Assembly: GCF_900156165.1 (NCBI RefSeq) | Contig: NZ_FTMY01000001.1 | Span: 1 to 64,000 of the forward strand | Length of the DNA: 64,000 nucleotides | Direction of reading: 5' to 3' | Source: Pseudacidovorax sp. RU35E | GTDB taxonomy: Bacteria; Pseudomonadota; Gammaproteobacteria; Burkholderiales; Burkholderiaceae_C | Part shown: piece by piece, positions 1 to 64,000 of the stretch | Layout: the number at the start of each line of letters is the position of its first letter | Position numbering within the stretch: position 1 is the first letter of the stretch | Notes under the pieces: model-generated | Told to the model about the DNA's origin: nothing | The model's database searches: none | Seen by the model: only the letters and a program-made list of their open reading frames with translations | Translations under genes and position numbers: made by a program

Positions 1-44
1 ATGATAGTGCGGACTCCCGTGTGAAAGTAGGTCATCGTCAGGCT
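1..44 (+). rRNA. rrf: 5S rRNA, 3' end (partial)
   Basis: The first 44 bases match the 3' third of bacterial 5S rRNA: the segment around GTGTGAAAGTAGGTCATCGT followed by the closing CAGGCT. The gene starts before the window. A strong terminator follows directly, so this is the end of an rRNA operon. The assignment rests on sequence memory of betaproteobacterial 5S; only the last part is visible. Confidence 0.85.
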
Positions 45-56
45 CTTACAGCCCTC

Positions 57-95
57 AAAAAGCCCCTCAGCCCTCGCTGCGGGGCTTTTTGTTTT
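57..95 (+). terminator. Rho-independent terminator of the rRNA operon
   Basis: An inverted repeat AAAAAGCCCC / GGGGCTTTTT with a 14-base loop is followed by further T residues, 13 bases after the 5S end. Confidence 0.85.
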
Positions 96-339
96 GCACC
101 GACGATGATGCAGTTCCACCCCCAGCTGGACCTCGTCTCTGGCAAATCTGCAGAGCCGAGCGGGCCACGCAATAGGCGGCGACTATTTACAGCTATGACC
201 GGCGCAACAACACCGAAACGGGGAGTGCCGGACGCCCTCGGCTCGAGTGGGCACGATGACTGCTAATTCCGTGCAGCGGTAGCGCCGATCAGTGCCATCG
301 CTCGACGCAGTTCCGTAACGTCGCCGCGTTACGGTCGAC
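96..339. other. Intergenic region without recognisable feature
   Basis: This stretch lies between the rRNA terminator and the 3' end of the convergent gspE-like gene. Short open frames exist on both strands, but none has a plausible start or recognisable product. Confidence 0.5.
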
Positions 340-2718
340 TCAACTGTTGCTAGTCGCCCGTACTTCTTCGATCGTGGTCTGACCGGAAAGCACTTTCTCA
401 ATGCCGTCCTGGCGAAGCGTGCGCATTTCCTGTTGGACGGCCGTCGCCAGAAGCGCCTCGACCCGTGCGCCGCCTTGGATCAACTCGCGCAGCTCGCGCG
501 AGATCACCATCAGTTCATGCAACCCGACACGGCCCTTGAATCCCGTTTTTTCGCAGACCGGACAGCCTGGACTGTGGTGGAACTGAAGCTGACCCTCCAC
601 GCCGTAGCGTTCGGTCCACCGCTCCAGAAGGGTGTTCCGGTCCTCGACCCCATGAGCGTTGCCATAGGCATGCAGGTAATCATCGGCCAACTCATCCACT
701 TCGGCTGAGGTCGCGGGACGGCTGGTCTTGCAGGCAGGACAAAGGCGGCGCACCAAGCGCTGGGCGAGCACCGCCAAAAGCGAATCGGCGAAGTTGAACG
801 GGTCCATTCCCATGTCGAGCAGCCGCGTCACGGTCTCAGGCGCGCTGTTGGTGTGGAGCGTGGAAAGCACCAAGTGGCCGGTCAGAGAAGCCTCGATGGA
901 CACCCGGGCTGTTTCTTCGTCACGGATTTCGCCCACCATGATCACGTCGGGATCGGCGCGCAAGAAGGCGCGCAGTGCGCGGGCGAACGTCCAGTCGATG
1001 CGGGCGTTGACCTGCACTTGACGCAATCCTGTCTGGGTGATTTCGATCGGGTCCTCCGCCGTCCAAATCTTGCGTTCTGGTGTGTTGATGTGGCTCAGCG
1101 CAGAGTGCAGTGTCGTGGTCTTGCCCGAGCCCGTCGGGCCGACGCACAGGACCATGCCGTAGGGGCGTTCGATGGCGGAGCGCAGCCGCTGATAGTTGTT
1201 GTCCGTCAGCCCGAGCTTGTCCAGGGGCAGCGGCTTGGCCGAGGCCAGAATCCGCATGACGACGTCCTCAAGACCATTGTTGGTCGGGATCGTGGCAACG
1301 CGCAGTTCGAGGCGGTGCTTCGGCGAGAAGCGCGCGAAATTGATCTTGCCGTCCTGAGGCTTGCGGCGCTCGCTGATGTCCAAGTCGGCCATGATCTTGA
1401 TGCGCGCGATCACGGCGTTGCGGTAGTTGTGGGGCAACTCCAGGTAGGTCCGCAGCAGGCCATCCTTGCGGAAGCGGATGCGGATCTTCTCCTTCCCAGG
1501 ATAGCTTTCCACGTGGATGTCGGACACGCCGCCCGTGAAGGCTTCCAGGATCATGCGGTTGATCATCCGCACCAGCGAGTTGTCCGACTGTTCGATGGGC
1601 CGGTCATCGTCCGATTCGATGCCGCGCTGGTTTTCCTTCTCGAGCGATTCGAGCAGGCTGCTGGTATCTGCCGTCTCGAGTTCCAATGCCTGGTCCTGGG
1701 AAGGCGCAGGCTTGGCCTCCGACGCCGCGCCTATCTTGTCGTAGGCGGCGAACACGCAAGCTTCGAAGTCGTCGCACTGTCCGAGGACCGGTGCGATCTT
1801 CATCTGAGCGATGAATTCGGCCTCGTCCAACGCGCCGTGACGGTTGGCGGGATCGTCCATCGCCACCACCAGGCGACCGTCGGCAACGATGAGGGGAAGC
1901 AGCTGCAGCCGCCGAGCCACTGCATGGTTCAGCCGCGCCAGCGCATCCGGTTCTGCGACGAACGCCTGCAGATCCACCACCGGATAACCCATCTTGCGGG
2001 TGAGCGCCACTTTGAGATCGGAGGCGGACACGGCCCCCATGCGCACAAGCAGCTCGCCCAGGGGCAGACCGTTGTCCATCTGCTTCTGGGCGGCGAGGGC
2101 CTCGTTCAGCTGCTCGTCGTTGATCATGCCCAGGGACATCAGCGCTTCGCCGATGCGCACGATGGGCGCGCTGGCCTGCCGCTGAAGGGCCTGCAGCAGT
2201 TCGCTGCGGCGGGTCGCGACCTTGGACAGCGCGCCCCCACCCGCAGACGCATCGGTGTCGATGCGCTCGTAGGCCGAGTGGGGCACGAACAGGCGGCGCA
2301 CATGGCCTTCTTCGTCCCCGGGAAACAGGAAGACGCCGAACGGCGTCTGGACATGGCCAGCACTTCTGCCGCTCAGTTCGCCAGTGTCCCCCTTCCAGAC
2401 GATGCGGTAGTCGCTCCACTCCACGAGCGTGTCGTCCAAGGGCCGAAGCGGATCAAGCAGCAGCAGTGATCGGAACTGGTCAAAGCGCAATGGCACGGGG
2501 GCGCGTGTACGCAGCAGATGGATGTGGACCGACTGCGCCGACGGCGAGAACAGGTTCATCACCCCTTCGCCATGGCGGCCGGAAAGGTTGCTGATCTCGC
2601 AACGGATCGTGCTGGTATTGGGCGGCCGGAAATGCCCGATGGGCGGCAGTGGCCAGACGAAAGAGTCTGCGGCTTCGGTATCGGTTGCGGGGGAGGGAGG
2701 CAGGGTTGGATTCGACAT
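340..2718 (-). CDS. GspE/PulE/PilB-family secretion or pilus ATPase
   Basis: Predicted hexameric ATPase that powers a type II secretion system or type IV pilus from the cytoplasmic face of the inner membrane. The 792-residue protein has an N-terminal part of about 170 residues that I do not recognise, then an MshEN-type domain (about 185-330) and the ATPase core. Visible motifs are Walker A GPTGSGKTTT (527-536), the Walker B region ending GEIRD (596-600), the His box TLHTN (620-624) and two CxxC pairs (C660/C663, C719/C722) for zinc. It starts 7 bases after the ppk2 stop, so the two may be co-transcribed. No other secretion or pilus gene lies nearby, so this is an orphan and its partner machine is unknown. 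Confidence 0.85.
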   Translation of the reverse strand: MSNPTLPPSPATDTEAADSFVWPLPPIGHFRPPNTSTIRCEISNLSGRHGEGVMNLFSPSAQSVHIHLLRTRAPVPLRFDQFRSLLLLDPLRPLDDTLVEWSDYRIVWKGDTGELSGRSAGHVQTPFGVFLFPGDEEGHVRRLFVPHSAYERIDTDASAGGGALSKVATRRSELLQALQRQASAPIVRIGEALMSLGMINDEQLNEALAAQKQMDNGLPLGELLVRMGAVSASDLKVALTRKMGYPVVDLQAFVAEPDALARLNHAVARRLQLLPLIVADGRLVVAMDDPANRHGALDEAEFIAQMKIAPVLGQCDDFEACVFAAYDKIGAASEAKPAPSQDQALELETADTSSLLESLEKENQRGIESDDDRPIEQSDNSLVRMINRMILEAFTGGVSDIHVESYPGKEKIRIRFRKDGLLRTYLELPHNYRNAVIARIKIMADLDISERRKPQDGKINFARFSPKHRLELRVATIPTNNGLEDVVMRILASAKPLPLDKLGLTDNNYQRLRSAIERPYGMVLCVGPTGSGKTTTLHSALSHINTPERKIWTAEDPIEITQTGLRQVQVNARIDWTFARALRAFLRADPDVIMVGEIRDEETARVSIEASLTGHLVLSTLHTNSAPETVTRLLDMGMDPFNFADSLLAVLAQRLVRRLCPACKTSRPATSAEVDELADDYLHAYGNAHGVEDRNTLLERWTERYGVEGQLQFHHSPGCPVCEKTGFKGRVGLHELMVISRELRELIQGGARVEALLATAVQQEMRTLRQDGIEKVLSGQTTIEEVRATSNS

Positions 2719-2725
2719 GAACGAG

Positions 2726-3538
2726 TCACTCGACCTTCAGGCCGGAATAGGCCGGGTTGGCAGGAGCAAGGCTGATTTTCATGTCTCGCAGAACTTTGAT
2801 GAGCAGACGGGCAATCATCAGATTGCGATGGTCCTTGTGGTTGGCGGGCACGATGTACCAGGGCGCATGCGCGGTGGAGGTGGCCGCGATGGCGGCTTCG
2901 TACGCTTGCTGGTAGGCGCCCCACTTCTGGCGCGTGGCAAGGTCGCCCATGCTGAACTTCCAGTGTTTGCCCGGATCGTCCAGACGCGCCTGCAGGCGTT
3001 TGCGTTGTTCGTCCTTGTCGATGTGCAGCATGCACTTGATCAGCACGGTGCCCGTCTCGGCCAGCAGGCGCTCGAAGTCGTTGATCTGCGCATAGCGGCG
3101 GCGCAGTTCGGCCTTGCCGATCCAGCCTTCGACCCATGGTACGAGCACGTCCTCATAGTGGCTGCGGTTCCACACGGCGATCTCGCCGGCGCGTGGCACG
3201 ACCGCATGACAGCGCCACAGGAAATCGCGCGCCCGTTCCTCGTCGGTCGGAGCCTTGAAGGCAGCGACCCGGACCCCCAATGGCGACGTGCGCGAGAAGA
3301 CCCAGCGAATGGTGCCGTCCTTGCCGCTGGTGTCGGTGCCTTGCAGCACCAGCAGCAGCTTGCGGCGGCCTTCCGCATGAAGCAGGTTCTGCCAATGGTC
3401 GAGTTCGTCGGCCAATGCCTCCAGGGACTCACGCTGGTGATGTTCCTGTGTGGGAAGAAAGGGCGTCTCTCCAGGATCGAAGTCGGCCAGACGAAAAGAT
3501 GCGTCAGGCGTGATGCGATAGTGCTTGAGCCGGGTCAT
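2726..3538 (-). CDS. ppk2: Polyphosphate kinase 2, class III type
   Basis: Transfers phosphate from polyphosphate to nucleotides; class III members use both AMP and ADP. The 270-residue protein is a single PPK2 domain. The P-loop GTDTSGKDGT is at 67-76, the lid-type motif NRSHYEDVLV follows at about 124, and the C-terminal half keeps KHWKFSMGD and APWYIVPANHK. The NRSHYEDV wording and the whole-length pattern resemble the Meiothermus class III enzymes rather than the short class I enzymes. It lies immediately upstream of the gspE-like gene. The window also carries ppk1 and ppx about 46 kb away. Nucleotide preference is inferred from motif style only. Confidence 0.85.
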   Translation of the reverse strand: MTRLKHYRITPDASFRLADFDPGETPFLPTQEHHQRESLEALADELDHWQNLLHAEGRRKLLLVLQGTDTSGKDGTIRWVFSRTSPLGVRVAAFKAPTDEERARDFLWRCHAVVPRAGEIAVWNRSHYEDVLVPWVEGWIGKAELRRRYAQINDFERLLAETGTVLIKCMLHIDKDEQRKRLQARLDDPGKHWKFSMGDLATRQKWGAYQQAYEAAIAATSTAHAPWYIVPANHKDHRNLMIARLLIKVLRDMKISLAPANPAYSGLKVE

Positions 3539-3562
3539 CCGCCGAGCCTAACGCATGGCCGG

Positions 3563-3994
3563 TCAGTGGCTAGCGACATCGTCATCCACCGACGCGCTCC
3601 ATCGATCACCCCAGCCGTCGTGACGTGCAGTATCGAGATGCCGTCGATCCCGCTTGGTGGGGCGGCCCTGGACGATCGCATGTGCCGGTTCACGAGCCAG
3701 CCTGCGCTGTTCGCGCGCGGCTGCCTGGGAGGCGATGCTCTCCGGGGTTTCTTCGTACAGGAGCTGCGCCACAGGCGCGGGCCCGCGCTGCATCGACATG
3801 CCGCGCACGCGCACGGTGCGGCTGTCAGGGCCCAGGCGCAACTGGACAAGGTCGCCCACCTTGACCTCGCGCGCGGGCTTGACGACATCCCCGTTGACCT
3901 GGACACGGTGCCGGTCGATCTCGTCCGCGGCCAGGGAGCGGGTCTTGTAGAAGCGGGCGGCCCATAGCCACTTGTCGATGCGCATGCGCTCCAT
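3563..3994 (-). CDS. hslR: RNA-binding heat-shock protein Hsp15 (S4 domain)
   Basis: Hsp15 binds stalled 50S subunits carrying nascent peptidyl-tRNA and helps recycle them. The S4 domain fills the N-terminal half, beginning RIDKWLWAARFYKTRSLA, with VQVNGDVVKPAREVKVGDLVQL as the second strand region. The C-terminal tail is basic (REQRRLAREP), as in E. coli Hsp15 of 133 residues; here 143. It sits between ppk2 and tctE on the same strand, with a 24-base gap to ppk2. A second possible start lies 9 bases further in (MRIDKW). Confidence 0.85.
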   Translation of the reverse strand: MERMRIDKWLWAARFYKTRSLAADEIDRHRVQVNGDVVKPAREVKVGDLVQLRLGPDSRTVRVRGMSMQRGPAPVAQLLYEETPESIASQAAAREQRRLAREPAHAIVQGRPTKRDRRHLDTARHDGWGDRWSASVDDDVASH

Positions 3995-4046
3995 GGATGT
4001 CGCGGGAATGAAGGGGTTTCAAGCAAACAGCGGCGATCCGCTGCTG

Positions 4047-5477
4047 TCAATCGGACGCGGTCTGATTCGCGGCCTGCAAGCGGACGCGGGCATCGAGCCC
4101 TGTCACGCGGCCGTCGGCATCGGTCCGATTGTCCAGGTGGATGGTGCCGCCCAGGGTCTGCACGATCTCCCGGCAAATGGCCAGCCCAAGGCCGGAGCCG
4201 CGGGCCGTGTCGCCGGCCGCGAACGGGGCGAACAGCCGTTGCCGAAGCTCGGGGCCAATGCCGGGGCCCGCATCGCGCACGCGCAGGATCACGCCATCCG
4301 GCTCGTCAAACGTGACGTGGACCGACAACAGGCCTCCGCGCGGACTGTGGCGGATCGCGTTGTGCAACAGGTTGCGGCTGAGCTCGAGCAGCATCCAGGC
4401 GTGGGCCTCGACCTTCGCCGGGATGGCGTCCAGCTCGAAGTCCAGTGCTTTGTCGGCGATCAGCGGAGACACGTCCAGCGCGACCTGTCGCACCATTTCT
4501 GCCAGATCCAGCTGCTGCAACTCCGGCCGTTGCCTCAACTGCTCGATCTTGGCGAGGGCAAGCATCTGGTTGGCCAGTTGCGTGGCGCGGTCGACCGTGG
4601 CATCGATCTCCCGCAACGCCTGCGCTGCGGGCACGTCGCCGCGCTGCGCGGACTGCACCTGCGCCTTGAGTACCGCCAGCGGGGTGCGCAACTGATGTGC
4701 CGCATCTCGTACGAAGCGCTTCTGATGGTCGAGCAGGCCGCGCAGCCGAGCCATCACGGCCGTGGTGGCGTCCACCAACGGGCGCAGCTCGCGCGGCGCA
4801 TCCGGCGCGTCGATGGGAGACAGGTCGTCCGGCGCCCGTTGCGCGATGGCCTCGCCCAGGCGGCGCACCGGCCGGGTCGCTTGCTGGACGACGAAGACGG
4901 TGACGCTGGCCACCACCGCCACCAGCAGCAGCTGCCGCCACAGCATGTCCACCAGCAGACGTCGTGCGAGCGCTTCGCGCAGTTCCAGCGTTTCCGCCAC
5001 CTGGACGACGGCCATGCCCAGACCGCGCGCGCTGGCCACGGGCTGCAGCAGCACGGCCATGCGAACCGGCTGGCCGCGGAATTCGGCGTCGTAGAAGTCC
5101 ACCAGGGCGGCGTAGGGCGGCTTGGCGGGCAGCCTGCCGTGCCACAGCGGCAGCTCCGCAAAGCCGGAGATCATCTCGCCCTGCGTCGTGGAGACACGGT
5201 AATACATGCGGCTCTGCGCATCCGCCTCGAATGCCTCCAGCGCCGAGTAGGGCACCGTGGAGCGCAGCGAGGCCAACTGGTCGTAACCGTCGACATCGAG
5301 CTGCTCGCCGATGGTCTTGGCCGATGCGAGCAGCGTCCGGTCGTAGGCGGTCGTCGCCGCCGCCAGCGCCTGGCGGTACACGCTCACGCTGTTGATCAGG
5401 ATGAAGAGGACCACCGGCGCGAGCAGGCCGAGCAGCAGCCGAAAGCGCAGCGACCGCGACCTCATGCGGGCCATCAT
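4047..5477 (-). CDS. tctE: TctE-type sensor histidine kinase
   Basis: Inner-membrane sensor kinase of the tricarboxylate-responsive TctDE pair. In the 476-residue protein TM1 spans about 11-31, a periplasmic 2CSK_N-type sensor domain runs to about 180, and TM2 spans 182-200. The H box HQLRTPLAVL carries the phospho-acceptor H261, and the ATPase has N, G1 (RDAGPG) and G2 (GSGLGLAI) boxes. It follows tctD by 16 bases in one transcript. The divergent tctCBA genes are the expected target. The start at 5477 is one of several nearby methionines (5477, 5474, 5465). Confidence 0.85.
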   Translation of the reverse strand: MMARMRSRSLRFRLLLGLLAPVVLFILINSVSVYRQALAAATTAYDRTLLASAKTIGEQLDVDGYDQLASLRSTVPYSALEAFEADAQSRMYYRVSTTQGEMISGFAELPLWHGRLPAKPPYAALVDFYDAEFRGQPVRMAVLLQPVASARGLGMAVVQVAETLELREALARRLLVDMLWRQLLLVAVVASVTVFVVQQATRPVRRLGEAIAQRAPDDLSPIDAPDAPRELRPLVDATTAVMARLRGLLDHQKRFVRDAAHQLRTPLAVLKAQVQSAQRGDVPAAQALREIDATVDRATQLANQMLALAKIEQLRQRPELQQLDLAEMVRQVALDVSPLIADKALDFELDAIPAKVEAHAWMLLELSRNLLHNAIRHSPRGGLLSVHVTFDEPDGVILRVRDAGPGIGPELRQRLFAPFAAGDTARGSGLGLAICREIVQTLGGTIHLDNRTDADGRVTGLDARVRLQAANQTASD

Positions 5478-5493
5478 CGGCGGCGCGGCGGGA

Positions 5494-6177
5494 TCAAGCC
5501 GCGGGCTCCTCGCGCAACAGATAGCCCAGTCCGCGCAGCGTCATGAGGGCGCACCCGGTGCCCGACAGCTTCTTGCGCAGGCGGTACGCCACGACTTCGA
5601 TGGCTTCGTATTGCACCTGGGCCTCGCCAGGAAACACCAGCTCGAACAGCCGCTCCTTCGTGACGGCATGTCCGGGGCGCGCTGCCAAGGCGCGCAGCAG
5701 GGCGGCCTCGCGCGGCGTGAGCTCCAGCGCATCGCCGCGAAGGTAGAAGGCACCGCTGGCCGGCTCCAGGCGCAGGGCCCCGATCTCCACCGGCGCCACG
5801 ACAGCGGCGCTGTCGGCCGGCGAGCGTCGGCGCAGCGCGCGCAGCCGCGCCTCCAGTTCGTCCAGGTCGAAGGGCTTGGGCAGGTAGTCGTCTGCGCCAG
5901 CATTGAGGCCCAGGATGCGGTCGCCCACGGTGCCGCGCGCGGTGAGTACCAGAACGGGCGTGCGCAGCCCGCTCGCCCGTGCGCGGGTGAGCACCTCGAG
6001 CCCATCCATGCCCGGCAGACTGAGGTCCAAAGCCACCACGTCAGGATCCAGCGCCTGCCACTGCGCCAGGGCCTGCGCGCCATCGCCGCAGATGCGCACA
6101 TCGATCTGCCGGCGTCCCAGCGTGCGTTGCAGGGTGGACTGCATGGAGGGATCGTCTTCGACCAGCAGCAGCTTCAT
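5494..6177 (-). CDS. tctD: TctD-type response regulator (OmpR family)
   Basis: DNA-binding response regulator partner of TctE. The receiver domain has the acidic pocket VEDD at 6-9, phospho-acceptor D51 in VALDLSLPG and the switch lysine in PKPF. A winged-helix Trans_reg_C domain follows, ending in the typical TLRGLGYLL. The start at 6177 begins MKLLLVEDD directly at the receiver domain. Upstream in-frame sequence belongs to the opposite-strand intergenic region and tctC, so the longer open frame is not coding. The length of 227 residues is normal for the family. Confidence 0.9.
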   Translation of the reverse strand: MKLLLVEDDPSMQSTLQRTLGRRQIDVRICGDGAQALAQWQALDPDVVALDLSLPGMDGLEVLTRARASGLRTPVLVLTARGTVGDRILGLNAGADDYLPKPFDLDELEARLRALRRRSPADSAAVVAPVEIGALRLEPASGAFYLRGDALELTPREAALLRALAARPGHAVTKERLFELVFPGEAQVQYEAIEVVAYRLRKKLSGTGCALMTLRGLGYLLREEPAA

Positions 6178-6288
6178 CGGAAGGGTGGGCTTGGTGTTTA
6201 CCCCGAGTGGCGCGACAGCCAACTGACAGCGGGGCGGCGCATCATAAGCCGCACCAAAACACAGACCGGAAGCAAGAAGGAGACCCCC
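6178..6288. promoter_or_regulatory. Divergent tctDE / tctCBA control region
   Basis: These 111 bases separate the starts of tctD (minus) and tctC (plus) and must hold both promoters and the likely TctD binding site. A ribosome-binding site (AAGGAGA, about 6277-6283) precedes tctC. I could not assign -35 or -10 boxes with confidence. Confidence 0.5.
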
Positions 6289-7248
6289 ATGCGTAGAGAC
6301 GAGTTCCTCAAATCCCTGGCCGCCCTGGCCGCCGTGGGCGCATTGCCGATGTCCGCCCACGCGGCGACCAACATCAAGATGATGATCCCGGCCAACCCGG
6401 GCGGTGGCTGGGACACCACCGGCCGCGCCTTGGGCAAGGCCATGATCGACGCCAAGGCGGCTGATACGGTCAGCTACGACAACAAGGGCGGTGCCGCCGG
6501 CGCGCTGGGCCTGGCCCAGTTCGTCAACGGCTCCAAGGGCGACGGCAATGCGCTGATGGTGATGGGCGCCGTGATGCTGGGCGGCATCATCACCGGCAAG
6601 CCGCCGGTCAACCTGTCGCAGGCAACGCCCATCGCCCGCATCACCAGCGAATACAACGTGTTCGTGCTGCCGGCCAATTCGCCCTTCAAGACCATGGCCG
6701 ACGTGGTCGCCCAGCTCAAGAAAGACCCGGGCAGCGTCAAGTGGGGCGGCGGTTCGCGCGGCTCCACCGAGCACATCGCCGCCGCCATGATTGCCCAGAA
6801 GGTGGGCGTCGACCCGTCCAAGATCAACTACGTCGCCTTCCGCGGGGGCGGCGAGGCCACCGCGGCCATCCTCGGCGGCAACGTCACCATCGGCGGCAGC
6901 GGCTACAGCGAGTTCGCGCCCTATATCGCCGACGGCAAGATGAAGCCCGTGGCGGTCACGTCGGCGCAGCGCCTGCAGAGCGTCAACGTGCCGACGCTCA
7001 AGGAGCTGGGCATCGACGTCGAGATCGGCAATTGGCGCGGGGTGTATGGCGCGCCCGGCATCTCGGAAGAGCAGCGCAAGGCGCTGACCGAGCGCGTGCT
7101 GACGGCCGTCAAGAGCGCGTCCTGGGCCGAAGCCCTCAAGAAGAACGACTGGACGCCCGCCGTGCTCACCGGCCCGGCATATGACAAGTTCGTCGACGAC
7201 GAATTCGCCAGCCTGCGCGCCATCATGACGCGCTCCGGCATGGTCTGA
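6289..7248 (+). CDS. tctC: Tricarboxylate-binding protein TctC (Bug family)
   Basis: Periplasmic binding protein that feeds citrate-like acids to the TctAB permease. The 319-residue precursor has a signal peptide of about 25 residues ending SAHAA. The mature protein begins TNIKMMIPANPGGGWD, the pattern of the Bug/TctC ligand site. The loop SYDNKGGAAGA and the segment GGSRGSTEH are also typical. The start is set by a ribosome-binding site 6-12 bases upstream; the longer open frame runs through the control region and antisense to tctD. First gene of tctCBA. Confidence 0.9.
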   Translation: MRRDEFLKSLAALAAVGALPMSAHAATNIKMMIPANPGGGWDTTGRALGKAMIDAKAADTVSYDNKGGAAGALGLAQFVNGSKGDGNALMVMGAVMLGGIITGKPPVNLSQATPIARITSEYNVFVLPANSPFKTMADVVAQLKKDPGSVKWGGGSRGSTEHIAAAMIAQKVGVDPSKINYVAFRGGGEATAAILGGNVTIGGSGYSEFAPYIADGKMKPVAVTSAQRLQSVNVPTLKELGIDVEIGNWRGVYGAPGISEEQRKALTERVLTAVKSASWAEALKKNDWTPAVLTGPAYDKFVDDEFASLRAIMTRSGMV

Positions 7249-7319
7249 ACGCACTTCCGGAGCGCCCCGCGCCGCCGCACCGCCCCTCGGTGCCGCGGCG
7301 CGGCCGCATGGAGACCCGC

Positions 7320-7862
7320 ATGATCGCTTCTTCCCCTTCCTCGCCGGACGCGCCCGCGCGCGCCAACACGATGCAGACCCTGGTGGGCCTGGGTGTCGTG
7401 CTCGTCGGCCTGGCCATGGCCTTCGGTGCCATCGGCATTTCATCCGAGGCCGGCTACGGCGGCGTCGGCCCCAACTTCCTCCCCTGGCTGGTGGCCGTCG
7501 GCCTGACCGCCTGCGGCGTCTGGATCACCTGGGAAGCGCGCACCGGCGGCTTCCGGGCGATGGACGAGGGCGATGGTCCGGCCGAGCCGGCCAACTGGCC
7601 CGGCTTCGTCTGGCTGTCGGCCGGTCTGCTGCTCAACGCCGCGCTCATTGAGCACCTCGGCTTCATCCTCAGCTGCGGCCTGTGCTATCTGCTCGCGGTG
7701 CAGGGCCTGCGCCGCGCCAGCGGCCAGCCGGCGGCGGGCAAGGCGCGCACCTGGGCCATCGATCTGGCCACTGGGCTCGCCATCGCGGCGCCCGTGTACT
7801 GGATGTTCACGCAATTCCTGGCGATCAACCTGCCGGGCCTCACCACCACGGGCTGGATCTGA
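7320..7862 (+). CDS. tctB: Small permease subunit TctB
   Basis: Small four-helix membrane subunit of the tripartite tricarboxylate transporter. About 180 residues with hydrophobic segments near 17-37, 48-65, 88-120 and 138-165. The start at 7320 has GGAGA five bases upstream. An ATG at 7308 and one at 7290 are also in frame but lack such a site. It sits between tctC (71-base gap) and tctA (2-base gap), the standard order. Confidence 0.85.
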   Translation: MIASSPSSPDAPARANTMQTLVGLGVVLVGLAMAFGAIGISSEAGYGGVGPNFLPWLVAVGLTACGVWITWEARTGGFRAMDEGDGPAEPANWPGFVWLSAGLLLNAALIEHLGFILSCGLCYLLAVQGLRRASGQPAAGKARTWAIDLATGLAIAAPVYWMFTQFLAINLPGLTTTGWI

Positions 7863-7864
7863 CC

Positions 7865-9379
7865 ATGGACATCTTTGGCGCCCTGTTGCAGGGCTTCGCG
7901 CAGGCCATCACGGTCAGCAATCTTCTGTGGTGCCTGGTGGGCTGCGCCCTGGGCACGGCCGTGGGCGTACTGCCCGGCATCGGCCCCGCGGTGGCGGTGG
8001 CGATGCTGCTGCCGATCACCGGCAAGGTCGACGTCACGGCCTCGATGATCTTCTTCGCCGGCATCTACTACGGCGCGATGTACGGCGGCTCGACCACCTC
8101 GATCCTGCTCAACACGCCGGGCGAGACGGCCAGCATGGTCACGGCCATGGAAGGCAACAAGATGGCCAAGAGCGGTCGCGCCGGCGCGGCGCTGGCCACC
8201 TCGGCCATCGGCTCCTTCGTGGCGGGCACCATCGCCACCATCGTGGTCACGCTGTTCGCGCCCTACGTGGCCGAGTTCGCGGTCAAGCTCGGTCCGCCCG
8301 AGTACTTCATGCTGATGCTGCTGGCCTTCACCACCGTCAGCGCGGTGCTGGGCAAGAGCACGCTGCGCGGCATGACGGCGCTGCTGATCGGCCTGGCCGT
8401 GGGCTGCATCGGCCTGGACCAGATCTCGGGCCAGGGCCGCTACACCGGCGGCATCCCGGAACTGCTGGACGGCATCGAGATCGTGCTGGTGGCGGTCGGC
8501 CTGTTCGCTGTTGCCGAGGTGATCTACGCCGTACTGTACGAAGGCCGCGTGGTCGAGACGCAGAACACCATGAGCCGGGTGCACATGAGCGCCCGCGATT
8601 GGAAGCGCTCGATCCCGGCCTGGCTGCGTGGCACCGCCATCGGCGCGCCCTTCGGCTGCATCCCGGCCGGCGGCACCGAGATCCCGACCTTCCTGAGCTA
8701 TGCCGCCGAGAAGAAGCTGACCAAGAATCCCGAGGACAAGGCGGAGTTCGGCACCACCGGCGCCATCGAGGGTGTGGCCGGCCCGGAGGCCGCCAACAAC
8801 GCCACGGTGACGGCGGCGCTGATCCCGCTGCTGACGCTGGGCATCCCCACGTCGAACACCACGGCCATCCTGCTGGGCGCCTTCCAGAACTACGGCATCC
8901 AGCCCGGTCCGCAGCTGTTCTCGACCTCAGCCGCGCTGGTGTGGGCGCTGATCGCTTCGCTCTACATCGGCAACATCATGTTGCTGGTGCTGAACCTGCC
9001 GATGGTGGGTCTGTGGGTCAAGCTGCTGAAGATCCCGAAGCCACAGCTCTATGCCGGCATCCTGATCTTTGCGACGGTGGGTGCGTACGGCATGCGCCAG
9101 AGCTCCTTCGACTTGGTCCTGCTCTACGCCATCGGCGTGATCGGCGTGCTGATGCGGCGCTTCGACTTCCCGACGGCGCCGGTGGTGGTCGGCATGATCC
9201 TGGGGCCTCTGGCCGAAGCGCAACTGCGCAACGCCATGTCCATCGGCGAGGGCAGCGCGGTGATTTTCCTGCAGCGGCCCATGTCCGTGGCGCTGATCGT
9301 GGTCGTCCTGGCCGTACTGGTGCTGCCGCGCGTGGCCAAGCGCCTCGCGGCCCGCAAGCTGCGCATGCAGGCGGTCTGA
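7865..9379 (+). CDS. tctA: Large permease subunit TctA
   Basis: Twelve-helix permease that takes up tricarboxylates with TctB and TctC, driven by ion symport in characterised members. The 504-residue protein carries the two signature glycine-rich loops, [12 protein letters not shown] near residue 38 and [20 protein letters not shown] near 65. Further pseudo-symmetric motifs ([37 protein letters not shown]) follow in the second half. It starts 2 bases after tctB and is the last gene of the operon; a terminator follows. Confidence 0.93.
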
Positions 9380-9399
9380 CGCGCCGGCTTCGACAGCCT

Positions 9400-9434
9400 G
9401 GGCCCGCCACCGGCATCGGTAGCGGGCCTTTTTC
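9400..9434 (+). terminator. Terminator after tctCBA
   Basis: GGGCCCGC and GCGGGCCT form a hairpin with a loop of about 14 bases, followed by TTTTT, 20 bases after the tctA stop. Confidence 0.75.
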
Positions 9435-9455
9435 CGGGTGCCCGGGCAAAGGCCG

Positions 9456-9686
9456 TCACGACAGCGGATCCACCTCCACCCACCCCTCGATGCCTTCCAG
9501 CGTGCACACCTTCTGCGCGTCCAGGCGCACCCCTTCGTAGCGGTGCCAGAACACCGGGCGGCCGTGGAGCGTGTGCGTGACGAGCAAGGCACCGTCCGAC
9601 GAGTTCTCGATGCGAAAGCCGTCGAAAGGCAGGCGCTGATCGGTCACCAGCGCGTCGGCCCAGGGAAGGATGGCGTGTGAGGTCAT
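9456..9686 (-). CDS. Small hypothetical protein (76 aa)
   Basis: I do not recognise this protein. It has no signal peptide or membrane helix. It is mixed acidic and hydrophobic with aromatic pairs ([26 protein letters not shown]) and reads like a compact beta-rich cytoplasmic domain. It stands alone, convergent to tctA and divergent from clpS. The third-codon-position GC looks like that of real genes in this window, and the C-terminus is compact, but there is no family evidence. Confidence 0.5.
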
Positions 9687-9973
9687 GGCAGGCTCCAGTG
9701 GCGCGTCGCGAGGCTTCGGCTGTGGCGTGCGTCATACCGCGCGGTGCCTCCGCGGGTTGGGCGCCACCCCATTGTTGGGCGGCACGCGGTGGTCTTCCTG
9801 GGCAGCGCAGGGAAGCCGGGAGGCGCGCCCCGGCATCACGTTTTCTCCCGGATCACCTGCTTGGCGGCGCGGAAACCGGCCGCGGCGGCACCTTTTTTGC
9901 GATCAGGTCCACTGCGGCGAGCTTGAATTCCGCCCTCACGCCACGAGTTCCAGTGCTCTATAGAATGAATTTC

Positions 9974-10330
9974 ATGGCCACGAAAAATCCCTCGGCACCG
10001 CCCACGGCGCCGGTTCGCCCCCAGAGGGACGACGGTGGCTCCGTGGTGGCAGAGCGCCGTCCGCAGCGGACGGCGCCCCCCCGGATGTACCAGGTCGTCA
10101 TGCTCAACGACGACTACACCCCGATGGAATTCGTGGTGGTCGTCCTGCAGGAGTTCTTCAACAAGGACCGCGAGACGGCCACCCAGATCATGCTGAAGAT
10201 TCATCTCGACGGTCGTGGCGTGTGCGGGGTCTACCCGCGCGATGTCGCAGCCACCAAGGTCAATCAAGTGATGGAAGCCGCCGTCCAGGCGGGCCACCCG
10301 CTCCAGTGTGTCAGTGAACCGGTTGAATAA
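9974..10330 (+). CDS. clpS: ATP-dependent Clp protease adaptor ClpS
   Basis: N-end rule adaptor that delivers proteins with bulky N-terminal residues to ClpAP. An unstructured N-terminal extension of about 35 residues precedes the core, which shows the ligand-binding signature [15 protein letters not shown] and the second pocket segment [18 protein letters not shown]. It lies 60 bases upstream of clpA, its partner. Starts at 9965 (MNFMATK) and 9974 (MATK) are both possible; neither has a strong ribosome-binding site, and the shorter form matches common homologues. Confidence 0.92.
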
Positions 10331-10390
10331 ACCGCGATCCGACCCATCTGCAGTCTTCAGAAGTATTCACAGCAAGGCAAAGGAAATCAC

Positions 10391-12712
<2,322 letters not shown>

Positions 12713-12758
12713 TCGCCCCACGCCACCCCGGCGTCCGCCCTCACGGGCGGTGCCGCAC

Positions 12759-12794
12759 AAGGCCGGTAGCATCGCGCTCCCGGCCTTTTTTCTT
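12759..12794 (+). terminator. Terminator after clpA
   Basis: AAGGCCGG pairs with CCGGCCTT across a 13-base loop and is followed by TTTTCTT, about 50 bases after the clpA stop. Confidence 0.75.
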
Positions 12795-12835
12795 GGCCGC
12801 TGCCGGCCGCCGTCGGTGGCGCGCCAAGCCCCTGG

Positions 12836-14287
12836 ATGACCCTGCCCGAGTTCCACCTCAGTCCTGCCTGGACCACCGGCCTGTCGCTCGCCTGGAGCGC
12901 CTACATCGCCGTGCTGTCGGTGTGGATCGTGATGCAGAAGCGCGCACCGGTCTCCACCATGAGCTGGATCCTGTCGCTGGCGCTACTGCCCTACCTGGGC
13001 TTCTTCGTCTATTACTTCCTGGGACCGCAGCGCCTGGCGAAGCAGCGCATCAAGCGGCTGCGCAGCCGGGTGATGACGCAGGCGCCGGCCGACATGGCGT
13101 TGCTGCGCGAGGCGGCCGAGGACGCGCCGCCCGCGCTGCACCAACTGGCCACATTGGGCCTGGCCGCCTGCGGCTTGCCGGTGTCCAGCGCCCGTTCGGT
13201 GCAGTTGCTCTCGGGCGGCGCGGCGACTTTCGACGCCATCTTCGAGACCATCCGCGGCGCGCAGGACCACGTCCACCTCGAGTACTACATCTTCGAGCCC
13301 GACCGCATCGGCACCGCGCTGCGCGACCTGTTGATCGAGCGGGCCCGCACCGGCGTGCAGGTGCGCCTGCTGATCGACGCGCTGGGCGCCAAGCGGGTGG
13401 GGCGGCGCTTTCTTGCGCCGCTGCGCGAGGCAGGTGGGCAGGTCGTGTTCTTTCACGACACGCGCATCGGCCGCCGGCTGCGGCCGGTGACCAACTACCG
13501 CACCCACCGCAAGATCGTGGTCTGCGATGGGGTCGTGGGCTTCACCGGCGGCGTCAACATCACGGACGAAGAAGACCGCCGCACCCGCCCCGACGCCTAC
13601 CACGACGTCCACCTGCGCATCGAGGGCAGCGCCGTGCGCTGGCTGCAGACCACCTTCCTGGAGGACTGGGTCTATGCCACTGGCGAGCCCTTGCACGGCA
13701 TCGGCAGCCTGATGGCGCGGTTGATGCCGCCCGTGGAGGCCGGCCCGGTGGCAGTACAGATCGTCACCAGCGGCCCCGACACCCCCTTGGAGGCCATCCA
13801 CCGCATGCATGTGGAGGCCATCCATGCCGCCACCGAGCGGGCCTGGCTCACCACGCCGTACTTCGTGCCCAGCGAGCCCGCGCTGATGGCGCTGACCAAC
13901 GCCGCCCTGCGCGGCGTGAACGTGCGGGTGCTGGTGCCACGGCGCAGCGATTCGCTGGTGGTGAGCGCCGCCGCCCGCTCTTACTACGACGAGCTGCTTG
14001 CCGCTGGCGTGAAGGTGTGGGAGTACAAGGCCCGCATGCTGCATTCCAAGACGCTGGTGGTCGATGACCACTGCGCCATGATCGGCACTGCCAACTTCGA
14101 CAACCGCAGCTTCCTGCTCAACTTCGAGGTGATGGCGGTGGTCTATGGCCCGGCGCTCGCCGCGCCGCTGGTGGCGCAGTTCGAGACCGACCTGCAGAGC
14201 GCTTCGCCCGTACGCGCCCATCGCCACCGCAGCTTCTGGCTCCGGCTGGGAGAGTCGGTGGCACGGCTCTTCTCGCCGTTGCTGTGA
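12836..14287 (+). CDS. cls: Cardiolipin synthase (phospholipase D superfamily)
   Basis: Condenses phosphatidylglycerol into cardiolipin at the inner membrane. The 483-residue protein has two N-terminal membrane helices (about 13-35 and 43-65) and two HKD catalytic motifs. These are TNYRTHRKIVVCDGVVGFTGG near 222-245 and MLHSKTLVVDDHCAMIGTAN near 400-420, each with HxK(x)4D. Length and order match bacterial ClsA/ClsC-type enzymes. It is transcribed toward sbcB with a 43-base gap. Confidence 0.9.
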   Translation: MTLPEFHLSPAWTTGLSLAWSAYIAVLSVWIVMQKRAPVSTMSWILSLALLPYLGFFVYYFLGPQRLAKQRIKRLRSRVMTQAPADMALLREAAEDAPPALHQLATLGLAACGLPVSSARSVQLLSGGAATFDAIFETIRGAQDHVHLEYYIFEPDRIGTALRDLLIERARTGVQVRLLIDALGAKRVGRRFLAPLREAGGQVVFFHDTRIGRRLRPVTNYRTHRKIVVCDGVVGFTGGVNITDEEDRRTRPDAYHDVHLRIEGSAVRWLQTTFLEDWVYATGEPLHGIGSLMARLMPPVEAGPVAVQIVTSGPDTPLEAIHRMHVEAIHAATERAWLTTPYFVPSEPALMALTNAALRGVNVRVLVPRRSDSLVVSAAARSYYDELLAAGVKVWEYKARMLHSKTLVVDDHCAMIGTANFDNRSFLLNFEVMAVVYGPALAAPLVAQFETDLQSASPVRAHRHRSFWLRLGESVARLFSPLL

Positions 14288-14330
14288 ACCCGCTGGCCGA
14301 CAATGGCCGGCCGCTTTCCGACCCCGACCC

Positions 14331-15776
14331 ATGGCCGACGCTTCCCATACCTTCCTCTGGCACGACTATGAAACCTTCGGCGCCAACCCGCGCCGCGACC
14401 GGCCCTCGCAATTCGCGGCCGTGCGCACCGATGCCGAGCTCAACGAGGTGGGCGAGCCGATCATGCTGTACTGCCAGCCGGCGCCGGACTTCCTGCCCAG
14501 CCCCACGGCCTGCCTGCTGACCGGCATCACGCCCCAGCACTGCCTGGCCGAAGGCGTGCCCGAGCATGAATTCGCCGCCCGCATCGAGGCGGCCTTCTCC
14601 CAGCCACGCACCATCGGCGTGGGCTACAACACCATCCGCTTCGACGACGAGGTCACGCGCTTCATGTTCTGGCGCAACCTGATCGACCCGTATGCCCGCG
14701 AATGGCAGAACGAATGCGGCCGCTGGGACCTGCTCGACGTGGTGCGCCTGACCTACGCCCTGCGTCCCGAGGGCATCGAGTGGCCCAAGCACCCCGACGG
14801 CAAGCCCAGCTTCAAGCTGGAGGACCTGACCCGCGCCAACGGCCTCGCGCATGAGTCGGCCCACGATGCGCTGTCGGACGTGCGCGCCACCATCGCCATG
14901 GCCCGGCTGATCCGCCAGAAGCAGCCGCGCCTCTTCGACTTCGCACTCGCGCTGCGTCGCAAGGAGCGCGTGGCGCAAGAGCTGGGCCTGCCCGCCTCGC
15001 CGCAGACGGCGCGCCCCTTCGTGCACGTGTCGGGCATGTTCGGCACCGAGCGCGGCTGCCTGGCGCTGATGTGGCCGCTGGCCAGCCACCCCACCAACCG
15101 CAACGAGCTGCTGGCGTGGGACCTGTCGCACGACCCGTCGGAGCTGGCCGACCTGGACCTGGAGACGATGCGGCTGCGCCTGTTCACCCGCAGCGCCGAT
15201 CTGCCCGAGGGCGTGGCGCGGCTGCCCATCAAGTCGATCCACCTCAACAAGTCGCCGATGGTCGTGGGCAATCCCAAGATGGTGGAGATGGCCGCCGGCC
15301 GCTGGGGCATCGACCTGGCGCAGGCCGAGCGCCATGCCGTCACTGCCGCCGGCCTGCCCGACCTGAGCGAGCGCTGGCGCGAACTCTTCGACCGTCCCCG
15401 CGGCCCTGCGCTGGATGTGGACGAAGACCTCTATGGCGGCTTCGTCGGGCCGGCCGATCGTCGGCGGCTGAACCAGCTGCGCGCGCTGTCGCCGCAGGAG
15501 CTGGCGCTCGCGCGCTCGGGCTTCGACGATGCGCGCCTGGCCGAACTGGTGCTGCGCTACCGCGCGCGCAACTTTCCAGCCACGCTGAGCCTGGAGGAAG
15601 CCGCCCATTGGGAGGCGCTGCGCACCGCCCGACTGGTGGAAGGCGAGGACGGCTGGCTGAACGTGGACCACTACTTCGCGGAGATCGACACGCTGGCGGA
15701 AAACGCCGATGAACGTGTCGAGGCGTTGCTCGGCGCGCTGTACGACTACGCCGAGGCGGTAATACCGGCCGGATGA
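14331..15776 (+). CDS. sbcB: Exodeoxyribonuclease I
   Basis: 3'-to-5' single-strand DNA exonuclease used in mismatch repair and recombination. The 481-residue protein starts with the DEDD motif I (FLWHDYETFG, D and E near 11-13). It then has GYNTIRFDDEVTRFMFWRN (motif II) and LAHESAHDALSDVRATIAMARLI (motif III, DEDDh type), followed by SH3-like and helical domains. The start at 14331 gives the usual N-terminus. The longer open frame begins inside the cardiolipin synthase gene. Confidence 0.93.
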   Translation: MADASHTFLWHDYETFGANPRRDRPSQFAAVRTDAELNEVGEPIMLYCQPAPDFLPSPTACLLTGITPQHCLAEGVPEHEFAARIEAAFSQPRTIGVGYNTIRFDDEVTRFMFWRNLIDPYAREWQNECGRWDLLDVVRLTYALRPEGIEWPKHPDGKPSFKLEDLTRANGLAHESAHDALSDVRATIAMARLIRQKQPRLFDFALALRRKERVAQELGLPASPQTARPFVHVSGMFGTERGCLALMWPLASHPTNRNELLAWDLSHDPSELADLDLETMRLRLFTRSADLPEGVARLPIKSIHLNKSPMVVGNPKMVEMAAGRWGIDLAQAERHAVTAAGLPDLSERWRELFDRPRGPALDVDEDLYGGFVGPADRRRLNQLRALSPQELALARSGFDDARLAELVLRYRARNFPATLSLEEAAHWEALRTARLVEGEDGWLNVDHYFAEIDTLAENADERVEALLGALYDYAEAVIPAG

Positions 15777-15805
15777 AACACCCTGGGGAAGCCGGCTGAC
15801 ACGGC

Positions 15806-16963
15806 GTGACGCGCTTCCTGTCTAACTTGCGGCCAGCCCAAGCTGGAAACAAAGTTTTGACAATCAATAGTTCGCCATTCGGTCTGGAATTCCCTGCCGC
15901 GGAGGCCGGCCAGGCGTCTTCCGGTGCGGCTGCGCCAGCCGCAGATCCGCCGCGGGCCGTGGACGATGCGGTGTTCCGCCAACTCAGTCGGCCCGCCCGC
16001 GCGCTGGGCGGCGTCGCCACGCTGTGCTGGCTGCTGTCGCTGTGGGCAGCGTGGCCCCACCTGGCGGGTCACGTGCATTCGGTCTGGTCCTGGAGCGTCG
16101 TGCAGGCCGCCGGCCTGGTCCTTTGCTTCATGGCCCGCGATGTGGGCAGCCATGATGGTGGCATGGGCCTGCTGACCGTCGCCATCGCGGCGGGCTGTGC
16201 ATTCCAGCTCGATGTTCTGGGCGGCAGCGAACTCTGGGTGCTGCCGTTGTGCCTCATGCTGTCCCTGGTGCTCGGTCTCGTGCAGGTGCGGTTGCGCAGC
16301 TATCTCTTCTGTAGCTTTGCCGTGTGGTCGGTGCTGGTGCACGGGCTGTCTTTCGGGCTGGATCCGGTCGAGCGCGCGCTGCGGGTCGTCTTGCTGGTCG
16401 GCAGCTTCGTGCTGGCTTTGCTGCTGCACCGGGGCGTGGCGGTGGCGCGCCGGCGCCGGGTTGCCGCCGCCCTGTCGCTGACTGCCATGGCCTATCAGGA
16501 CGCCCTGACCGGCGTGCCGAACCGGCGCGGCTTCGTACGTGCGGCGAGCGAGCGGCTCGGCGGCACCGAGGCGCAGGGCTTCATCGCGCTCGATGTCGAC
16601 GACTTCAAGCGCGTCAACGACTGCCACGGCCACGAAGTGGGCGATCTGCTGCTGCAGGCCGTGGGCCGACTGCTGTCCCGGCTGCCTCCCGGCGTGGTGC
16701 CCGGGCGCACGGGCGGCGAGGAATTCTGTGTGCTGGTCCCGGCCCCGTCGCATGCCGGCCTGTTGACGTATGCCGGCGCCATTGTCGAAGCCGCCCGGCG
16801 CGTGTCGGTGCAGGGGGTGGGCCTCACGCTGAGCGCGGGTGCAGCACGGGTGATGCCCGGCGAGGCGCTGGAGCAGGCGTGGCGGCGTGCGGATGGCGCG
16901 TTGAACGAAGCCAAGCGCACGGGCAAGAACCGCGTGGTCATGGCGCCGGAGGGCGCAACCTGA
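15806..16963 (+). CDS. Membrane diguanylate cyclase (GGEEF), first of a pair
   Basis: Predicted synthesis of cyclic di-GMP. Hydrophobic helices between about 65 and 225 form a membrane sensor that I cannot match to a named MASE domain. The GGDEF domain follows, with the substrate helix LTGVPNRRGF, DVDDFKRVND and the active-site variant GGEEF (303-307). No RxxD inhibitory site precedes the motif, so product feedback through the I-site is not expected. The GTG at 15806 is uncertain; the first 50 residues are low in hydrophobicity and the true start could be a TTG near 15857. Its stop overlaps the next start by one base. Confidence 0.75.
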   Translation: MTRFLSNLRPAQAGNKVLTINSSPFGLEFPAAEAGQASSGAAAPAADPPRAVDDAVFRQLSRPARALGGVATLCWLLSLWAAWPHLAGHVHSVWSWSVVQAAGLVLCFMARDVGSHDGGMGLLTVAIAAGCAFQLDVLGGSELWVLPLCLMLSLVLGLVQVRLRSYLFCSFAVWSVLVHGLSFGLDPVERALRVVLLVGSFVLALLLHRGVAVARRRRVAAALSLTAMAYQDALTGVPNRRGFVRAASERLGGTEAQGFIALDVDDFKRVNDCHGHEVGDLLLQAVGRLLSRLPPGVVPGRTGGEEFCVLVPAPSHAGLLTYAGAIVEAARRVSVQGVGLTLSAGAARVMPGEALEQAWRRADGALNEAKRTGKNRVVMAPEGAT

Positions 16964-18126
16964 TGCGCGCCCAGTTGCAGGCCTACCGGGGCCTGCGCCG
17001 CGGCTGGCGATGGCTCGTGCCCTCGGCCCCCGCGGCGCAGGCGGCGCAACTGCGTGCGGCCGTCTGGCAGGAGGTTCGGCCACTCGCATTGGCCTGCGAG
17101 GGCGCGGGCGTGCTCATCTGGTTGATGACGCTGGGCGTCACGCTGTCGCGCGCGGGCGAGGACCTGATGATGGAGCTGTTGTGCACGGCACTCGCCGCGG
17201 CGGGAATGCTGCTGTCGCTGCAGCGGCGACCCGCCTGGGTGTTGAGCCTGGGCGGTCTGCTGGTCACTGTCTCGCTGGCCCTCTCCTTCCGGCTGATCCT
17301 GGACGGCAGCGCGGCCCAGGCCTTCTGGACGCCGCCCCTCATGATGCTCTTCGGCATGTGCCTGGCGCTGTGCCATGTGAGGCTGCGCGACTTCCTCGTC
17401 GCCATCGCTGCGGTGGGGGCGGTCTTTCTGGACTGGGGGCTGATGCGCAGCGTCCCCGCTGCGCAGCGGCCCGTGCTGACGCTGCTGGGCGGCTGCGCCC
17501 TGCTGATGTGCGTGGTGGCCCACCTGGCGCTGTCGCGCGAGCGGCGCGCTGGCCATCTGCTGCGGCTCCGGCTGGCGGCACTGGCCTACGAGGATCCGCT
17601 CACGGGCCTGCCCAACCGGCGTGCCTTCTTCGAGCGCGCGGCAGCGTCCATCGCCGCGGCGCCGGAGCGCGCATTCAACATCGTGCTGCTGGACGTGGAC
17701 GACTTCAAACGCGTCAACGAGCGCCTGGGTCATGAAGGTGGCGACCGGGCGCTGGTGGCCGTCGCGCATACGCTGCAACGTGTCAGCGCGCCGCACCTGT
17801 GCGCTCGTCTGGGCGGTGAGGAGTTCTGCATCTGGGTCGAGGACCCGGCCGCGTCGCCTGCCGACGTGGCAGCAGCCTGTGTGTCGAGGACGCACCAGCT
17901 GCGGGTGGACGGCATGCGGCTGTCCGTGAGCGCAGGCGTGGCCACCGTCGAGCCGGATGTGCCATTGAACCGCGCGCTCGCGCTGGCGGACGAGGCGCTG
18001 TACCGCGCGAAGAACCAGGGCAAGGACACACACGCCGTGTCGCCGCCGTCGGGCCGGATGCCGCTGAGCACCTCGGTCAGCGAGCGGCGCACCTGGCGGC
18101 CCTGGCACGTGCTGCGGCGCTTCTGA
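16963..18126 (+). CDS. Membrane diguanylate cyclase (GGEEF), second of a pair
   Basis: Paralogue of the preceding gene: 387 residues with five or six helices (about 45-205) and a GGDEF domain with LTGLPNRRAFF, DVDDFKRVNE and active-site GGEEF (284-288). It also lacks the RxxD I-site. The start ATG at 16963 shares its first A with the upstream TGA stop (TGATG), so translation is probably coupled. The two sensor regions are similar in layout but diverged in sequence, suggesting tandem duplication followed by specialisation of the input. Confidence 0.8.
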   Translation: MRAQLQAYRGLRRGWRWLVPSAPAAQAAQLRAAVWQEVRPLALACEGAGVLIWLMTLGVTLSRAGEDLMMELLCTALAAAGMLLSLQRRPAWVLSLGGLLVTVSLALSFRLILDGSAAQAFWTPPLMMLFGMCLALCHVRLRDFLVAIAAVGAVFLDWGLMRSVPAAQRPVLTLLGGCALLMCVVAHLALSRERRAGHLLRLRLAALAYEDPLTGLPNRRAFFERAAASIAAAPERAFNIVLLDVDDFKRVNERLGHEGGDRALVAVAHTLQRVSAPHLCARLGGEEFCIWVEDPAASPADVAAACVSRTHQLRVDGMRLSVSAGVATVEPDVPLNRALALADEALYRAKNQGKDTHAVSPPSGRMPLSTSVSERRTWRPWHVLRRF

Positions 18127-18192
18127 TCGGGGTGGTGGGCGGCGCCATCCTCGCGCCCTGATCTGCCCCGCTGCGCTGCCGTCGGTGCCTGC

Positions 18193-19026
18193 TCATCGGC
18201 CTGCCAGCCGTGCGTCGATGAATCGGTCCACAGCCGCCGTGTAGGCGCTGCCTTCGCCCAGCAGGGCATTGATCTGGCTGTGGGACAGTGGCTGGACCAG
18301 CACGTCGGCCTCGCCGCCCGCTGCCTTCACACGGTCCGCAAAGCGCGAACTCTGGGCGCAGGAATCGTCGCGCCGCTCGCTGGCGCAGACCAGCAGCATC
18401 GGCAGGCTGTCCGGCACCAGGCGCGCCGTGGGTGAGACGGCATGCCAGAGGGCAGGGTCGGCGCCGAAGGCCCGGTCATAGAAGCGCAGGTGCGGGCGCT
18501 GCATCAGGTCTTCGGTGTCCAGGGCAGCGCTGTCGAGCACCACCGTGGCCCGCCAGCGTCGGGCGCCCTCGGCCGTGGCCAGGGCCGGGTCGGCGCTCAG
18601 CAATGCCACCAGATGCGCCCCCGCCGAATGGCCCATCAGCACCAACCGTCCGGGATCGGCGCCCCAGGCCGGCGCCAGGCGCTGCACTTCGGCCAGGGCG
18701 CGGGCCACATCCCTTGCCTGGGTGCGCACGTCCACCGCCGGCACGAGGCGGTAGCCCACGGAGACGAAGACGAAGCCGCGCTCGCGCACCCAGTGCGCCA
18801 CCTTGGCGTCCACCACATTGGCCGCATCGGGGCGGCCGAACATCCAGGCGCCGCCGTGGACCATCACCAGCACCGGCGCGCCCTGCGGCCGGGCGGGCAG
18901 ATAGATGTCCAGTCGCTGCGCCGGGTCGGACCCGTAGACCGCCCGACGGTCGGGCCCCGCGTGGGCCAGGGCTGTACTGGCCAGGAGCAGCAACAGGGCC
19001 GCGAATCGCCCTCGCATCGGGGTCAT
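18193..19026 (-). CDS. Secreted alpha/beta-hydrolase (carboxylesterase type)
   Basis: Predicted exported esterase of the hormone-sensitive-lipase-like alpha/beta-hydrolase fold, 277 residues. The signal peptide runs to about 24 (LLLLASTALAHA). The oxyanion motif HGGAW is near 56 and the nucleophile elbow GHSAGAH near 127. An acid residue (CASERRDD region) and a late histidine (PLSHSQIN) are placed to finish the triad. It overlaps the end of pbpC by four bases (ATGA), so it is translated with it; the link to peptidoglycan work is unproven. A second start, nine bases in, is possible. Confidence 0.8.
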   Translation of the reverse strand: MTPMRGRFAALLLLLASTALAHAGPDRRAVYGSDPAQRLDIYLPARPQGAPVLVMVHGGAWMFGRPDAANVVDAKVAHWVRERGFVFVSVGYRLVPAVDVRTQARDVARALAEVQRLAPAWGADPGRLVLMGHSAGAHLVALLSADPALATAEGARRWRATVVLDSAALDTEDLMQRPHLRFYDRAFGADPALWHAVSPTARLVPDSLPMLLVCASERRDDSCAQSSRFADRVKAAGGEADVLVQPLSHSQINALLGEGSAYTAAVDRFIDARLAGR

Positions 19027-21245
19027 GGATGGGCTCCGCGAGAGGGCGAGCGCTGCGGCGGCCCGCTCACCACGCCCGCGCCGCGCACCTCGATGCGGAT
19101 GCTGTCCAGCACCTGCCCGCGCCCATCGGCCAGTTCCAGCCGATGGCGGCCTGGCCAGGGCAGCCAGTCGGCCGCGGTGCCGCGTGCCAGCGTGCGGCCA
19201 TCCAGCCGCCACTGCACATCGCCGGGCGCGCCGTCGGCGGCCAGGCGCACGCGCTGGTGGCGTGGCGGGATGTCCGGGTCCAGCGCCAGGATGGTGCCGT
19301 CGGCCGGCGCCGTGATGCGCGCGGTCCGGCCGGCGGCTTCGTCGCTCGCCCCGGCCCGGATGGACGAGGGCGTGAACAGCGCCTGCTGCGTGCCGGCCAG
19401 GAACCATTCGCTGCGGGCGGCTTCCAGCGGCGTGCCGCGCTCGCCGCCGTCCGCCGCGGCATAGCGCACGGCCTGCTGCACCACGCCCGGCGGCGGCGCG
19501 GGCGCGCGGCTGGGCTCGCGCTGGTGCAGCTGGCGCATCAGTTCGGCCCACACGGGTGCCGCGCCGCTGGTGCCGCTCACGTCCCACATCGGTGAGCCGT
19601 CGGCATTGCCCACCCACACGCCCACGGTGTAGCGCTGCGACCAGCCGATGGCCCAGTTGTCGCGCATGTCCTTGCTGGTGCCGGTCTTCACCGCCGTCCA
19701 GAAGCGGGTGGCCAGCAGGCTGTCGGGCCCGAAGGTGCGCACGCGCGCGTTCGGGTCCGACAGGATGTCGCCCACGATGAAGGCCGCGCCGGCGTCGAGC
19801 ACCGGCTTCGGCGGCTCTGCGGCGGCACCGGGCAGCAGGCGCGTGGGCGTGTAGCGCCCGCCGTTGGCCAGCATGCGGTAGGCATTGGTCAGGGCCAGCA
19901 GGTTGACCTCGGCGCTGCCCAGGGCGAGGCTGTAGCCGTAGTAGTCGCCGCTCTCGCGCAGGGCCAGGCCGGCGGCCTGCAGGCGGCGCGCGAAGGCGTC
20001 GGGCGAGACCATCACCAGCGTGCGCACCGCCGGCACGTTGAGCGAGGCGGCCAGCGCCGTGCGCGCGGAGACCAGGCCCTTGAAATGCCGGTCGTAGTTC
20101 TGCGGGATGTACAGGCCGCCGGGCGTAACGATCTGCGCGGGCGAATCCTCCAGCAGCGAGGCGGCCGTGAGGCGCCGCTCGGCGATGGCCTGCGCATAGA
20201 GCAGCGGCTTGAGCGTGGAGCCCGGCTGGCGCGGCGCCAGCACGGCATCGACCTCGGCCGCGCGGCTGTGCGCGCCAGAGGACCCGACCCAGGCGAGCAC
20301 GGCGCCGCTGGCGTTGTCCAGCACCACGGCGGCGCCGTCCTGCACGTTGCGGCCGCGCAGTTCGCGCATCTGGCGGTCCAGCGCTTCGACGGCGGCGCGC
20401 TGCAGCGGCGCGCGCAGCGTGGTGCGCAGGGTCGGCGCATCGCCGCTGCGCTGGCGCAGCGCCTGGCGGGCGAAGTGCGGCGCGATGCCCTCGCTGGCGT
20501 CGAAGGCACGGCGCTGCAGCGCGGCCTGGGTGAAGAAGGCCAGGGATTCGCAGTCGGGCGCCGGCGTCGGCTGCATGGCGCGCAGCACCTCGCAGGCGCG
20601 GCGCGCCACCTGAGCGGCCGAGGCATTGGGCGCGCGCACCAGCGCCGCGGCGATGGCGCCTTCGCGCGCGTCCAGGCCATGCGGCGCCTTGGCGAAGAGT
20701 GTGCGCGAGAGGGCGTCGATGCCCACCAGCTCGCCGCGGAAGGGCACGAGGTTGAGGTAGGCCTCCAGGATCTGGTCCTTGCGCCAGTCGCGCTCCAGCT
20801 GGGCGGCGCCAAAGACCTGTTCCACCTTCTGGCCCAGGCTGCGCCCGCTGGCGCCGCGGCGCAGATCCTCGTCGAGCAGGCCGGCCAGCTGCATGGTCAG
20901 TGTGGAGGCGCCGCGGGTGCGCGTGTTCCAGAGGTTGCCCCAGGCGGCGGCCGAAACGGCGCGCCAGTCGACGCCGCTGTGTTCGTAGAAGCGCTGGTCC
21001 TCGCTGTAGACGAGCGCGTTGCGCAGTGCGGGCGACACGTCGGCCAGGCCGATCCACTGGCCGCGGCGGACCGTGGCGTCGGTGCGCACCCGCTGCACCA
21101 GCGCGCCGCCCTGGTCCAGCACCTGCACGTCGGAGGGCCGGAAGTCGCGGCGGACGTCGTCGAAGCGGGGCAGGGCGCGGGCGATGGCGGGCAGCATCAC
21201 GAGCGCGGTGACCAGCAGCAGAGCAGAGGTGCCAAGACGCCTCAT
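19023..21245 (-). CDS. pbpC: Penicillin-binding protein 1C
   Basis: Bifunctional peptidoglycan glycosyltransferase/transpeptidase, 740 residues. A signal anchor lies at 7-25. The glycosyltransferase has EDQRFYEH (catalytic E82) and RGASTLTMQLAGLL. The transpeptidase shows SxxK in PGSTLKPLLY (S343, K346), SLN in AASLNVPAVR and KTGTS near 535. The C-terminal BiPBP_C domain (from about 650, ITAPADGTILALDPD) marks the PBP1C type. The start at 21245 begins at the signal anchor. A 4-base overlap couples it to the downstream esterase. Confidence 0.92.
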   Translation of the reverse strand: MRRLGTSALLLVTALVMLPAIARALPRFDDVRRDFRPSDVQVLDQGGALVQRVRTDATVRRGQWIGLADVSPALRNALVYSEDQRFYEHSGVDWRAVSAAAWGNLWNTRTRGASTLTMQLAGLLDEDLRRGASGRSLGQKVEQVFGAAQLERDWRKDQILEAYLNLVPFRGELVGIDALSRTLFAKAPHGLDAREGAIAAALVRAPNASAAQVARRACEVLRAMQPTPAPDCESLAFFTQAALQRRAFDASEGIAPHFARQALRQRSGDAPTLRTTLRAPLQRAAVEALDRQMRELRGRNVQDGAAVVLDNASGAVLAWVGSSGAHSRAAEVDAVLAPRQPGSTLKPLLYAQAIAERRLTAASLLEDSPAQIVTPGGLYIPQNYDRHFKGLVSARTALAASLNVPAVRTLVMVSPDAFARRLQAAGLALRESGDYYGYSLALGSAEVNLLALTNAYRMLANGGRYTPTRLLPGAAAEPPKPVLDAGAAFIVGDILSDPNARVRTFGPDSLLATRFWTAVKTGTSKDMRDNWAIGWSQRYTVGVWVGNADGSPMWDVSGTSGAAPVWAELMRQLHQREPSRAPAPPPGVVQQAVRYAAADGGERGTPLEAARSEWFLAGTQQALFTPSSIRAGASDEAAGRTARITAPADGTILALDPDIPPRHQRVRLAADGAPGDVQWRLDGRTLARGTAADWLPWPGRHRLELADGRGQVLDSIRIEVRGAGVVSGPPQRSPSRGAHP

Positions 21246-21315
21246 GCGTGTGGATCCAGCATGTCGTGCATGGACCCAGTATCTCAGCGCGGCGAGCTTC
21301 GAATCCCCGCCGCCG

Positions 21316-22845
21316 CTAGGCCGCGCAGCCTTCCACCACCGCCGCGAAGCCCAGCACCCGCGCATCCTCGTAGCGTGGCGCCACCACCTGCAAGCCCACC
21401 GGCAGGCCGCGGACGGTGCCGGCGGGCACGGCGCACGCCGGCACGCCGCAATAGTTGAAGAGCGGCGTGAAGGCCGCATGGCCGCGCGGCCCGGCGGGCT
21501 GGCCACCGATGACGGGCGGGCCCAACTGCTCCAGCAGCCAGGCGGTGACCGGGGCGGTGGGGCACAGCAGCAGGTCGTAGTGCTCGAAGAAGCCCGCGAG
21601 CGCGTGCGCGATGCGCTCTCGCAGGCGCAGGGCGCGCGCCACATCGGCGGGCGCGATGCGGGCGCCGGTCTCGATCTGCCCGCCCAGCACCGGATCGATG
21701 CGCGTCGGGTCGGCGGCCCACTGCTCGCCGTAGAGCGCATGCAGGCCGGCATGCTGCAGGGCGATCAGCGGGTACTCGCGCGCCTCGGGCGGCCAGGGCG
21801 GGTCGGCATCGGCGATCTGCCAGCCGGCGGCGCGCAGGGCATCGACGCGGGCCTGCAACTGGGCCAGCACGTCCTCGTCGATGGCGAAGTCGCAGCCCAG
21901 GCGCGGGCTCCAGGCGATGCGCAAGTCGCGCGGCGGCGTTTCTGGCACCGGCTGCGTGAGGCCGCTCGGGATCGGCACACCGGCCGGATCGCCAGCGTCG
22001 TAGGCCGCGAGCAGGTCGAAGGCCCAGGCGCAGTCGGCCACGCCACGCGCCAGCACGCCGATGACCGACAGGCCGTAGTTCGGCTCGGCAAAGCCCCACG
22101 GATGCGGGATGAGCCCGGCACTGGGCTTGAGCCCCACCAGCCCGCAGTGCGCGGCTGGCCTGCGCGTGGAGCCGCCGGCATCGGTGGCCAGCGCAAGCAG
22201 GCCCAGGCCGCTGGCCAGCGCCGACACGGCGCCGCCGGAGGAGCCGCCGGGCGTCAGCGATGGGTCGAGCGGATGGCGCGTCGCGCCGTAGACCAGATTG
22301 CTGGTCACGCCCTTGCAGGCGAATTCGGAACAGTTGGTGATGCCCAGCACCACGCCGCCCAGCGCGCGCAGGCGGGCCACGGCCCAGGCGTCGCGCGGGG
22401 CGACGAAGTCCTCGAAGAGCAGCGAGCCCTGGGCGATGCGGTAGCCCTCGACCCAGAGGTTGTCCTTGACGGTGAACGGCACGCCCGCGAGTGGCAGCGA
22501 TTCGCCGGCGGCAAGTCGCCGGTCCACGGACTCGGCCTCGGCGAGCACGCGGGCGGGGTCGAACTGGACGATGGCGTTGAGGCCGGGGTTGAGCGCCTCG
22601 ACACGGGCGACGAAGTGACGTGCGACGTCGGTGGCCGTCAGTTCGCGGCATGCGACGCGGGCAGCCAGTTCGCGGGCGTCCATGTCGTGCAGCGGCGGGA
22701 TCGACGCAGGTGCGCCGTCCTGCCCTTCGACGGGCTCAGGGCGAACGGAGGCGGCGGCGAGGCGGTTCACGGCCGCTGGACGACCTTGTGCTTCGACGGA
22801 GCCTGAGGCAGGCGCGCCTTGCGGGGTGGCAGGGCCGGCGCTCAT
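21316..22845 (-). CDS. Amidase signature family hydrolase
   Basis: Hydrolyses an amide bond; substrate unknown. The 509-residue protein carries the Ser-cisSer-Lys triad: K127 in VPFTVKDN, the GGSSGG loop (200-205) and nucleophile S226 in DAGGSTRRP. It is the last of four genes joined by ATGA overlaps, which supports the start at 22845. A conserved amidase begins only at about residue 55 (MDARELAARV). Residues of roughly 16-44 are encoded by an interspersed palindromic repeat (RPEPVEG signature), so this N-terminus looks like acquired filler. Alternative start at 22683. Confidence 0.85.
   Translation of the reverse strand: MSAGPATPQGAPASGSVEAQGRPAAVNRLAAASVRPEPVEGQDGAPASIPPLHDMDARELAARVACRELTATDVARHFVARVEALNPGLNAIVQFDPARVLAEAESVDRRLAAGESLPLAGVPFTVKDNLWVEGYRIAQGSLLFEDFVAPRDAWAVARLRALGGVVLGITNCSEFACKGVTSNLVYGATRHPLDPSLTPGGSSGGAVSALASGLGLLALATDAGGSTRRPAAHCGLVGLKPSAGLIPHPWGFAEPNYGLSVIGVLARGVADCAWAFDLLAAYDAGDPAGVPIPSGLTQPVPETPPRDLRIAWSPRLGCDFAIDEDVLAQLQARVDALRAAGWQIADADPPWPPEAREYPLIALQHAGLHALYGEQWAADPTRIDPVLGGQIETGARIAPADVARALRLRERIAHALAGFFEHYDLLLCPTAPVTAWLLEQLGPPVIGGQPAGPRGHAAFTPLFNYCGVPACAVPAGTVRGLPVGLQVVAPRYEDARVLGFAAVVEGCAA
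22724..22809. repeat. REP-like interspersed repeat inside the amidase gene
   Basis: CTTCGACGGGCTCAGGGCG followed by AACGG (22725-22748) is a member of a palindromic repeat common in betaproteobacterial genomes, normally between genes. A diverged copy, CTTCGACGGAGCCTGAGGC, lies at 22791-22809. A related copy is at 52301-52324. In the coding frame it yields the tell-tale peptide RPEPVEG. Confidence 0.65.
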
Positions 22846-23591
22846 GCCGCTGCGCCCCGGAAGCGCGCAGCCAGCGCGGGCGTCACGCCGGTCACGTCCC
22901 GCCCGCGCAGCGGCGCGAGGCTGCCCGCACGCGCGGCGGGCAGGGCGAGGTCCACGCGGGCCTGGGCCAGCGCGACGGCGCAGGCCACGCCGTCGAGGAG
23001 CGGCACGCTGGCGCGCGGCTGCAGCACCGGCGCCATCGAGGCCATGGCCGCGCCGGCCAGCAGCACGGCCTCGGCGCCGTCGCGCTGCACCAGCCGTTCG
23101 ATGCCGGCGAGCACGGCTTCCTGCACGCGCAGCGGGGTCTCGAAGGTCTGCTGCGGCGTCACCTCCAGCGTCTCGATGCCGGCCAGGCGCGCGGCCAGGC
23201 CGTGCTGTTCGACCAGTTCGCGGTAAAGCGGCGCCATGCGCGCGCCATAGGTCAGCACGCCGACGCGGCCGGCCAGCGTGGCGCCCATCAACAGGCCGGC
23301 TTCCGTCATGCCGACGACGGGCACATCGAAGAGCTCGCGGCAGGCCCACAGCGCGCTGTCGAGCGAGACGCCGAGCACGATGGCATCCACCTCGGCCGCA
23401 TGCTGTGCAGCCAGCTCCAGCACCTCCTGCTGGGCCAGCGCGTTCTCGGCACGCGACGCAATGATGGCCGGGCCCTGCCGGCCGGTGACGGCCAGCAGTT
23501 CGGTGCCCGGCCGGGCGGCCGTGCGCGCGGCCGCCAGCACCGCGTCGGTCACGGCCTGGGTGCGGTTGGGGTTGATCAGCAGCAGCTTCAT
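22842..23591 (-). CDS. Asp/Glu/hydantoin racemase-family protein without catalytic cysteines
   Basis: The 249-residue protein has the hydantoin/Asp-Glu racemase fold: start LLLINPNRTQAVTDAV, then VVGMTEA and VPLLDGVACAVALA. Family enzymes use two cysteines, near 76 and 181. Here the first position reads LGVSLDS (Ser76) and the second LLAGAAM (Ala181), so a classical two-cysteine racemase reaction is not expected. It may have changed chemistry or be non-catalytic. It is the third gene of the coupled operon, overlapping both neighbours by four bases (ATGA). Confidence 0.8.
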   Translation of the reverse strand: MKLLLINPNRTQAVTDAVLAAARTAARPGTELLAVTGRQGPAIIASRAENALAQQEVLELAAQHAAEVDAIVLGVSLDSALWACRELFDVPVVGMTEAGLLMGATLAGRVGVLTYGARMAPLYRELVEQHGLAARLAGIETLEVTPQQTFETPLRVQEAVLAGIERLVQRDGAEAVLLAGAAMASMAPVLQPRASVPLLDGVACAVALAQARVDLALPAARAGSLAPLRGRDVTGVTPALAARFRGAAA

Positions 23592-24511
23592 GCAGCTTCC
23601 TTTGCCGCGGGCGGCGGTACCTCGGCCAGCCAGTGACGGGCGATCTGCTCGCGCGTGGCCAGCCACACGCCGGACGCGCCACGGATGTGGTCGACGAGCG
23701 TCTTCAGGCCGCCGATGCGCCCGGGCCGGCCGATGATGCGGGTGTGCAGGCCGATGGACATCATGCGCGGCGCCTCCTGCGATTCGGCCCGCAGCCATTC
23801 GAAGGCATCGATGGCATAGCGCGCGAAGTCGTCGCCCGTCACGAAGGCATGGCTGTCGAAGAAGCGCATGTCGTTGGTGTCGAAGGCATAGGGCAGCACC
23901 AGGTGCGGCCGGCCCGCCACCTCGCGGTAGTAGGGCAGGTCGTCGTTGTAGGCATCGCTGTCGTAGAGAAAGCCGCCGTGCTCGACCAGCAGCCGGCGCG
24001 TGTTCACCGAGGGCGAGGACTTGGTGTGCCAGCCCACCGGCGGCCGACCCGTCAACTGCGTGACGGTGGCCACCGTGCGCGCGATGCGCTCGCGCTCCTC
24101 GGTCTCGGCCAGGTGGGCATGCGATTCCCAGCGCCAGCCGTGACAGCACAGCTCGAAGCCGCGGCGCATGGCGTCCTCGGCGATCCAGGGCGTGGCCTCC
24201 AGCGCGCGGCCGCAGCAGTTGAGCGTGAGCGGAACACCCACCTCGGCCAGCAGCCGCACGATGCGCCGGTAGCCCACGCGGCTGCCGTACTCGAAGTGGC
24301 TTTCCATGCACAGGTCGGGCACGCCGCGGATCTCGTTCGTGACCTCGTGGCAGCCCTCGTTGCGCTCGTCTCCGGCGGAGAGGGCGAACTCCGCGCCTTC
24401 CTCGATGTTGAGCACGAAGGAGACCGCGAGGCCAGCGCCGCCGGCCCAGCGGAGGGTGGGGACGTCGTCGCCGTAGCCGCAGAAGTCACGCGGGGGCAGA
24501 GCAGGGGTCAT
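23588..24511 (-). CDS. Polysaccharide deacetylase-fold hydrolase, PuuE/allantoinase-like
   Basis: NodB-fold hydrolase of 307 residues resembling the PuuE branch, whose members open allantoin-like rings without the usual metal triad. Typical stretches are FVLNIEEGAE, ESHFEYGSRVGYRRIVRLL, ELCCHGWRWE and the late GLHTRIIGRPGRI. The first catalytic motif of true polysaccharide deacetylases (TFDDG) is absent, as expected for this branch. It is coupled by ATGA overlaps to the amidohydrolase upstream and the racemase-like gene downstream. A cyclic ureide substrate is inferred. Confidence 0.8.
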   Translation of the reverse strand: MTPALPPRDFCGYGDDVPTLRWAGGAGLAVSFVLNIEEGAEFALSAGDERNEGCHEVTNEIRGVPDLCMESHFEYGSRVGYRRIVRLLAEVGVPLTLNCCGRALEATPWIAEDAMRRGFELCCHGWRWESHAHLAETEERERIARTVATVTQLTGRPPVGWHTKSSPSVNTRRLLVEHGGFLYDSDAYNDDLPYYREVAGRPHLVLPYAFDTNDMRFFDSHAFVTGDDFARYAIDAFEWLRAESQEAPRMMSIGLHTRIIGRPGRIGGLKTLVDHIRGASGVWLATREQIARHWLAEVPPPAAKEAA

Positions 24512-26016
24512 GGCAAGCGTGCGACAAAGGTATCGGGCGCGACGGGCGTAGCCAGCCCCTCGCGATGGATGCGCTCCATGGCAGCCAGCACTGGCGCCAT
24601 ATCGGCCTCGGCGCGGGCGTACTGCGGCATCAGCTCGGCGAACTCATGCTGGATCTCGGCCAGCAGCGCGGCTTCGTCCACACGCACCAGCCGGCCGTCC
24701 TGGATCGCCACCTCGCCATCGACCATCGAGAAGTCCAGCCCCGCGCCGCGCTCCGCATAGACGAGCTGGCGCACCGGATCGCTCATCGGCGTGAAGGTGA
24801 CGGTGTCGGTGCGGTAGGCGACCAGGTCGGCCATGGCGCCGACGCGCAGGCTGCCCAGACGGTCGCCGAAGCCCAGTGCGCGCGCGCCGGCCACGGTGCC
24901 GGCATGCAGCGCCTCCCGTGCGCTGAGCCAGCGGGCGTGGTCGTCGCCGCGGATCTTGGAGAGCGCCGCCGCGCTGCCCAGCACGTTGAGCATGTTCACC
25001 GTGACCGTGGAGCAGGAGCCGTCCGAGCCCAGGCTCACGTTCACGCCCGCGTCCAGCAGCTCGCGCACCGGCTGGATGCCCGAGCCCAGCAGCAGGTTGC
25101 TCCATGGGTTGTGCTGCGCGGTGGCGCCGGTGCGGGCCAGGGCCTCGATCTCGCGCGGGTTCAGCCACACGGCATGGATCAGGCTGGTGGCCGGCTTGAG
25201 GAAGCCGATGCGGTCCAGGTACTCGACCATCGGGCAGCCGTAGAACAGCTGGCCGGTGACCACCTGCAGCCGCGTCTCCTGCACATGCGTGATGACCGGC
25301 AGCGCCAGTTCGTCGGCCAGCGCGCGCACCTGCATCAGGAAGGGTTCGGTGCAGCGCTGCGGGGCCGAGGCCGACACCAGCACGCCCACGCGCCGGCTGT
25401 GCGGATGGCGCTGCGCGGCCAGCTCGCGCACCAGGGCCAGGCAGTCCTGCGGGTCGGGCCGGCGGCCGGCGCGCATCTCCTCGGCCATCGCGGGCGGCAT
25501 GTGCTGTGCCAGGAAGGGAAAGTTGTCGACGATGGGCTTGTCCATCATCGCGAAGCCCACCAGCGCGCGGATGCCGGCATCGTCGTAGGCCTGCAGGCAG
25601 GCCTCGATGCGCGGGCGGTCGATGGCCGCGCCCAGGGCCATGTCGTCCACCAGCGTGGTGCAGCCGGTGCGCAGCGACTCGATGGCGCCGATCATGGTGC
25701 GCAGGTAGGCCTGGCGCGGCGTCAGCGGCACCGGCATACGGGTGCGCACCAGGTGCATCCAGAGTTCGAGCGGCAGGTTCTCGGTGCGGCCGCGCTGGAA
25801 GTGCTCATGCGAATGCTGGTGGCCGTTGACGAGGCCTGGCACCAGCAGGTGCCGCGACAGGTCGACCACGCGGTCGGCGCCGCCCAGCGTGCCGGCCGGC
25901 TCGATGGCGGCGATGCGGCCGTCTTCGACCAGCACGTCCAGCGGGCGCGGTTCATGCTCGTGCCGGTCGCCCAGCAAGGCCTGGGCGCCGCGCAGCAGGG
26001 TTCGCTTCTTGCTCAT
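24508..26016 (-). CDS. Metal-dependent amidohydrolase (cytosine/guanine deaminase-like)
   Basis: TIM-barrel hydrolase or deaminase of 502 residues, related to chlorohydrolase, cytosine deaminase and 8-oxoguanine deaminase enzymes. Metal and catalytic residues are visible: H66 and H68 in NGHQHSHEHF, H244 and E247 in THVQET, H281 in LIHAVW and D332 in SLGSDG. It is the first gene of the four-gene coupled operon. The start at 26016 (MSKK) has GGAGA eight bases upstream; ATG 26031 is a weaker option. The adjacent divergent deaminase and the ABC importer suggest a nitrogen heterocycle as substrate. Confidence 0.85.
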   Translation of the reverse strand: MSKKRTLLRGAQALLGDRHEHEPRPLDVLVEDGRIAAIEPAGTLGGADRVVDLSRHLLVPGLVNGHQHSHEHFQRGRTENLPLELWMHLVRTRMPVPLTPRQAYLRTMIGAIESLRTGCTTLVDDMALGAAIDRPRIEACLQAYDDAGIRALVGFAMMDKPIVDNFPFLAQHMPPAMAEEMRAGRRPDPQDCLALVRELAAQRHPHSRRVGVLVSASAPQRCTEPFLMQVRALADELALPVITHVQETRLQVVTGQLFYGCPMVEYLDRIGFLKPATSLIHAVWLNPREIEALARTGATAQHNPWSNLLLGSGIQPVRELLDAGVNVSLGSDGSCSTVTVNMLNVLGSAAALSKIRGDDHARWLSAREALHAGTVAGARALGFGDRLGSLRVGAMADLVAYRTDTVTFTPMSDPVRQLVYAERGAGLDFSMVDGEVAIQDGRLVRVDEAALLAEIQHEFAELMPQYARAEADMAPVLAAMERIHREGLATPVAPDTFVARLP

Positions 26017-26054
26017 GCGTGCTGTCTCCATCAATAGGAAAGGGAGTAATCAAA

Positions 26055-26561
26055 ATGACTGCCGTGACCATGCCCGCATCGCCGATGACCCAGGATGCAG
26101 CCGACATCCACTGGATGCGCGCTGCACTGGCCGAGGCACTGGACGCCCATGCCCGTGGCGACTGGCCCACGGGGGCCGTGCTGATCAAGCAGGGCCGCGT
26201 GCTGGCCTATGGACAGAACCGGCAGAACACGCGCGCCGATCCGATGGCGCATGCCGAAACCGACGCGCTGCAGTCGGCCTTCCGCGCGCATGGCCCGCAG
26301 GCCGCGCAGGGCGCCACGCTCTACTGCACGATGGAGCCGTGCCCCATGTGCGCAGGCGCGCTGCGCATCGCCGGCGTGCAGACGCTGGTGCTGGCGCTGC
26401 GCCATGCGCGCCTGCGGCGCGTGGACCTGGGCGACTACAGCATCGAGCGCTTCTGCCATCTCACCGACTACCCGCTGGAACTGCGCGACGGCGTGCTGGA
26501 AGAGGACTACCTCGCGCTGCGCCTGCGCTGGGGTGGCGATCGGGTGGCGCCCGCGCCCTGA
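26055..26561 (+). CDS. CDA-fold deaminase (TadA/guanine deaminase-like)
   Basis: Zinc deaminase of 168 residues with the motifs MAHAETDAL (HAE) and EPCPMCAGAL (PCxxC). The placing in a catabolic cluster and the tail LEEDYLALRLRW are unlike a housekeeping tRNA adenosine deaminase, so a free-base deaminase is more likely. The start at 26055 has GGAAAGGGAG 8 bases upstream. Only 38 bases separate it from the divergent amidohydrolase start, so promoters must overlap the opposite gene or each other. Confidence 0.8.
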   Translation: MTAVTMPASPMTQDAADIHWMRAALAEALDAHARGDWPTGAVLIKQGRVLAYGQNRQNTRADPMAHAETDALQSAFRAHGPQAAQGATLYCTMEPCPMCAGALRIAGVQTLVLALRHARLRRVDLGDYSIERFCHLTDYPLELRDGVLEEDYLALRLRWGGDRVAPAP

Positions 26562-26620
26562 TCCGCGCCGCGCTCCACGCCTGGGCAGGAGCGCGCGCGT
26601 GAATGGCGCGTGCGCACCGC

Positions 26621-27496
26621 TCATCGCATGTGCCGCGAGATGCCGGCCACCCGCTCCATCACCACCATCAGCACGATGGTCGCGGCGATCAGCACGCCCG
26701 AGACCGCCGCGGCTCGCACGTCCAGGCTCGACTCGATGATGTGCCACATGCGGATCGGCAGCACCTCGCTGCGCGCGTCCGACAGGAAGAGCGACACCGC
26801 CACGTTGTCGAAGGAATACATGAAGCCGATGAACGCGCCCGCCGCCACGCCCGGCGCAATGAGCGGCAGCGTCACCGTGCGGAAGGCGAACACGCCCGAG
26901 GCGCCGAGCGAATGGGCGCTCTCCAGCAGCGCGCCGTCCAGCTGGGCCAGGCTGGCCGTGGTGGTGCGCAGGATGTAGGGCGCCGTGATGGCCACATGGC
27001 CCAGTACCAGCGTCGTGAACGACAGGCCCGTGCCCGCCAGGTTGAACAGCATCAGCAGCGACAGACCGATGGCCAGCGCAGGCAGCATTAGCGGCGACAG
27101 GAACAGCGCCTCGGCCGCCCGGGCCCAGGTCTCTCGCCGACGGGCCAGGGCCAGCGACGCGGCCACCGCCAGCACGATGGAGATGGCCGTGGCCGTGGCG
27201 GCCAGCTCCAGCGACAGCACGAAGGCCTCGATCAGCTCGGGCGACTGGTCCCACAGCGCCTCGTACCAGCGCGTCGAATAGCCCGGTGGCGGGAACTTGA
27301 GCGAATAGCCGCTGGTGAAGGAGGTGATGACCACGATCACCGTCGGCGCCAGCAGCAGCACCGCCGCCATCAGGCCCAGCAGCCCGAACACCAGCTTGAA
27401 GGACAGGCGCTCGGCACGCCCGCGCAGGTTGGCGCGGGCCGTGGGCGCCGATGCGGTGGCAGGCACCGGCGTGCCCGAAACGAAGGCCTCAGCCAT
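26621..27496 (-). CDS. ABC transporter permease, PotC type
   Basis: Inner-membrane permease of a polyamine/Fe-type (PotABCD-like) importer, 291 residues with about six helices. The EAA loop that docks the ATPase is ESAHSLGASGVFAFRTVTLPLI. A cytoplasmic N-terminus of about 30 residues precedes TM1. The start at 27496 overlaps the end of the other permease gene by 8 bases. Third gene of the ATPase-permease-permease operon. Confidence 0.87.
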   Translation of the reverse strand: MAEAFVSGTPVPATASAPTARANLRGRAERLSFKLVFGLLGLMAAVLLLAPTVIVVITSFTSGYSLKFPPPGYSTRWYEALWDQSPELIEAFVLSLELAATATAISIVLAVAASLALARRRETWARAAEALFLSPLMLPALAIGLSLLMLFNLAGTGLSFTTLVLGHVAITAPYILRTTTASLAQLDGALLESAHSLGASGVFAFRTVTLPLIAPGVAAGAFIGFMYSFDNVAVSLFLSDARSEVLPIRMWHIIESSLDVRAAAVSGVLIAATIVLMVVMERVAGISRHMR

Positions 27497-28346
27497 GGAC
27501 GAACCCCTTGCTGCGCCGGCCCAGCGCGTTGATGGCGGCCACCACCCCCAGCACGCACACCAGCAGCAGCATGGCGACGGCGGCGGCAAAGGGGTAGTTG
27601 TTGGCCTGGATGGCCTGCTGATACATGTAGAAGGGCATGAACATCTGCTGCCCGCCGCCCACCAGCGTCTGCGTGACGAAGGCGCTCACGCTGCTCGCAA
27701 AGACCAACAGGCTGCCGGCCAGCAGGCCCGGCATCGCCAGCGGCAGCGTCACCTGCCAGAAGGTGCGCCAGTGGCCCGCGCCCAGCGCCAGCGAGGCCTG
27801 GCGCAGGTTGCCGTCGATGTTGGCCAGCGCGGTGATCAGCGGCAGCACCATCAGCGGCAGCTCGATCTGCGCCAGCGCCACGGTGACGGCGCCGGGCGTG
27901 TAGAGCAGCTTGAGCGGATCGGCGATCAGCCCCAGGTCCAGCAGCACCGTGTTGACGATGCCCTGGCGCCCGAGGATCACCACCCACGCGAAGGTGCGCA
28001 CCACCGAGCTGGTGAGCAGCGGCAGCAGCACCAGCAGCAGAAGCACGCCCTGCCAGCGCGGCGGTGCCTGCGTGTAGAGGTAGGCCAGCGGAAAGCCCAC
28101 CACCAGCGCCAGCAGCGTGACCTTGAGGCCCAGCCACAGCGTGCTGCCCAGGATGCCCAGGTTGAAGCCGTCGCCCAGGAACTTGAGGTACTGGCCGACG
28201 CCGAACTGCGTCATGGCCGTGTCGTCGTGCAGGCTCACCCAGGCCAGCAGCAGCATGGGCGCCAGCACGAAGACGGCGAAGAACAGGCCCAGCGGCAGGG
28301 CCAGGGCCAGCGGCGGCGTGAGGCGGGGATTGGCAGCGGCAGCCAT
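27489..28346 (-). CDS. ABC transporter permease, PotB type
   Basis: First permease of the PotABCD-like importer, 285 residues with six predicted helices. The EAA loop reads QASLALGAGHWRTFWQVTLPLAMPG. The segment SSVVRTFAWVVILGRQGIVN is typical of PotB. It begins 5 bases after the ATPase stop. The longer upstream open frame overlaps the ATPase gene in another frame and is not coding. Confidence 0.88.
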   Translation of the reverse strand: MAAAANPRLTPPLALALPLGLFFAVFVLAPMLLLAWVSLHDDTAMTQFGVGQYLKFLGDGFNLGILGSTLWLGLKVTLLALVVGFPLAYLYTQAPPRWQGVLLLLVLLPLLTSSVVRTFAWVVILGRQGIVNTVLLDLGLIADPLKLLYTPGAVTVALAQIELPLMVLPLITALANIDGNLRQASLALGAGHWRTFWQVTLPLAMPGLLAGSLLVFASSVSAFVTQTLVGGGQQMFMPFYMYQQAIQANNYPFAAAVAMLLLVCVLGVVAAINALGRRSKGFVHG

Positions 28347-28351
28347 GGTGT

Positions 28352-29449
28352 TCACCCCGCGAAAACGCTGGCGGGCGAGCCCTGGCGCAGCCGCAGGCCC
28401 ACCGTCTGGCCGGCCTCGAAGCGCGGCTGCTCGGCCGTGCGAGGCTGCGTCACCTTGGCGGTCGCGCCGCCGGGCAGCCGCAGCTCGTAGACGAGCGACG
28501 GGCCGAGCGGCAGCACCATCTCGACCGTGGCCGGCAGAGCGTCTGCGGCCGGTGCGCCCAGGGCCAAGTGCTCGGGCCGCGCGGCCAGCACCACGGCGCC
28601 GACGCGCGAGCAGGGCTGCGCCTCGGCCAGCGGCAGGCGGCCGCCGCCCTCGCAATCGACCGCGAAGCCGGCCTCACCCTCGCGGGCCAGCCGGCCGGGC
28701 AGCAGGTTGGCGGTGCCGATGAAGGTGGCGACGAAGAGCGAGGCGGGCCGGTCGTAGATGGCCTCGGGCGTATCGAACTGCTCGACGCGGCCGGCGTGCA
28801 TGACGGCGATGCGGTCGGCCATGGACATGGCTTCTTCCTGGTCGTGCGTCACGAGGATGGTGGTGATGCCCAGCTCGCGCTGGATGCGGCGGATCTCGAT
28901 CTGCATGTCCAGCCGCAAGTTCTTGTCCAGCGCGGCGAAGGGCTCGTCCAGCAGCAGCACGCGCGGCTGCACGGCCAGCGTGCGGGCCAGGGCCACGCGT
29001 TGCTGCTGGCCGCCCGAAAGCTCGCGCGGATGGCGCTGCGCAAAGCGCGACATCTGCACCATCTCCAGCATGCGTTCGGCGGTGGCGCGGGCCTCGGCCG
29101 CCGCCACGCCGCGCGCCCGCAGGCCGTAGGCCACGTTGGCCAGCACCGTCATGTGCGGAAAGAGCGCGTAGTTCTGGAACACGATGCCGGCGCCGCGCTC
29201 GTTGGTGGGCAGGGCATCGACCACCTCGCCGCCGATGCGCACCTGGCCGCCGCTCTGGCGCATCAGGCCGGCCACGATGCGCAGCAGCGTGGTCTTGCCG
29301 CAGCCACTGGGGCCCAGCAGCGCCACCAGCTCGCCGGGACGGATCTGCAGCGAGACCGATTCGACCGCCACCGAGCCCGCATAGCGGTGATGGATCTGGT
29401 CCAGCTCGACGGCGGTGGCTGCGGCGGCGGGAGAAGAAGGCATGCGCAT
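28352..29449 (-). CDS. ABC transporter ATP-binding protein, PotA type
   Basis: ATPase of the importer, 365 residues. The nucleotide-binding domain has Walker A GPSGCGKTT, Q-loop FQNYALFPHM, signature LSGGQQQR, Walker B VLLLDEPFAALD and the switch THDQEEA. A TOBE domain (about 280-360) follows, as in PotA/MalK-like proteins. AGGA lies just upstream of the ATG at 29449; ATG 29443 is an alternative. First gene of the operon, divergent from its likely binding protein. Confidence 0.88.
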   Translation of the reverse strand: MRMPSSPAAAATAVELDQIHHRYAGSVAVESVSLQIRPGELVALLGPSGCGKTTLLRIVAGLMRQSGGQVRIGGEVVDALPTNERGAGIVFQNYALFPHMTVLANVAYGLRARGVAAAEARATAERMLEMVQMSRFAQRHPRELSGGQQQRVALARTLAVQPRVLLLDEPFAALDKNLRLDMQIEIRRIQRELGITTILVTHDQEEAMSMADRIAVMHAGRVEQFDTPEAIYDRPASLFVATFIGTANLLPGRLAREGEAGFAVDCEGGGRLPLAEAQPCSRVGAVVLAARPEHLALGAPAADALPATVEMVLPLGPSLVYELRLPGGATAKVTQPRTAEQPRFEAGQTVGLRLRQGSPASVFAG

Positions 29450-29722
29450 GGGTCCTGGTTTCGCGGGAACGGCCGCGGATGTCTTTTTCAAGATCCATGC
29501 CAATGACCGAGGCACAAAAAACCGATGAATTGGATACAAAACCAAGATCGACTGTGCACGAAATGGTGCGTGCCTGACCAAGTTGGCGCAGGCTGCCCCC
29601 CGAAATGGGGAGGCTGGCATTGGATACGACGGCTTTCGGTAGTGGGCGTCCGTGGCACGGAGCTTGCGCAGGCCAGCCGCATCCGGCCGAGGTGGCCGGC
29701 TCCGACTGAAAGGAAAAGATCC
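29450..29722. promoter_or_regulatory. Divergent control region between ABC operon and binding-protein gene
   Basis: The 273 bases lie between the importer operon (minus) and the binding-protein gene (plus). AT content is raised around 29505-29570. An inverted repeat TTGG-N8-CCAA sits at 29530-29545, and the word ATTGGATAC occurs at 29529-29537 and again at 29619-29627. These are candidate operator sites, for example for the GntR protein encoded at 31629, but no binding evidence exists. Confidence 0.4.
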
Positions 29723-30778
29723 ATGAGCCTGCTTCTGTCCCGCCGCCGTCTTCTGCAGGGTGCCGCCGGCGCCGGCGCCGTCCAACTCGCCGGCCATGCC
29801 GGCTTGGCCCTGGCGCAGGGCAAGTCGATCTCGGCCACCACTTACCCGGGCGCCTGGGAGTCGGCGCATCGCGGCATCCTGCTGCCGGCCTTCACCAAGG
29901 CCACCGGCGCCTCGGTGAGCCTGGTGCCCTCGCTGGCGGTGGACACGGTGTCGAAGGTCGCCGCCTCCAAGGCCAACCCGCCCTACGACGTCATCATCCT
30001 GGACGAGGGCCCCTACCTCGCGGCCCTGTCGCAGGACATCTTCGAGAAGATTCCTGCCGACAAGATGCCCTACCTCAAGGACGTGCCGGCCAAGCTGGTC
30101 GACCCGCGCGGCCTGGGCGTGTTCGTGTCGGGCCAGATCATCGGCATCGCCTACAACACCGAGAAGATCAAGACGCCCCCGAAGTCCTGGAACGACCTGC
30201 TCAAGCCCGAGTTCAAGGGCCGCGTCGGCCTGGCCGGCATGGGCTCCACGCTGATGTCGGCATGGATGGTCGAGATGGCGCGGCTGAACGGCGGTAGCGA
30301 GGAGAACATGGAGCCCGCCTTCCAGTTCGTGAAGAAGCTGCTGCCCAACGTGAGCGCGGTGGCCAGCAACCCGGGCTCGCTCGCCACGCTGTTCCAGCAA
30401 GGCCAGATCGACATCTCGGTGCACTACAACAACAACGTGGGCGACCTGCAGGCCAAGGGCGTGCCGGTGGCGCTGGCCAAGCCGGACACGGGCTGGATCC
30501 ACATCAAGAGCGTGATGCACATCGTCAAGAACACCAAGAACCCCGACCTGGCCGCCGCCTACATCAATGCCGCGCTCAGCCCCGAGGTGCAGACGAAGAT
30601 GGCGGCCGAGCCCTACTTCGTGGCGCCCGTGAGCACCAAGGCCCAGTTCAGCCCCGGCCTGCAGGCCTACGCCAAGAACATGGCGGAGATCGAGCAGATG
30701 AACGGCGTCGACTGGGCCAAGCTCAACCCGCGCCGCGGCGAGTACATCGACCGCTTCAACCGCGAAATCAAGGTCTGA
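29723..30778 (+). CDS. PotD-type periplasmic substrate-binding protein
   Basis: Binding protein of the importer, 351 residues. The N-terminus MSLLLSRRRLLQGAAGAGA is a likely Tat signal (twin arginine followed by LL) with cleavage near ALAQG. The mature part (TTYPGAWESAHRGILLPAFTKATG) is that of the extracellular solute-binding protein family 1/PotD group. It is divergent from the ATPase-permease operon and followed after 5 bases by the racemase-fold gene. AAAGGAAAAG provides a ribosome-binding site before the ATG at 29723. Confidence 0.87.
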   Translation: MSLLLSRRRLLQGAAGAGAVQLAGHAGLALAQGKSISATTYPGAWESAHRGILLPAFTKATGASVSLVPSLAVDTVSKVAASKANPPYDVIILDEGPYLAALSQDIFEKIPADKMPYLKDVPAKLVDPRGLGVFVSGQIIGIAYNTEKIKTPPKSWNDLLKPEFKGRVGLAGMGSTLMSAWMVEMARLNGGSEENMEPAFQFVKKLLPNVSAVASNPGSLATLFQQGQIDISVHYNNNVGDLQAKGVPVALAKPDTGWIHIKSVMHIVKNTKNPDLAAAYINAALSPEVQTKMAAEPYFVAPVSTKAQFSPGLQAYAKNMAEIEQMNGVDWAKLNPRRGEYIDRFNREIKV

Positions 30779-30783
30779 GCACG

Positions 30784-31554
30784 GTGAGCGACATCGCTTC
30801 GTCCACGGTGCCCGCGGCGCCCGGGGCCGCGCCCCGGCGCGTGCTGCTGGGCATGCTCACGCCCTCGTCCAACACCGCGCTGGAGCCCATCACCTCGGCC
30901 ATGGTGGCCGGCCTGCCCGAGGTGTCGGCGCATTTCGCGCGCTTCCGCGTCACCGAGATTTCGCTCTCCGACCAGGCCCTGGGCCAGTTCGACGAAACGC
31001 CGATCCTGGAGGCGGCGCGCCTGCTCGCCGACGCGCGGGTGGACGTGATCGCCTGGAACGGCACCTCCTCCGGCTGGCTGGGCTTCGAGCGCGACGAGGC
31101 GCTGTGCGCGCGCATCACGGCCGAGACCGGCATTCCCGCCTGCACCTCGGTGCTGGCGTTGAACGAGGCCATGCGCCTGGCCGGTCGCACACGCTTCGGC
31201 CTGCTCTCGCCCTACCTGGCCGAGGTGCAGCAGCGCATCGTGGCCAACTACGGCGTGAGCGGCTTCGACTGCGTGTCCGAGCAGCACCTGGGGCTGTCGG
31301 TCAACTTTGCCTTCTCCGAGGTCACACCGGCCCAGATCGAGGCCATGGCCCGCGCGGCCCTCGCCAGCGGCGATCCGCAATGCCTGACCACCTTCTGCAC
31401 CAACCTGCGCGCCGCGCACTTGGTGCCGCAGCTGGAGGCGGCGCTGGGCGTGCCGGTGTATGACTCGGTGGCGACGGCGGTGTGGAAATCGCTGCGCATC
31501 GCCGGCGTGGACACACGTCGTGTGACGGGCTGGGGCAGCCTGTTCACGCTGTGA
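30784..31554 (+). CDS. Asp/Glu racemase-fold enzyme, arylmalonate decarboxylase-like
   Basis: The 256-residue protein starts with GTG and belongs to the racemase/decarboxylase/maleate isomerase superfamily (GMLTPSSNTALEP). At the first catalytic position the motif is WNGTSSGWLG (93-100) with no cysteine. At the second it is TTFCTNLRA with C205. One-cysteine members include arylmalonate decarboxylase. The role is inferred as a decarboxylase or isomerase rather than a classical racemase. It follows the binding protein by 5 bases and precedes the GntR gene. Confidence 0.75.
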   Translation: MSDIASSTVPAAPGAAPRRVLLGMLTPSSNTALEPITSAMVAGLPEVSAHFARFRVTEISLSDQALGQFDETPILEAARLLADARVDVIAWNGTSSGWLGFERDEALCARITAETGIPACTSVLALNEAMRLAGRTRFGLLSPYLAEVQQRIVANYGVSGFDCVSEQHLGLSVNFAFSEVTPAQIEAMARAALASGDPQCLTTFCTNLRAAHLVPQLEAALGVPVYDSVATAVWKSLRIAGVDTRRVTGWGSLFTL

Positions 31555-31628
31555 AGTGCGCCTGTGCCGGTGTGCGCCTGGGTGCGCGCACTGCCTGCAT
31601 ACTCTCGCCGAACGCCCGCTCCGACGAC

Positions 31629-32351
31629 ATGCCCATTCCCACCCCCCGCCAGGCCCTGAAGGCCACCGGCAAGTCGGCCTCCAAGGCCGACATCTACCAG
31701 CGCATCTACGACGCCATCGTCGAGCACCGGCTCATGCCGGGCACCAAGCTGTCGGAGGAGCGGGTGGCCGAGCTGTTCTCGGTCAGCCGCACGCAGGTGC
31801 GCGGCGTGCTGCAGCGCCTGGCGGTGGAGCAGCTGGTGACGCTGATCCCCAATCGCGGCGCCTTCGTCACCACGCCCAGCGTGGACGAGGCGCACGACGT
31901 GCTGGAGGTGCGCCGCACGCTGGAGCCGGCCATCGTGCGCCGCCTGATGGACCGCATCGCCGCCGGCAAAGCGCCGCAGGCGGTCAAGCAGCTGCGGGGG
32001 CTGGTCAAGCGCGAACAGCAGGCCCATGCCAATGGCGACCGGCGCTCGGCGGTGCGGCTGTCGGGCGAGTTCCACGTCGTGCTGGCCGAGCTGTCGGGCA
32101 GCAGCTTGCTCACGCGCATGATGCGCGAGCTGACGCCGCTGACCTGCCTGGCCATCCTGACCTTCGAGGCGCCCACCGGCGCCGCCTGCCCCAACGACGA
32201 GCACACACTGCTGATCGACGCCATCGAGGCCGGCCGCGGCGACGAGGCCGTCACGCTGATGGCCGAGCACCTGCACCACATCGAGAAGTCGCTCAACCTC
32301 CACCAGGAGGAGGAGCCGGACATCGATCTGGCGGAGGCGCTGCTGGGGTGA
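31629..32351 (+). CDS. GntR-family transcriptional regulator (FCD type)
   Basis: Probable ligand-responsive repressor of the catabolic island, 240 residues. The winged helix (about 20-85) shows ADIYQRIYDAIVEHRLMPGTKLSEERVAELFSVSRTQVRGVLQRL in pieces typical of GntR. The C-terminal all-helical FCD domain carries EFHVVLAELSGS and AEHLHHIEKSL, whose histidines bind metal in relatives. Position at the end of the binding-protein transcript suggests that it regulates this cluster. The start ATG 31629 begins at the domain; upstream frame is unlikely. Confidence 0.88.
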   Translation: MPIPTPRQALKATGKSASKADIYQRIYDAIVEHRLMPGTKLSEERVAELFSVSRTQVRGVLQRLAVEQLVTLIPNRGAFVTTPSVDEAHDVLEVRRTLEPAIVRRLMDRIAAGKAPQAVKQLRGLVKREQQAHANGDRRSAVRLSGEFHVVLAELSGSSLLTRMMRELTPLTCLAILTFEAPTGAACPNDEHTLLIDAIEAGRGDEAVTLMAEHLHHIEKSLNLHQEEEPDIDLAEALLG

Positions 32352-32407
32352 GTTCGCTCGGCCGGCTTGCCTGTGTCGGCCGGTGCAAGGGGCTGGGGCG
32401 CTAACCC

Positions 32408-32556
32408 GGCAGAGGACGCCGGCATGCGTGCTCCCGGTGCACGCTCGCGCCGACCGACTTGCTGCACAAGACGGGTGCTCACCTTCCACCGATGTGCCTG
32501 GGGCACTGCACGGCGCCGCGAATGGCACCTCCGCACGCATACCGGCATCCTCTGCC
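32408..32556. repeat. Long imperfect inverted repeat between convergent genes
   Basis: GGCAGAGGACGCCGGCATGC at 32408-32427 (arm continues to 32440) is matched in reverse complement at 32525-32556. The outer 24 bases agree at 22 positions, around an 84-base centre. The arms could form a large hairpin or mark a small non-coding mobile element. No target duplication is evident. It lies in the 276-base gap between gntR and the LOG gene. Confidence 0.55.
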
Positions 32557-32627
32557 TCGACGTTGCGTCCGAGCGCCCCGCCTTTGCGCAGGTGGGTGAG
32601 CGGCGGGCGGCGGGCGGCGCTTTTATT

Positions 32628-33500
32628 TCACAGCTCGTAGAAGCGCTTGATCTCGGTCCAGGCGTCCTCCGGCGTGTCGACGTACCGGAACAGGTCGATG
32701 TCCTCCGGCGAGATCACGCCTTCGTCCACCAGGAATTCGAAGTCGATCAGCCGCTTCCAGTATTCCGAGCCGAACAGCACGATCGGCACCGGCTTGGCCT
32801 TGCGGGTCTGCACCAGCGTGACGACCTCGAAGAGCTCGTCCAGCGTGCCGAAGCCGCCCGGAAAGGCCACCAACGCCTTCGCCCGCATCATGAAGTGCAT
32901 CTTGCGGATGGCGAAGTAGTGAAACTTGAAGCTCAGCGCGGGCGTGACGTAGACGTTGGCGGCTTCTTCCATCGGCAGGGCGATGGCCAGGCCGACCGAC
33001 AGGCCGCCGCCCTCGTAGGCGCCGCGGTTGGCGGCCTGCATGATGCCGGGGCCGCCACCGGTGCAGACGAAGAGCTTGTCCTCGGGCTCCTTGTCGTTGC
33101 TGTAGTGCGCGACCAGCTTGCCGAAGGCGCGTGCCTGCTCGTAGTAGTGGCTGCCGCGGGCCAGGCGTTTCCAGCGCGCGGCGGCCTTCTGGTCGCCGGC
33201 GGCTTCGGCCTGGGCGATGAGGGCCGTCATCTCCTCTTCGCTGCGGAAGCGCGCGCTGCCGAAGACGACCACCGTGTTCTCGATGCCGTGGGCACGCATC
33301 TCGATGTCGGGCTTCATCAGCTCGAGCTGCATGCGCAGGCCGCGGGTTTCGCGGCGCAGCAGGAATTCGGGATCGGCGAAGGCCAGGCGCGAAGGATCGG
33401 GGTTGAGGGGCAGCCCGCGGTCGGAATGGGCCTGGAGCGTGGCCCAGGCATCGGCCAGGCGTTTTTCTTGAAGGTCGTGCGTGCTGTCTTTGGGGCTCAT
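32628..33500 (-). CDS. LOG-family protein (cytokinin-type phosphoribohydrolase, TIGR00730)
   Basis: The 290-residue protein has a Rossmann-like LOG domain with VVFGSARFR, CTGGGPGIMQAANRGAYEGG and the signature PGGFGTLDE. Plant and bacterial LOG enzymes remove ribose-5-phosphate from nucleotides. An N-terminal helical extension of about 75 residues precedes the domain, as in the longer bacterial subgroup. The true bacterial substrate is uncertain. It is on the same strand as efp, 135 bases downstream of it, beyond a terminator. Confidence 0.82.
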   Translation of the reverse strand: MSPKDSTHDLQEKRLADAWATLQAHSDRGLPLNPDPSRLAFADPEFLLRRETRGLRMQLELMKPDIEMRAHGIENTVVVFGSARFRSEEEMTALIAQAEAAGDQKAAARWKRLARGSHYYEQARAFGKLVAHYSNDKEPEDKLFVCTGGGPGIMQAANRGAYEGGGLSVGLAIALPMEEAANVYVTPALSFKFHYFAIRKMHFMMRAKALVAFPGGFGTLDELFEVVTLVQTRKAKPVPIVLFGSEYWKRLIDFEFLVDEGVISPEDIDLFRYVDTPEDAWTEIKRFYEL

Positions 33501-33569
33501 GCGGCGCGGGGGTAAAAAGAAAAGTGGCCGGGGGATTCTGCGCGTTGCAAAGGCCGGGCCAGGGCGGCC

Positions 33570-33596
33570 AAAGAAAAAGGCCCCGGGTGGGGCCTT
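33570..33596 (-). terminator. Terminator of efp (minus strand)
   Basis: AAGGCCCC / GGGGCCTT with a 4-base loop at 33577-33596 is followed on the minus strand by TTTCTTT. It lies about 40 bases after the efp stop. Confidence 0.75.
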
Positions 33597-33635
33597 GTTC
33601 TGGAGCGCAGCGAGGGCCGTGGCCCGCCCGCAGGC

Positions 33636-34190
33636 TCAGACGCGCTTGCGGTATTCGCCCGTGCGGGTGTCGACTTCGATCTTGTCGCCCTGGTTCACGA
33701 ACAGGGGCACGGCCACTTCGAAGCCGGTCGCCAGCTTGGCGGGCTTGAGCACCTTGCCGGAGGTGTCGCCCTTGACGGCGGGCTCGGTCCAGGTGATCTC
33801 GCGCTCGACGCTGGTGGGCAGTTCGACCGAGATGGCCTTGCCTTCGTAGAACACGACTTCGACCGGCATGCCGTCTTCGAGGTAGTTCAGGGCGTCGCCC
33901 ATGTTCTCGGCTTCGACTTCGTACTGGTTGTATTCGCTGTCCATGCAGACGTACATGGGGTCGGCGAAGTAGGAGTAGGTGCACTCCTTCTTGTCCAGGA
34001 CGATCTGGTCGATCTTGTCGTCGGCCTTGAAGACCACTTCGGTGTTGAAGTTGGCGATCAGGCTCTTCATCTTCATGCGCACGGTGGCGCTGTTGCGGCC
34101 GCCGCGGCTGTATTCGGTCTTGAGGACGACCATCGGGTCCTTGCCGTGCATGATGACGTTGCCGGCGCGGATTTCTTGAGCGATTTTCAT
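33636..34190 (-). CDS. efp: Elongation factor P, arginine type
   Basis: Relieves ribosome stalling at consecutive prolines. The 184-residue protein has the three-domain KOW/OB/OB layout. The loop that reaches the peptidyl-transferase centre reads YSRGGRNS with arginine at position 32, not lysine. This is the subclass activated by arginine rhamnosylation, and the matching transferase gene earP lies directly upstream on the same strand. Confidence 0.95.
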
Positions 34191-34355
34191 AGGTGCTGGA
34201 GTTGAGGCCGCTCGGCGTGCCCCGGACCGTCACTCCCGCCCGGAAGGACGTCGGTGGCGGCGGCAAAAGCAGGTTCCCGCGGCGGGTTGGCGGCTCCGTG
34301 GGGGCGCACCGGCTGGTGCACGCGCCGCGGCGGAGATTCCGCAAAGCCCGCGATT

Positions 34356-35432
34356 TTAGCTTTTTTGCGCAATGAAACGGACGAGCCGGGTCAGCAGATC
34401 GTCCTGAGCGAGCAGCCGTGCCCGTGCCGCCTGCACCATGCGGGAGCCGTCGGCCAGCAGCGCTTCGTCCAGGGCCTGCAAAGCCGGCGCGCCCGGTCGG
34501 CCGTTCCAGGCGGCGTGGAAAGCACGGACCGATGCGGGTGCGTCCAGCGCATCGAGCCATGCGCCCAGCTTCTCGTGGTGCACGCCATCCTCCTGCGGAT
34601 AGATGTGCCACACCATCGGCTTGCCGGCCCACAGGGCGCGCACCAGCGAATCCTCGCCGCGCACGGCGTTGAAGTCGCCGGCCCACAGCAGGTGGTCGAA
34701 GTCGGGCTGGGGCAGGTGCGGCAGCCAGTCGATGTGCAGGGCGCCCCGGTCGGCGGGCAACTGCGGCAGTACCGCGCGCACGGCTTCCGCCGTTCGGCCG
34801 GCCGCCACCAGCACGCGCGTCGGCCGTGGGCCTTGGCACAGGCCCGCCAGCCAGTCGGCCAGTGCCGGCGGCTCGTAGCAGAACAGGGTCGCGATGCGCT
34901 CGCCCTGCCAGCCGATGCCTTGCGCCGCCAGCCAGGCGGCACGGTCGAAGGCGGCCTGGCGCTGCGCCAGATCGGCTTCGCGCAGCAGCCCGCCTGTGCG
35001 TTCCGTGAAGCCGGGATAGAAGAAATGCTTGGTGCAGCCGCGGCCCGGGCCGCTCATCACGGGCGAGGGCAGGCCGTGCAGGCCTTCCACGAAGTCCTCG
35101 GCCGACAGGTATTCGAGGTTGAGCCAGATGCCGCCGGGCCGCACGGCGAAGCGCGCCACCAGTTCGGGCGCCGGGTCGCAGCCGAAGGCCTCGATCAGCA
35201 CGTCCGGCACGGGGATGGCGGCGGCGGCCTCGCGAACGGCGGCGGGATCGGACCAGTCGATCACCTGCACGCCTGCCTGGCCCCGCGGCGCCATCCAGGC
35301 CAGCGCGCGGGCGTCGTCCACCCACAGGCGCACCGGCTCCCCGCGCTCGACGGCGATCTGCCGGGCGAGGCGCCAGGTCACGCCCAGGTCGCCATGGTTG
35401 TCGATCACGCGGCAGAAGATGTCCCACTTCAT
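34356..35432 (-). CDS. earP: EF-P arginine rhamnosyltransferase EarP
   Basis: Transfers rhamnose from dTDP-rhamnose to Arg32 of EF-P. The 358-residue GT-B type protein starts WDIFCRVIDNHGDLGVTWRL; D11 and D15 correspond to the catalytic aspartates of the characterised enzymes. The nucleotide-sugar pocket segment PMVWHIYPQEDGVHHEKL is also present. It lies 165 bases upstream of efp, and its ATG overlaps the stop of the LysR gene (ATGA). Placement beside efp is the diagnostic context. Confidence 0.93.
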   Translation of the reverse strand: MKWDIFCRVIDNHGDLGVTWRLARQIAVERGEPVRLWVDDARALAWMAPRGQAGVQVIDWSDPAAVREAAAAIPVPDVLIEAFGCDPAPELVARFAVRPGGIWLNLEYLSAEDFVEGLHGLPSPVMSGPGRGCTKHFFYPGFTERTGGLLREADLAQRQAAFDRAAWLAAQGIGWQGERIATLFCYEPPALADWLAGLCQGPRPTRVLVAAGRTAEAVRAVLPQLPADRGALHIDWLPHLPQPDFDHLLWAGDFNAVRGEDSLVRALWAGKPMVWHIYPQEDGVHHEKLGAWLDALDAPASVRAFHAAWNGRPGAPALQALDEALLADGSRMVQAARARLLAQDDLLTRLVRFIAQKS

Positions 35433-36322
35433 GCCCGGGCCTCCGTGCGCAGATGGTCGACCAGCAGTTGCGCCACGCTCGACAGCCCCTCATCCGCCCG
35501 CACGCACAGCGCCAGCCGGCGGCGCGCCCAGGGCTCGGTGAGGCTGACGATGCGCAGGGGCAGCGCGCCGCGGAACAGCGCCGCGCTGCCGCGCGGCAGC
35601 ACGCCCACGCCAAGGCCGGCGGCCACCATCTGGCACAGGGCGTCGTAGCTGCTGACCTGCATGCGCAGCCGCAGTGCCCGGCCCCGTTCGGCGGCAGCGC
35701 GTGTGAGCTGCTGGTTGATCGCGCTGCCGGGATGCATTCCCACCACGTCGTGCGCGAGCACGGCGTCGATGTCCGCCTGCCGACGCCGCGCCAGCGCGTG
35801 ACCCTGCGGCACGGCCAGCACCAGCTCGTCCTCGCGGTAGGGCAGCAGACGCACGGCATCGCCATAGTCGCCTTCGTTCAGGATGCCCAGGTCGGCTGCG
35901 TTCTCCGCCACGCTGCGCGCCACCGCGCTGCTCACCTGCTCCTGCAGACGGACATCCACCTGGGGATGCCGCGCCAGGAAGGCCTGCAGCTCCCGCGGCA
36001 GGAACTGTGTGATGGCCGAGATGTTGGCCACCACCCGCACCTGTCCGCGGGTGCCGCGACCGTAGTCGCGCATCTGCTGGGCGATGCCTTCCATCTCGTT
36101 GATCAGGCCGCGGGCCAGGTCGCGCAGCGCGAAGGCGGCGGGCGTGGGCGCCATGCCCTTGTTGCTGCGGGCGAACAGGGGCACGCGCAGCACGCCCTCC
36201 AGCTCGGCCAGGCGCCGGCTCACCGCCGACGGCGCGATGTGGTGCTGCGCGCCGGCGGCAGCGATGGTGCCGTGTTCCATCACGGCCACGAACACGCGTA
36301 GGGAGATGGGGTCGAGGTTCAT
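35429..36322 (-). CDS. LysR-family transcriptional regulator
   Basis: The 297-residue protein has an N-terminal helix-turn-helix (LRVFVAVMEHGTIAAAGAQHHIAPSAVSRRLAELE in pieces) and a type 2 periplasmic-binding-like effector domain from about 90. The start at 36322 (MNLDPISLRVF) matches the family; longer in-frame sequence lies in the control region. It is divergent from the CoA-transferase operon, 129 bases away, which it probably controls. Its stop overlaps the earP start, so earP may be partly co-transcribed with it. Confidence 0.88.
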   Translation of the reverse strand: MNLDPISLRVFVAVMEHGTIAAAGAQHHIAPSAVSRRLAELEGVLRVPLFARSNKGMAPTPAAFALRDLARGLINEMEGIAQQMRDYGRGTRGQVRVVANISAITQFLPRELQAFLARHPQVDVRLQEQVSSAVARSVAENAADLGILNEGDYGDAVRLLPYREDELVLAVPQGHALARRRQADIDAVLAHDVVGMHPGSAINQQLTRAAAERGRALRLRMQVSSYDALCQMVAAGLGVGVLPRGSAALFRGALPLRIVSLTEPWARRRLALCVRADEGLSSVAQLLVDHLRTEARA

Positions 36323-36451
36323 GGATGGGTCGATGCTACCTGCCATGCCGGATTGCGATGGTGGCCTCGCACACCAGCGCTTTGCGGGTTGACGGGCCGC
36401 CGCCATGATCCGCACCCAGGCGGCCTGCCGGGCCGTGCCAGGAGACATCAC

Positions 36452-37675
36452 GTGCACAGCGGGCACCCATCCTCAACTCCCATCGGCCGCGATGCGCTGC
36501 ATGGCGTGCGCATCGTCGAGATGGGCCAGCTCATCGCCGGCCCTTTCTGCGGCAAGACGCTGGGCGAGTTCGGCGCCGACGTCATCAAGATCGAGCCGCC
36601 AGTCACCGGCGACCCGCTGCGCAACTGGCGGCTGTTGCAGAAGGGCACCTCGGTCTGGTGGCAGGTGCAGTCGCGCAACAAGCGCTCGGTGGCGCTGGAC
36701 CTGCGGGCCATCGAGGGGCAGGACGTGGCCCGTCGGCTGATCGCCGAGGCCGATGTGCTGATCGAGAACTTCCGTCCCGGCACGCTGGAGGAGTGGGGGC
36801 TGGGCCCCGAGGCGCTGCAAGCCGCCAACCCCGGCCTGATCGTGCTGCGCATCTCCGGCTTCGGCCAGACCGGGCCCTACCGCGACCAGCCGGGCTTCGG
36901 CGTCATCGGAGAAGCCATGGGCGGGCTGCGGCACCTGACGGGCGAGCCCGGGCGCGTGCCGGTGCGCGTCGGCGTGTCGCTGGGCGACACCCTGGCCGCA
37001 CTGCATGGCGCCATCGGCGTGCTGGCGGCGCTCTACCACCGGCAAGCCCACGGCGGGCGCGGGCAGGTGATCGATGTGGCCCTGCACGAGGCGGTCTACA
37101 ACGTGATGGAGAGCCTGATTCCTGAATACAGCGCCTTCGGCGTGGTGCGCGAGGCCGCGGGCAGCGCGCTGCCGGGCATCGCACCCAGCAATGCCTACCC
37201 CTGCACCGATGGCTGGGTGCTGGTGGCCGGCAATGGCGACAGCATCTTCAAGCGACTGATGCTGGCCATCGGCCGGCCCGGCCTCGCCGCCGCGCCCGAT
37301 CTCGCCAACAACGCCGGCCGCGTTGCCCGTGTGCAGGAGATCGACGCCGCCATTGCCCAATGGACCGCCAACCGTACCGTGCACGAGGTGCAGGAATGCC
37401 TGGCCGCCGCCCGCGTGCCGGTGGGCAAGGTCTACACCGCCCGCGACATCGCCGAAGACCCGCACTACCACGCCCGCGACATGCTGCTGACCCAGCAGAC
37501 GCGCGACGGCGACACCATCACGGTGCCGGGCATCGTGCCCAAGCTCTCCGCGACACCGGGCCGCGTGCGCAGCAGCGCGCCGCGCCTGGGCGACGACACC
37601 GACGCCGTGCTGGCCGAGGTGGGCCTGAGCGCCGAGCAGATCGCGCAGCTTCGCGAGAAGGGCATCATCCAATGA
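36452..37675 (+). CDS. Class III CoA-transferase (CaiB/BaiF family)
   Basis: Moves coenzyme A between carboxylic acids. The 407-residue protein has the family start GVRIVEMGQLIAGPFCGKTLGEFGADVIKIE in segments, GFGQTGPYRDQPGF, and D179 in SLGDTLAAL as the catalytic aspartate. The GTG at 36452 has GGAGA seven bases upstream and gives the standard length. The operon continues with the lyase gene through an ATGA overlap. The acid activated is unknown. Confidence 0.88.
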   Translation: MHSGHPSSTPIGRDALHGVRIVEMGQLIAGPFCGKTLGEFGADVIKIEPPVTGDPLRNWRLLQKGTSVWWQVQSRNKRSVALDLRAIEGQDVARRLIAEADVLIENFRPGTLEEWGLGPEALQAANPGLIVLRISGFGQTGPYRDQPGFGVIGEAMGGLRHLTGEPGRVPVRVGVSLGDTLAALHGAIGVLAALYHRQAHGGRGQVIDVALHEAVYNVMESLIPEYSAFGVVREAAGSALPGIAPSNAYPCTDGWVLVAGNGDSIFKRLMLAIGRPGLAAAPDLANNAGRVARVQEIDAAIAQWTANRTVHEVQECLAAARVPVGKVYTARDIAEDPHYHARDMLLTQQTRDGDTITVPGIVPKLSATPGRVRSSAPRLGDDTDAVLAEVGLSAEQIAQLREKGIIQ

Positions 37676-38658
37676 CGACAGGTCCGCACAACGCCTGGCA
37701 GGGTGCAGGCCGTCGCATCCACATGCAGGAGGTGGGCACCCGCGACGGCCTGCAGATGGAGGCTGCGTTCGTGTCCACCGGGGACAAGATCGCGCTGGTG
37801 AACCAGCTGTCGGCGGCGGGCCTGGACAAGATCGAGGTCAGCGCCTTCGTCTCGCCCACAGCCGTGCCCGCCCTGCGCGATGCCGAGATCGTGCTGCGCG
37901 AGATCGAACGCCATCCGGGCGTGGTCTATGCCGCGTTGGTGCCCAACGTGCGTGGTGCCGAGCGCGCCATCGAATCGCGGGTGGACGAGCTCAACCTGGT
38001 GATGTCCGTCAGCGAGACGCACAACCTGGCCAATCTGCGCATGACGCGGGCGCAGTCCTTTCGCACGCTCGCCGAGGTGGTGGCGCTGGGACGTTCGGCA
38101 GGCGTGGCGGTGAACGTCTCGCTGTCCTGCGCCTTCGGCTGCCCGATGGAAGGCGAAGTGGCGGTGGACGACGTGTTCGATCTGATCGGGCGCTTCGACG
38201 CCCTCGGCGTGCTTGGCCTGACGCTCTGCGACACCACGGGCATGGCGCATCCGGCGCAGGTGGCGCGGCTCGTGGCGGCAGCGCGTATGCGCTGGCCGCG
38301 GCAGACCTTCACTTTGCACTTCCACAACACACGCGGCATGGGGCTGTCCAATGTTCTGGCAGCCATCGACGCGGGGGCGGACCGCTTCGATGCCTCGGTC
38401 GGCGGATTGGGCGGCTGTCCGTATGCGCCCGGCGCCAGCGGCAATGTCTGCACCGAGGAGATCGTGCATGCGCTGCAGTGCATGGAATTCGACGTGCCCG
38501 TCGACTTGGCGTTGGTCATGGATGCCGCTGCGCGTCTGCCCGCCCTGATCGGCCACGAGGTGCCCAGCCAGCTGCTCAAGGCCGGTCCCCGGCTTCAACT
38601 TCATCCGCCGCCCGCCGGCTTTGCGGCCATGCGCGATCGCGCATTGGCGCGCGCCTGA
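37672..38658 (+). CDS. Hydroxymethylglutaryl-CoA lyase-like enzyme
   Basis: TIM-barrel aldol-type lyase of 328 residues. Conserved features are EVGTRDGLQ (R24, D25), TLHFHNTRGMG with metal ligands H216 and H218, and the glycine loop GGLGGCPYAPGASGN with C249. It is translated in an ATGA overlap with the CoA-transferase, so the pair probably activates a branched hydroxy-acid and then cleaves it. Citramalyl-CoA or 3-hydroxy-3-methylglutaryl-CoA are candidate intermediates. Confidence 0.87.
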   Translation: MTTGPHNAWQGAGRRIHMQEVGTRDGLQMEAAFVSTGDKIALVNQLSAAGLDKIEVSAFVSPTAVPALRDAEIVLREIERHPGVVYAALVPNVRGAERAIESRVDELNLVMSVSETHNLANLRMTRAQSFRTLAEVVALGRSAGVAVNVSLSCAFGCPMEGEVAVDDVFDLIGRFDALGVLGLTLCDTTGMAHPAQVARLVAAARMRWPRQTFTLHFHNTRGMGLSNVLAAIDAGADRFDASVGGLGGCPYAPGASGNVCTEEIVHALQCMEFDVPVDLALVMDAAARLPALIGHEVPSQLLKAGPRLQLHPPPAGFAAMRDRALARA

Positions 38659-38698
38659 CCGATCCAACCACCTTCACCACGACAACGGAGACAACGCC

Positions 38699-39697
38699 AT
38701 GAACTGCCATCTTGCCCGGATCCCGCGCCGTCGCTTCGCCGCAGGTGCCGCCGCCCTGGCGCTTTGCGCCGCCGCAGCCGTCCCCGCCTGGGCCGACGAC
38801 GGCTATCCCGGCAAACCGATCACCGTCGTGGTGCCTCAGGCTGCCGGTGGTGCCAACGATGTGATCGCACGCGTGGTGGCGCAGCGGCTGTCGCAGCAGC
38901 TGGGCCAGACCGTGCTGGTGGACAACAAGCCCGGCGCCGGCGGCACCGTGGCCACAGCCGCCACGGCGCGCGCCAAGCGTGATGGTTACACGCTGCTGCT
39001 CACGGCCGACAGTGCCCAGGTGACGAGCCCCGCGCTGTATCGCAATCCGGGCTTCGATCCGGTGAAGGACTTCGAGCCCATCGCGCCGATCGCCACGGCC
39101 GGCTATGTGCTGGTCGCCAATCCGTCCTTCCCGGGCCAGAACATGGCCGACCTGATCCGTCTGGCCAAGGCGCAGCCGGGCGCCTATTCCTATGCGTCGG
39201 CCGGCAATGGAACCCTGAACCATCTGATTGGCGAGATGGTGCAGAAGGCCGCGGGCATCAAGCTGCAGCACGTGCCCTACAAGGGCTCGGCCGCGGCCGC
39301 GACCGACGTGGTGGGCGGGCAGGTGCCCCTGTCGGTGCAGAGCCTGCCCTCGGTCATCGCTTTCATCAAGGCGGGCAAGCTCAAGGTGCTGGGCGTGGTC
39401 AACCCGCAGCGCATCAAGGCGCTGCCGGATTCACCCACCATCGGCGAGACGCTGCCGGGCTTCGGCCAGGCGCCGTGGTACGCGCTCTTCGCACCGGCCG
39501 GCACGCCGGCGCCCATCGTCATCCGACTCCAGGCCGAGGTGAACAAGGCACTGGAGAGCCCCGACGTACTGGAGAAGCTGGCCAGCGTCGGCTGCGAGCC
39601 CTTCAAGGGCAGCTCCGCCCAGCTGGCGGCGCTGGTGCAGTCGGACCTGCGCAAGTGGGCGCAGATCGTCAAGGACACGGGCGCGACGGTGGACTGA
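38699..39697 (+). CDS. Bug-family tripartite tricarboxylate receptor-like protein
   Basis: Periplasmic binding protein of 332 residues. The signal peptide ends near 32 (AAAVPAWA); a twin arginine (IPRRRFAAGAAAL) leaves a Tat route possible. The mature start DGYPGKPITVVVPQAAGGANDVIAR and the loop VDNKPGAGGTVAT are the Bug carboxylate-binding pattern. It follows the lyase by 40 bases with an ACGGAGA ribosome-binding site, so it probably presents the acid degraded by the two enzymes. No permease genes lie beside it. Confidence 0.88.
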   Translation: MNCHLARIPRRRFAAGAAALALCAAAAVPAWADDGYPGKPITVVVPQAAGGANDVIARVVAQRLSQQLGQTVLVDNKPGAGGTVATAATARAKRDGYTLLLTADSAQVTSPALYRNPGFDPVKDFEPIAPIATAGYVLVANPSFPGQNMADLIRLAKAQPGAYSYASAGNGTLNHLIGEMVQKAAGIKLQHVPYKGSAAAATDVVGGQVPLSVQSLPSVIAFIKAGKLKVLGVVNPQRIKALPDSPTIGETLPGFGQAPWYALFAPAGTPAPIVIRLQAEVNKALESPDVLEKLASVGCEPFKGSSAQLAALVQSDLRKWAQIVKDTGATVD

Positions 39698-39727
39698 CGC
39701 GCCGGTCTGCACAGCGCGCAAAAGCAA

Positions 39728-39754
39728 AGGGCGGTGCCATCGGCACCGCCCTTG
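39728..39754. terminator. Hairpin terminator between Bug gene and ggt
   Basis: AAGGGCGGTGCC and GGCACCGCCCTT form a perfect 12-base-pair hairpin with a 3-base loop between two convergent genes. The minus strand continues into TTTGCTTTTG, so it serves ggt best; it may act in both directions. Confidence 0.7.
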
Positions 39755-39801
39755 TCGCTTGCGGGCCCGTCGCGTCGGCGCGGGCCCTCAGTGAAGACCC
39801 A

Positions 39802-41847
39802 TCAAGGCGTGAACGTGTCACCCAGCACGATGCCTTCACGGCGGGGGTCGGAGCCGCCGCTCAGCACCGTCTTGCCATTCACCTGGGTGCGCACGACGGT
39901 GCTGATGCCACTGGACTGCGCGCCGACGGACACCGTGTGGCCCAGGGCACGCAGGCCCGTGACCAGCGGGTCGTTGTTGCCGTTGTTGGTGGCGTCGATG
40001 TTGGGGTGCTCGCCGCCCACATTGGTGGTGGGCGAGTTGGAGGCGCCGAAGTCCACCATCGACGTGGCCTGTTGTGCGTCCAGCTTCCAGTCCAGCGCCC
40101 CCACGATGGTCTTGGCCACGTACTGGATGATCGTGCCGCCGCCCGGCGAACCGGTGGCCATCACGAAGTCGCCGGGGGCGTTGCCGTTGAACACCATGGT
40201 CGGCGCCATCGTGCTGCGCGGGCGCTTGCCCGGGGCCACGCGATTGGCGACGGGCAGGCCACCGCTGTCGGTGGGCGAGGCCGAGAAGTCCGTCAGCTGG
40301 TTGTTCAGCAGGATGCCGCGGGCCATGTGGTAGGAGCCCATGGAAGACTCTACCGTGGTGGTCATGGTGACCACGTTGCCGTCCTTGTCGACGATGGTGA
40401 GGTGCGTGGTGCCGTTCTCGGGCGTCTTGTCGATGCCCAGCGGCACGGGACCCAGGTCACCCGCCAGCGCCGTGCCCATGCTCTTGCTGAAGTCGATCAG
40501 ATTGGCGCGGCTGCGCATGTAGGTCTTGTTGAGCAGCGTGTCCGGGCTGTTGCCGGGCAGGGGCACGAAGTCGGTGTCGGCCACGTACTTGTCGCGGTCG
40601 GCATAGGCCAGGCGCTCGGCTTCGGAAACCAGGTGCACGCCCATCACCGTAGGCTTGCCGCCTTCCAGGTCCACGGCGGTGGGGGCGTGCAGCGCCATGT
40701 TGAAGTTCTCCAGGATGCCCAGCGTGGAGAGCACGCCGATGCCGCCGGAGGAGGGCGGCGACATGCTGCACACGTAGTAGGTGCGGTAGGTCGTGCACAC
40801 CGGGTCACGGCGCTTGGCGCGGTAGTTCTTCAGGTCGTCCAGGGTGGTCACGCCGGGCGTGATGTCCGAGCCGTCGGTGCCCTTCGTGATGCGGATCTTG
40901 GCCACGATGTCCTGGGCGATGGGGCCGGTGTACATCGCGTCGGCCCCCTGCGCGGCCAGGGCCTTGAGCACGCCGGCGTAGGCCGGGTTGGTCAGCGTCG
41001 TGCCCAGCGGCTTGGGGTTGCCCGAGGTGTCGAGGAAGTAGGCGGCGGCTTCGTCGTCGCGCTTGAGGTTCGTCGCCGAGCCCGAGATGGCGGCGGCCAT
41101 GCGTCCGCCGATCTTGAAGCCGTTGGTCGCGAGGTTGGTGCCTTCGTCGAACAGGTTCTTCCAGGCCAGCTTGCCATGGTCGGCCTGCGCCATTTCGAGC
41201 ATGCGCATCACGCCCGGTGTGCCGATCGAGCGGCCGCTGGCGCGCGCGCTGGGCTTGGGCGTGGTCTTGTCGGCGTCGCTGATGTAGCGCAGGTAATCGG
41301 CTGTGGCTGCGGCGGGAGCCGTCTCACGGCCGTCATAGGCCTCGACCTTCTTGGTCTTGGCGTCGAAGTGCAGCAGGAACGCACCGCCGGCCAGGCTGCT
41401 CGACTGAGGCTCCACCAGGCCCAGCACGGCCTGCACGGCCACCGCTGCATCGACTGCGCTGCCGCCGGCCTTGAGGATGTCGCAGCCCGCCTTGGTGGCG
41501 AGGGGATGGTTGGCGACCACCATGTAGGTCTTCGAGTAGATGACCTTCTTGCCGGGCACGTAGCCGGAGGCGGGCTCCGGTGCGGCCGGGTCGCCCTGCA
41601 GGCCGGAACCCACGACCACCGGCGATCCGGTGCTGGTGGTCTGGCAGCTGTAATCGGGCGCCGCGGGCGCCGGCGCAGGCGCAGGGCTCGGTGCGGGGGC
41701 GGGCTTGTTCAGGTTGGCGGCAATGAGCGCCGCCGCCACGGCCTGCTGGTTGCCGTTGTCCGAGCTGCCGCCACAGGCGGCGACCGACATGGCCAGCGCC
41801 AGCGGTGCCAGGGCCAGAAGCCCTCGCTTGTCTTCGATGTGTTTCAC
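39802..41847 (-). CDS. ggt: Gamma-glutamyltransferase, predicted lipoprotein
   Basis: Splits glutathione and gamma-glutamyl amides. From the GTG at 41847 the 681-residue protein opens with a lipoprotein signal (lipobox VAAC, C25) and a Pro-Ala linker (48-64). The autoprocessing Thr is T480 in NGTTHLTIVDKDGN. Pocket motifs SSMGSYHM, GILLNNQLTDFS and ATGSPGGGTIIQ follow. It is about 100 residues longer than E. coli GGT (580). An ATG at 41886 is an alternative start, but it would put 13 residues ahead of the signal. Membrane anchoring is inferred from the lipobox. Confidence 0.87.
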   Translation of the reverse strand: MKHIEDKRGLLALAPLALAMSVAACGGSSDNGNQQAVAAALIAANLNKPAPAPSPAPAPAPAAPDYSCQTTSTGSPVVVGSGLQGDPAAPEPASGYVPGKKVIYSKTYMVVANHPLATKAGCDILKAGGSAVDAAVAVQAVLGLVEPQSSSLAGGAFLLHFDAKTKKVEAYDGRETAPAAATADYLRYISDADKTTPKPSARASGRSIGTPGVMRMLEMAQADHGKLAWKNLFDEGTNLATNGFKIGGRMAAAISGSATNLKRDDEAAAYFLDTSGNPKPLGTTLTNPAYAGVLKALAAQGADAMYTGPIAQDIVAKIRITKGTDGSDITPGVTTLDDLKNYRAKRRDPVCTTYRTYYVCSMSPPSSGGIGVLSTLGILENFNMALHAPTAVDLEGGKPTVMGVHLVSEAERLAYADRDKYVADTDFVPLPGNSPDTLLNKTYMRSRANLIDFSKSMGTALAGDLGPVPLGIDKTPENGTTHLTIVDKDGNVVTMTTTVESSMGSYHMARGILLNNQLTDFSASPTDSGGLPVANRVAPGKRPRSTMAPTMVFNGNAPGDFVMATGSPGGGTIIQYVAKTIVGALDWKLDAQQATSMVDFGASNSPTTNVGGEHPNIDATNNGNNDPLVTGLRALGHTVSVGAQSSGISTVVRTQVNGKTVLSGGSDPRREGIVLGDTFTP

Positions 41848-41948
41848 GGGGTTCCGACTCTTGTAGTTAAAGGAGGCGCAAATCATCCTTGAATTTGCAA
41901 TTTTGTGTAGCAGGAATCGTTCCGGGGTCGCGCGCCACAATCGGGCCG

Positions 41949-43955
41949 ATGTCCGAAGTGCATTCCGAACAACTGCTGGCCGAAGTGGCCGCGCTTCCTT
42001 CTTTGCCGGGGGTCTATCGCTATTTCGACGCTGCCGGCGGGGTGCTCTACGTGGGCAAGGCGCGCAACCTCAAGCGCCGCGTGGCGAGCTACTTCCAGAA
42101 GAACCACGGCGGCACGCGCATTGGCCACATGATCGGCAAGATCGCTCGCATGGAGACCACGGTGGTGCGCTCCGAGGCCGAGGCGCTGCTGCTCGAAAAC
42201 AACCTGATCAAGACGCTCAAGCCGCGCTACAACATCCTGTTCCGCGACGACAAGAGCTATCCCTACCTCAAGATCACCGGCGTGCGCGACCGCGACGGCA
42301 GCGACGGCCTCACGCCAGCGAGCATTCCGCGGCTGGCCTACTACCGCGGCGCCACCGACCGGCGCCACCGCTACTACGGACCCTATCCGAGCGCCTGGGC
42401 GGTGAAGGAGTCGATCCAACTGCTGCAGAAGGTGTTCAAGCTGCGCACCTGCGAGGACACGGTCTACGGCAATCGCACCCGGCCCTGCCTGCTCTACCAG
42501 ATCAAGCGTTGCAGCGGCCCCTGCGTGGGCCATGTGGCGCCGGCCGACTATGCGCACGACGTGGCCAATGCGGAGGCCTTCCTGCGTGGCGAGACGCAGC
42601 AGGTGCTGGCTGAACTGGAAGCCCGCATGATGCAGCACGCCGAGCGGCTGGAGTTCGAGCAGGCGGCCGAACTGCGCAACCGGATGTCGGCACTGTCGCG
42701 GGTGCTGCATCAGCAGTCCGTGGAGATCGTCGACGACAAGGACGTGGACATCCTGGCCGTGAAGGTGCAGGGCGGCAAGGCCTGCGTCAATCTGGCCATG
42801 GTGCGCGGCGGGCGACACCTGGGCGACCGCGCGTACTTCCCTGCGCACGTGGAGGACGCGTCGCTGCTGCAGCAGGATGCCGCCGACGACGACGCCCAGG
42901 CTGGCGACGCTGCGCAGGAGGGTGCGCTTGTGCCGTCGGTGGAGCGTCAGGTGCTCGAAGCCTTCATCGCCCAGCATTACATCGAGGCGCCGGCGCCGGC
43001 CACGCTCGTACTTGGCGAAGTCGTCGCCCGCGAACTGATCGAGGCCATCGCCCAACAGTCGGCCCAGCGCGTCACGGCCGTCTTCCAGCCGCGCTCGCAG
43101 CGGCGCCTGTGGCTGGAGATGGCGCAGAAGAACGCCGATATCCAGATGGCACGGCTGCTTGCCGAAGAGGGCTCGCAGCAGGCGCGCACCCGGGCCCTCG
43201 TCGATGCGCTCGAACTCGCGCCCGACGACCTGGCGCAGTTCCGCATCGAATGTTTCGATATCTCCCACACGGCGGGGGAGGCGACGCAGGCCTCGTGCGT
43301 GGTCTTCGAGGACCATGCCATGCAGAACCGCGAATACCGCCGCTACAACATCGAAGGCATCACGCCCGGCGACGACTACGCGGCCATGCGCCAGGTGCTC
43401 ATGCGCCGCTACGGCAAGATCGCCGAGGCCATGGCGGCCGAAGCCCAGGCGCCTGCGCCCGGCGACGGGGGTGGTGCCGATGCGCCGGCGGGCACCGTCG
43501 GCGCGCGCATGCCCGACCTCGTGCTGGTGGATGGCGGCAAGGGCCAGGTCTCGATGGCGCGTGAAGTCTTCGTCCAGCTCGGCCTGCCGCTGTCATTGAT
43601 CGTCGGCGTGGAGAAGGGCGAAGGCCGCAAGGTGGGGCTCGAAGAGCTCGTCTTTGCGGACGGCCGCGAGAAGGTATATCTGGGACGGGATTCCGCGGCG
43701 CTCATGCTCGTCGCGCAGATCCGCGACGAGGCCCACCGCTTCGCCATCACCGGCATGCGGGCCAAGCGGGCCAAGGTGCGCGTTGGGGGGAGCCAGTTGG
43801 AGGACATCCCGGGCGTGGGGCCGAAGCGGCGTGCGCGGCTGCTTCAGCGCTTCGGCGGCATCCGAGGCGTGGCGGCCGCAAGCATCGAAGACCTCGCGTC
43901 CGTCGACGGCATCGCCCGCGATCTGGCGGAAGAGATCTACCGCGCTTTGCACTGA
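41949..43955 (+). CDS. uvrC: Excinuclease ABC subunit C
   Basis: Makes both incisions in nucleotide-excision repair. The 668-residue protein has the GIY-YIG nuclease ([27 protein letters not shown] in parts) and a Cys-rich stretch [19 protein letters not shown]. The UVR domain is near 225-260, and the RNase H-like C-terminal nuclease has [10 protein letters not shown] and [11 protein letters not shown] tandem helix-hairpin-helix ([16 protein letters not shown]) closes it. A low-complexity insert (about 500-518) adds length against E. coli (610). The promoter must lie in the short gap to divergent ggt. Confidence 0.95.
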
Positions 43956-44035
43956 GGATGCGACGCCCAGTCGCGCACCGCGCAGCGACCGTCGCACTGG
44001 CGAGTGGCGCCATGGCCTCATGCCACAATCCGCCG

Positions 44036-44611
44036 ATGTTCTGGACCCTGCCCACCATCATGACCTGGACGCGCATCGTCGCGATTCCCCTGATCGTGGG
44101 TGTGTTCTACCTGCCGTTGCCCGAGGGCATGAGGAACCTCATCGCCACGGTGATGTTCATCGTGTTTGCAGCGACCGACTGGCTCGATGGCTATCTCGCG
44201 AGGCGTCTCAACCAGACCTCGGCCTTTGGAGCCTTCCTCGATCCCGTGGCCGACAAATTCCTCGTGTGTGCCTCGCTGTTGGTGCTGGTGCATCTCAATC
44301 GGGCCGATGTGTTCGTGGCCCTGATCATCATCGGCCGCGAGATCGCCATCTCGGCCCTGCGCGAGTGGATGGCGCAGCTCGGTGCCGGCAAGAGCGTGGC
44401 CGTGCACATGCTCGGCAAGGTCAAGACCACCGTGCAGATGGTGGCCATCCCCTTCCTGCTCTACCAGGGCGTGCTGTTCGGCGCCATCGACACGCTGCTG
44501 TGGGGTCGTTGGCTCATCTGGGTGGCCGCGGTGCTCACGGTGTGGTCGATGGTGTACTACCTGCGCAAAGCAATTCCTGAGATCCGCGCACGCACCGAAG
44601 CTCGGGGTTAA
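44036..44611 (+). CDS. pgsA: CDP-diacylglycerol-glycerol-3-phosphate 3-phosphatidyltransferase
   Basis: Makes phosphatidylglycerol phosphate in the inner membrane. The 191-residue protein keeps the complete CDP-alcohol phosphotransferase motif: DWLDGYLARR followed by GAFLDPVADK, with the spacing D-x2-DG-x2-AR-x8-G-x3-D-x3-D. It has five or six helices. It follows uvrC by 80 bases, the common proteobacterial order. Its product feeds the cardiolipin synthase also encoded in this window. Confidence 0.93.
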   Translation: MFWTLPTIMTWTRIVAIPLIVGVFYLPLPEGMRNLIATVMFIVFAATDWLDGYLARRLNQTSAFGAFLDPVADKFLVCASLLVLVHLNRADVFVALIIIGREIAISALREWMAQLGAGKSVAVHMLGKVKTTVQMVAIPFLLYQGVLFGAIDTLLWGRWLIWVAAVLTVWSMVYYLRKAIPEIRARTEARG

Positions 44612-44673
44612 CAAATTTTTGTGAACTTATTGCGCAATGTGTTTGCAGATGCTGGCCCGTTGGCCGCACCTTA

Positions 44674-44702
44674 TTGACACTCCTTGACCTCGTGGTTGTA
44701 AT
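44674..44702 (+). promoter_or_regulatory. Sigma-70 promoter of hupB
   Basis: A consensus -35 TTGACA (44674-44679) is followed after exactly 17 bases by a -10 TGTAAT (44697-44702), about 130 bases before the hupB start. The leader of about 125 bases shows no obvious structure. Confidence 0.75.
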
Positions 44703-44833
44703 CTGCCGCTCGGTCGCCAAGGCCGACGTCCTCGGAACCGCCCCCTCCCCCTGACATCACGACCTTGCCGCGTGGCCCTTGAGGGTCAGTTCGCGCTTCC
44801 GATTGCTGATCAACCTTCTGCCAAGAGGCACTT

Positions 44834-45106
44834 GTGAACAAGACCGAACTGATCGAACACATCGCCAAGAACGCCGACATCTCCAAGGCCGCCGCCACGC
44901 GCGCACTGGAGTCCACGCTGGGTGCGATCCGCACCACGCTGAAGAAGGGCGGCTCGGTGTCGCTGGTCGGCTTCGGCACCTTCGCGGTCGGCAAACGGGC
45001 CGCCCGCACCGGCCGCAATCCGCGGACCGGAACTGCGATTAAGATCAAGGCCGCGAAGGTTCCCAAGTTCCGTCCCGGCAAGGCGCTCAAGGACGCACTG
45101 AACTGA
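44834..45106 (+). CDS. hupB: DNA-binding protein HU-beta
   Basis: Small nucleoid protein, 90 residues, that bends DNA as a dimer. It shows the HU/IHF pattern [25 protein letters not shown], the flexible arm [22 protein letters not shown] and the C-terminal LKDALN. It starts with GTG preceded by AAGAGGCA. It stands under its own strong promoter, and tRNA-Val follows 13 bases after the stop, with a shared terminator downstream. Confidence 0.95.
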
Positions 45107-45119
45107 AGCGAACCATCGG

Positions 45120-45195
45120 GGGTGCTTAGCTCAGTTGGTAGAGCGGCGCCCTTACAAGGCGTAGGTCGGCGGTTCGAGCCCGTCAGCACCCACCA
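45120..45195 (+). tRNA. tRNA-Val (anticodon TAC)
   Basis: The acceptor stem GGGTGCT/AGCACCC, D-arm TAGCTCAGTTGGTAGAG, anticodon loop CTTACAA with TAC at 45153-45155, T-loop GGTTCGAGCC and encoded CCA are all present. 76 bases with CCA. Confidence 0.97.
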
Positions 45196-45207
45196 CCCGA
45201 TATGTGT

Positions 45208-45235
45208 GAAGGCCCGGTTTACCGGGCCTTCCTGT
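45208..45235 (+). terminator. Terminator after hupB-tRNA-Val
   Basis: GAAGGCCCGG / CCGGGCCTTC with a 4-base loop is followed by CTGTTTCT, 12 bases after the tRNA. Confidence 0.75.
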
Positions 45236-45542
45236 TTCTGCCCTGGCATTGTGTTGCTCGTCCGCAGACGACCCACCAAAACGGCGCGCCCGCAGGTGCC
45301 CGTCAGGTCCGAAGCCGGGCCATGTGAGAACCCGCCCGGCTAGAATCCGCGCGCCGGTTGGACCAGCCGGCGTCAGGGCAGGTGCTGCAAGAAGCCGTAC
45401 AACAACATCTCTTGCCAGCCAAGGTCAGGGATCTTCCCGAGCATTCATTACCTCCATGACCTGTGGCGGACGCCGCGTCCGCCCTTTCGTTTCTCGTCGT
45501 CTCCGTGGGCGCAGTGGCGTCCGATCCTAGAGGTGTGCAGGC
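45236..45542. other. Non-coding gap before ppiD with a GC-rich hairpin
   Basis: Between the tRNA terminator and ppiD there is no convincing gene. GGCGGACG / CGTCCGCC at 45465-45483, followed by CCTTTCGTTTCT, looks like a second terminator or an attenuator 50 bases ahead of ppiD. A TAGAAT at 45341-45346 is a possible -10 box without a clear -35 partner. Confidence 0.45.
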
Positions 45543-47471
45543 ATGTTTGATTTCTTCCGCAAGTACAACAAGATCGTGATGATCTTTCTGTTCTTGCTGA
45601 TCATTCCTTCGTTCGTGTTGTTCGGCGTCGAGCGCTATACCAACAACGGTGATCGCGGCGACGTTGTGGCCACCGTCGATGGGCAGTCGATCACCCGCAC
45701 CGAATGGGATCAGCAGCATCGCAACGAAACCGACCGGCTGCGCCAGCAAATGCCCAGCCTGGACGCTTCAGTCTTCGACTCCGACGCCGCACGTTACGCG
45801 ACGCTGGAACGCATGGTCCGCAACCGCGTTCTCAGCACGGCGGCGCTCAAGACGAACATGACGGTCTCCGATGGCCGCCTGACCCGCGTCTTCTCGGAGG
45901 ATCCGGGTCTCGCCAGCTTCCGCGACGACAAGGGCAACTTCGATCGCCAGCGCTTCATCCTTGCCACGGGCCGCACGCCCGAGCAGTTCGAGGCGGCCGT
46001 GCGGGCCGATCTGTCCACGCAGCAACTGCTCAGCGGCGTGACGGCCTCCGCCGCACCGAATCCCGCGCTGCTGGACGTTCTGAGCAACGCACTGCGCGAG
46101 CGCCGCGAGGTGCAGGTCGCGCGGTTCATGCCGGCGGACTTCTCTGCCAAGGTTTCCGTGTCCGACGCTGACCTCGAGGCCTTCTACACGAGCCACACCA
46201 GCCGTTATCAGTTGCCTGAACAGGCGGATGTCGAGTACATCGTGCTCAACACGGATGCGGTCAAGAAGACCCTGGCTGTACCAGAGGCCGAACTCAAGGC
46301 CTACTACGAACAGAACAAGGACCGCTTCGGGACGAAGGAGGAGCGCAAGGCCGCGCACATCCTGATCGCCGCCGGCAAGGATGCACCGGCCGCCGATCGC
46401 GCGAAGGCGAAGGCCCGGGCGGAGGAATTACTGGCCGAGATCCGCAAGACGCCGACGAGCTTTGCCGAGTTGGCGAAGAAGAATTCTCAGGATCCGGTCT
46501 CGGCCGCGCAGGGCGGCGCCCTGGATTTCGTCAGCCGTGGTGCCATGGTCAAGCCGTTCGAGGACGCGATGTTCGCGCTCAAGAAGGGTGAGATCAGCAA
46601 CGTGGTCGAAACCGAGTACGGCTATCACATCATCCGGTTGGACGAAGTCAAGCCGGGTACGGTGCCGCCGTTCGAACAGGTGCGCGCCCGGATCGAGGAC
46701 GAGATCCGTGGACAGCAGGCGTCGCAGGCCTTCGCCAAGCAGGCCGAAACGTTGTCCGACCTGGTCTATCAGCAGGCCGATAGCCTCCAGCCTGCTGCCG
46801 ACGCGCTCAAGCTGCAGATTCAGAAGGCGCAAGGCGTAGGCCGGACGCCGGTCGTCGGTGCCCAGGGTCCGTTGGGCAACCGGAATTTCATCAACGCACT
46901 GTTCTCGGCGGAAACGCTGGACCGCAAGCACAACACCGAGGCCATCGATCTGGGTGGCAATCAACTGGCCGTCGGACGTGTGACGCGCCACGTGCCGGCG
47001 CGCACGCAGAGCTTCGATGAAGTGAAGCCCCGTGTGCGCCAGGAACTGGTGGCGGAGCGGGCGGCCGCAGCGGCCAAGACCGAAGGGGAAGCCAAGCTCA
47101 AGGCCTGGGAGGCCGCATCCGGCACCGCGCTGCCTGCGGGCGTGGGCCAGCCCGTCGTGGTGTCCCGCACCGACAACGCCAGTTCGCAGCCGGCGCCTTT
47201 GGTGGAAGCAGCGCTGCGGGTCGACCCCGCCAAACTGCCCGCCTGGGTGGGCGTCAATCTCGGCGCTGAGGGGTACGCCGTGGTACGCGTCAACAAGACG
47301 CTTCCCGCGGCCGACGTCGCGGCGGATCAGCGTCAGCAGGAGCGCGCCCAACTGTCCCAGGCGATGGCAGCTGCCGAAGCCGAGGCCTACTACACCATGC
47401 TCAAGGATCGATTCAAGGCCAGCATCAAGGTGCCGCGTCCGTCCGACTCTGCTGGCGTTGTCGTCAACTGA
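45543..47471 (+). CDS. ppiD: Periplasmic peptidyl-prolyl isomerase/chaperone PpiD
   Basis: Inner-membrane-anchored folding factor near the Sec exit. The 642-residue protein has one N-terminal anchor (MIFLFLLIIPSFVLFGV, about 13-29), a SurA-like helical domain, and a parvulin domain at about 265-370 (KAAHILIA, LAKKNSQDPVSAAQGGALDFVSRGAMVKPFEDAMFAL in parts, GYHIIRLDEVKPG). A C-terminal chaperone part follows. The hupB-ppiD order is the usual proteobacterial one, here split by tRNA-Val. Confidence 0.93.
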   Translation: MFDFFRKYNKIVMIFLFLLIIPSFVLFGVERYTNNGDRGDVVATVDGQSITRTEWDQQHRNETDRLRQQMPSLDASVFDSDAARYATLERMVRNRVLSTAALKTNMTVSDGRLTRVFSEDPGLASFRDDKGNFDRQRFILATGRTPEQFEAAVRADLSTQQLLSGVTASAAPNPALLDVLSNALRERREVQVARFMPADFSAKVSVSDADLEAFYTSHTSRYQLPEQADVEYIVLNTDAVKKTLAVPEAELKAYYEQNKDRFGTKEERKAAHILIAAGKDAPAADRAKAKARAEELLAEIRKTPTSFAELAKKNSQDPVSAAQGGALDFVSRGAMVKPFEDAMFALKKGEISNVVETEYGYHIIRLDEVKPGTVPPFEQVRARIEDEIRGQQASQAFAKQAETLSDLVYQQADSLQPAADALKLQIQKAQGVGRTPVVGAQGPLGNRNFINALFSAETLDRKHNTEAIDLGGNQLAVGRVTRHVPARTQSFDEVKPRVRQELVAERAAAAAKTEGEAKLKAWEAASGTALPAGVGQPVVVSRTDNASSQPAPLVEAALRVDPAKLPAWVGVNLGAEGYAVVRVNKTLPAADVAADQRQQERAQLSQAMAAAEAEAYYTMLKDRFKASIKVPRPSDSAGVVVN

Positions 47472-47472
47472 C

Positions 47473-47502
47473 TTGAGAGACGGCGGATTTTTCCGCTATA
47501 CT
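47473..47502 (+). promoter_or_regulatory. Promoter of tRNA-His
   Basis: TTGAGA (47473-47478) and TATACT (47497-47502), separated by 18 bases, start right behind the ppiD stop and lie 13 bases before the tRNA. Confidence 0.75.
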
Positions 47503-47515
47503 CCGAAGTTCTCTC

Positions 47516-47592
47516 GGTGGCTGTAGCTCAGTTGGTAGAGTCCAGGATTGTGATTCCTGTCGTCGTGGGTTCGAGTCCCATCAGCCACCCCA
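47516..47592 (+). tRNA. tRNA-His (anticodon GTG)
   Basis: The acceptor stem GGTGGCT/AGCCACC includes the extra G(-1) paired with C73, diagnostic for tRNA-His. Anticodon GTG is at 47550-47552, the T-loop is GGTTCGAGTCC and CCA is encoded. 77 bases. Confidence 0.97.
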
Positions 47593-47597
47593 GTTTC

Positions 47598-47634
47598 TAA
47601 AAAGCGGTCACCCTCGGTGACCGTTTTTTTTTCG
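47598..47634 (+). terminator. Terminator after tRNA-His
   Basis: CGGTCACC / GGTGACCG forms a short-loop hairpin flanked by A residues and followed by nine T residues. Confidence 0.9.
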
Positions 47635-47736
47635 CCCTGCGGATGACGCTTCGCGGGGACTTGGTGATGCCGCTGCCCGCGGATGCCTGGCGAGAACAGG
47701 CACGCTGACGCAACTCAGCGAGCGAAAACGGCGGCC

Positions 47737-47774
47737 AAAAAAATAGCGCCACTCGCTTTCGTGAGTGGCGCTAT
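47737..47774 (-). terminator. Terminator of tRNA-Pro (minus strand)
   Basis: ATAGCGCCACTC / GAGTGGCGCTAT forms a long hairpin, followed on the minus strand by seven T residues (47737-47743). It sits 11 bases past the tRNA-Pro 3' end. The 100 bases between this and the tRNA-His terminator show nothing. Confidence 0.9.
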
Positions 47775-47784
47775 CGATCAAAAA

Positions 47785-47861
47785 TGGTCGGAACGGCGGG
47801 ATTCGAACTCGCGACCCTCTGCTCCCAAAGCAGATGCGCTACCAGGCTGCGCTACGTTCCG
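47785..47861 (-). tRNA. tRNA-Pro (anticodon TGG)
   Basis: Read on the minus strand it starts CGGAACG and ends CGTTCCG-A-CCA, with TAGCGCAGCCTGGTAGCGCA as D-arm and TTTGGGA as anticodon loop (TGG). The 77-base gene lies 14 bases from the stop of the glutathione transferase gene on the same strand. Confidence 0.97.
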
Positions 47862-47875
47862 ACAAGCCTGGCATT

Positions 47876-48583
47876 CTAGCGCTTCTGATACTGGGTCTGG
47901 CCGAACAGGATCTCGCGCGACTTGTCATCCGTGATCGGCTTGCGGCGATCCGCCAGGACCTGCACGCCCCGTTGCACCGCAGGACGCGCTGCGATGCCGT
48001 CGAACCAGGCCTTCAGCGCGGGATAGTCGTCCATCACCACGCCCTGGTTCTGCCAGCTGCGCAGCCACGGGAAGATTGCGATGTCGGCAATCGAATAGTC
48101 GGCGCCCCCCACGAATGCGCTCTTTTCCAGGCGCCGGTCGATGACGCCGTACAGCCGCTTCGCCTCGTTGGTGTAGCGCTCGATGGCGTAGGGCAGCTTG
48201 TCAGGCGCGTACATGCGGAAGTGATGCGCCTGGCCCAGCATGGGGCCGACGCCGCCCATCTGGAACATCAGCCATTGCAGCACCTCGAAGCGTTCCCGGT
48301 CGCCCTGGGGCAGCAGCTGGCCGGTCTTGGCCGCCAGGTAGACGAGGATGGCTCCCGACTCGAAGAGCGAGAGGGGTTGGCCGTCCGGCCCGACAGGGTC
48401 GGTGATGGCCGGGATCTTGTTGTTGGGGCTGATGGCCAGGAACTCGGGCGCGAACTGGTCGCCCTGGCCGATGTCGACCGCATGCGCCCGGTAGGGCAGG
48501 CCGGTCTCCTCCAACATGATGTGGACCTTGTGGCCGTTGGGCGTGGGCCAGGAATAGACGTCGATGACAGCTTGATCGGACAT
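47876..48583 (-). CDS. Glutathione S-transferase family protein (YfcG/YghU-like)
   Basis: Thioredoxin-fold GST of 235 residues. The N-terminal domain begins DVYSWPTPNGHKVHIMLEETGLPY and has the cis-proline region NNKIPAI and the glutathione-binding FESGAIL. The helical domain has DYSIADIAIFPWLRSW. The TPNGHK active-site region resembles YfcG-type disulfide-bond reductases. Start 48583 (MSDQAV) matches the domain; the longer upstream frame overlaps the divergent gene. Confidence 0.87.
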   Translation of the reverse strand: MSDQAVIDVYSWPTPNGHKVHIMLEETGLPYRAHAVDIGQGDQFAPEFLAISPNNKIPAITDPVGPDGQPLSLFESGAILVYLAAKTGQLLPQGDRERFEVLQWLMFQMGGVGPMLGQAHHFRMYAPDKLPYAIERYTNEAKRLYGVIDRRLEKSAFVGGADYSIADIAIFPWLRSWQNQGVVMDDYPALKAWFDGIAARPAVQRGVQVLADRRKPITDDKSREILFGQTQYQKR

Positions 48584-48730
48584 GGGTAGATGGCTCCTAG
48601 ACAGGCGGGCCGCAGGATAGCGCCGCTTGGCGGGCGGTGCAGCGTCGTCATGCAATTGCCACCGCTTCGACACGCACGCTTCATGAGCGCGGCACAGACT
48701 GCACGGCAACCGAAAAGACAACCGTTGCTC

Positions 48731-49555
48731 ATGAAAGACCTGCCCACGCCCACCCTCGCCCTGTCACGCCTTGGCCTGCGCGAAACGCTGTGGCCGCAAT
48801 CGCCCCGGATGTCCCCATCGACCGGGCCTGGCGGCGTGACCGTGGCATGGGCCCGTCATCAGGACGAGGTGCGCGAAGCCCAGCGCCTTCGGTGGCGCGT
48901 GTTCGTCGATGAGATGGGTGCGCGCCTGCCCACCACGCTGCCGGGCCACGACGTGGACCTCTTCGACGACTTCTGCGAGCACCTGCTGGTGCGCGCCGAA
49001 CCGGGCGGCGAAGTGGTAGGCACCTACCGCGTGCTCACGCCCGCCCAGGCCCGCCGCGTGGGCGGCACCTACAGTGATACCGAGTTCGACCTGACCCGCC
49101 TGCGCGGCATGCGCGAGCGCATGGTGGAGCTGGGCCGCAGCTGCGTGCACCCGGACCATCGGCAGGGCGGCGTGATCCTCGCCCTGTGGGGCGCACTGGC
49201 GGCCTTCATGCATCGCAACCGGCTCGACACCATGATCGGGTGCGCGAGCATTCCCATGCGGCAGAACGGCGTGAACGGCGGCGATGCCGCGGCCAGCATC
49301 TGGCAACAGCTCTCGACCACGCACATGGCGGCCATCCAGTACCACGTGCAGCCCCGCCTGCCGCTGCCCGTCGATCGGCTCGACGGCTCGCTCGCCGTGG
49401 AGCCGCCCGCGCTCATCAAGGGCTATCTGCGCCTGGGCGCAAAGGTGCTGGGTGCACCGGCCTGGGATCCGGACTTCAACACCGCCGACCTGCCGATGAT
49501 GATGCGTCTGGCCGACCTGCCGCCTCGCTATCGCCGGCATTTCCTGGGCGCCTGA
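48731..49555 (+). CDS. OlsB-like N-acyltransferase (GNAT, hemolysin-type)
   Basis: The 274-residue protein has an Acetyltransf_5 domain as in OlsB, which acylates ornithine from acyl-ACP to start ornithine-lipid synthesis. Visible pieces are EAQRLRWRVFVDEMGARL, GTYRVLTP, ELGRSCVHPDHRQGGVILALWGALAAFM and GCASIPM. No olsA lies near. It directly precedes the Pho box of ppk; ornithine lipids often replace phospholipids in phosphate starvation, so the place is suggestive. Starts at 48731, 48683 and earlier are all possible; none has a clear ribosome-binding site. Confidence 0.78.
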   Translation: MKDLPTPTLALSRLGLRETLWPQSPRMSPSTGPGGVTVAWARHQDEVREAQRLRWRVFVDEMGARLPTTLPGHDVDLFDDFCEHLLVRAEPGGEVVGTYRVLTPAQARRVGGTYSDTEFDLTRLRGMRERMVELGRSCVHPDHRQGGVILALWGALAAFMHRNRLDTMIGCASIPMRQNGVNGGDAAASIWQQLSTTHMAAIQYHVQPRLPLPVDRLDGSLAVEPPALIKGYLRLGAKVLGAPAWDPDFNTADLPMMMRLADLPPRYRRHFLGA

Positions 49556-49576
49556 GAAGACCGGCGCACCATGACG

Positions 49577-49610
49577 GTGTCATGACGGCGTCACATTCCA
49601 ACATGACAAT
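49577..49610 (+). promoter_or_regulatory. Pho box and -10 of ppk
   Basis: Two heptamers 11 bases apart, GTGTCAT (49577-49583) and GCGTCAC (49588-49594), match the PhoB half-site CTGTCAY. A -10 GACAAT lies at 49605-49610, exactly 17 bases from the start of the second heptamer, as for the pst promoter. Confidence 0.8.
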
Positions 49611-49649
49611 CGGATGACAGTGTTGCCTCTGTCCCTCGCCTCCGACGTC

Positions 49650-51788
49650 ATGCCCTTTTCCGATGCGTCCCTGCCGGTGCCCACGGTGCCGGCAGCCACC
49701 CGCCTGCTGGATCGCGACCACAGCATCCTGGCCTTTAACCGTCGGGTGCTGAACTGGGCCGAGCGGCCTGAAGTGCCGCTGGTGGAGCGGCTGCGCTACC
49801 TCTGCATCGTCTCGTCCAACCTGGACGAGTTCTTCGAGGTACGGGCCGAGCCGCATGTGCGGGCCTGCCTGGAAGGGCAGGGCACCGGTCCCTACACGGC
49901 CGAATCCTTCGATGCCCTGTCACGCGCCGCGCATGCGCTGGTGGCGCGGCAGTACCAGCTCTACAACGATGAGCTGCTGCCGGCCTTCGCCGAGCACGGC
50001 ATCCACGTCATCTCCCACGGCAAGCGCAATGCCGCACAGCGCAAGTGGGTGCACGAGTATTTCGAACGCGAGGTGCGGCCGCTGCTGATCCCGGTGGCGC
50101 TGGACCCGGCCCACCCGTTTCCGCAGGTGGCCAACAAGTCGCTCAACTTCATCGTCAAGCTCTCGGGCAAGGACGCCTTCGGCCGCGAGAACCCCATCGC
50201 CATCCTGAAGGTGCCGCGCGTGCTGCCGCGGCTGATCCGCATGCCGGCCAAGGTGTCCGAGGGCAAGACGCTGGTGGTGGCGCTGTCGAGCATCGTGCGG
50301 GCGCACCTGCATGCGATGTTCCCGGGCCGCGAGGTGGGGCAGTTCTCGCAGTTCCGCGTCACGCGCCATTCCGACCTCGCCGTGGACGAGGAGGATGTGA
50401 AGAACCTGCGCACCGCCTTGCGCCAGGGCCTGCAGCACCGCAACTTCGGCCAGGCCGTGCGGCTGGAAGTGTCGGCCGACTGCGACGAGTCGCTGTGGAG
50501 CTTCCTTCTCGCGCAGTTCAACCTGCCGCAGGGTGCGCTCTACCGCGTGCCGGGTCCGGTGAACCTCGCGCGCTTCTCTCAGATGGTCGACCTGATCGAC
50601 GAGCCGCGCTTCAAGGACCTGCGCTTCACGCCCTACCAGGCCTCCTACCCGATCAACCTGTCGACGGGGCAGTCCTTCTTCGACCGGCTGCAGCGCAGCG
50701 ATGTGCTGATCCACCAGCCCTTCGAGAGCTTCGACGGCGTCATCGAATTCCTGCGCGAGGCCGTAGCCGATCCCCAGGTGCTGGCCATCAAGCAGACCAT
50801 CTACCGCACCGGCTCCGACTCGGTGCTGATGGACCTGCTGCGCGAGGCCGTGCGTCGCGGCAAGGAGGTGATGGCCGTGGTCGAACTCAAGGCCCGCTTC
50901 GACGAAGAGGCCAACATCAACTGGGCCGAGGTGCTCGAGTCCATCGGCGCGCAGGTGGTGTATGGCGTGGTAGGTCTCAAGACGCATGCCAAGATGCTGC
51001 TGGTCACCCGCCGCGAAGGCCGCCACATCCGCCGCTACGGCCATCTTTCGACGGGCAACTACAACTCGCGCACCGCGCGGCTGTACACCGATATCAGCCA
51101 CCTGACGGCCGATCCGCAGCTCACGGCCGACATGGATGCGCTGTTCGTGCACCTGGCCGGACAGAGTCGCCTGCCCAAGCTGCAGCGGCTGTGGGTGGCG
51201 CCCTTCGACCTGCACAAGAACCTGGTCGCCCGCATCGACGAACTGGCGCAGGCCGCGGGCGAGGGCAAGACCACGCGCATCGTCGCCAAGATGAATGCGC
51301 TCACCGACGAGGCGCTGATCGCCGCGCTGCTGCGCGCCGGCAGCAGCGGCGTGAAGATCGACCTCATCGTGCGCGGCGCCTGCATGCTGCCGGCGCAGGT
51401 GCCGGGCGTGAGCGAGAACATCCGCGTGCGCTCGATCATCGGCCGCTTCCTGGAGCATTCGCGCGTCTTCTACTTCCGCGTGGACGAGGATGAGAGCCTG
51501 TACCTTTCCAGCGCCGACTGGATGAACCGCAACATGATGCGGCGCGTCGAGGTGGCCTGGCCGGTCACGCATCCGGTGCTGCGCCAGCGGCTGATCGACG
51601 AATGCCTGGTGGCGTACCTGCATGATGGCCGCGACGCCTGGGAGCTGGAGGCCGATGGCCGCTATGAGCGGGTGGGCCGCAATCTGCACCCCGGTGAGCC
51701 TGGGGCGTCGCGCGCCATCGAGGCGCACGGCGCGCAGGCGGCCCTGATGGGGCGCTATGCCTTCCGGGGCCGCAGCCCAGGCGTCTGA
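49650..51788 (+). CDS. ppk: Polyphosphate kinase 1
   Basis: Makes polyphosphate from ATP reversibly. The 712-residue protein has the four PPK1 domains: N domain (FNRRVLNWAERPEVPLVERLRYLCIVSSNLDEFFEVR in parts), head domain, and two PLD-like catalytic domains. KTHAKMLLV carries the autophosphorylated histidine; the second histidine is in FLEHSRVFYF. The start at 49650 is preferred over the in-frame ATG at 49614, because 49614 lies beside the predicted -10 and would be at or before the transcription start. The Pho box upstream predicts PhoB control. Confidence 0.93.
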   Translation: MPFSDASLPVPTVPAATRLLDRDHSILAFNRRVLNWAERPEVPLVERLRYLCIVSSNLDEFFEVRAEPHVRACLEGQGTGPYTAESFDALSRAAHALVARQYQLYNDELLPAFAEHGIHVISHGKRNAAQRKWVHEYFEREVRPLLIPVALDPAHPFPQVANKSLNFIVKLSGKDAFGRENPIAILKVPRVLPRLIRMPAKVSEGKTLVVALSSIVRAHLHAMFPGREVGQFSQFRVTRHSDLAVDEEDVKNLRTALRQGLQHRNFGQAVRLEVSADCDESLWSFLLAQFNLPQGALYRVPGPVNLARFSQMVDLIDEPRFKDLRFTPYQASYPINLSTGQSFFDRLQRSDVLIHQPFESFDGVIEFLREAVADPQVLAIKQTIYRTGSDSVLMDLLREAVRRGKEVMAVVELKARFDEEANINWAEVLESIGAQVVYGVVGLKTHAKMLLVTRREGRHIRRYGHLSTGNYNSRTARLYTDISHLTADPQLTADMDALFVHLAGQSRLPKLQRLWVAPFDLHKNLVARIDELAQAAGEGKTTRIVAKMNALTDEALIAALLRAGSSGVKIDLIVRGACMLPAQVPGVSENIRVRSIIGRFLEHSRVFYFRVDEDESLYLSSADWMNRNMMRRVEVAWPVTHPVLRQRLIDECLVAYLHDGRDAWELEADGRYERVGRNLHPGEPGASRAIEAHGAQAALMGRYAFRGRSPGV

Positions 51789-51820
51789 GCGGCGTACTGT
51801 CCTCTAGGAAAGACAAATCC

Positions 51821-52282
51821 ATGGACCTCATCCTCTGGCGCCACGCCGAAGCCGAAGACTGGCACGAGGGCTGCGACGACCTGGCGCGCTCGCTCACGCC
51901 GCGGGGCGAGAAGCAGGCCAAGCGCATGGCCGCTTGGCTGGATCGGCAACTGCCCGAGGGCACGCGCATCCTGTGCAGCCCGGCGCGCCGCTGCGAGCAG
52001 ACCGTGCTGGCGCTGGGCCGCAAGTACAAGCTGCGCGAGGAAATCGCCCCGCACGCGACGGGCGATGAACTGCTGGCGGCCGCTGGCTGGCCGCATGGCA
52101 AGTCGGTGATCGTGCTGGTGGGCCACCAGCCGGCCCTGGGTCAGGCCGTGGCACGCCTGCTGGGCCTTCAGCAGGACAGTTGCGCCGTGCGCAAGGGCTC
52201 GGTGTGGTGGTTGCGCACGCGCGAGCGCGATGGCGAGGAGCAGACGGTGATGGTCACGGTGCAGGCGCCCGAGCTGCTCTGA
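51821..52282 (+). CDS. sixA: SixA-type histidine phosphatase
   Basis: Histidine-phosphatase superfamily protein of 153 residues with the catalytic LILWRHAEAED (RHG-type motif, His8) and the second histidine in LVGHQPALG. SixA removes phosphate from phosphohistidine proteins. It starts 32 bases after ppk on the same strand, which suggests joint PhoB-dependent expression. The substrate here is not known. Confidence 0.85.
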   Translation: MDLILWRHAEAEDWHEGCDDLARSLTPRGEKQAKRMAAWLDRQLPEGTRILCSPARRCEQTVLALGRKYKLREEIAPHATGDELLAAAGWPHGKSVIVLVGHQPALGQAVARLLGLQQDSCAVRKGSVWWLRTRERDGEEQTVMVTVQAPELL

Positions 52283-52300
52283 ACGTCATCCTGCGCCCTG

Positions 52301-52440
52301 GCTTCGCAGGCTCAGCCCGAACGGTTGCCGGTGAGCCGAGCGGCGCCCGAGGCGCAGCAGCGCGGCTTCGGTCCAGCTGCATTCCTCCGTCCAGGTGCAG
52401 CCGTCAGTTCGGGGACCGCCTTCAGTCCAGGTGCAGCCCG
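52301..52440. repeat. REP-like element and degenerate repeats of the ppx 3' end
   Basis: GCTTCGCAGGCTCAGCCCGA followed by ACGG (52301-52324) is a copy of the palindromic family also found at 22724-22748. On the minus strand the final bases of ppx, GCTGCACCTGGACTGA, recur with changes as GCTGCACCTGGACGGAGG and GCAGCTGGACCGAAGC downstream of the stop (about 52370-52440). Confidence 0.5.
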
Positions 52441-53939
52441 AGCATCCAGCTCGTCTTCTGCCAGGCCAGCACCTCTTCGCGCAGCAGATGCGCCGACTGG
52501 GGATAGCGCTCCGCCCAGTCCTTGCGCGCGCGCACCGCAAAGCCGCGCGCACCCGACAGTTCCACGGCCAGCGCATCTGGCTCCGGGTCGCGCCGCGCGT
52601 GGCACAGGATGACCGCCAGCCGCAGGGCCAGCAGCTGCGCGGCGAAGGTCTCGTCGGCCATCGCAGCCTCGACCTTGCGCAGCTTGCCCCGATGTCCAAG
52701 TACCAGCTGGCTCAGCGCATGGGTCTCGTTGACCGCGAAGCCGGGCACGTCCACGTTGTCGAGGATGTAGGCGCCGTGCTTGTGGTAGTCGCTGTGCGAG
52801 ATGTGCATGCCGATCTCGTGCAGCTGCGCCGCCCAGCGCAGCTTGCGCAGGGCGCGGCCCGGCCGGTTGTTGCTGGCGCCGCCGCGGGCCTCGGGCACCA
52901 GTTGCACGAACAGCGCCGCGGCCACGTCGCCCACGCGTCGCGCCTGGGCCTCGTCGGCGTCGAATCGGTGCGCCAGCCGCGCCACCGTGCTGTCGCGCAG
53001 GTCGGCCACGCTGTCGTCGCGCTCCAGCAGCTCGTACAGCACGCCGTGGCGCAGGGCGCCCTGGGCCACGCGCATCTCGTCGATGGAGAGCAGGTCGAAC
53101 AGCGCCCGCAGCACGGCCAGGCCGCCGCCGATGACGGGCTTGCGGTCTTCGCGCAGGCCGTCCAGGCGCAGGCGGTCGGCGCTGCCGGCCTTGAGCAGGC
53201 GGTCCAGCAGCCAGTCCAGGTCGGCGCGCGTGACCACGCCGGCGCGTCCGCCGGCCGCGGCCACCAGGTCGCCCACCGCGCCGATGGTGCCCGAGGCGCC
53301 ATATGCGGTGTCCCACTGGTCGCGCGTGTAGTTGTTGAGGGCGTCGTCCATGACGGCCTTGGCCGCGATCTCGGCGACGCGAAAGGCACTGGCCGAGAAC
53401 TGCCCGTCCGGAAAGTGTTTCATCGACCAGGCGACACTGCCCACGCGGTACGACTCGGTGGTCTGCGCCTGCAGGCCCGAGCCGATGATCATCTCGGTGG
53501 AGCGCCCACCGATGTCGACCACCAGCCGGCGCTCGCTGTCGGCCAGCTCGCTGCGCGGCAGCAGGTGGGCCACGCCCTGATAGATCAGGCGGGCTTCCTC
53601 GCGCCCGGGGATGACGTCGATGCCGAAGCCGAGCACGGTGCGGGCCCGCAGCAGGAATTCCTCGCGGTTGCGCGCCTCGCGCAGCGTCTGCGTCGCCACC
53701 GCGCGGACCTGGGCGCGTTCGAAGCCGGCCAGCCGCTCGCCGAAGCGGGCCAGGGCCTCCCAGCCGCGCTGCATGGCCTCGTAGGTCAGGTTGCGTGCGC
53801 TGTCCAGGCCGTTGCCCAGGCGCACCGTCTCCTTGAAGTATTCGGCGCGCTGGATCTGCCCGTGGTCCACGCGGCCGATCTCCAGGCGAAAACTATTGGA
53901 GCCGAGATCAATGGCGGCCAGGCGCGTTCCGTTCTGCAT
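52422..53939 (-). CDS. ppx: Exopolyphosphatase (Ppx/GppA family)
   Basis: Releases phosphate from polyphosphate ends, or acts on pppGpp. The 505-residue protein has the sugar-kinase/Hsp70-type ATPase core: [41 protein letters not shown] and YGASGTIGA. An HD-like helical domain follows ([22 protein letters not shown]). It is convergent with sixA and divergent from pstS, with its own Pho box facing it. Ppx versus GppA cannot be settled from sequence reading, but its place opposite ppk favours Ppx. Confidence 0.92.
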
Positions 53940-53989
53940 ACATCAAGGAGGGAAAAGTCGGCCCCGATGGTAGCGGCGGCAGGCTGGCG

Positions 53990-54023
53990 ATCCTCCGCCA
54001 GGTGCATGACGAATTGATGACAG
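53990..54023 (-). promoter_or_regulatory. Pho box and -10 of ppx (minus strand)
   Basis: On the minus strand CTGTCAT (54023-54017) and TCGTCAT (54012-54006) are spaced 11 bases, start to start. GAGGAT at 53995-53990 sits 17 bases from the start of the second heptamer, the same geometry as for ppk and pstS. The -10 itself is weak. Confidence 0.7.
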
Positions 54024-54072
54024 TGTCATGGTGGGCGGGGGCGCCCCGGGGCGGTTTTCCCTCGGAGATGAG

Positions 54073-54106
54073 GTGTCACATGGCTGTCACATGGCCTTTC
54101 TACAGT
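54073..54106 (+). promoter_or_regulatory. Pho box and -10 of pstSCAB-phoU
   Basis: GTGTCACATGG (54073-54083) and CTGTCACATGG (54084-54094) are near-perfect 11-base direct repeats matching the PhoB half-site. TACAGT at 54101-54106 is the -10, again 17 bases from the start of the second half-site. Confidence 0.88.
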
Positions 54107-54157
54107 CCGCCGCAGACCCCCGGACCCGGGGGTGGTGACCCTTCGGAAAGGAAGACC

Positions 54158-55195
54158 ATGAAGTCCGTGTTTCAAATCGCCGCCGCCGGCCTGACCCTTG
54201 CCGCTTTCGCGCATGTGCCCGCCTTCGCCCAGGAAGCCACCGGCGCCGGCGCCAGCTTCCCCGCCCCGCTGTATGCCAAGTGGGCCTCCGATTTCAACAA
54301 GGCCACCGGCGTCAAGATCAACTACCAGTCGGTCGGTTCCGGCGCCGGCATCAAGCAGATCGAAGCCAAGACCGTCGACTTCGGCGCGTCCGATGCCCCG
54401 CTGAAGGACGCCGAACTGGAGTCCAAGGGCCTGCTGCAGTTCCCCACCGTCATCGGCGGCGTGATCCCTGTCGTGAACATCCAGGGCATCAAGGCCGGCG
54501 AGCTCAAGCTGAGCGGCCAGGTGCTGGGCGACATCTACCTGGGCAAGATCGCCAAGTGGAACGACGCCGCCATCAAGGCCCTGAACCCCTCGTTGAACCT
54601 GCCCGACGCCGCCATCGCCCCGGTGCGCCGCGCCGATGGTTCCGGCACCAGTTTCCTGTTCACCAACTACCTGTCGAAGGTGAACACCGAGTGGAAGGAC
54701 AAGGTCGGTGAAGGCACCGCCGTGAACTGGCCCACCGGTGCCGGCGGCAAGGGCAACGAAGGCGTCGCCGCCTTCGTCAGCCGCCTGCCCAACTCGATCG
54801 GCTATGTCGAGTATGCCTACGTCAAGCAGAACAAGATGACCTACGCCCTGCTGCAGAACGCCGCCGGCAAGTTCGTCTCGCCCGAGGACACCGCCTTCAA
54901 GGCGGCTGCCGCCGGCGCCGACTGGAGCAAGAGCTTCTACCAGATCCTCACCAACCAGGCGGGCGACGGCGCGTGGCCCATCACGGGCGCGACCTTCATC
55001 CTGATGCACAAGCAGCAGGACAAGCCCGCCCAGGCCACCACCGTCCTCAAGTTCTTCGACTGGGCCTACAAGAACGGCGACAAGACCGCCGACGACCTGG
55101 ACTACGTGCCCATGCCCGACGCCGTGAAGGCCACGATCCGCAAGTCGTGGGACGGCATCAAGGACGGCTCGGGCAAGGTCGTCGCCTCGCACTGA
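54158..55195 (+). CDS. pstS: Phosphate-binding protein PstS
   Basis: Periplasmic high-affinity phosphate receptor. The 345-residue precursor has a signal peptide ending AFAQ (about 25). Phosphate-contact loops are visible: [32 protein letters not shown] and [19 protein letters not shown] precedes the ATG by 4-5 bases. First gene of the pst operon behind a Pho box. Confidence 0.95.
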
Positions 55196-55310
55196 TTCCC
55201 GCCCCCTCGGGATTCCATAACCAAGACAACCAGGAACAGGGAGCCGCATGACCCGCATCGCTGCAGAGTCGACGGCGCGGGTCGATGCGCGCCCGCAGGA
55301 GGTTCACACC

Positions 55311-56336
55311 GTGTCATCCACACTCACTGCCGACGGCCAGGGCCTCGGGCGGCCCGCCGAGCGGGCCCGCCCCGCGGTGCCGCCGCCGGTCAAGCGGCCC
55401 CGCTCCGGCCCCATGGCCGACCTGCTGTTCGGCTGGGCCGCCAAGGGCGCCGCGCTGCTGACGCTGGCCCTGCTGATCGGCATCCTCGTCTCGCTGGTCA
55501 TCGGCGCTTGGCCTGCCATCGCCAAGTACGGCCTGGGCTTCCTGACGAGCAGCGTCTGGGATCCGGTGCAGGAGGAGTTCGGCGGCCTGGTGATGATCTA
55601 TGGCACGCTGGCGACCTCCTTCATCGCCCTGCTGATCGCGGTGCCGGTGAGCTTCGGCATCGCGCTCTTCTTGACCGAACTCTCGCCCAGCTGGCTCAAG
55701 CGCCCGCTGGGCACGGCCATCGAGCTGCTGGCGGCCGTGCCGTCCATCGTGTACGGCATGTGGGGCCTGCTGGTCTTCGGCCCGATCCTGTCCACCTACG
55801 TGCAGCAGCCGCTGCAGAAGCTGCTGGCGGGCGTGCCCTTCCTGGGTGCGCTGGTGTCGGGCCCACCGGTGGGCATCGGCATCCTGTCGGCCGGCATCAT
55901 CCTGGCGATCATGATCATTCCCTTCATCGCCTCGGTGATGCGCGACGTGTTCGAGGTCACGCCTCCGTTGCTGAAGGAGTCGGCCTACGGTCTGGGCGCC
56001 ACCACCTGGGAAGTGGTGAGCAAGGTCGTGCTGCCCTATACCAAGGCGGGCGTGGTCGGCGGCATCATGCTGGGCCTGGGCCGCGCCCTGGGCGAGACCA
56101 TGGCCGTGACCTTCGTCATCGGCAACATGAACCAGCTCGATTCGCTGTCGCTGTTCCAGGCGGCCAACAGCATCACCTCGGCCCTGGCCAACGAATTCGC
56201 CGAAGCCGGCGCCGGTCTGCACCAGGCCGCGCTGATGTACCTCGGCCTGGTCCTGTTCTTCATCACCTTCGTCGTGCTGGCGTTGTCCAAGCTGCTGCTG
56301 GCCCGTATGAAGAAAAGCGAAGGAACGCGCTCGTGA
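55311..56336 (+). CDS. pstC: Phosphate ABC permease PstC
   Basis: Inner-membrane permease with six helices. The EAA loop reads [26 protein letters not shown], and [11 protein letters not shown] is the PstC mark. The GTG at 55311 has a perfect AGGAGG eight bases upstream (55297-55302) and is preferred. An in-frame ATG at 55248 would add 21 residues and has only GGGAGC before it. Ends in a GTGA overlap with pstA. Confidence 0.92.
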
Positions 56337-57226
56337 GCCCCACCAGCACTTCCCAGCAACTGCTGGCCGCCCAGGCCCTGGCCCGCACCCGCGAGGCCAA
56401 GTACGCCCGCCGCGCACGCGTCAACCAGATGGCCCTGGCCCTGTCGCTGGCCGCCATGGCCTTCGGTGTGTTCTGGCTGATCTGGATCCTGTGGCAGACG
56501 CTCTATCTCGGCATCGGTGGCCTGTCGGTGGCCACCTTCACCGAGATGACGCCGCCGCCCAACGAGGCCGGCGGCATCCTGAACGCCATCTTCGGCTCGC
56601 TGGTGATGGTGGGTGTCGCCACCTTCGTCGGCACGCCCATCGGCATCATGGCCGGCATCTACCTGGCCGAGTACAACCCGCATGGCTGGCTGTCGTCGGT
56701 GATCCGCTTCGTCAACGACATCCTGCTGTCGGCACCGTCCATCGTGATCGGTCTGTTCGTCTATTCACTGGTGGTGGCGCAGTTCCGGTCCTTCTCGGGC
56801 CTCGCCGGCTCCATCGCGCTGGCGCTGATCACCATCCCGGTGGTGATCCGCACCACCGAGAACATGCTGCAGCTGGTGCCGCCGGGCCTGCGCGAAGCGG
56901 CCTACGCGCTGGGCTCGCCCAAGTGGAAGGTGATCCTGTCGATCACGCTGCGCGCGGCCCGGGCCGGCGTGGTGACCGGCGTGCTGCTGGCCGTGGCCCG
57001 CATCGCCGGCGAGACCGCGCCGCTGCTGTTCACCGCCCTGAACAACCAGTTCTGGACGGCCGACGTCACGCAGCCGATGGCCAGCCTGCCCGTCACCATC
57101 TTCAAGTTCGCGATGAGCCCGTACGAGAACTGGCAGCAGCTGGCCTGGGCCGGCGTGTTCCTGATCACCGTCGCCGTCCTCGCCCTCAACATCCTGGCCC
57201 GCGTCCTTACGCGCGGCAAGAACTGA
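56333..57226 (+). CDS. pstA: Phosphate ABC permease PstA
   Basis: Second permease of the Pst importer, 297 residues with six helices. EAA loop [26 protein letters not shown] and [15 protein letters not shown] are typical. It starts with GTG overlapping the pstC stop (GTGA), with GAAGGAAC upstream, so translation is coupled. Confidence 0.92.
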
Positions 57227-57245
57227 TTCCTGGAAGAGCCAAGCC

Positions 57246-58025
57246 ATGGTTGCCACCGTCTCCACCCCCCCGCGCGCCAAGATCGCCGTCAAGGACCTGA
57301 ACTTCTATTACGGCAAGTTCCACGCGCTCAAGGGCATCAACCTCGACATCCCCGAGAACAAGGTCACCGCCTTCATCGGTCCTTCGGGCTGCGGCAAGTC
57401 CACGTTGCTGCGCACCTTCAACCGCATGTTCGAGCTCTATCCCGAGCAGCGCGCCGAAGGCGCCATCGAGCTGGACGGCGAGAACCTGCTGACTTCCAAG
57501 CAGGACGTCGCCCTGGTGCGCGCGAAGGTCGGCATGGTGTTCCAGAAGCCCACGCCCTTCCCGATGTCGATCTACGACAACATCGCCTTCGGCGTGAAGC
57601 TGTTCGAGAACCTGTCGGCTTCCGACATGGACGACCGCGTCGAATGGGCGCTCAAGAAGGCGGCCCTGTGGACCGAGGTGCGCGACAAGCTGCACCAGAG
57701 CGGCTCCGGCCTCTCCGGCGGCCAGCAGCAGCGCCTGTGCATCGCCCGCGGCATCGCCATCAAGCCCGAAGTGTTGCTGCTGGACGAGCCGTGCTCGGCG
57801 CTGGACCCGATCTCCACCGCCAAGATCGAAGAGCTGATCGCCGAGCTCAAGGACGAATACACGGTGGTCATCGTGACCCACAACATGCAGCAGGCAGCCC
57901 GCTGCAGCGACTACACGGCCTACATGTACCTGGGGGACCTCATCGAGTTCGGCGCCACCGAGCAGATGTTCTTCAAGCCCCAGCGCAAGGAGACCGAGGA
58001 CTACATCACCGGCCGCTTCGGCTGA
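57246..58025 (+). CDS. pstB: Phosphate ABC ATPase PstB
   Basis: ATPase of the Pst importer, 259 residues: Walker [10 protein letters not shown], the PstB-specific [12 protein letters not shown]-loop [14 protein letters not shown], signature SGGQQQR, Walker [14 protein letters not shown] and switch THNMQQAAR. It lies 19 bases behind pstA. Confidence 0.96.
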
Positions 58026-58045
58026 TGCCGCAGGGAGACACAGCG

Positions 58046-58747
58046 ATGGCTGACAAGCATCTTTCCACCCAGTTCGACAGCGAACTCAACGGCGTGTCCT
58101 CGCGCGTCATGGAACTCGGCGGCATGGTCGAGTCCCAGATCCGCCAGGCCGTCTATGCGCTGCTGCAGTTCGACACCGACGCCGCCGAGCGCGTGATCGA
58201 GACCGAGCCGCGCGTCAATGCGATGGAGATCGAGATCGACCGCGAGCTCTCGTCGATCATCGCGCGCCGCCAGCCGACGGCGCGCGACCTGCGCCTCCTG
58301 ATCGCCATCTCCAAGACCACGGCCAACCTCGAGCGCGTGGGCGACGAGGCCAACAAGATCGCCCGCATGGTCAAGTCGATCATCGAAAGCGGCTCGGCCC
58401 GGGCGCTGCCGTGCACCGAGCTGCGCATCGCCGCCGACCTGGCGTCGGGCCTGCTGCGCAAGGCGCTGGACGCCTTCGCGCGGCTCGACACGGCTGGCGC
58501 CCTGTCGATCCTCAAGGAGGACGACCTGATCGACCAGGAGTTCGACGGCTTCGTGCGCAAGCTGGTCACCTACATGATGGAAGACCCGCGCACTATCTCG
58601 CCGAGCCTGGACCTGCTGTTCCTGGCCAAGGCCATCGAGCGCATCGGCGACCATTCGAAGAACATTGCCGAGTTCATCATCTACATCGTCAAGGGTGAGG
58701 ACGTGCGGCACACTTCGATGCAAGAGATCGAGTCGGCATTGAAGTGA
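58046..58747 (+). CDS. phoU: Phosphate signalling regulator PhoU
   Basis: Two-repeat helical-bundle protein of 233 residues that couples the Pst importer to the PhoR kinase and holds it off when phosphate is ample. Both copies of the metal-binding motif are visible: ERVGDEANKIARM and ERIGDHSKNIAEF. It follows pstB by 20 bases and ends the pst operon before a repeat-rich gap. Confidence 0.95.
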   Translation: MADKHLSTQFDSELNGVSSRVMELGGMVESQIRQAVYALLQFDTDAAERVIETEPRVNAMEIEIDRELSSIIARRQPTARDLRLLIAISKTTANLERVGDEANKIARMVKSIIESGSARALPCTELRIAADLASGLLRKALDAFARLDTAGALSILKEDDLIDQEFDGFVRKLVTYMMEDPRTISPSLDLLFLAKAIERIGDHSKNIAEFIIYIVKGEDVRHTSMQEIESALK

Positions 58748-58748
58748 T

Positions 58749-58865
58749 GCCCCCCAGGCTGCGCGCTTCGCGCTCCGCCAACCCCCCAAGGGGGGCACAT
58801 CCAGCGGCCCGGCAAAGCCGGTTCCGCGGATGTCCGCGCGTGGCCTGCTCCGCGGCCTTTCGAGC
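58749..58865. repeat. Interspersed GC-rich repeat between phoU and phoB
   Basis: The 175-base gap contains CCCCCC-AAG-GGGGGG (58783-58797), the hairpin CCGGCAAAGCCGG, and outer arms ATCC / GGAT with GCGG / CCGC. This matches, from memory, a repeat scattered through Comamonadaceae intergenic regions, which often reads as an antisense-like tail after genes. It may end the pst transcript. Confidence 0.55.
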
Positions 58866-58922
58866 TGGGGTTGAGCGTGACTTACCGGCGATGGGTACCT
58901 GGCGCGGACTTGGACAAACACC

Positions 58923-59615
58923 ATGAAGAAACCTCGTGTATTGATCGTGGAGGACGAGTCCTCCATCGCCGAGTTGCTGGCGGTGAACCTGCGGCACAAC
59001 GGCTTCGAGCCCATCTGGGCCGAGGACGGCGTGAGCGCGCAGCGGGAGATCGACGCGGTGCTGCCGGACATGATCCTGCTGGACTGGATGCTGCCGGGCC
59101 AGAGCGGCCTGCAGCTGGCGCGGCAGTGGCGCCGCGATGCCCGCACGAAGCAGGTGCCGATCCTGATGCTCACCGCCCGCGGCGACGAGCCCGACAAGGT
59201 GGCCGGCCTCGACGCCGGTGCCGACGACTACATCACCAAGCCCTTCTCCACGCAGGAGATGCTGGCGCGCATCCGCGCAGTGCTGCGCCGCCGGGCGCCC
59301 GAGGCCGCGGTCGAGCGGCTGGAGGCGGGCGAGCTGGTGCTCGACACCGCCACCCACCGCGTGACCTGGCAAGGCACGGCGCTCAAGATGGGGCCGACCG
59401 AGTTCAAGCTGCTGGCCTACCTGATGCAGAACGCCGAGCGCGTGCACAGCCGCTCGCAGCTGCTCGACAAGGTGTGGGGCGACCACGTGTTCATCGAGGA
59501 ACGTACGGTCGACGTGCACGTCAAGCGCCTGCGCGAGTCGCTCGGCACCGCGGCCAGCATGGTCGAGACCGTGCGCGGCGCGGGCTACCGCTTCACGGTC
59601 CAGGCGACCGTCTGA
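58923..59615 (+). CDS. phoB: Phosphate regulon response regulator PhoB
   Basis: OmpR-family regulator of 230 residues. The receiver has VEDE at 9-12, D54 in LLDWMLPG and the lysine in ITKPFS. The winged-helix domain has MGPTEFKLL, RSQLLDKVWGDHVFIEERTVDVHVKRLR in segments, and ends VRGAGYRF. It is expected to bind the three Pho boxes in this window. It follows phoU after the repeat-containing gap and precedes phoR. Confidence 0.95.
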   Translation: MKKPRVLIVEDESSIAELLAVNLRHNGFEPIWAEDGVSAQREIDAVLPDMILLDWMLPGQSGLQLARQWRRDARTKQVPILMLTARGDEPDKVAGLDAGADDYITKPFSTQEMLARIRAVLRRRAPEAAVERLEAGELVLDTATHRVTWQGTALKMGPTEFKLLAYLMQNAERVHSRSQLLDKVWGDHVFIEERTVDVHVKRLRESLGTAASMVETVRGAGYRFTVQATV

Positions 59616-59725
59616 TCGGGCCGCGATCCGGCCGCCGCCCCTGTTGGTGCGCGGCCTCCCATCCCTTCTGTGTGCCACTTCGCCCGCGGGCCTGCCCAAG
59701 CGGTGCCTGCCGATAATCCAAGGCC

Positions 59726-61081
59726 ATGCCCGGTCGTCTTGCCGTCTTCTTCTGCCTGTCTGCCGCAGGTGCCGCCGCCACCGGCTTCCTGATGGGCTGG
59801 CGCCTGGCCTGGGCCGGGGCCTGGGTGGGGGCGCTGGGCTGGCTGGTGCTCGACATGCTGCGGGCCCACCGGCTGATCCAGGCCATGCGCAACGATGCGC
59901 TGGGCCTGCCTTCCGGCCGCTTCGGGCTGTGGGGCGAACTGTCTGACCGCATCCGCCGGGCCCTGCGCCTGCGCGAGCAGCAGACGCAGCAGGCCGAGCA
60001 GCGCCTGCAGGAGTTCCTCGCCGCCATCCAGGCTTCGCCCAACGGCGTGGTGCTGGTGGACGAGGAGGGCCGCATCGAATGGTGCAACCAGACCGCCGGT
60101 GTCCACCTCGGGCTGGATGTGGAGCGCGACCTGCAGCAGCTCATCGCCAACCTCGTGCGCGATCCCGCCTTCATCGGCTACCTCGCCTCGTGGAACTACA
60201 GCCGCGAGGTGGTGCTGGACGCGCCGGCGGCCACGCGCCCCGCGTCCGGCCAGCCCATGCGGCTGTCGGTGCAGGCGCATCCCTATGCGGGCAACCGCCG
60301 CATGCTGCTCACGCGCGACATCACCGCACTCGAGAAGGCCGATGAGATGCGGCGCGACTTCGTGGCCAACGTGTCGCACGAGATCCGCACGCCGCTCACG
60401 GTGCTCACCGGCTTCGTCGAGACGCTGCAGACGCTGCCGCTGGACGCCGACGAGCGGGCCCGCTACCTGGGCCTCATGGGCCAGCAGGCCCAGCGCATGG
60501 GCACGCTGGTGGCCGACCTGCTGACGCTGTCGCGCCTCGAGGGCAGCGCTGCGCCACCGGTCAACCAGTGGACGCGCGTGCGCGCGCTGATGGCGCACTG
60601 CGAGGACGAGGCGCGCGGCCTGTCGGGGCGTATCGCCTCGCAGCCGCACAAGCTGTTCTTCGCGGTCGAATCCGATTCGGAAGTCGCGGGCGTGCCGACC
60701 GAGCTGCAAAGCGCGATGTCCAACCTCGTGACCAATGCCGTGCGCTACACACCCGGCGGCGGCGAGGTGGCTGTCACCTGGCGCCTGCTGCCCGACGGCC
60801 GGGGCGAATTCACCGTGCGCGATTCGGGTCCCGGCATCGCCGCCGAGCACATCCCGCGGCTCACCGAACGCTTCTACCGCATCGACCGAAGCCGCTCGCG
60901 CGAGACGGGCGGCACCGGCCTGGGCCTCGCCATCGTCAAGCACATCGCGCAGCGCCACGGCGGTCAGCTGCGCATCGAGAGCGATGTGGGCAAGGGCTCG
61001 CGCTTCGCCATCACCTTTCCGGCCGGCCGCGTGCGCGAGGTCCGGGCGCGGCTGGCGGCGGCATCGGCGCCTGCGGCCTGA
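59726..61081 (+). CDS. phoR: Phosphate regulon sensor kinase PhoR
   Basis: Histidine kinase of 451 residues with two N-terminal helices (about 4-45, no large periplasmic domain), a charged region, and a PAS domain (about 95-200, AIQASPNGVVLVDEEGRIEWCN in parts). The H box VSHEIRTPLTVLTGF has H218. The ATPase domain has NLVTNAVRYTP, RDSGPGI and GTGLGLAI. The 110-base gap after phoB is long but carries no terminator. It converges with the next gene, leaving 3 bases between the stops. Confidence 0.94.
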   Translation: MPGRLAVFFCLSAAGAAATGFLMGWRLAWAGAWVGALGWLVLDMLRAHRLIQAMRNDALGLPSGRFGLWGELSDRIRRALRLREQQTQQAEQRLQEFLAAIQASPNGVVLVDEEGRIEWCNQTAGVHLGLDVERDLQQLIANLVRDPAFIGYLASWNYSREVVLDAPAATRPASGQPMRLSVQAHPYAGNRRMLLTRDITALEKADEMRRDFVANVSHEIRTPLTVLTGFVETLQTLPLDADERARYLGLMGQQAQRMGTLVADLLTLSRLEGSAAPPVNQWTRVRALMAHCEDEARGLSGRIASQPHKLFFAVESDSEVAGVPTELQSAMSNLVTNAVRYTPGGGEVAVTWRLLPDGRGEFTVRDSGPGIAAEHIPRLTERFYRIDRSRSRETGGTGLGLAIVKHIAQRHGGQLRIESDVGKGSRFAITFPAGRVREVRARLAAASAPAA

Positions 61082-61084
61082 GCT

Positions 61085-62803
61085 TCAGTCCACCGGCCAG
61101 CGCTGGCGCACTTCGGCCAGCCGCGGCGCGATGGACAGGAAGAGCGCGACGAGCTGCGGGTCGAAGTGGCGGCCCGCCTCGCTGCGGATGTACTCCAGAG
61201 CGCGCTCGACGGGCCACGCTTCCTTGTAGGGCCGGCGCGAGGTGAGGGCGTCGAACACGTCCGCGATGGCCACGATGCGCGCCTCCAGCGGAATGGCATC
61301 GCCGCGCATGCCCTGCGGATAACCGGTGCCATCCCACTTCTCGTGGTGCGACAGCGCGATGGCGCGGGCCATGGTCAGGATCTCGGAGCTGTCGTTGCCG
61401 ATGATCTCGGCGCCGATCAGCGGATGGCGGCGCATGACGTCCCACTCCTGCGTGTCCAGCGGGCCGGCCTTGCGCAGAAGCGCATCGGGAATGCCGATCT
61501 TGCCCACGTCGTGCATGGGGGCGGCATGCAACAGGTCGTCGGCCCATTCCGCCGTGCTGCCCGCAGCCAGCGCCAGTTCCTTGGCGTAGTGGCTCATGCG
61601 GATGACATGCATGCCGGTCTCGTTGTCGCGGTACTCGGCGGCGCGGCTGAGTCGTTGGACGATCTGCAGCTGCGTGCGGCGCAGTTCCTCGGCGCGCACC
61701 AGCGACAGGTGCGTGCGCACCCGGGCGCGCACCACGGGCGGGTAGAGCGGCTTGGTGATGTAGTCGACCGCGCCGGCCTCCAGCCCCATCGCTTCGCCCT
61801 GGCTGTCGGCCCGGGCGGTGCAGAAGATCACCGGGATGCTGGCGGTGGCCGGGTCTTCCTGCAGCAGGCGGCAGACGGCATAGCCGTCGAGCTGCGGCAT
61901 CATGATGTCGAGCAGGATCAGGTCGGGCCGGTGCTCGCGCGCGAGTTGCAAGGCACGGCGGCCGTCCGTGGCGAAGACCAGGCGGTAGTCGGACTGCAGC
62001 GCCAGCCGAAGCACCTGCAGGTTGGCAGGCTCGTCGTCCACCAGCAGCAGGCAATGGCGGCGATGCCGTGGCGCGGCTGCAGGGGTGCCTGCGGCGGGCA
62101 GCGCCAGGGTCGTCTCGGCCGCGGGCGCAGGCGCCTCAGCGGGGCGTTCGAGGGCCACCGCTTCGCCCACCAGTTGTTCGGCAGGCAGTGCGCGCAGGAA
62201 CTCGTGGCGCTCGCGGCCGCGGGCTTCCAGCCAGGCCCGGACCAGGCCGCGCGGCAGCAGCACCGGCATGCGCCGCTCCTGGCCGCTGGCGCCGTAGCGG
62301 GCCATCAGCGGATGGTCGTCCGCATTGATCGTCAGCAGCGCAAAGCTCAGCTGCCGCACGCCGTTGTCGTCCAGCCAGCTGCTCCAGATGCCGGCCATGC
62401 ACAGCGCATGGCCATCGCGGCGGCTGATGCGGGCCAGTTGGGGCAGGCGCGGGTCCACACGGTAGTCCTGTGTGTAGATGGCGGCGGCCGGCACCACGCA
62501 GAGCTGGTCCTTGCTCCACGCCGCGGCGTAGGGGGCCTTGCGCACTTCGTCGTCCCGCGCGAAGGCCGTGCGCAGGCGCAGCGCGGCCTCCATGCCACCG
62601 CGCCGGCTGTCCGTGGTGACCAGCCCCCAGCGGCCGATCTCGACCACGGGGGCGCCCGACTGCTTGTGGATGAAGGCGCCCGGGCCGCCCGGCAGCACCT
62701 CGTCGGTGCAGGCCGCCGGGGTCTCCAGCGGCGTGCTCTGTCGAAGATCGCGGGCCAGAACATCCCAGTGGCGATCTTGCGCAGGAGCGTATCGGGAGAG
62801 CAT
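61085..62803 (-). CDS. SRAP-like / receiver / HD-GYP fusion protein
   Basis: A 572-residue three-domain protein. Residues 1-215 match the SRAP (YedK/HMCES) DNA-crosslink fold: MLSRYAP at the start, RWGLV (58-62), CMAGIW (135-140), LLTINAD (156-162) and RMPVLLP (178-184). The catalytic Cys2 is Leu2, and the Asn, Glu and His positions (near 76, 111 and 177) are also replaced. After a Pro-Ala linker comes a receiver (VDDE 255-258, phospho-acceptor D299, K351). An HD-GYP domain follows with HD at 431-432, HHEKWDGTGYP at 486-496 and the full metal ligands. It probably degrades cyclic di-GMP under control of an unknown kinase. The SRAP part may sense rather than catalyse. Confidence 0.85.
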   Translation of the reverse strand: MLSRYAPAQDRHWDVLARDLRQSTPLETPAACTDEVLPGGPGAFIHKQSGAPVVEIGRWGLVTTDSRRGGMEAALRLRTAFARDDEVRKAPYAAAWSKDQLCVVPAAAIYTQDYRVDPRLPQLARISRRDGHALCMAGIWSSWLDDNGVRQLSFALLTINADDHPLMARYGASGQERRMPVLLPRGLVRAWLEARGRERHEFLRALPAEQLVGEAVALERPAEAPAPAAETTLALPAAGTPAAAPRHRRHCLLLVDDEPANLQVLRLALQSDYRLVFATDGRRALQLAREHRPDLILLDIMMPQLDGYAVCRLLQEDPATASIPVIFCTARADSQGEAMGLEAGAVDYITKPLYPPVVRARVRTHLSLVRAEELRRTQLQIVQRLSRAAEYRDNETGMHVIRMSHYAKELALAAGSTAEWADDLLHAAPMHDVGKIGIPDALLRKAGPLDTQEWDVMRRHPLIGAEIIGNDSSEILTMARAIALSHHEKWDGTGYPQGMRGDAIPLEARIVAIADVFDALTSRRPYKEAWPVERALEYIRSEAGRHFDPQLVALFLSIAPRLAEVRQRWPVD

Positions 62804-62941
62804 CGATATGCAGAATAAGCGGTTTGCCGGTCAGCGCCGCGTCAGCGGATGCGCCACGCGCCGTCAGGGTATGCATCCCCGGCGACGCCGTCGTCCAGAC
62901 CTCGCCCAGGCCGCAGACCGCCAAATCCCGATTGATTCGGT

Positions 62942-62978
62942 CGGTTTTTCTTCAGGGCCCAAAAACCGTCGCTATACT
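62942..62978 (+). promoter_or_regulatory. tRNA-Asn promoter region with inverted repeat
   Basis: TATACT at 62973-62978 is a good -10 box 12 bases before the tRNA; no clear -35 was seen. CGGTTTTT (62942-62949) and AAAAACCG (62961-62968) form an inverted repeat directly upstream. Confidence 0.55.
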
Positions 62979-62990
62979 CTAGGGCTTCCT

Positions 62991-63066
62991 TCCCCGATAG
63001 CTCAGTCGGTAGAGCGCCGGACTGTTAATCCGTAGGTCCCTGGTTCGAGCCCAGGTCGGGGAGCCA
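62991..63066 (+). tRNA. tRNA-Asn (anticodon GTT)
   Basis: Acceptor stem TCCCCGA/TCGGGGA, D-arm TAGCTCAGTCGGTAGAG, anticodon loop CTGTTAA with GTT at 63024-63026, T-loop GGTTCGAGCC, discriminator G and encoded CCA. 76 bases. Confidence 0.97.
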
Positions 63067-63075
63067 AACGAAGCA

Positions 63076-63132
63076 CTTGGTGGTCGTCACCAAGCTGCTC
63101 AGAAAGCCCGCCCCGTGCGGGCTTTTTGCTTT
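63076..63132 (+). terminator. Hairpins after tRNA-Asn
   Basis: A first hairpin CTTGGTG / CACCAAG (63076-63094) is followed by AAAGCCCGC / GCGGGCTTT (63103-63125), then TTGCTTT. The second is a standard terminator. Confidence 0.85.
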
Positions 63133-63260
63133 GCGCGGCGGGCGTGCATTCTAGGTGCGGCTGAATCTGCCCTTGTTCGAGGCCGCAGCACCGGCCAGCA
63201 CGAACATCGCAGCGATCCCGCTGCCTCACGCGCGTATGAGGCACTTCGGCCCCGCATCCC

Positions 63261-64000
63261 TCACCCCAGCATCCGGATCCCCAACCCCGCCACGGCGCTC
63301 AGCGCCAGCACCGGCATCACGCCCCACTTCAGCCGGATCAGCGCGAAGGCCGCCAGCACCATGAGCGCCGCGGCCCAGCCATCGAAGCCGCGGCCGTCGG
63401 GCCACAGCACATGGCCGGCGAAGAACAGCGCCAGTTGCGCGATCACGCCCACCACCGCGGCGGTGATGGCGGTCATGGGACCGGCCAGGCCCAGGTGGCC
63501 GCGGGTCGACTCCACCAGCGGGCCGCCTGCAAGGATGAACAGGAAGGAGGGCAGGAAGGTGAAGAAGCTCACGGCCACCGCCGCCAGCGCGCCGCCCAGG
63601 AAGGGCATGTCGGGGCCCAGCACGAGCTGGTTCCAGCCGCCCAGGAAGCCGACGAAGGCCACCACCATGATCAGCGGACCCGGTGTGGTCTCGCCCAGGG
63701 CCAGGCCGTCGATCATCTGCGGGCCCGACAGCCAGTGGTAGTGCTCCACTGCCGCCTGGTAGACGTAAGGGAGCACGGCATAGGCGCCGCCAAAGGTCAT
63801 CAGCGCCGCCTTGGTGAAGAACCAGCCCATGCGCGCCAGGGTGCCTTCCAGACCGCCGATGGCGATGGCAGCGCCCATGCCTGCCGCCCACAGCGCCAGG
63901 CACACCCCCAGCACCCGCAGCAGCCGCCCGCGTGAGAAGCGGGCATGGGCCGGCGGCGGGCTGTGGTCGTCGATCCACGCCGCAGGCGCAGGGTTGTCGC
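63261..64000 (-). CDS. chrA: Chromate transporter ChrA, C-terminal part (gene continues past window)
   Basis: Membrane antiporter family that expels chromate, or a related anion. The visible C-terminal part of about 246 residues has one Chromate_transp domain with GWFFTKAALMTFGGAYAVLPYVYQ in segments, LGETTPGPLIMVVAFVGFLGGW and FFTFLPSFLFILAGGP. The frame is open to the window edge: upstream codons read AWIDDHSPPPAHARFSRG, a likely inter-domain linker, so the N-terminal half lies beyond 64000. The GTG at 63914 is therefore not the start. Confidence 0.88.
   Translation of the reverse strand, partial: DNPAPAAWIDDHSPPPAHARFSRGRLLRVLGVCLALWAAGMGAAIAIGGLEGTLARMGWFFTKAALMTFGGAYAVLPYVYQAAVEHYHWLSGPQMIDGLALGETTPGPLIMVVAFVGFLGGWNQLVLGPDMPFLGGALAAVAVSFFTFLPSFLFILAGGPLVESTRGHLGLAGPMTAITAAVVGVIAQLALFFAGHVLWPDGRGFDGWAAALMVLAAFALIRLKWGVMPVLALSAVAGLGIRMLG

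Follow-up and report, generated by a model that had tools for sequence, protein, structure and literature searches.

The window, the whole 64,000-nucleotide stretch of Pseudacidovorax sp. RU35E analysed here, carries on its minus strand a gene (61085..62803) for a 572-residue protein in which an SRAP-like domain is joined to a receiver and an HD-GYP domain, confirming the fusion noticed in the initial annotation. The SRAP-derived part comprises residues 1–220 (62144..62803), with Leu at position 2 and F81, T111 and G171 at the old Asn, Glu and His positions. It is followed on the same strand by an Ala/Pro-rich linker (residues 221–247; 62063..62143), a receiver (residues 250–370; 61694..62056) and an HD-GYP domain of the E-T-G (trinuclear) type (residues 380–569; 61097..61666). 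The receiver contains D256, D257, D299, T329 and K351, with D299 (61907..61909) as the predicted phospho-acceptor, while the HD-GYP domain contains H431-D432 (the HD motif; 61508..61513), G494-Y495-P496 (61316..61324) and every residue that we checked from Bellini 2013. In a structure model of the fusion protein, pLDDT fell below 50 over residues 220–247 and the full-length pTM was 0.43, so the model gives no fixed contact between the SRAP and HD-GYP domains. Searched against NCBIfam, the whole protein matched NosR-type phosphodiesterase regulators far under the cut-off (160 versus 400 bits), and the SRAP part alone had zero matches. On the plus strand, a phoR-like histidine kinase gene (59726..61081; named by eye) is convergent with the fusion gene and ends 3 bases from its stop, and a tRNA-Asn(gtt) gene (62991..63066) is the upstream neighbour.

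The N-terminal domain has an SRAP fold by sequence and in the structure model, as had been claimed, and DNA-bound HMCES and YedK are among the structures nearest to it; these matches rule out a non-SRAP fold. It resembles the SRAP family (YedK, HMCES and Bordetella 1zn6; PF02586) in fold, domain length, many core residues and pocket arginines, but differs from it in having lost the four crosslinking residues, in carrying Leu, Ile or Phe at position 2 and in its C-terminal REC-HD-GYP extension. In 1zn6 the catalytic triad is Cys2, Glu115 and His173, and the pocket residues R86 and R180 are predicted to touch DNA, as described in sections of the 2013 SRAP survey (PMC3765255) that also call Cys2 absolutely conserved; alignments map these five residues to positions 2, 111, 171, 83 and 178 of the fused protein. 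Across the 12 fused copies described below, position 2 is Leu, Ile or Phe, the old Asn position 81 is Leu or Phe, position 111 is Val, Thr or Leu and position 171 is Gly, which extends the loss of all four crosslinking residues, first noted in the window's protein, to all 12 copies. R83 (62555..62557, minus strand) and R178 (62270..62272, minus strand), the equivalents of the two predicted DNA-contacting arginines, are retained in all 12, as are T158 and H164.

The wider pattern was assessed over 27 residue positions that are invariant in 10 canonical SRAPs, compared with the 11 fused rows of alignment A1. Fifteen were unchanged in all 11 rows (M1, P38, G60, T79, R83, W96, C102, P105, D130, A137, G138, T158, H164, R178 and W191), seven were replaced in all 11 (C2, N81, E111 and H171, together with E85 to D, T155 to A/G and K177 to R/H) and five were variable (A82, P112, L139, N160 and D162). 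Judged from these alignments, residue loss is centred on the active site yet not confined to it. A Leu, Ile or Phe following the initiator Met normally prevents Met removal, so the fused domain should also lack a free N-terminal amine of the C2A type. Parts of a study of YedK-type chemistry (JBC 2022, PMC9436759) report that the C2A protein still forms a Schiff base via this amine, that Glu105 is the most important residue after Cys2, and that loss of His160 costs at least tenfold while loss of Asn75 costs little. With Cys2 and the acid/base Glu gone and the initiator Met probably retained, neither a thiazolidine nor a Schiff-base link is expected, and covalent chemistry of the fused domain at an abasic site is very unlikely.

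Each of the six genomes with either fused protein among the matches listed encodes two of them (6/6): copy 1, which is 87–90% identical to the window's protein (79% in G006), and copy 2, which is 53–55% identical. In the window's own genome, copy 2 lies on a contig other than that of copy 1 (L004:1369-3153; G000:C13); the others are L153–L157. None of the 12 copies contains an internal stop, and the five receiver residues are present in all of them, copy 2 included, which upholds the claim of a phosphorylatable receiver. The HD-GYP domain of copy 1 retains the eight metal ligands, D183, K225, D308, the GYP motif, R314 and K317 (PmGH numbering) in 6/6 proteins; the claim that it is intact was thus correct for the window's gene, and from these residues copy 1 is predicted to hydrolyse cyclic di-GMP. 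In copy 2, Ala replaces D183, Val replaces E185, Val or Ile replaces K225 and Arg replaces K317 in 6/6, with the other checked residues kept. In PmGH, according to portions of Bellini 2013 (PMC4159591), D183A and K225A abolish activity, whereas loss of E185 alone leaves some. Because D183, E185 and K225 are lost in all six, copy 2 is probably a double pseudo-enzyme, dead at both its SRAP and its HD-GYP ends.

The same junction recurs in six genomes and in the second copy, which excludes an assembly error or misplaced fusion. Among the matches listed, the full-length fusion was found in 6 of the 15 genomes of the genus group (G000, G001, G006, G007, G010 and G011) and in none of the remaining relatives among the 199 searched. 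Genome contigs were searched as well, and the best 80 of at least 589 stretches include a contig of Pseudacidovorax intermedius DSM 21352 (L035) with an 89% identical fusion. Together with these stretches, the searches of the 199 relatives and of 250 family, 349 order and 369 class genomes (overlapping sets) revealed, among the matches listed, no SRAP-REC-HD-GYP fusion outside the six genomes and L035, where the architecture is conserved. A profile of the fused SRAP domain matched 92 of the 349 order genomes and 45 of the 369 class genomes. Outside G000, the only frames of at least 500 residues listed in the order and class sets (G444 and G168) were canonical SRAPs of the MCGR type, in which 17 and 15 residues follow the domain. 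The six long frames outside the fusions listed in the family set were L121, L142 and L145–L148. In four of them the match is followed by 2–77 residues; in the other two, L121 and L148, it crosses a stop, and neither had a REC-HD-GYP match among those listed. Of ten long-frame loci examined for following domains, nine had an SRAP profile match and none a following domain; L230 had no match, and in L229 the SRAP domain runs into masked N. Outside these ten, G495:C71 is a 428-residue frame with a stop inside. Plasmid (329 records) and phage (20 records) matches to the SRAP part all fell below 60% identity. Three same-genus genomes without the fusion encode long SRAP-family proteins (L158, L159 and L160; frames of 346, 346 and 332 residues) with an MCYSA start and, by eye, a charged insertion.

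In the other five fusion genomes, copy 1 likewise adjoins a tRNA-Asn gene and a pstB-phoU-phoB-phoR cluster (by eye), again convergent with phoR. Compared with the window's phoR, identity is 88% or higher in the six fusion genomes and does not exceed 82% in the remaining nine of the genus group, which suggests that the fusion is the mark of a single sub-clade. Four of the six non-fusion genomes that we read (L207–L210) have a transporter-like ORF after phoR (MATE-type by eye), and L205 and L206 were not clear; since the neighbourhood differs in these genomes, there is no clean empty site.

Phylogenies were built separately for the two parts of the fusion. The REC-HD-GYP tree contained 83 rows, leaving out unfused rows below 46% identity, incomplete rows, stop-containing rows and duplicates; in it the 12 fused REC-HD-GYP parts formed one clade (99/97), as did copy 1 (99/96) and copy 2 (100/100), and the copy 2 stem was long (0.97 versus 0.13). 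The SRAP tree contained 48 rows, omitting L157, L146 and L149 as well as repeats and stop-containing rows, and likewise placed the fused SRAP parts in one clade (100/100). The simplest history suggested by these trees is one fusion, followed by duplication and fast change of copy 2.

A second group in the SRAP tree comprised stand-alone proteins that also lack Cys2. These formed a clade of 20 rows (100/100; L117, L119, L122, L124, L128–L131, L133, L135, L138, L141–L144, L150, L178, L180, L183 and L184), all from the same family or order as the window's organism. A single clade of Cys-less stand-alone and fused SRAPs gave an AU p of 0.55, which neither shows nor rejects a common origin. Like the fused domain, these proteins (MSTHYES/MTTHYES type) are without Cys2 and mostly without the His; unlike it, they are single-domain, carry Ser, Thr or Pro at position 2 and keep the Asn and often the Glu. 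For example, the 12 rows included in alignment A1 have Ser (6), Thr (5) or Pro (1) at position 2, with Glu kept in 7 and Asn in 10. By analogy with YedK C2A and C2S, members that retain the Glu may be capable of Schiff-base formation or AP lyase activity. Of the stand-alone proteins listed for the 250 family genomes, L117 from this clade matched the window's domain best (E 9e-34), and the order-level profile search ranked a Cys-bearing SRAP (L176) first among stand-alone matches. Around ten Cys-less stand-alone genes, with neighbours called by a home-made gene finder that missed the gene in L219, the only recurrence recognised by eye was that shared by L215 and L216.

Over the REC-HD-GYP part, the closest unfused relatives were those of G017 (75% identical) and Delftia (70–71%). 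We read 16 unfused loci (L036–L052 without L049) from the best 80 of at least 589 stretches, and in all 16 a same-strand ORF of 988–1,269 residues ends at most 54 bases from the start assigned mechanically to the REC-HD-GYP ORF. In L037 this upstream ORF is a hybrid kinase, with matches to the Pfam domains MHYT, PAS, HisKA, HATPase, receiver and Hpt, and five more are similar by eye. In G017 (L188:1031-5824), an MHYT hybrid histidine kinase and the REC-HD-GYP protein form one frame of 1,597 residues, where relatives have two adjacent genes. Copy 1 resembles REC-HD-GYP regulators of the E-T-G subgroup, such as TM0186, in its receiver and intact HD-GYP domain, but the fused copies differ from the unfused regulators in having an SRAP domain and no tandem kinase gene, as judged by eye for copy 2. 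No hybrid kinase lies directly upstream of copy 1 on the same strand, where the tRNA is found instead, with the convergent phoR-like gene downstream.

The window's own genome also encodes an unfused REC-HD-GYP paralogue (L185:1476-6154; G000:C10), 60% identical, behind a hybrid kinase of 1,215 residues that has no MHYT match; this kinase system is a candidate for cross-talk with the fused copies. Just past the window end, about 1.9 kb beyond the start of the fusion gene, there is a kinase-like frame of 599 residues on the plus strand (L204; G000:C17:64679-66478), and a similar frame is found near copy 1 in G007 (C61:6045-6743).

Purifying selection was estimated by the Nei–Gojobori method over 15 pairs per copy. 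The SRAP domain had a dN/dS of 0.20 in copy 1 and 0.18 in copy 2, compared with 0.45 and 0.55 for the linker, 0.06 and 0.13 for the receiver and 0.14 in both copies for the HD-GYP domain. The SRAP values lie well under those of the linker, indicating that the domain is maintained; both the pseudo-SRAP domain and the degenerate HD-GYP domain of copy 2 are held by purifying selection. These values bear on the idea that an SRAP domain was accidentally joined to a response regulator and has no role of its own. Its missing catalytic residues would fit such a relic, as would the confinement of the fusion, among the matches listed, to six genomes of one genus group, but the low SRAP dN/dS, 12 copies free of stops and 84 of 220 SRAP-part positions invariant across both paralogues make it improbable.

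A different question is what the maintained domain binds. In copy 1 it has a computed isoelectric point of 8.9, and in one copy 2 (L004) the value rises to 10.3; four canonical SRAPs gave 6.1–7.8 and three Cys-less stand-alone SRAPs 9.3–9.4. As far as sequence can tell, the pocket arginines kept in every copy and the basic charge speak in favour of nucleic-acid contact and would point to single-stranded nucleic acid as the most probable class of ligand, a protein partner being almost equally probable. We considered whether the pseudo-SRAP domain binds single-stranded DNA or 3′ junctions non-covalently, thereby coupling the breakdown of cyclic di-GMP to DNA damage or replication stress. The retention of T158 and H164 alongside the arginines, the high isoelectric points and the DNA-bound HMCES and YedK among the structural neighbours are all consistent with this. 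Nevertheless, conservation in the old active-site segments did not exceed that of the remaining domain (22/50 positions invariant versus 62/170 elsewhere; Fisher p 0.41), and T155 and K177, which lie in or near those segments, have been replaced too. Both observations make a retained ligand pocket less likely.

Regulation and gene context lend no support to a DNA-end reader either. Within 350 bases of the window's gene, the best site for an E. coli-type LexA box had 3 mismatches, although other LexA motifs may apply; one of the 12 upstream regions (L165) had a 1-mismatch site at −140, and over the window the E. coli-type motif was rarer than in shuffled sequence (9 versus 18). We found no convincing Pho box at the gene and recognised by eye no SOS gene beside it, the neighbours being the pho-type cluster (by eye) and the tRNA-Asn. 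The link to DNA damage suggested in the initial annotation was therefore not supported by any of these tests, and although such a link is possible for the fusion protein, we regard the reading of DNA ends as doubtful. As an input, DNA damage would still be the most attractive specific reading, on the strength of the fold, two arginines and basic charge.

In another possible role, the pseudo-SRAP domain would serve mainly as a pairing module and copy 2, degraded at both ends, would heterodimerise with copy 1 to switch its activity. Both copies occur together in 6/6 fusion genomes among the matches listed, the copy 2 receiver is intact, and the copy 2 HD-GYP domain is under purifying selection despite the loss of D183, E185 and K225. 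There is a precedent in activation by a dead paralogue, the Trypanosoma brucei AdoMetDC prozyme (as presented in excerpts of PMC5201418), which is similar in the co-occurrence of active and dead paralogues but concerns unrelated enzymes, and the pairing of copies 1 and 2 is putative. That copy 2 sits on a different contig, and that E185 loss by itself is not inactivating in PmGH, tell against this arrangement, which we hold only tentatively. A combined scheme is unlikely: copies 1 and 2 would pair, their SRAP domains would read single-stranded or broken DNA without crosslinking, and lesions would set cyclic di-GMP breakdown and with it the motile or sessile choice.

On balance, we lean slightly towards an orphan cyclic di-GMP phosphodiesterase response regulator with a non-covalent pseudo-SRAP domain for input or docking. 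In this protein, the HD-GYP domain of copy 1 would hydrolyse cyclic di-GMP, the receiver would be phosphorylated on D299 by a kinase encoded out of tandem, the pseudo-SRAP domain would position or tune the phosphodiesterase as a non-covalent module, and copy 2 would probably act as a regulatory partner of copy 1. Several observations temper this preference: the old active-site segments show no extra conservation, nothing found puts the gene in the SOS network, the full-length model has no fixed contact between the SRAP and HD-GYP domains, and kinases are nearby after all (the convergent phoR-like gene and the frame of about 599 residues at C17:64679-66478). Of the sensor or docking interpretation offered at the outset, the architecture and residue losses stand, the DNA-damage link finds no support in these tests, and the sensor or docking role is one that we infer.

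Together, these results indicate that the protein is a REC-HD-GYP response regulator carrying a pseudo-SRAP domain and not a working SRAP protein, as far as its residues reveal. The confirmed anatomy is unusual and maintained by selection, and among the matches listed it is restricted to a single sub-clade. In the open-licence literature searched, we found no description of an SRAP domain joined to a signalling output, in keeping with the impression that the architecture was undescribed, and nothing on cyclic di-GMP in Pseudacidovorax; the words HD-GYP and receiver are absent from the main text of the 2013 SRAP survey (PMC3765255). As a natural crosslink-dead SRAP, the domain offers a tool to separate DNA binding from covalent chemistry, and the active and dead HD-GYP pair is a test case for regulation by pseudo-enzymes. 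Should it still recognise DNA, the domain would connect DNA damage directly with cyclic di-GMP.
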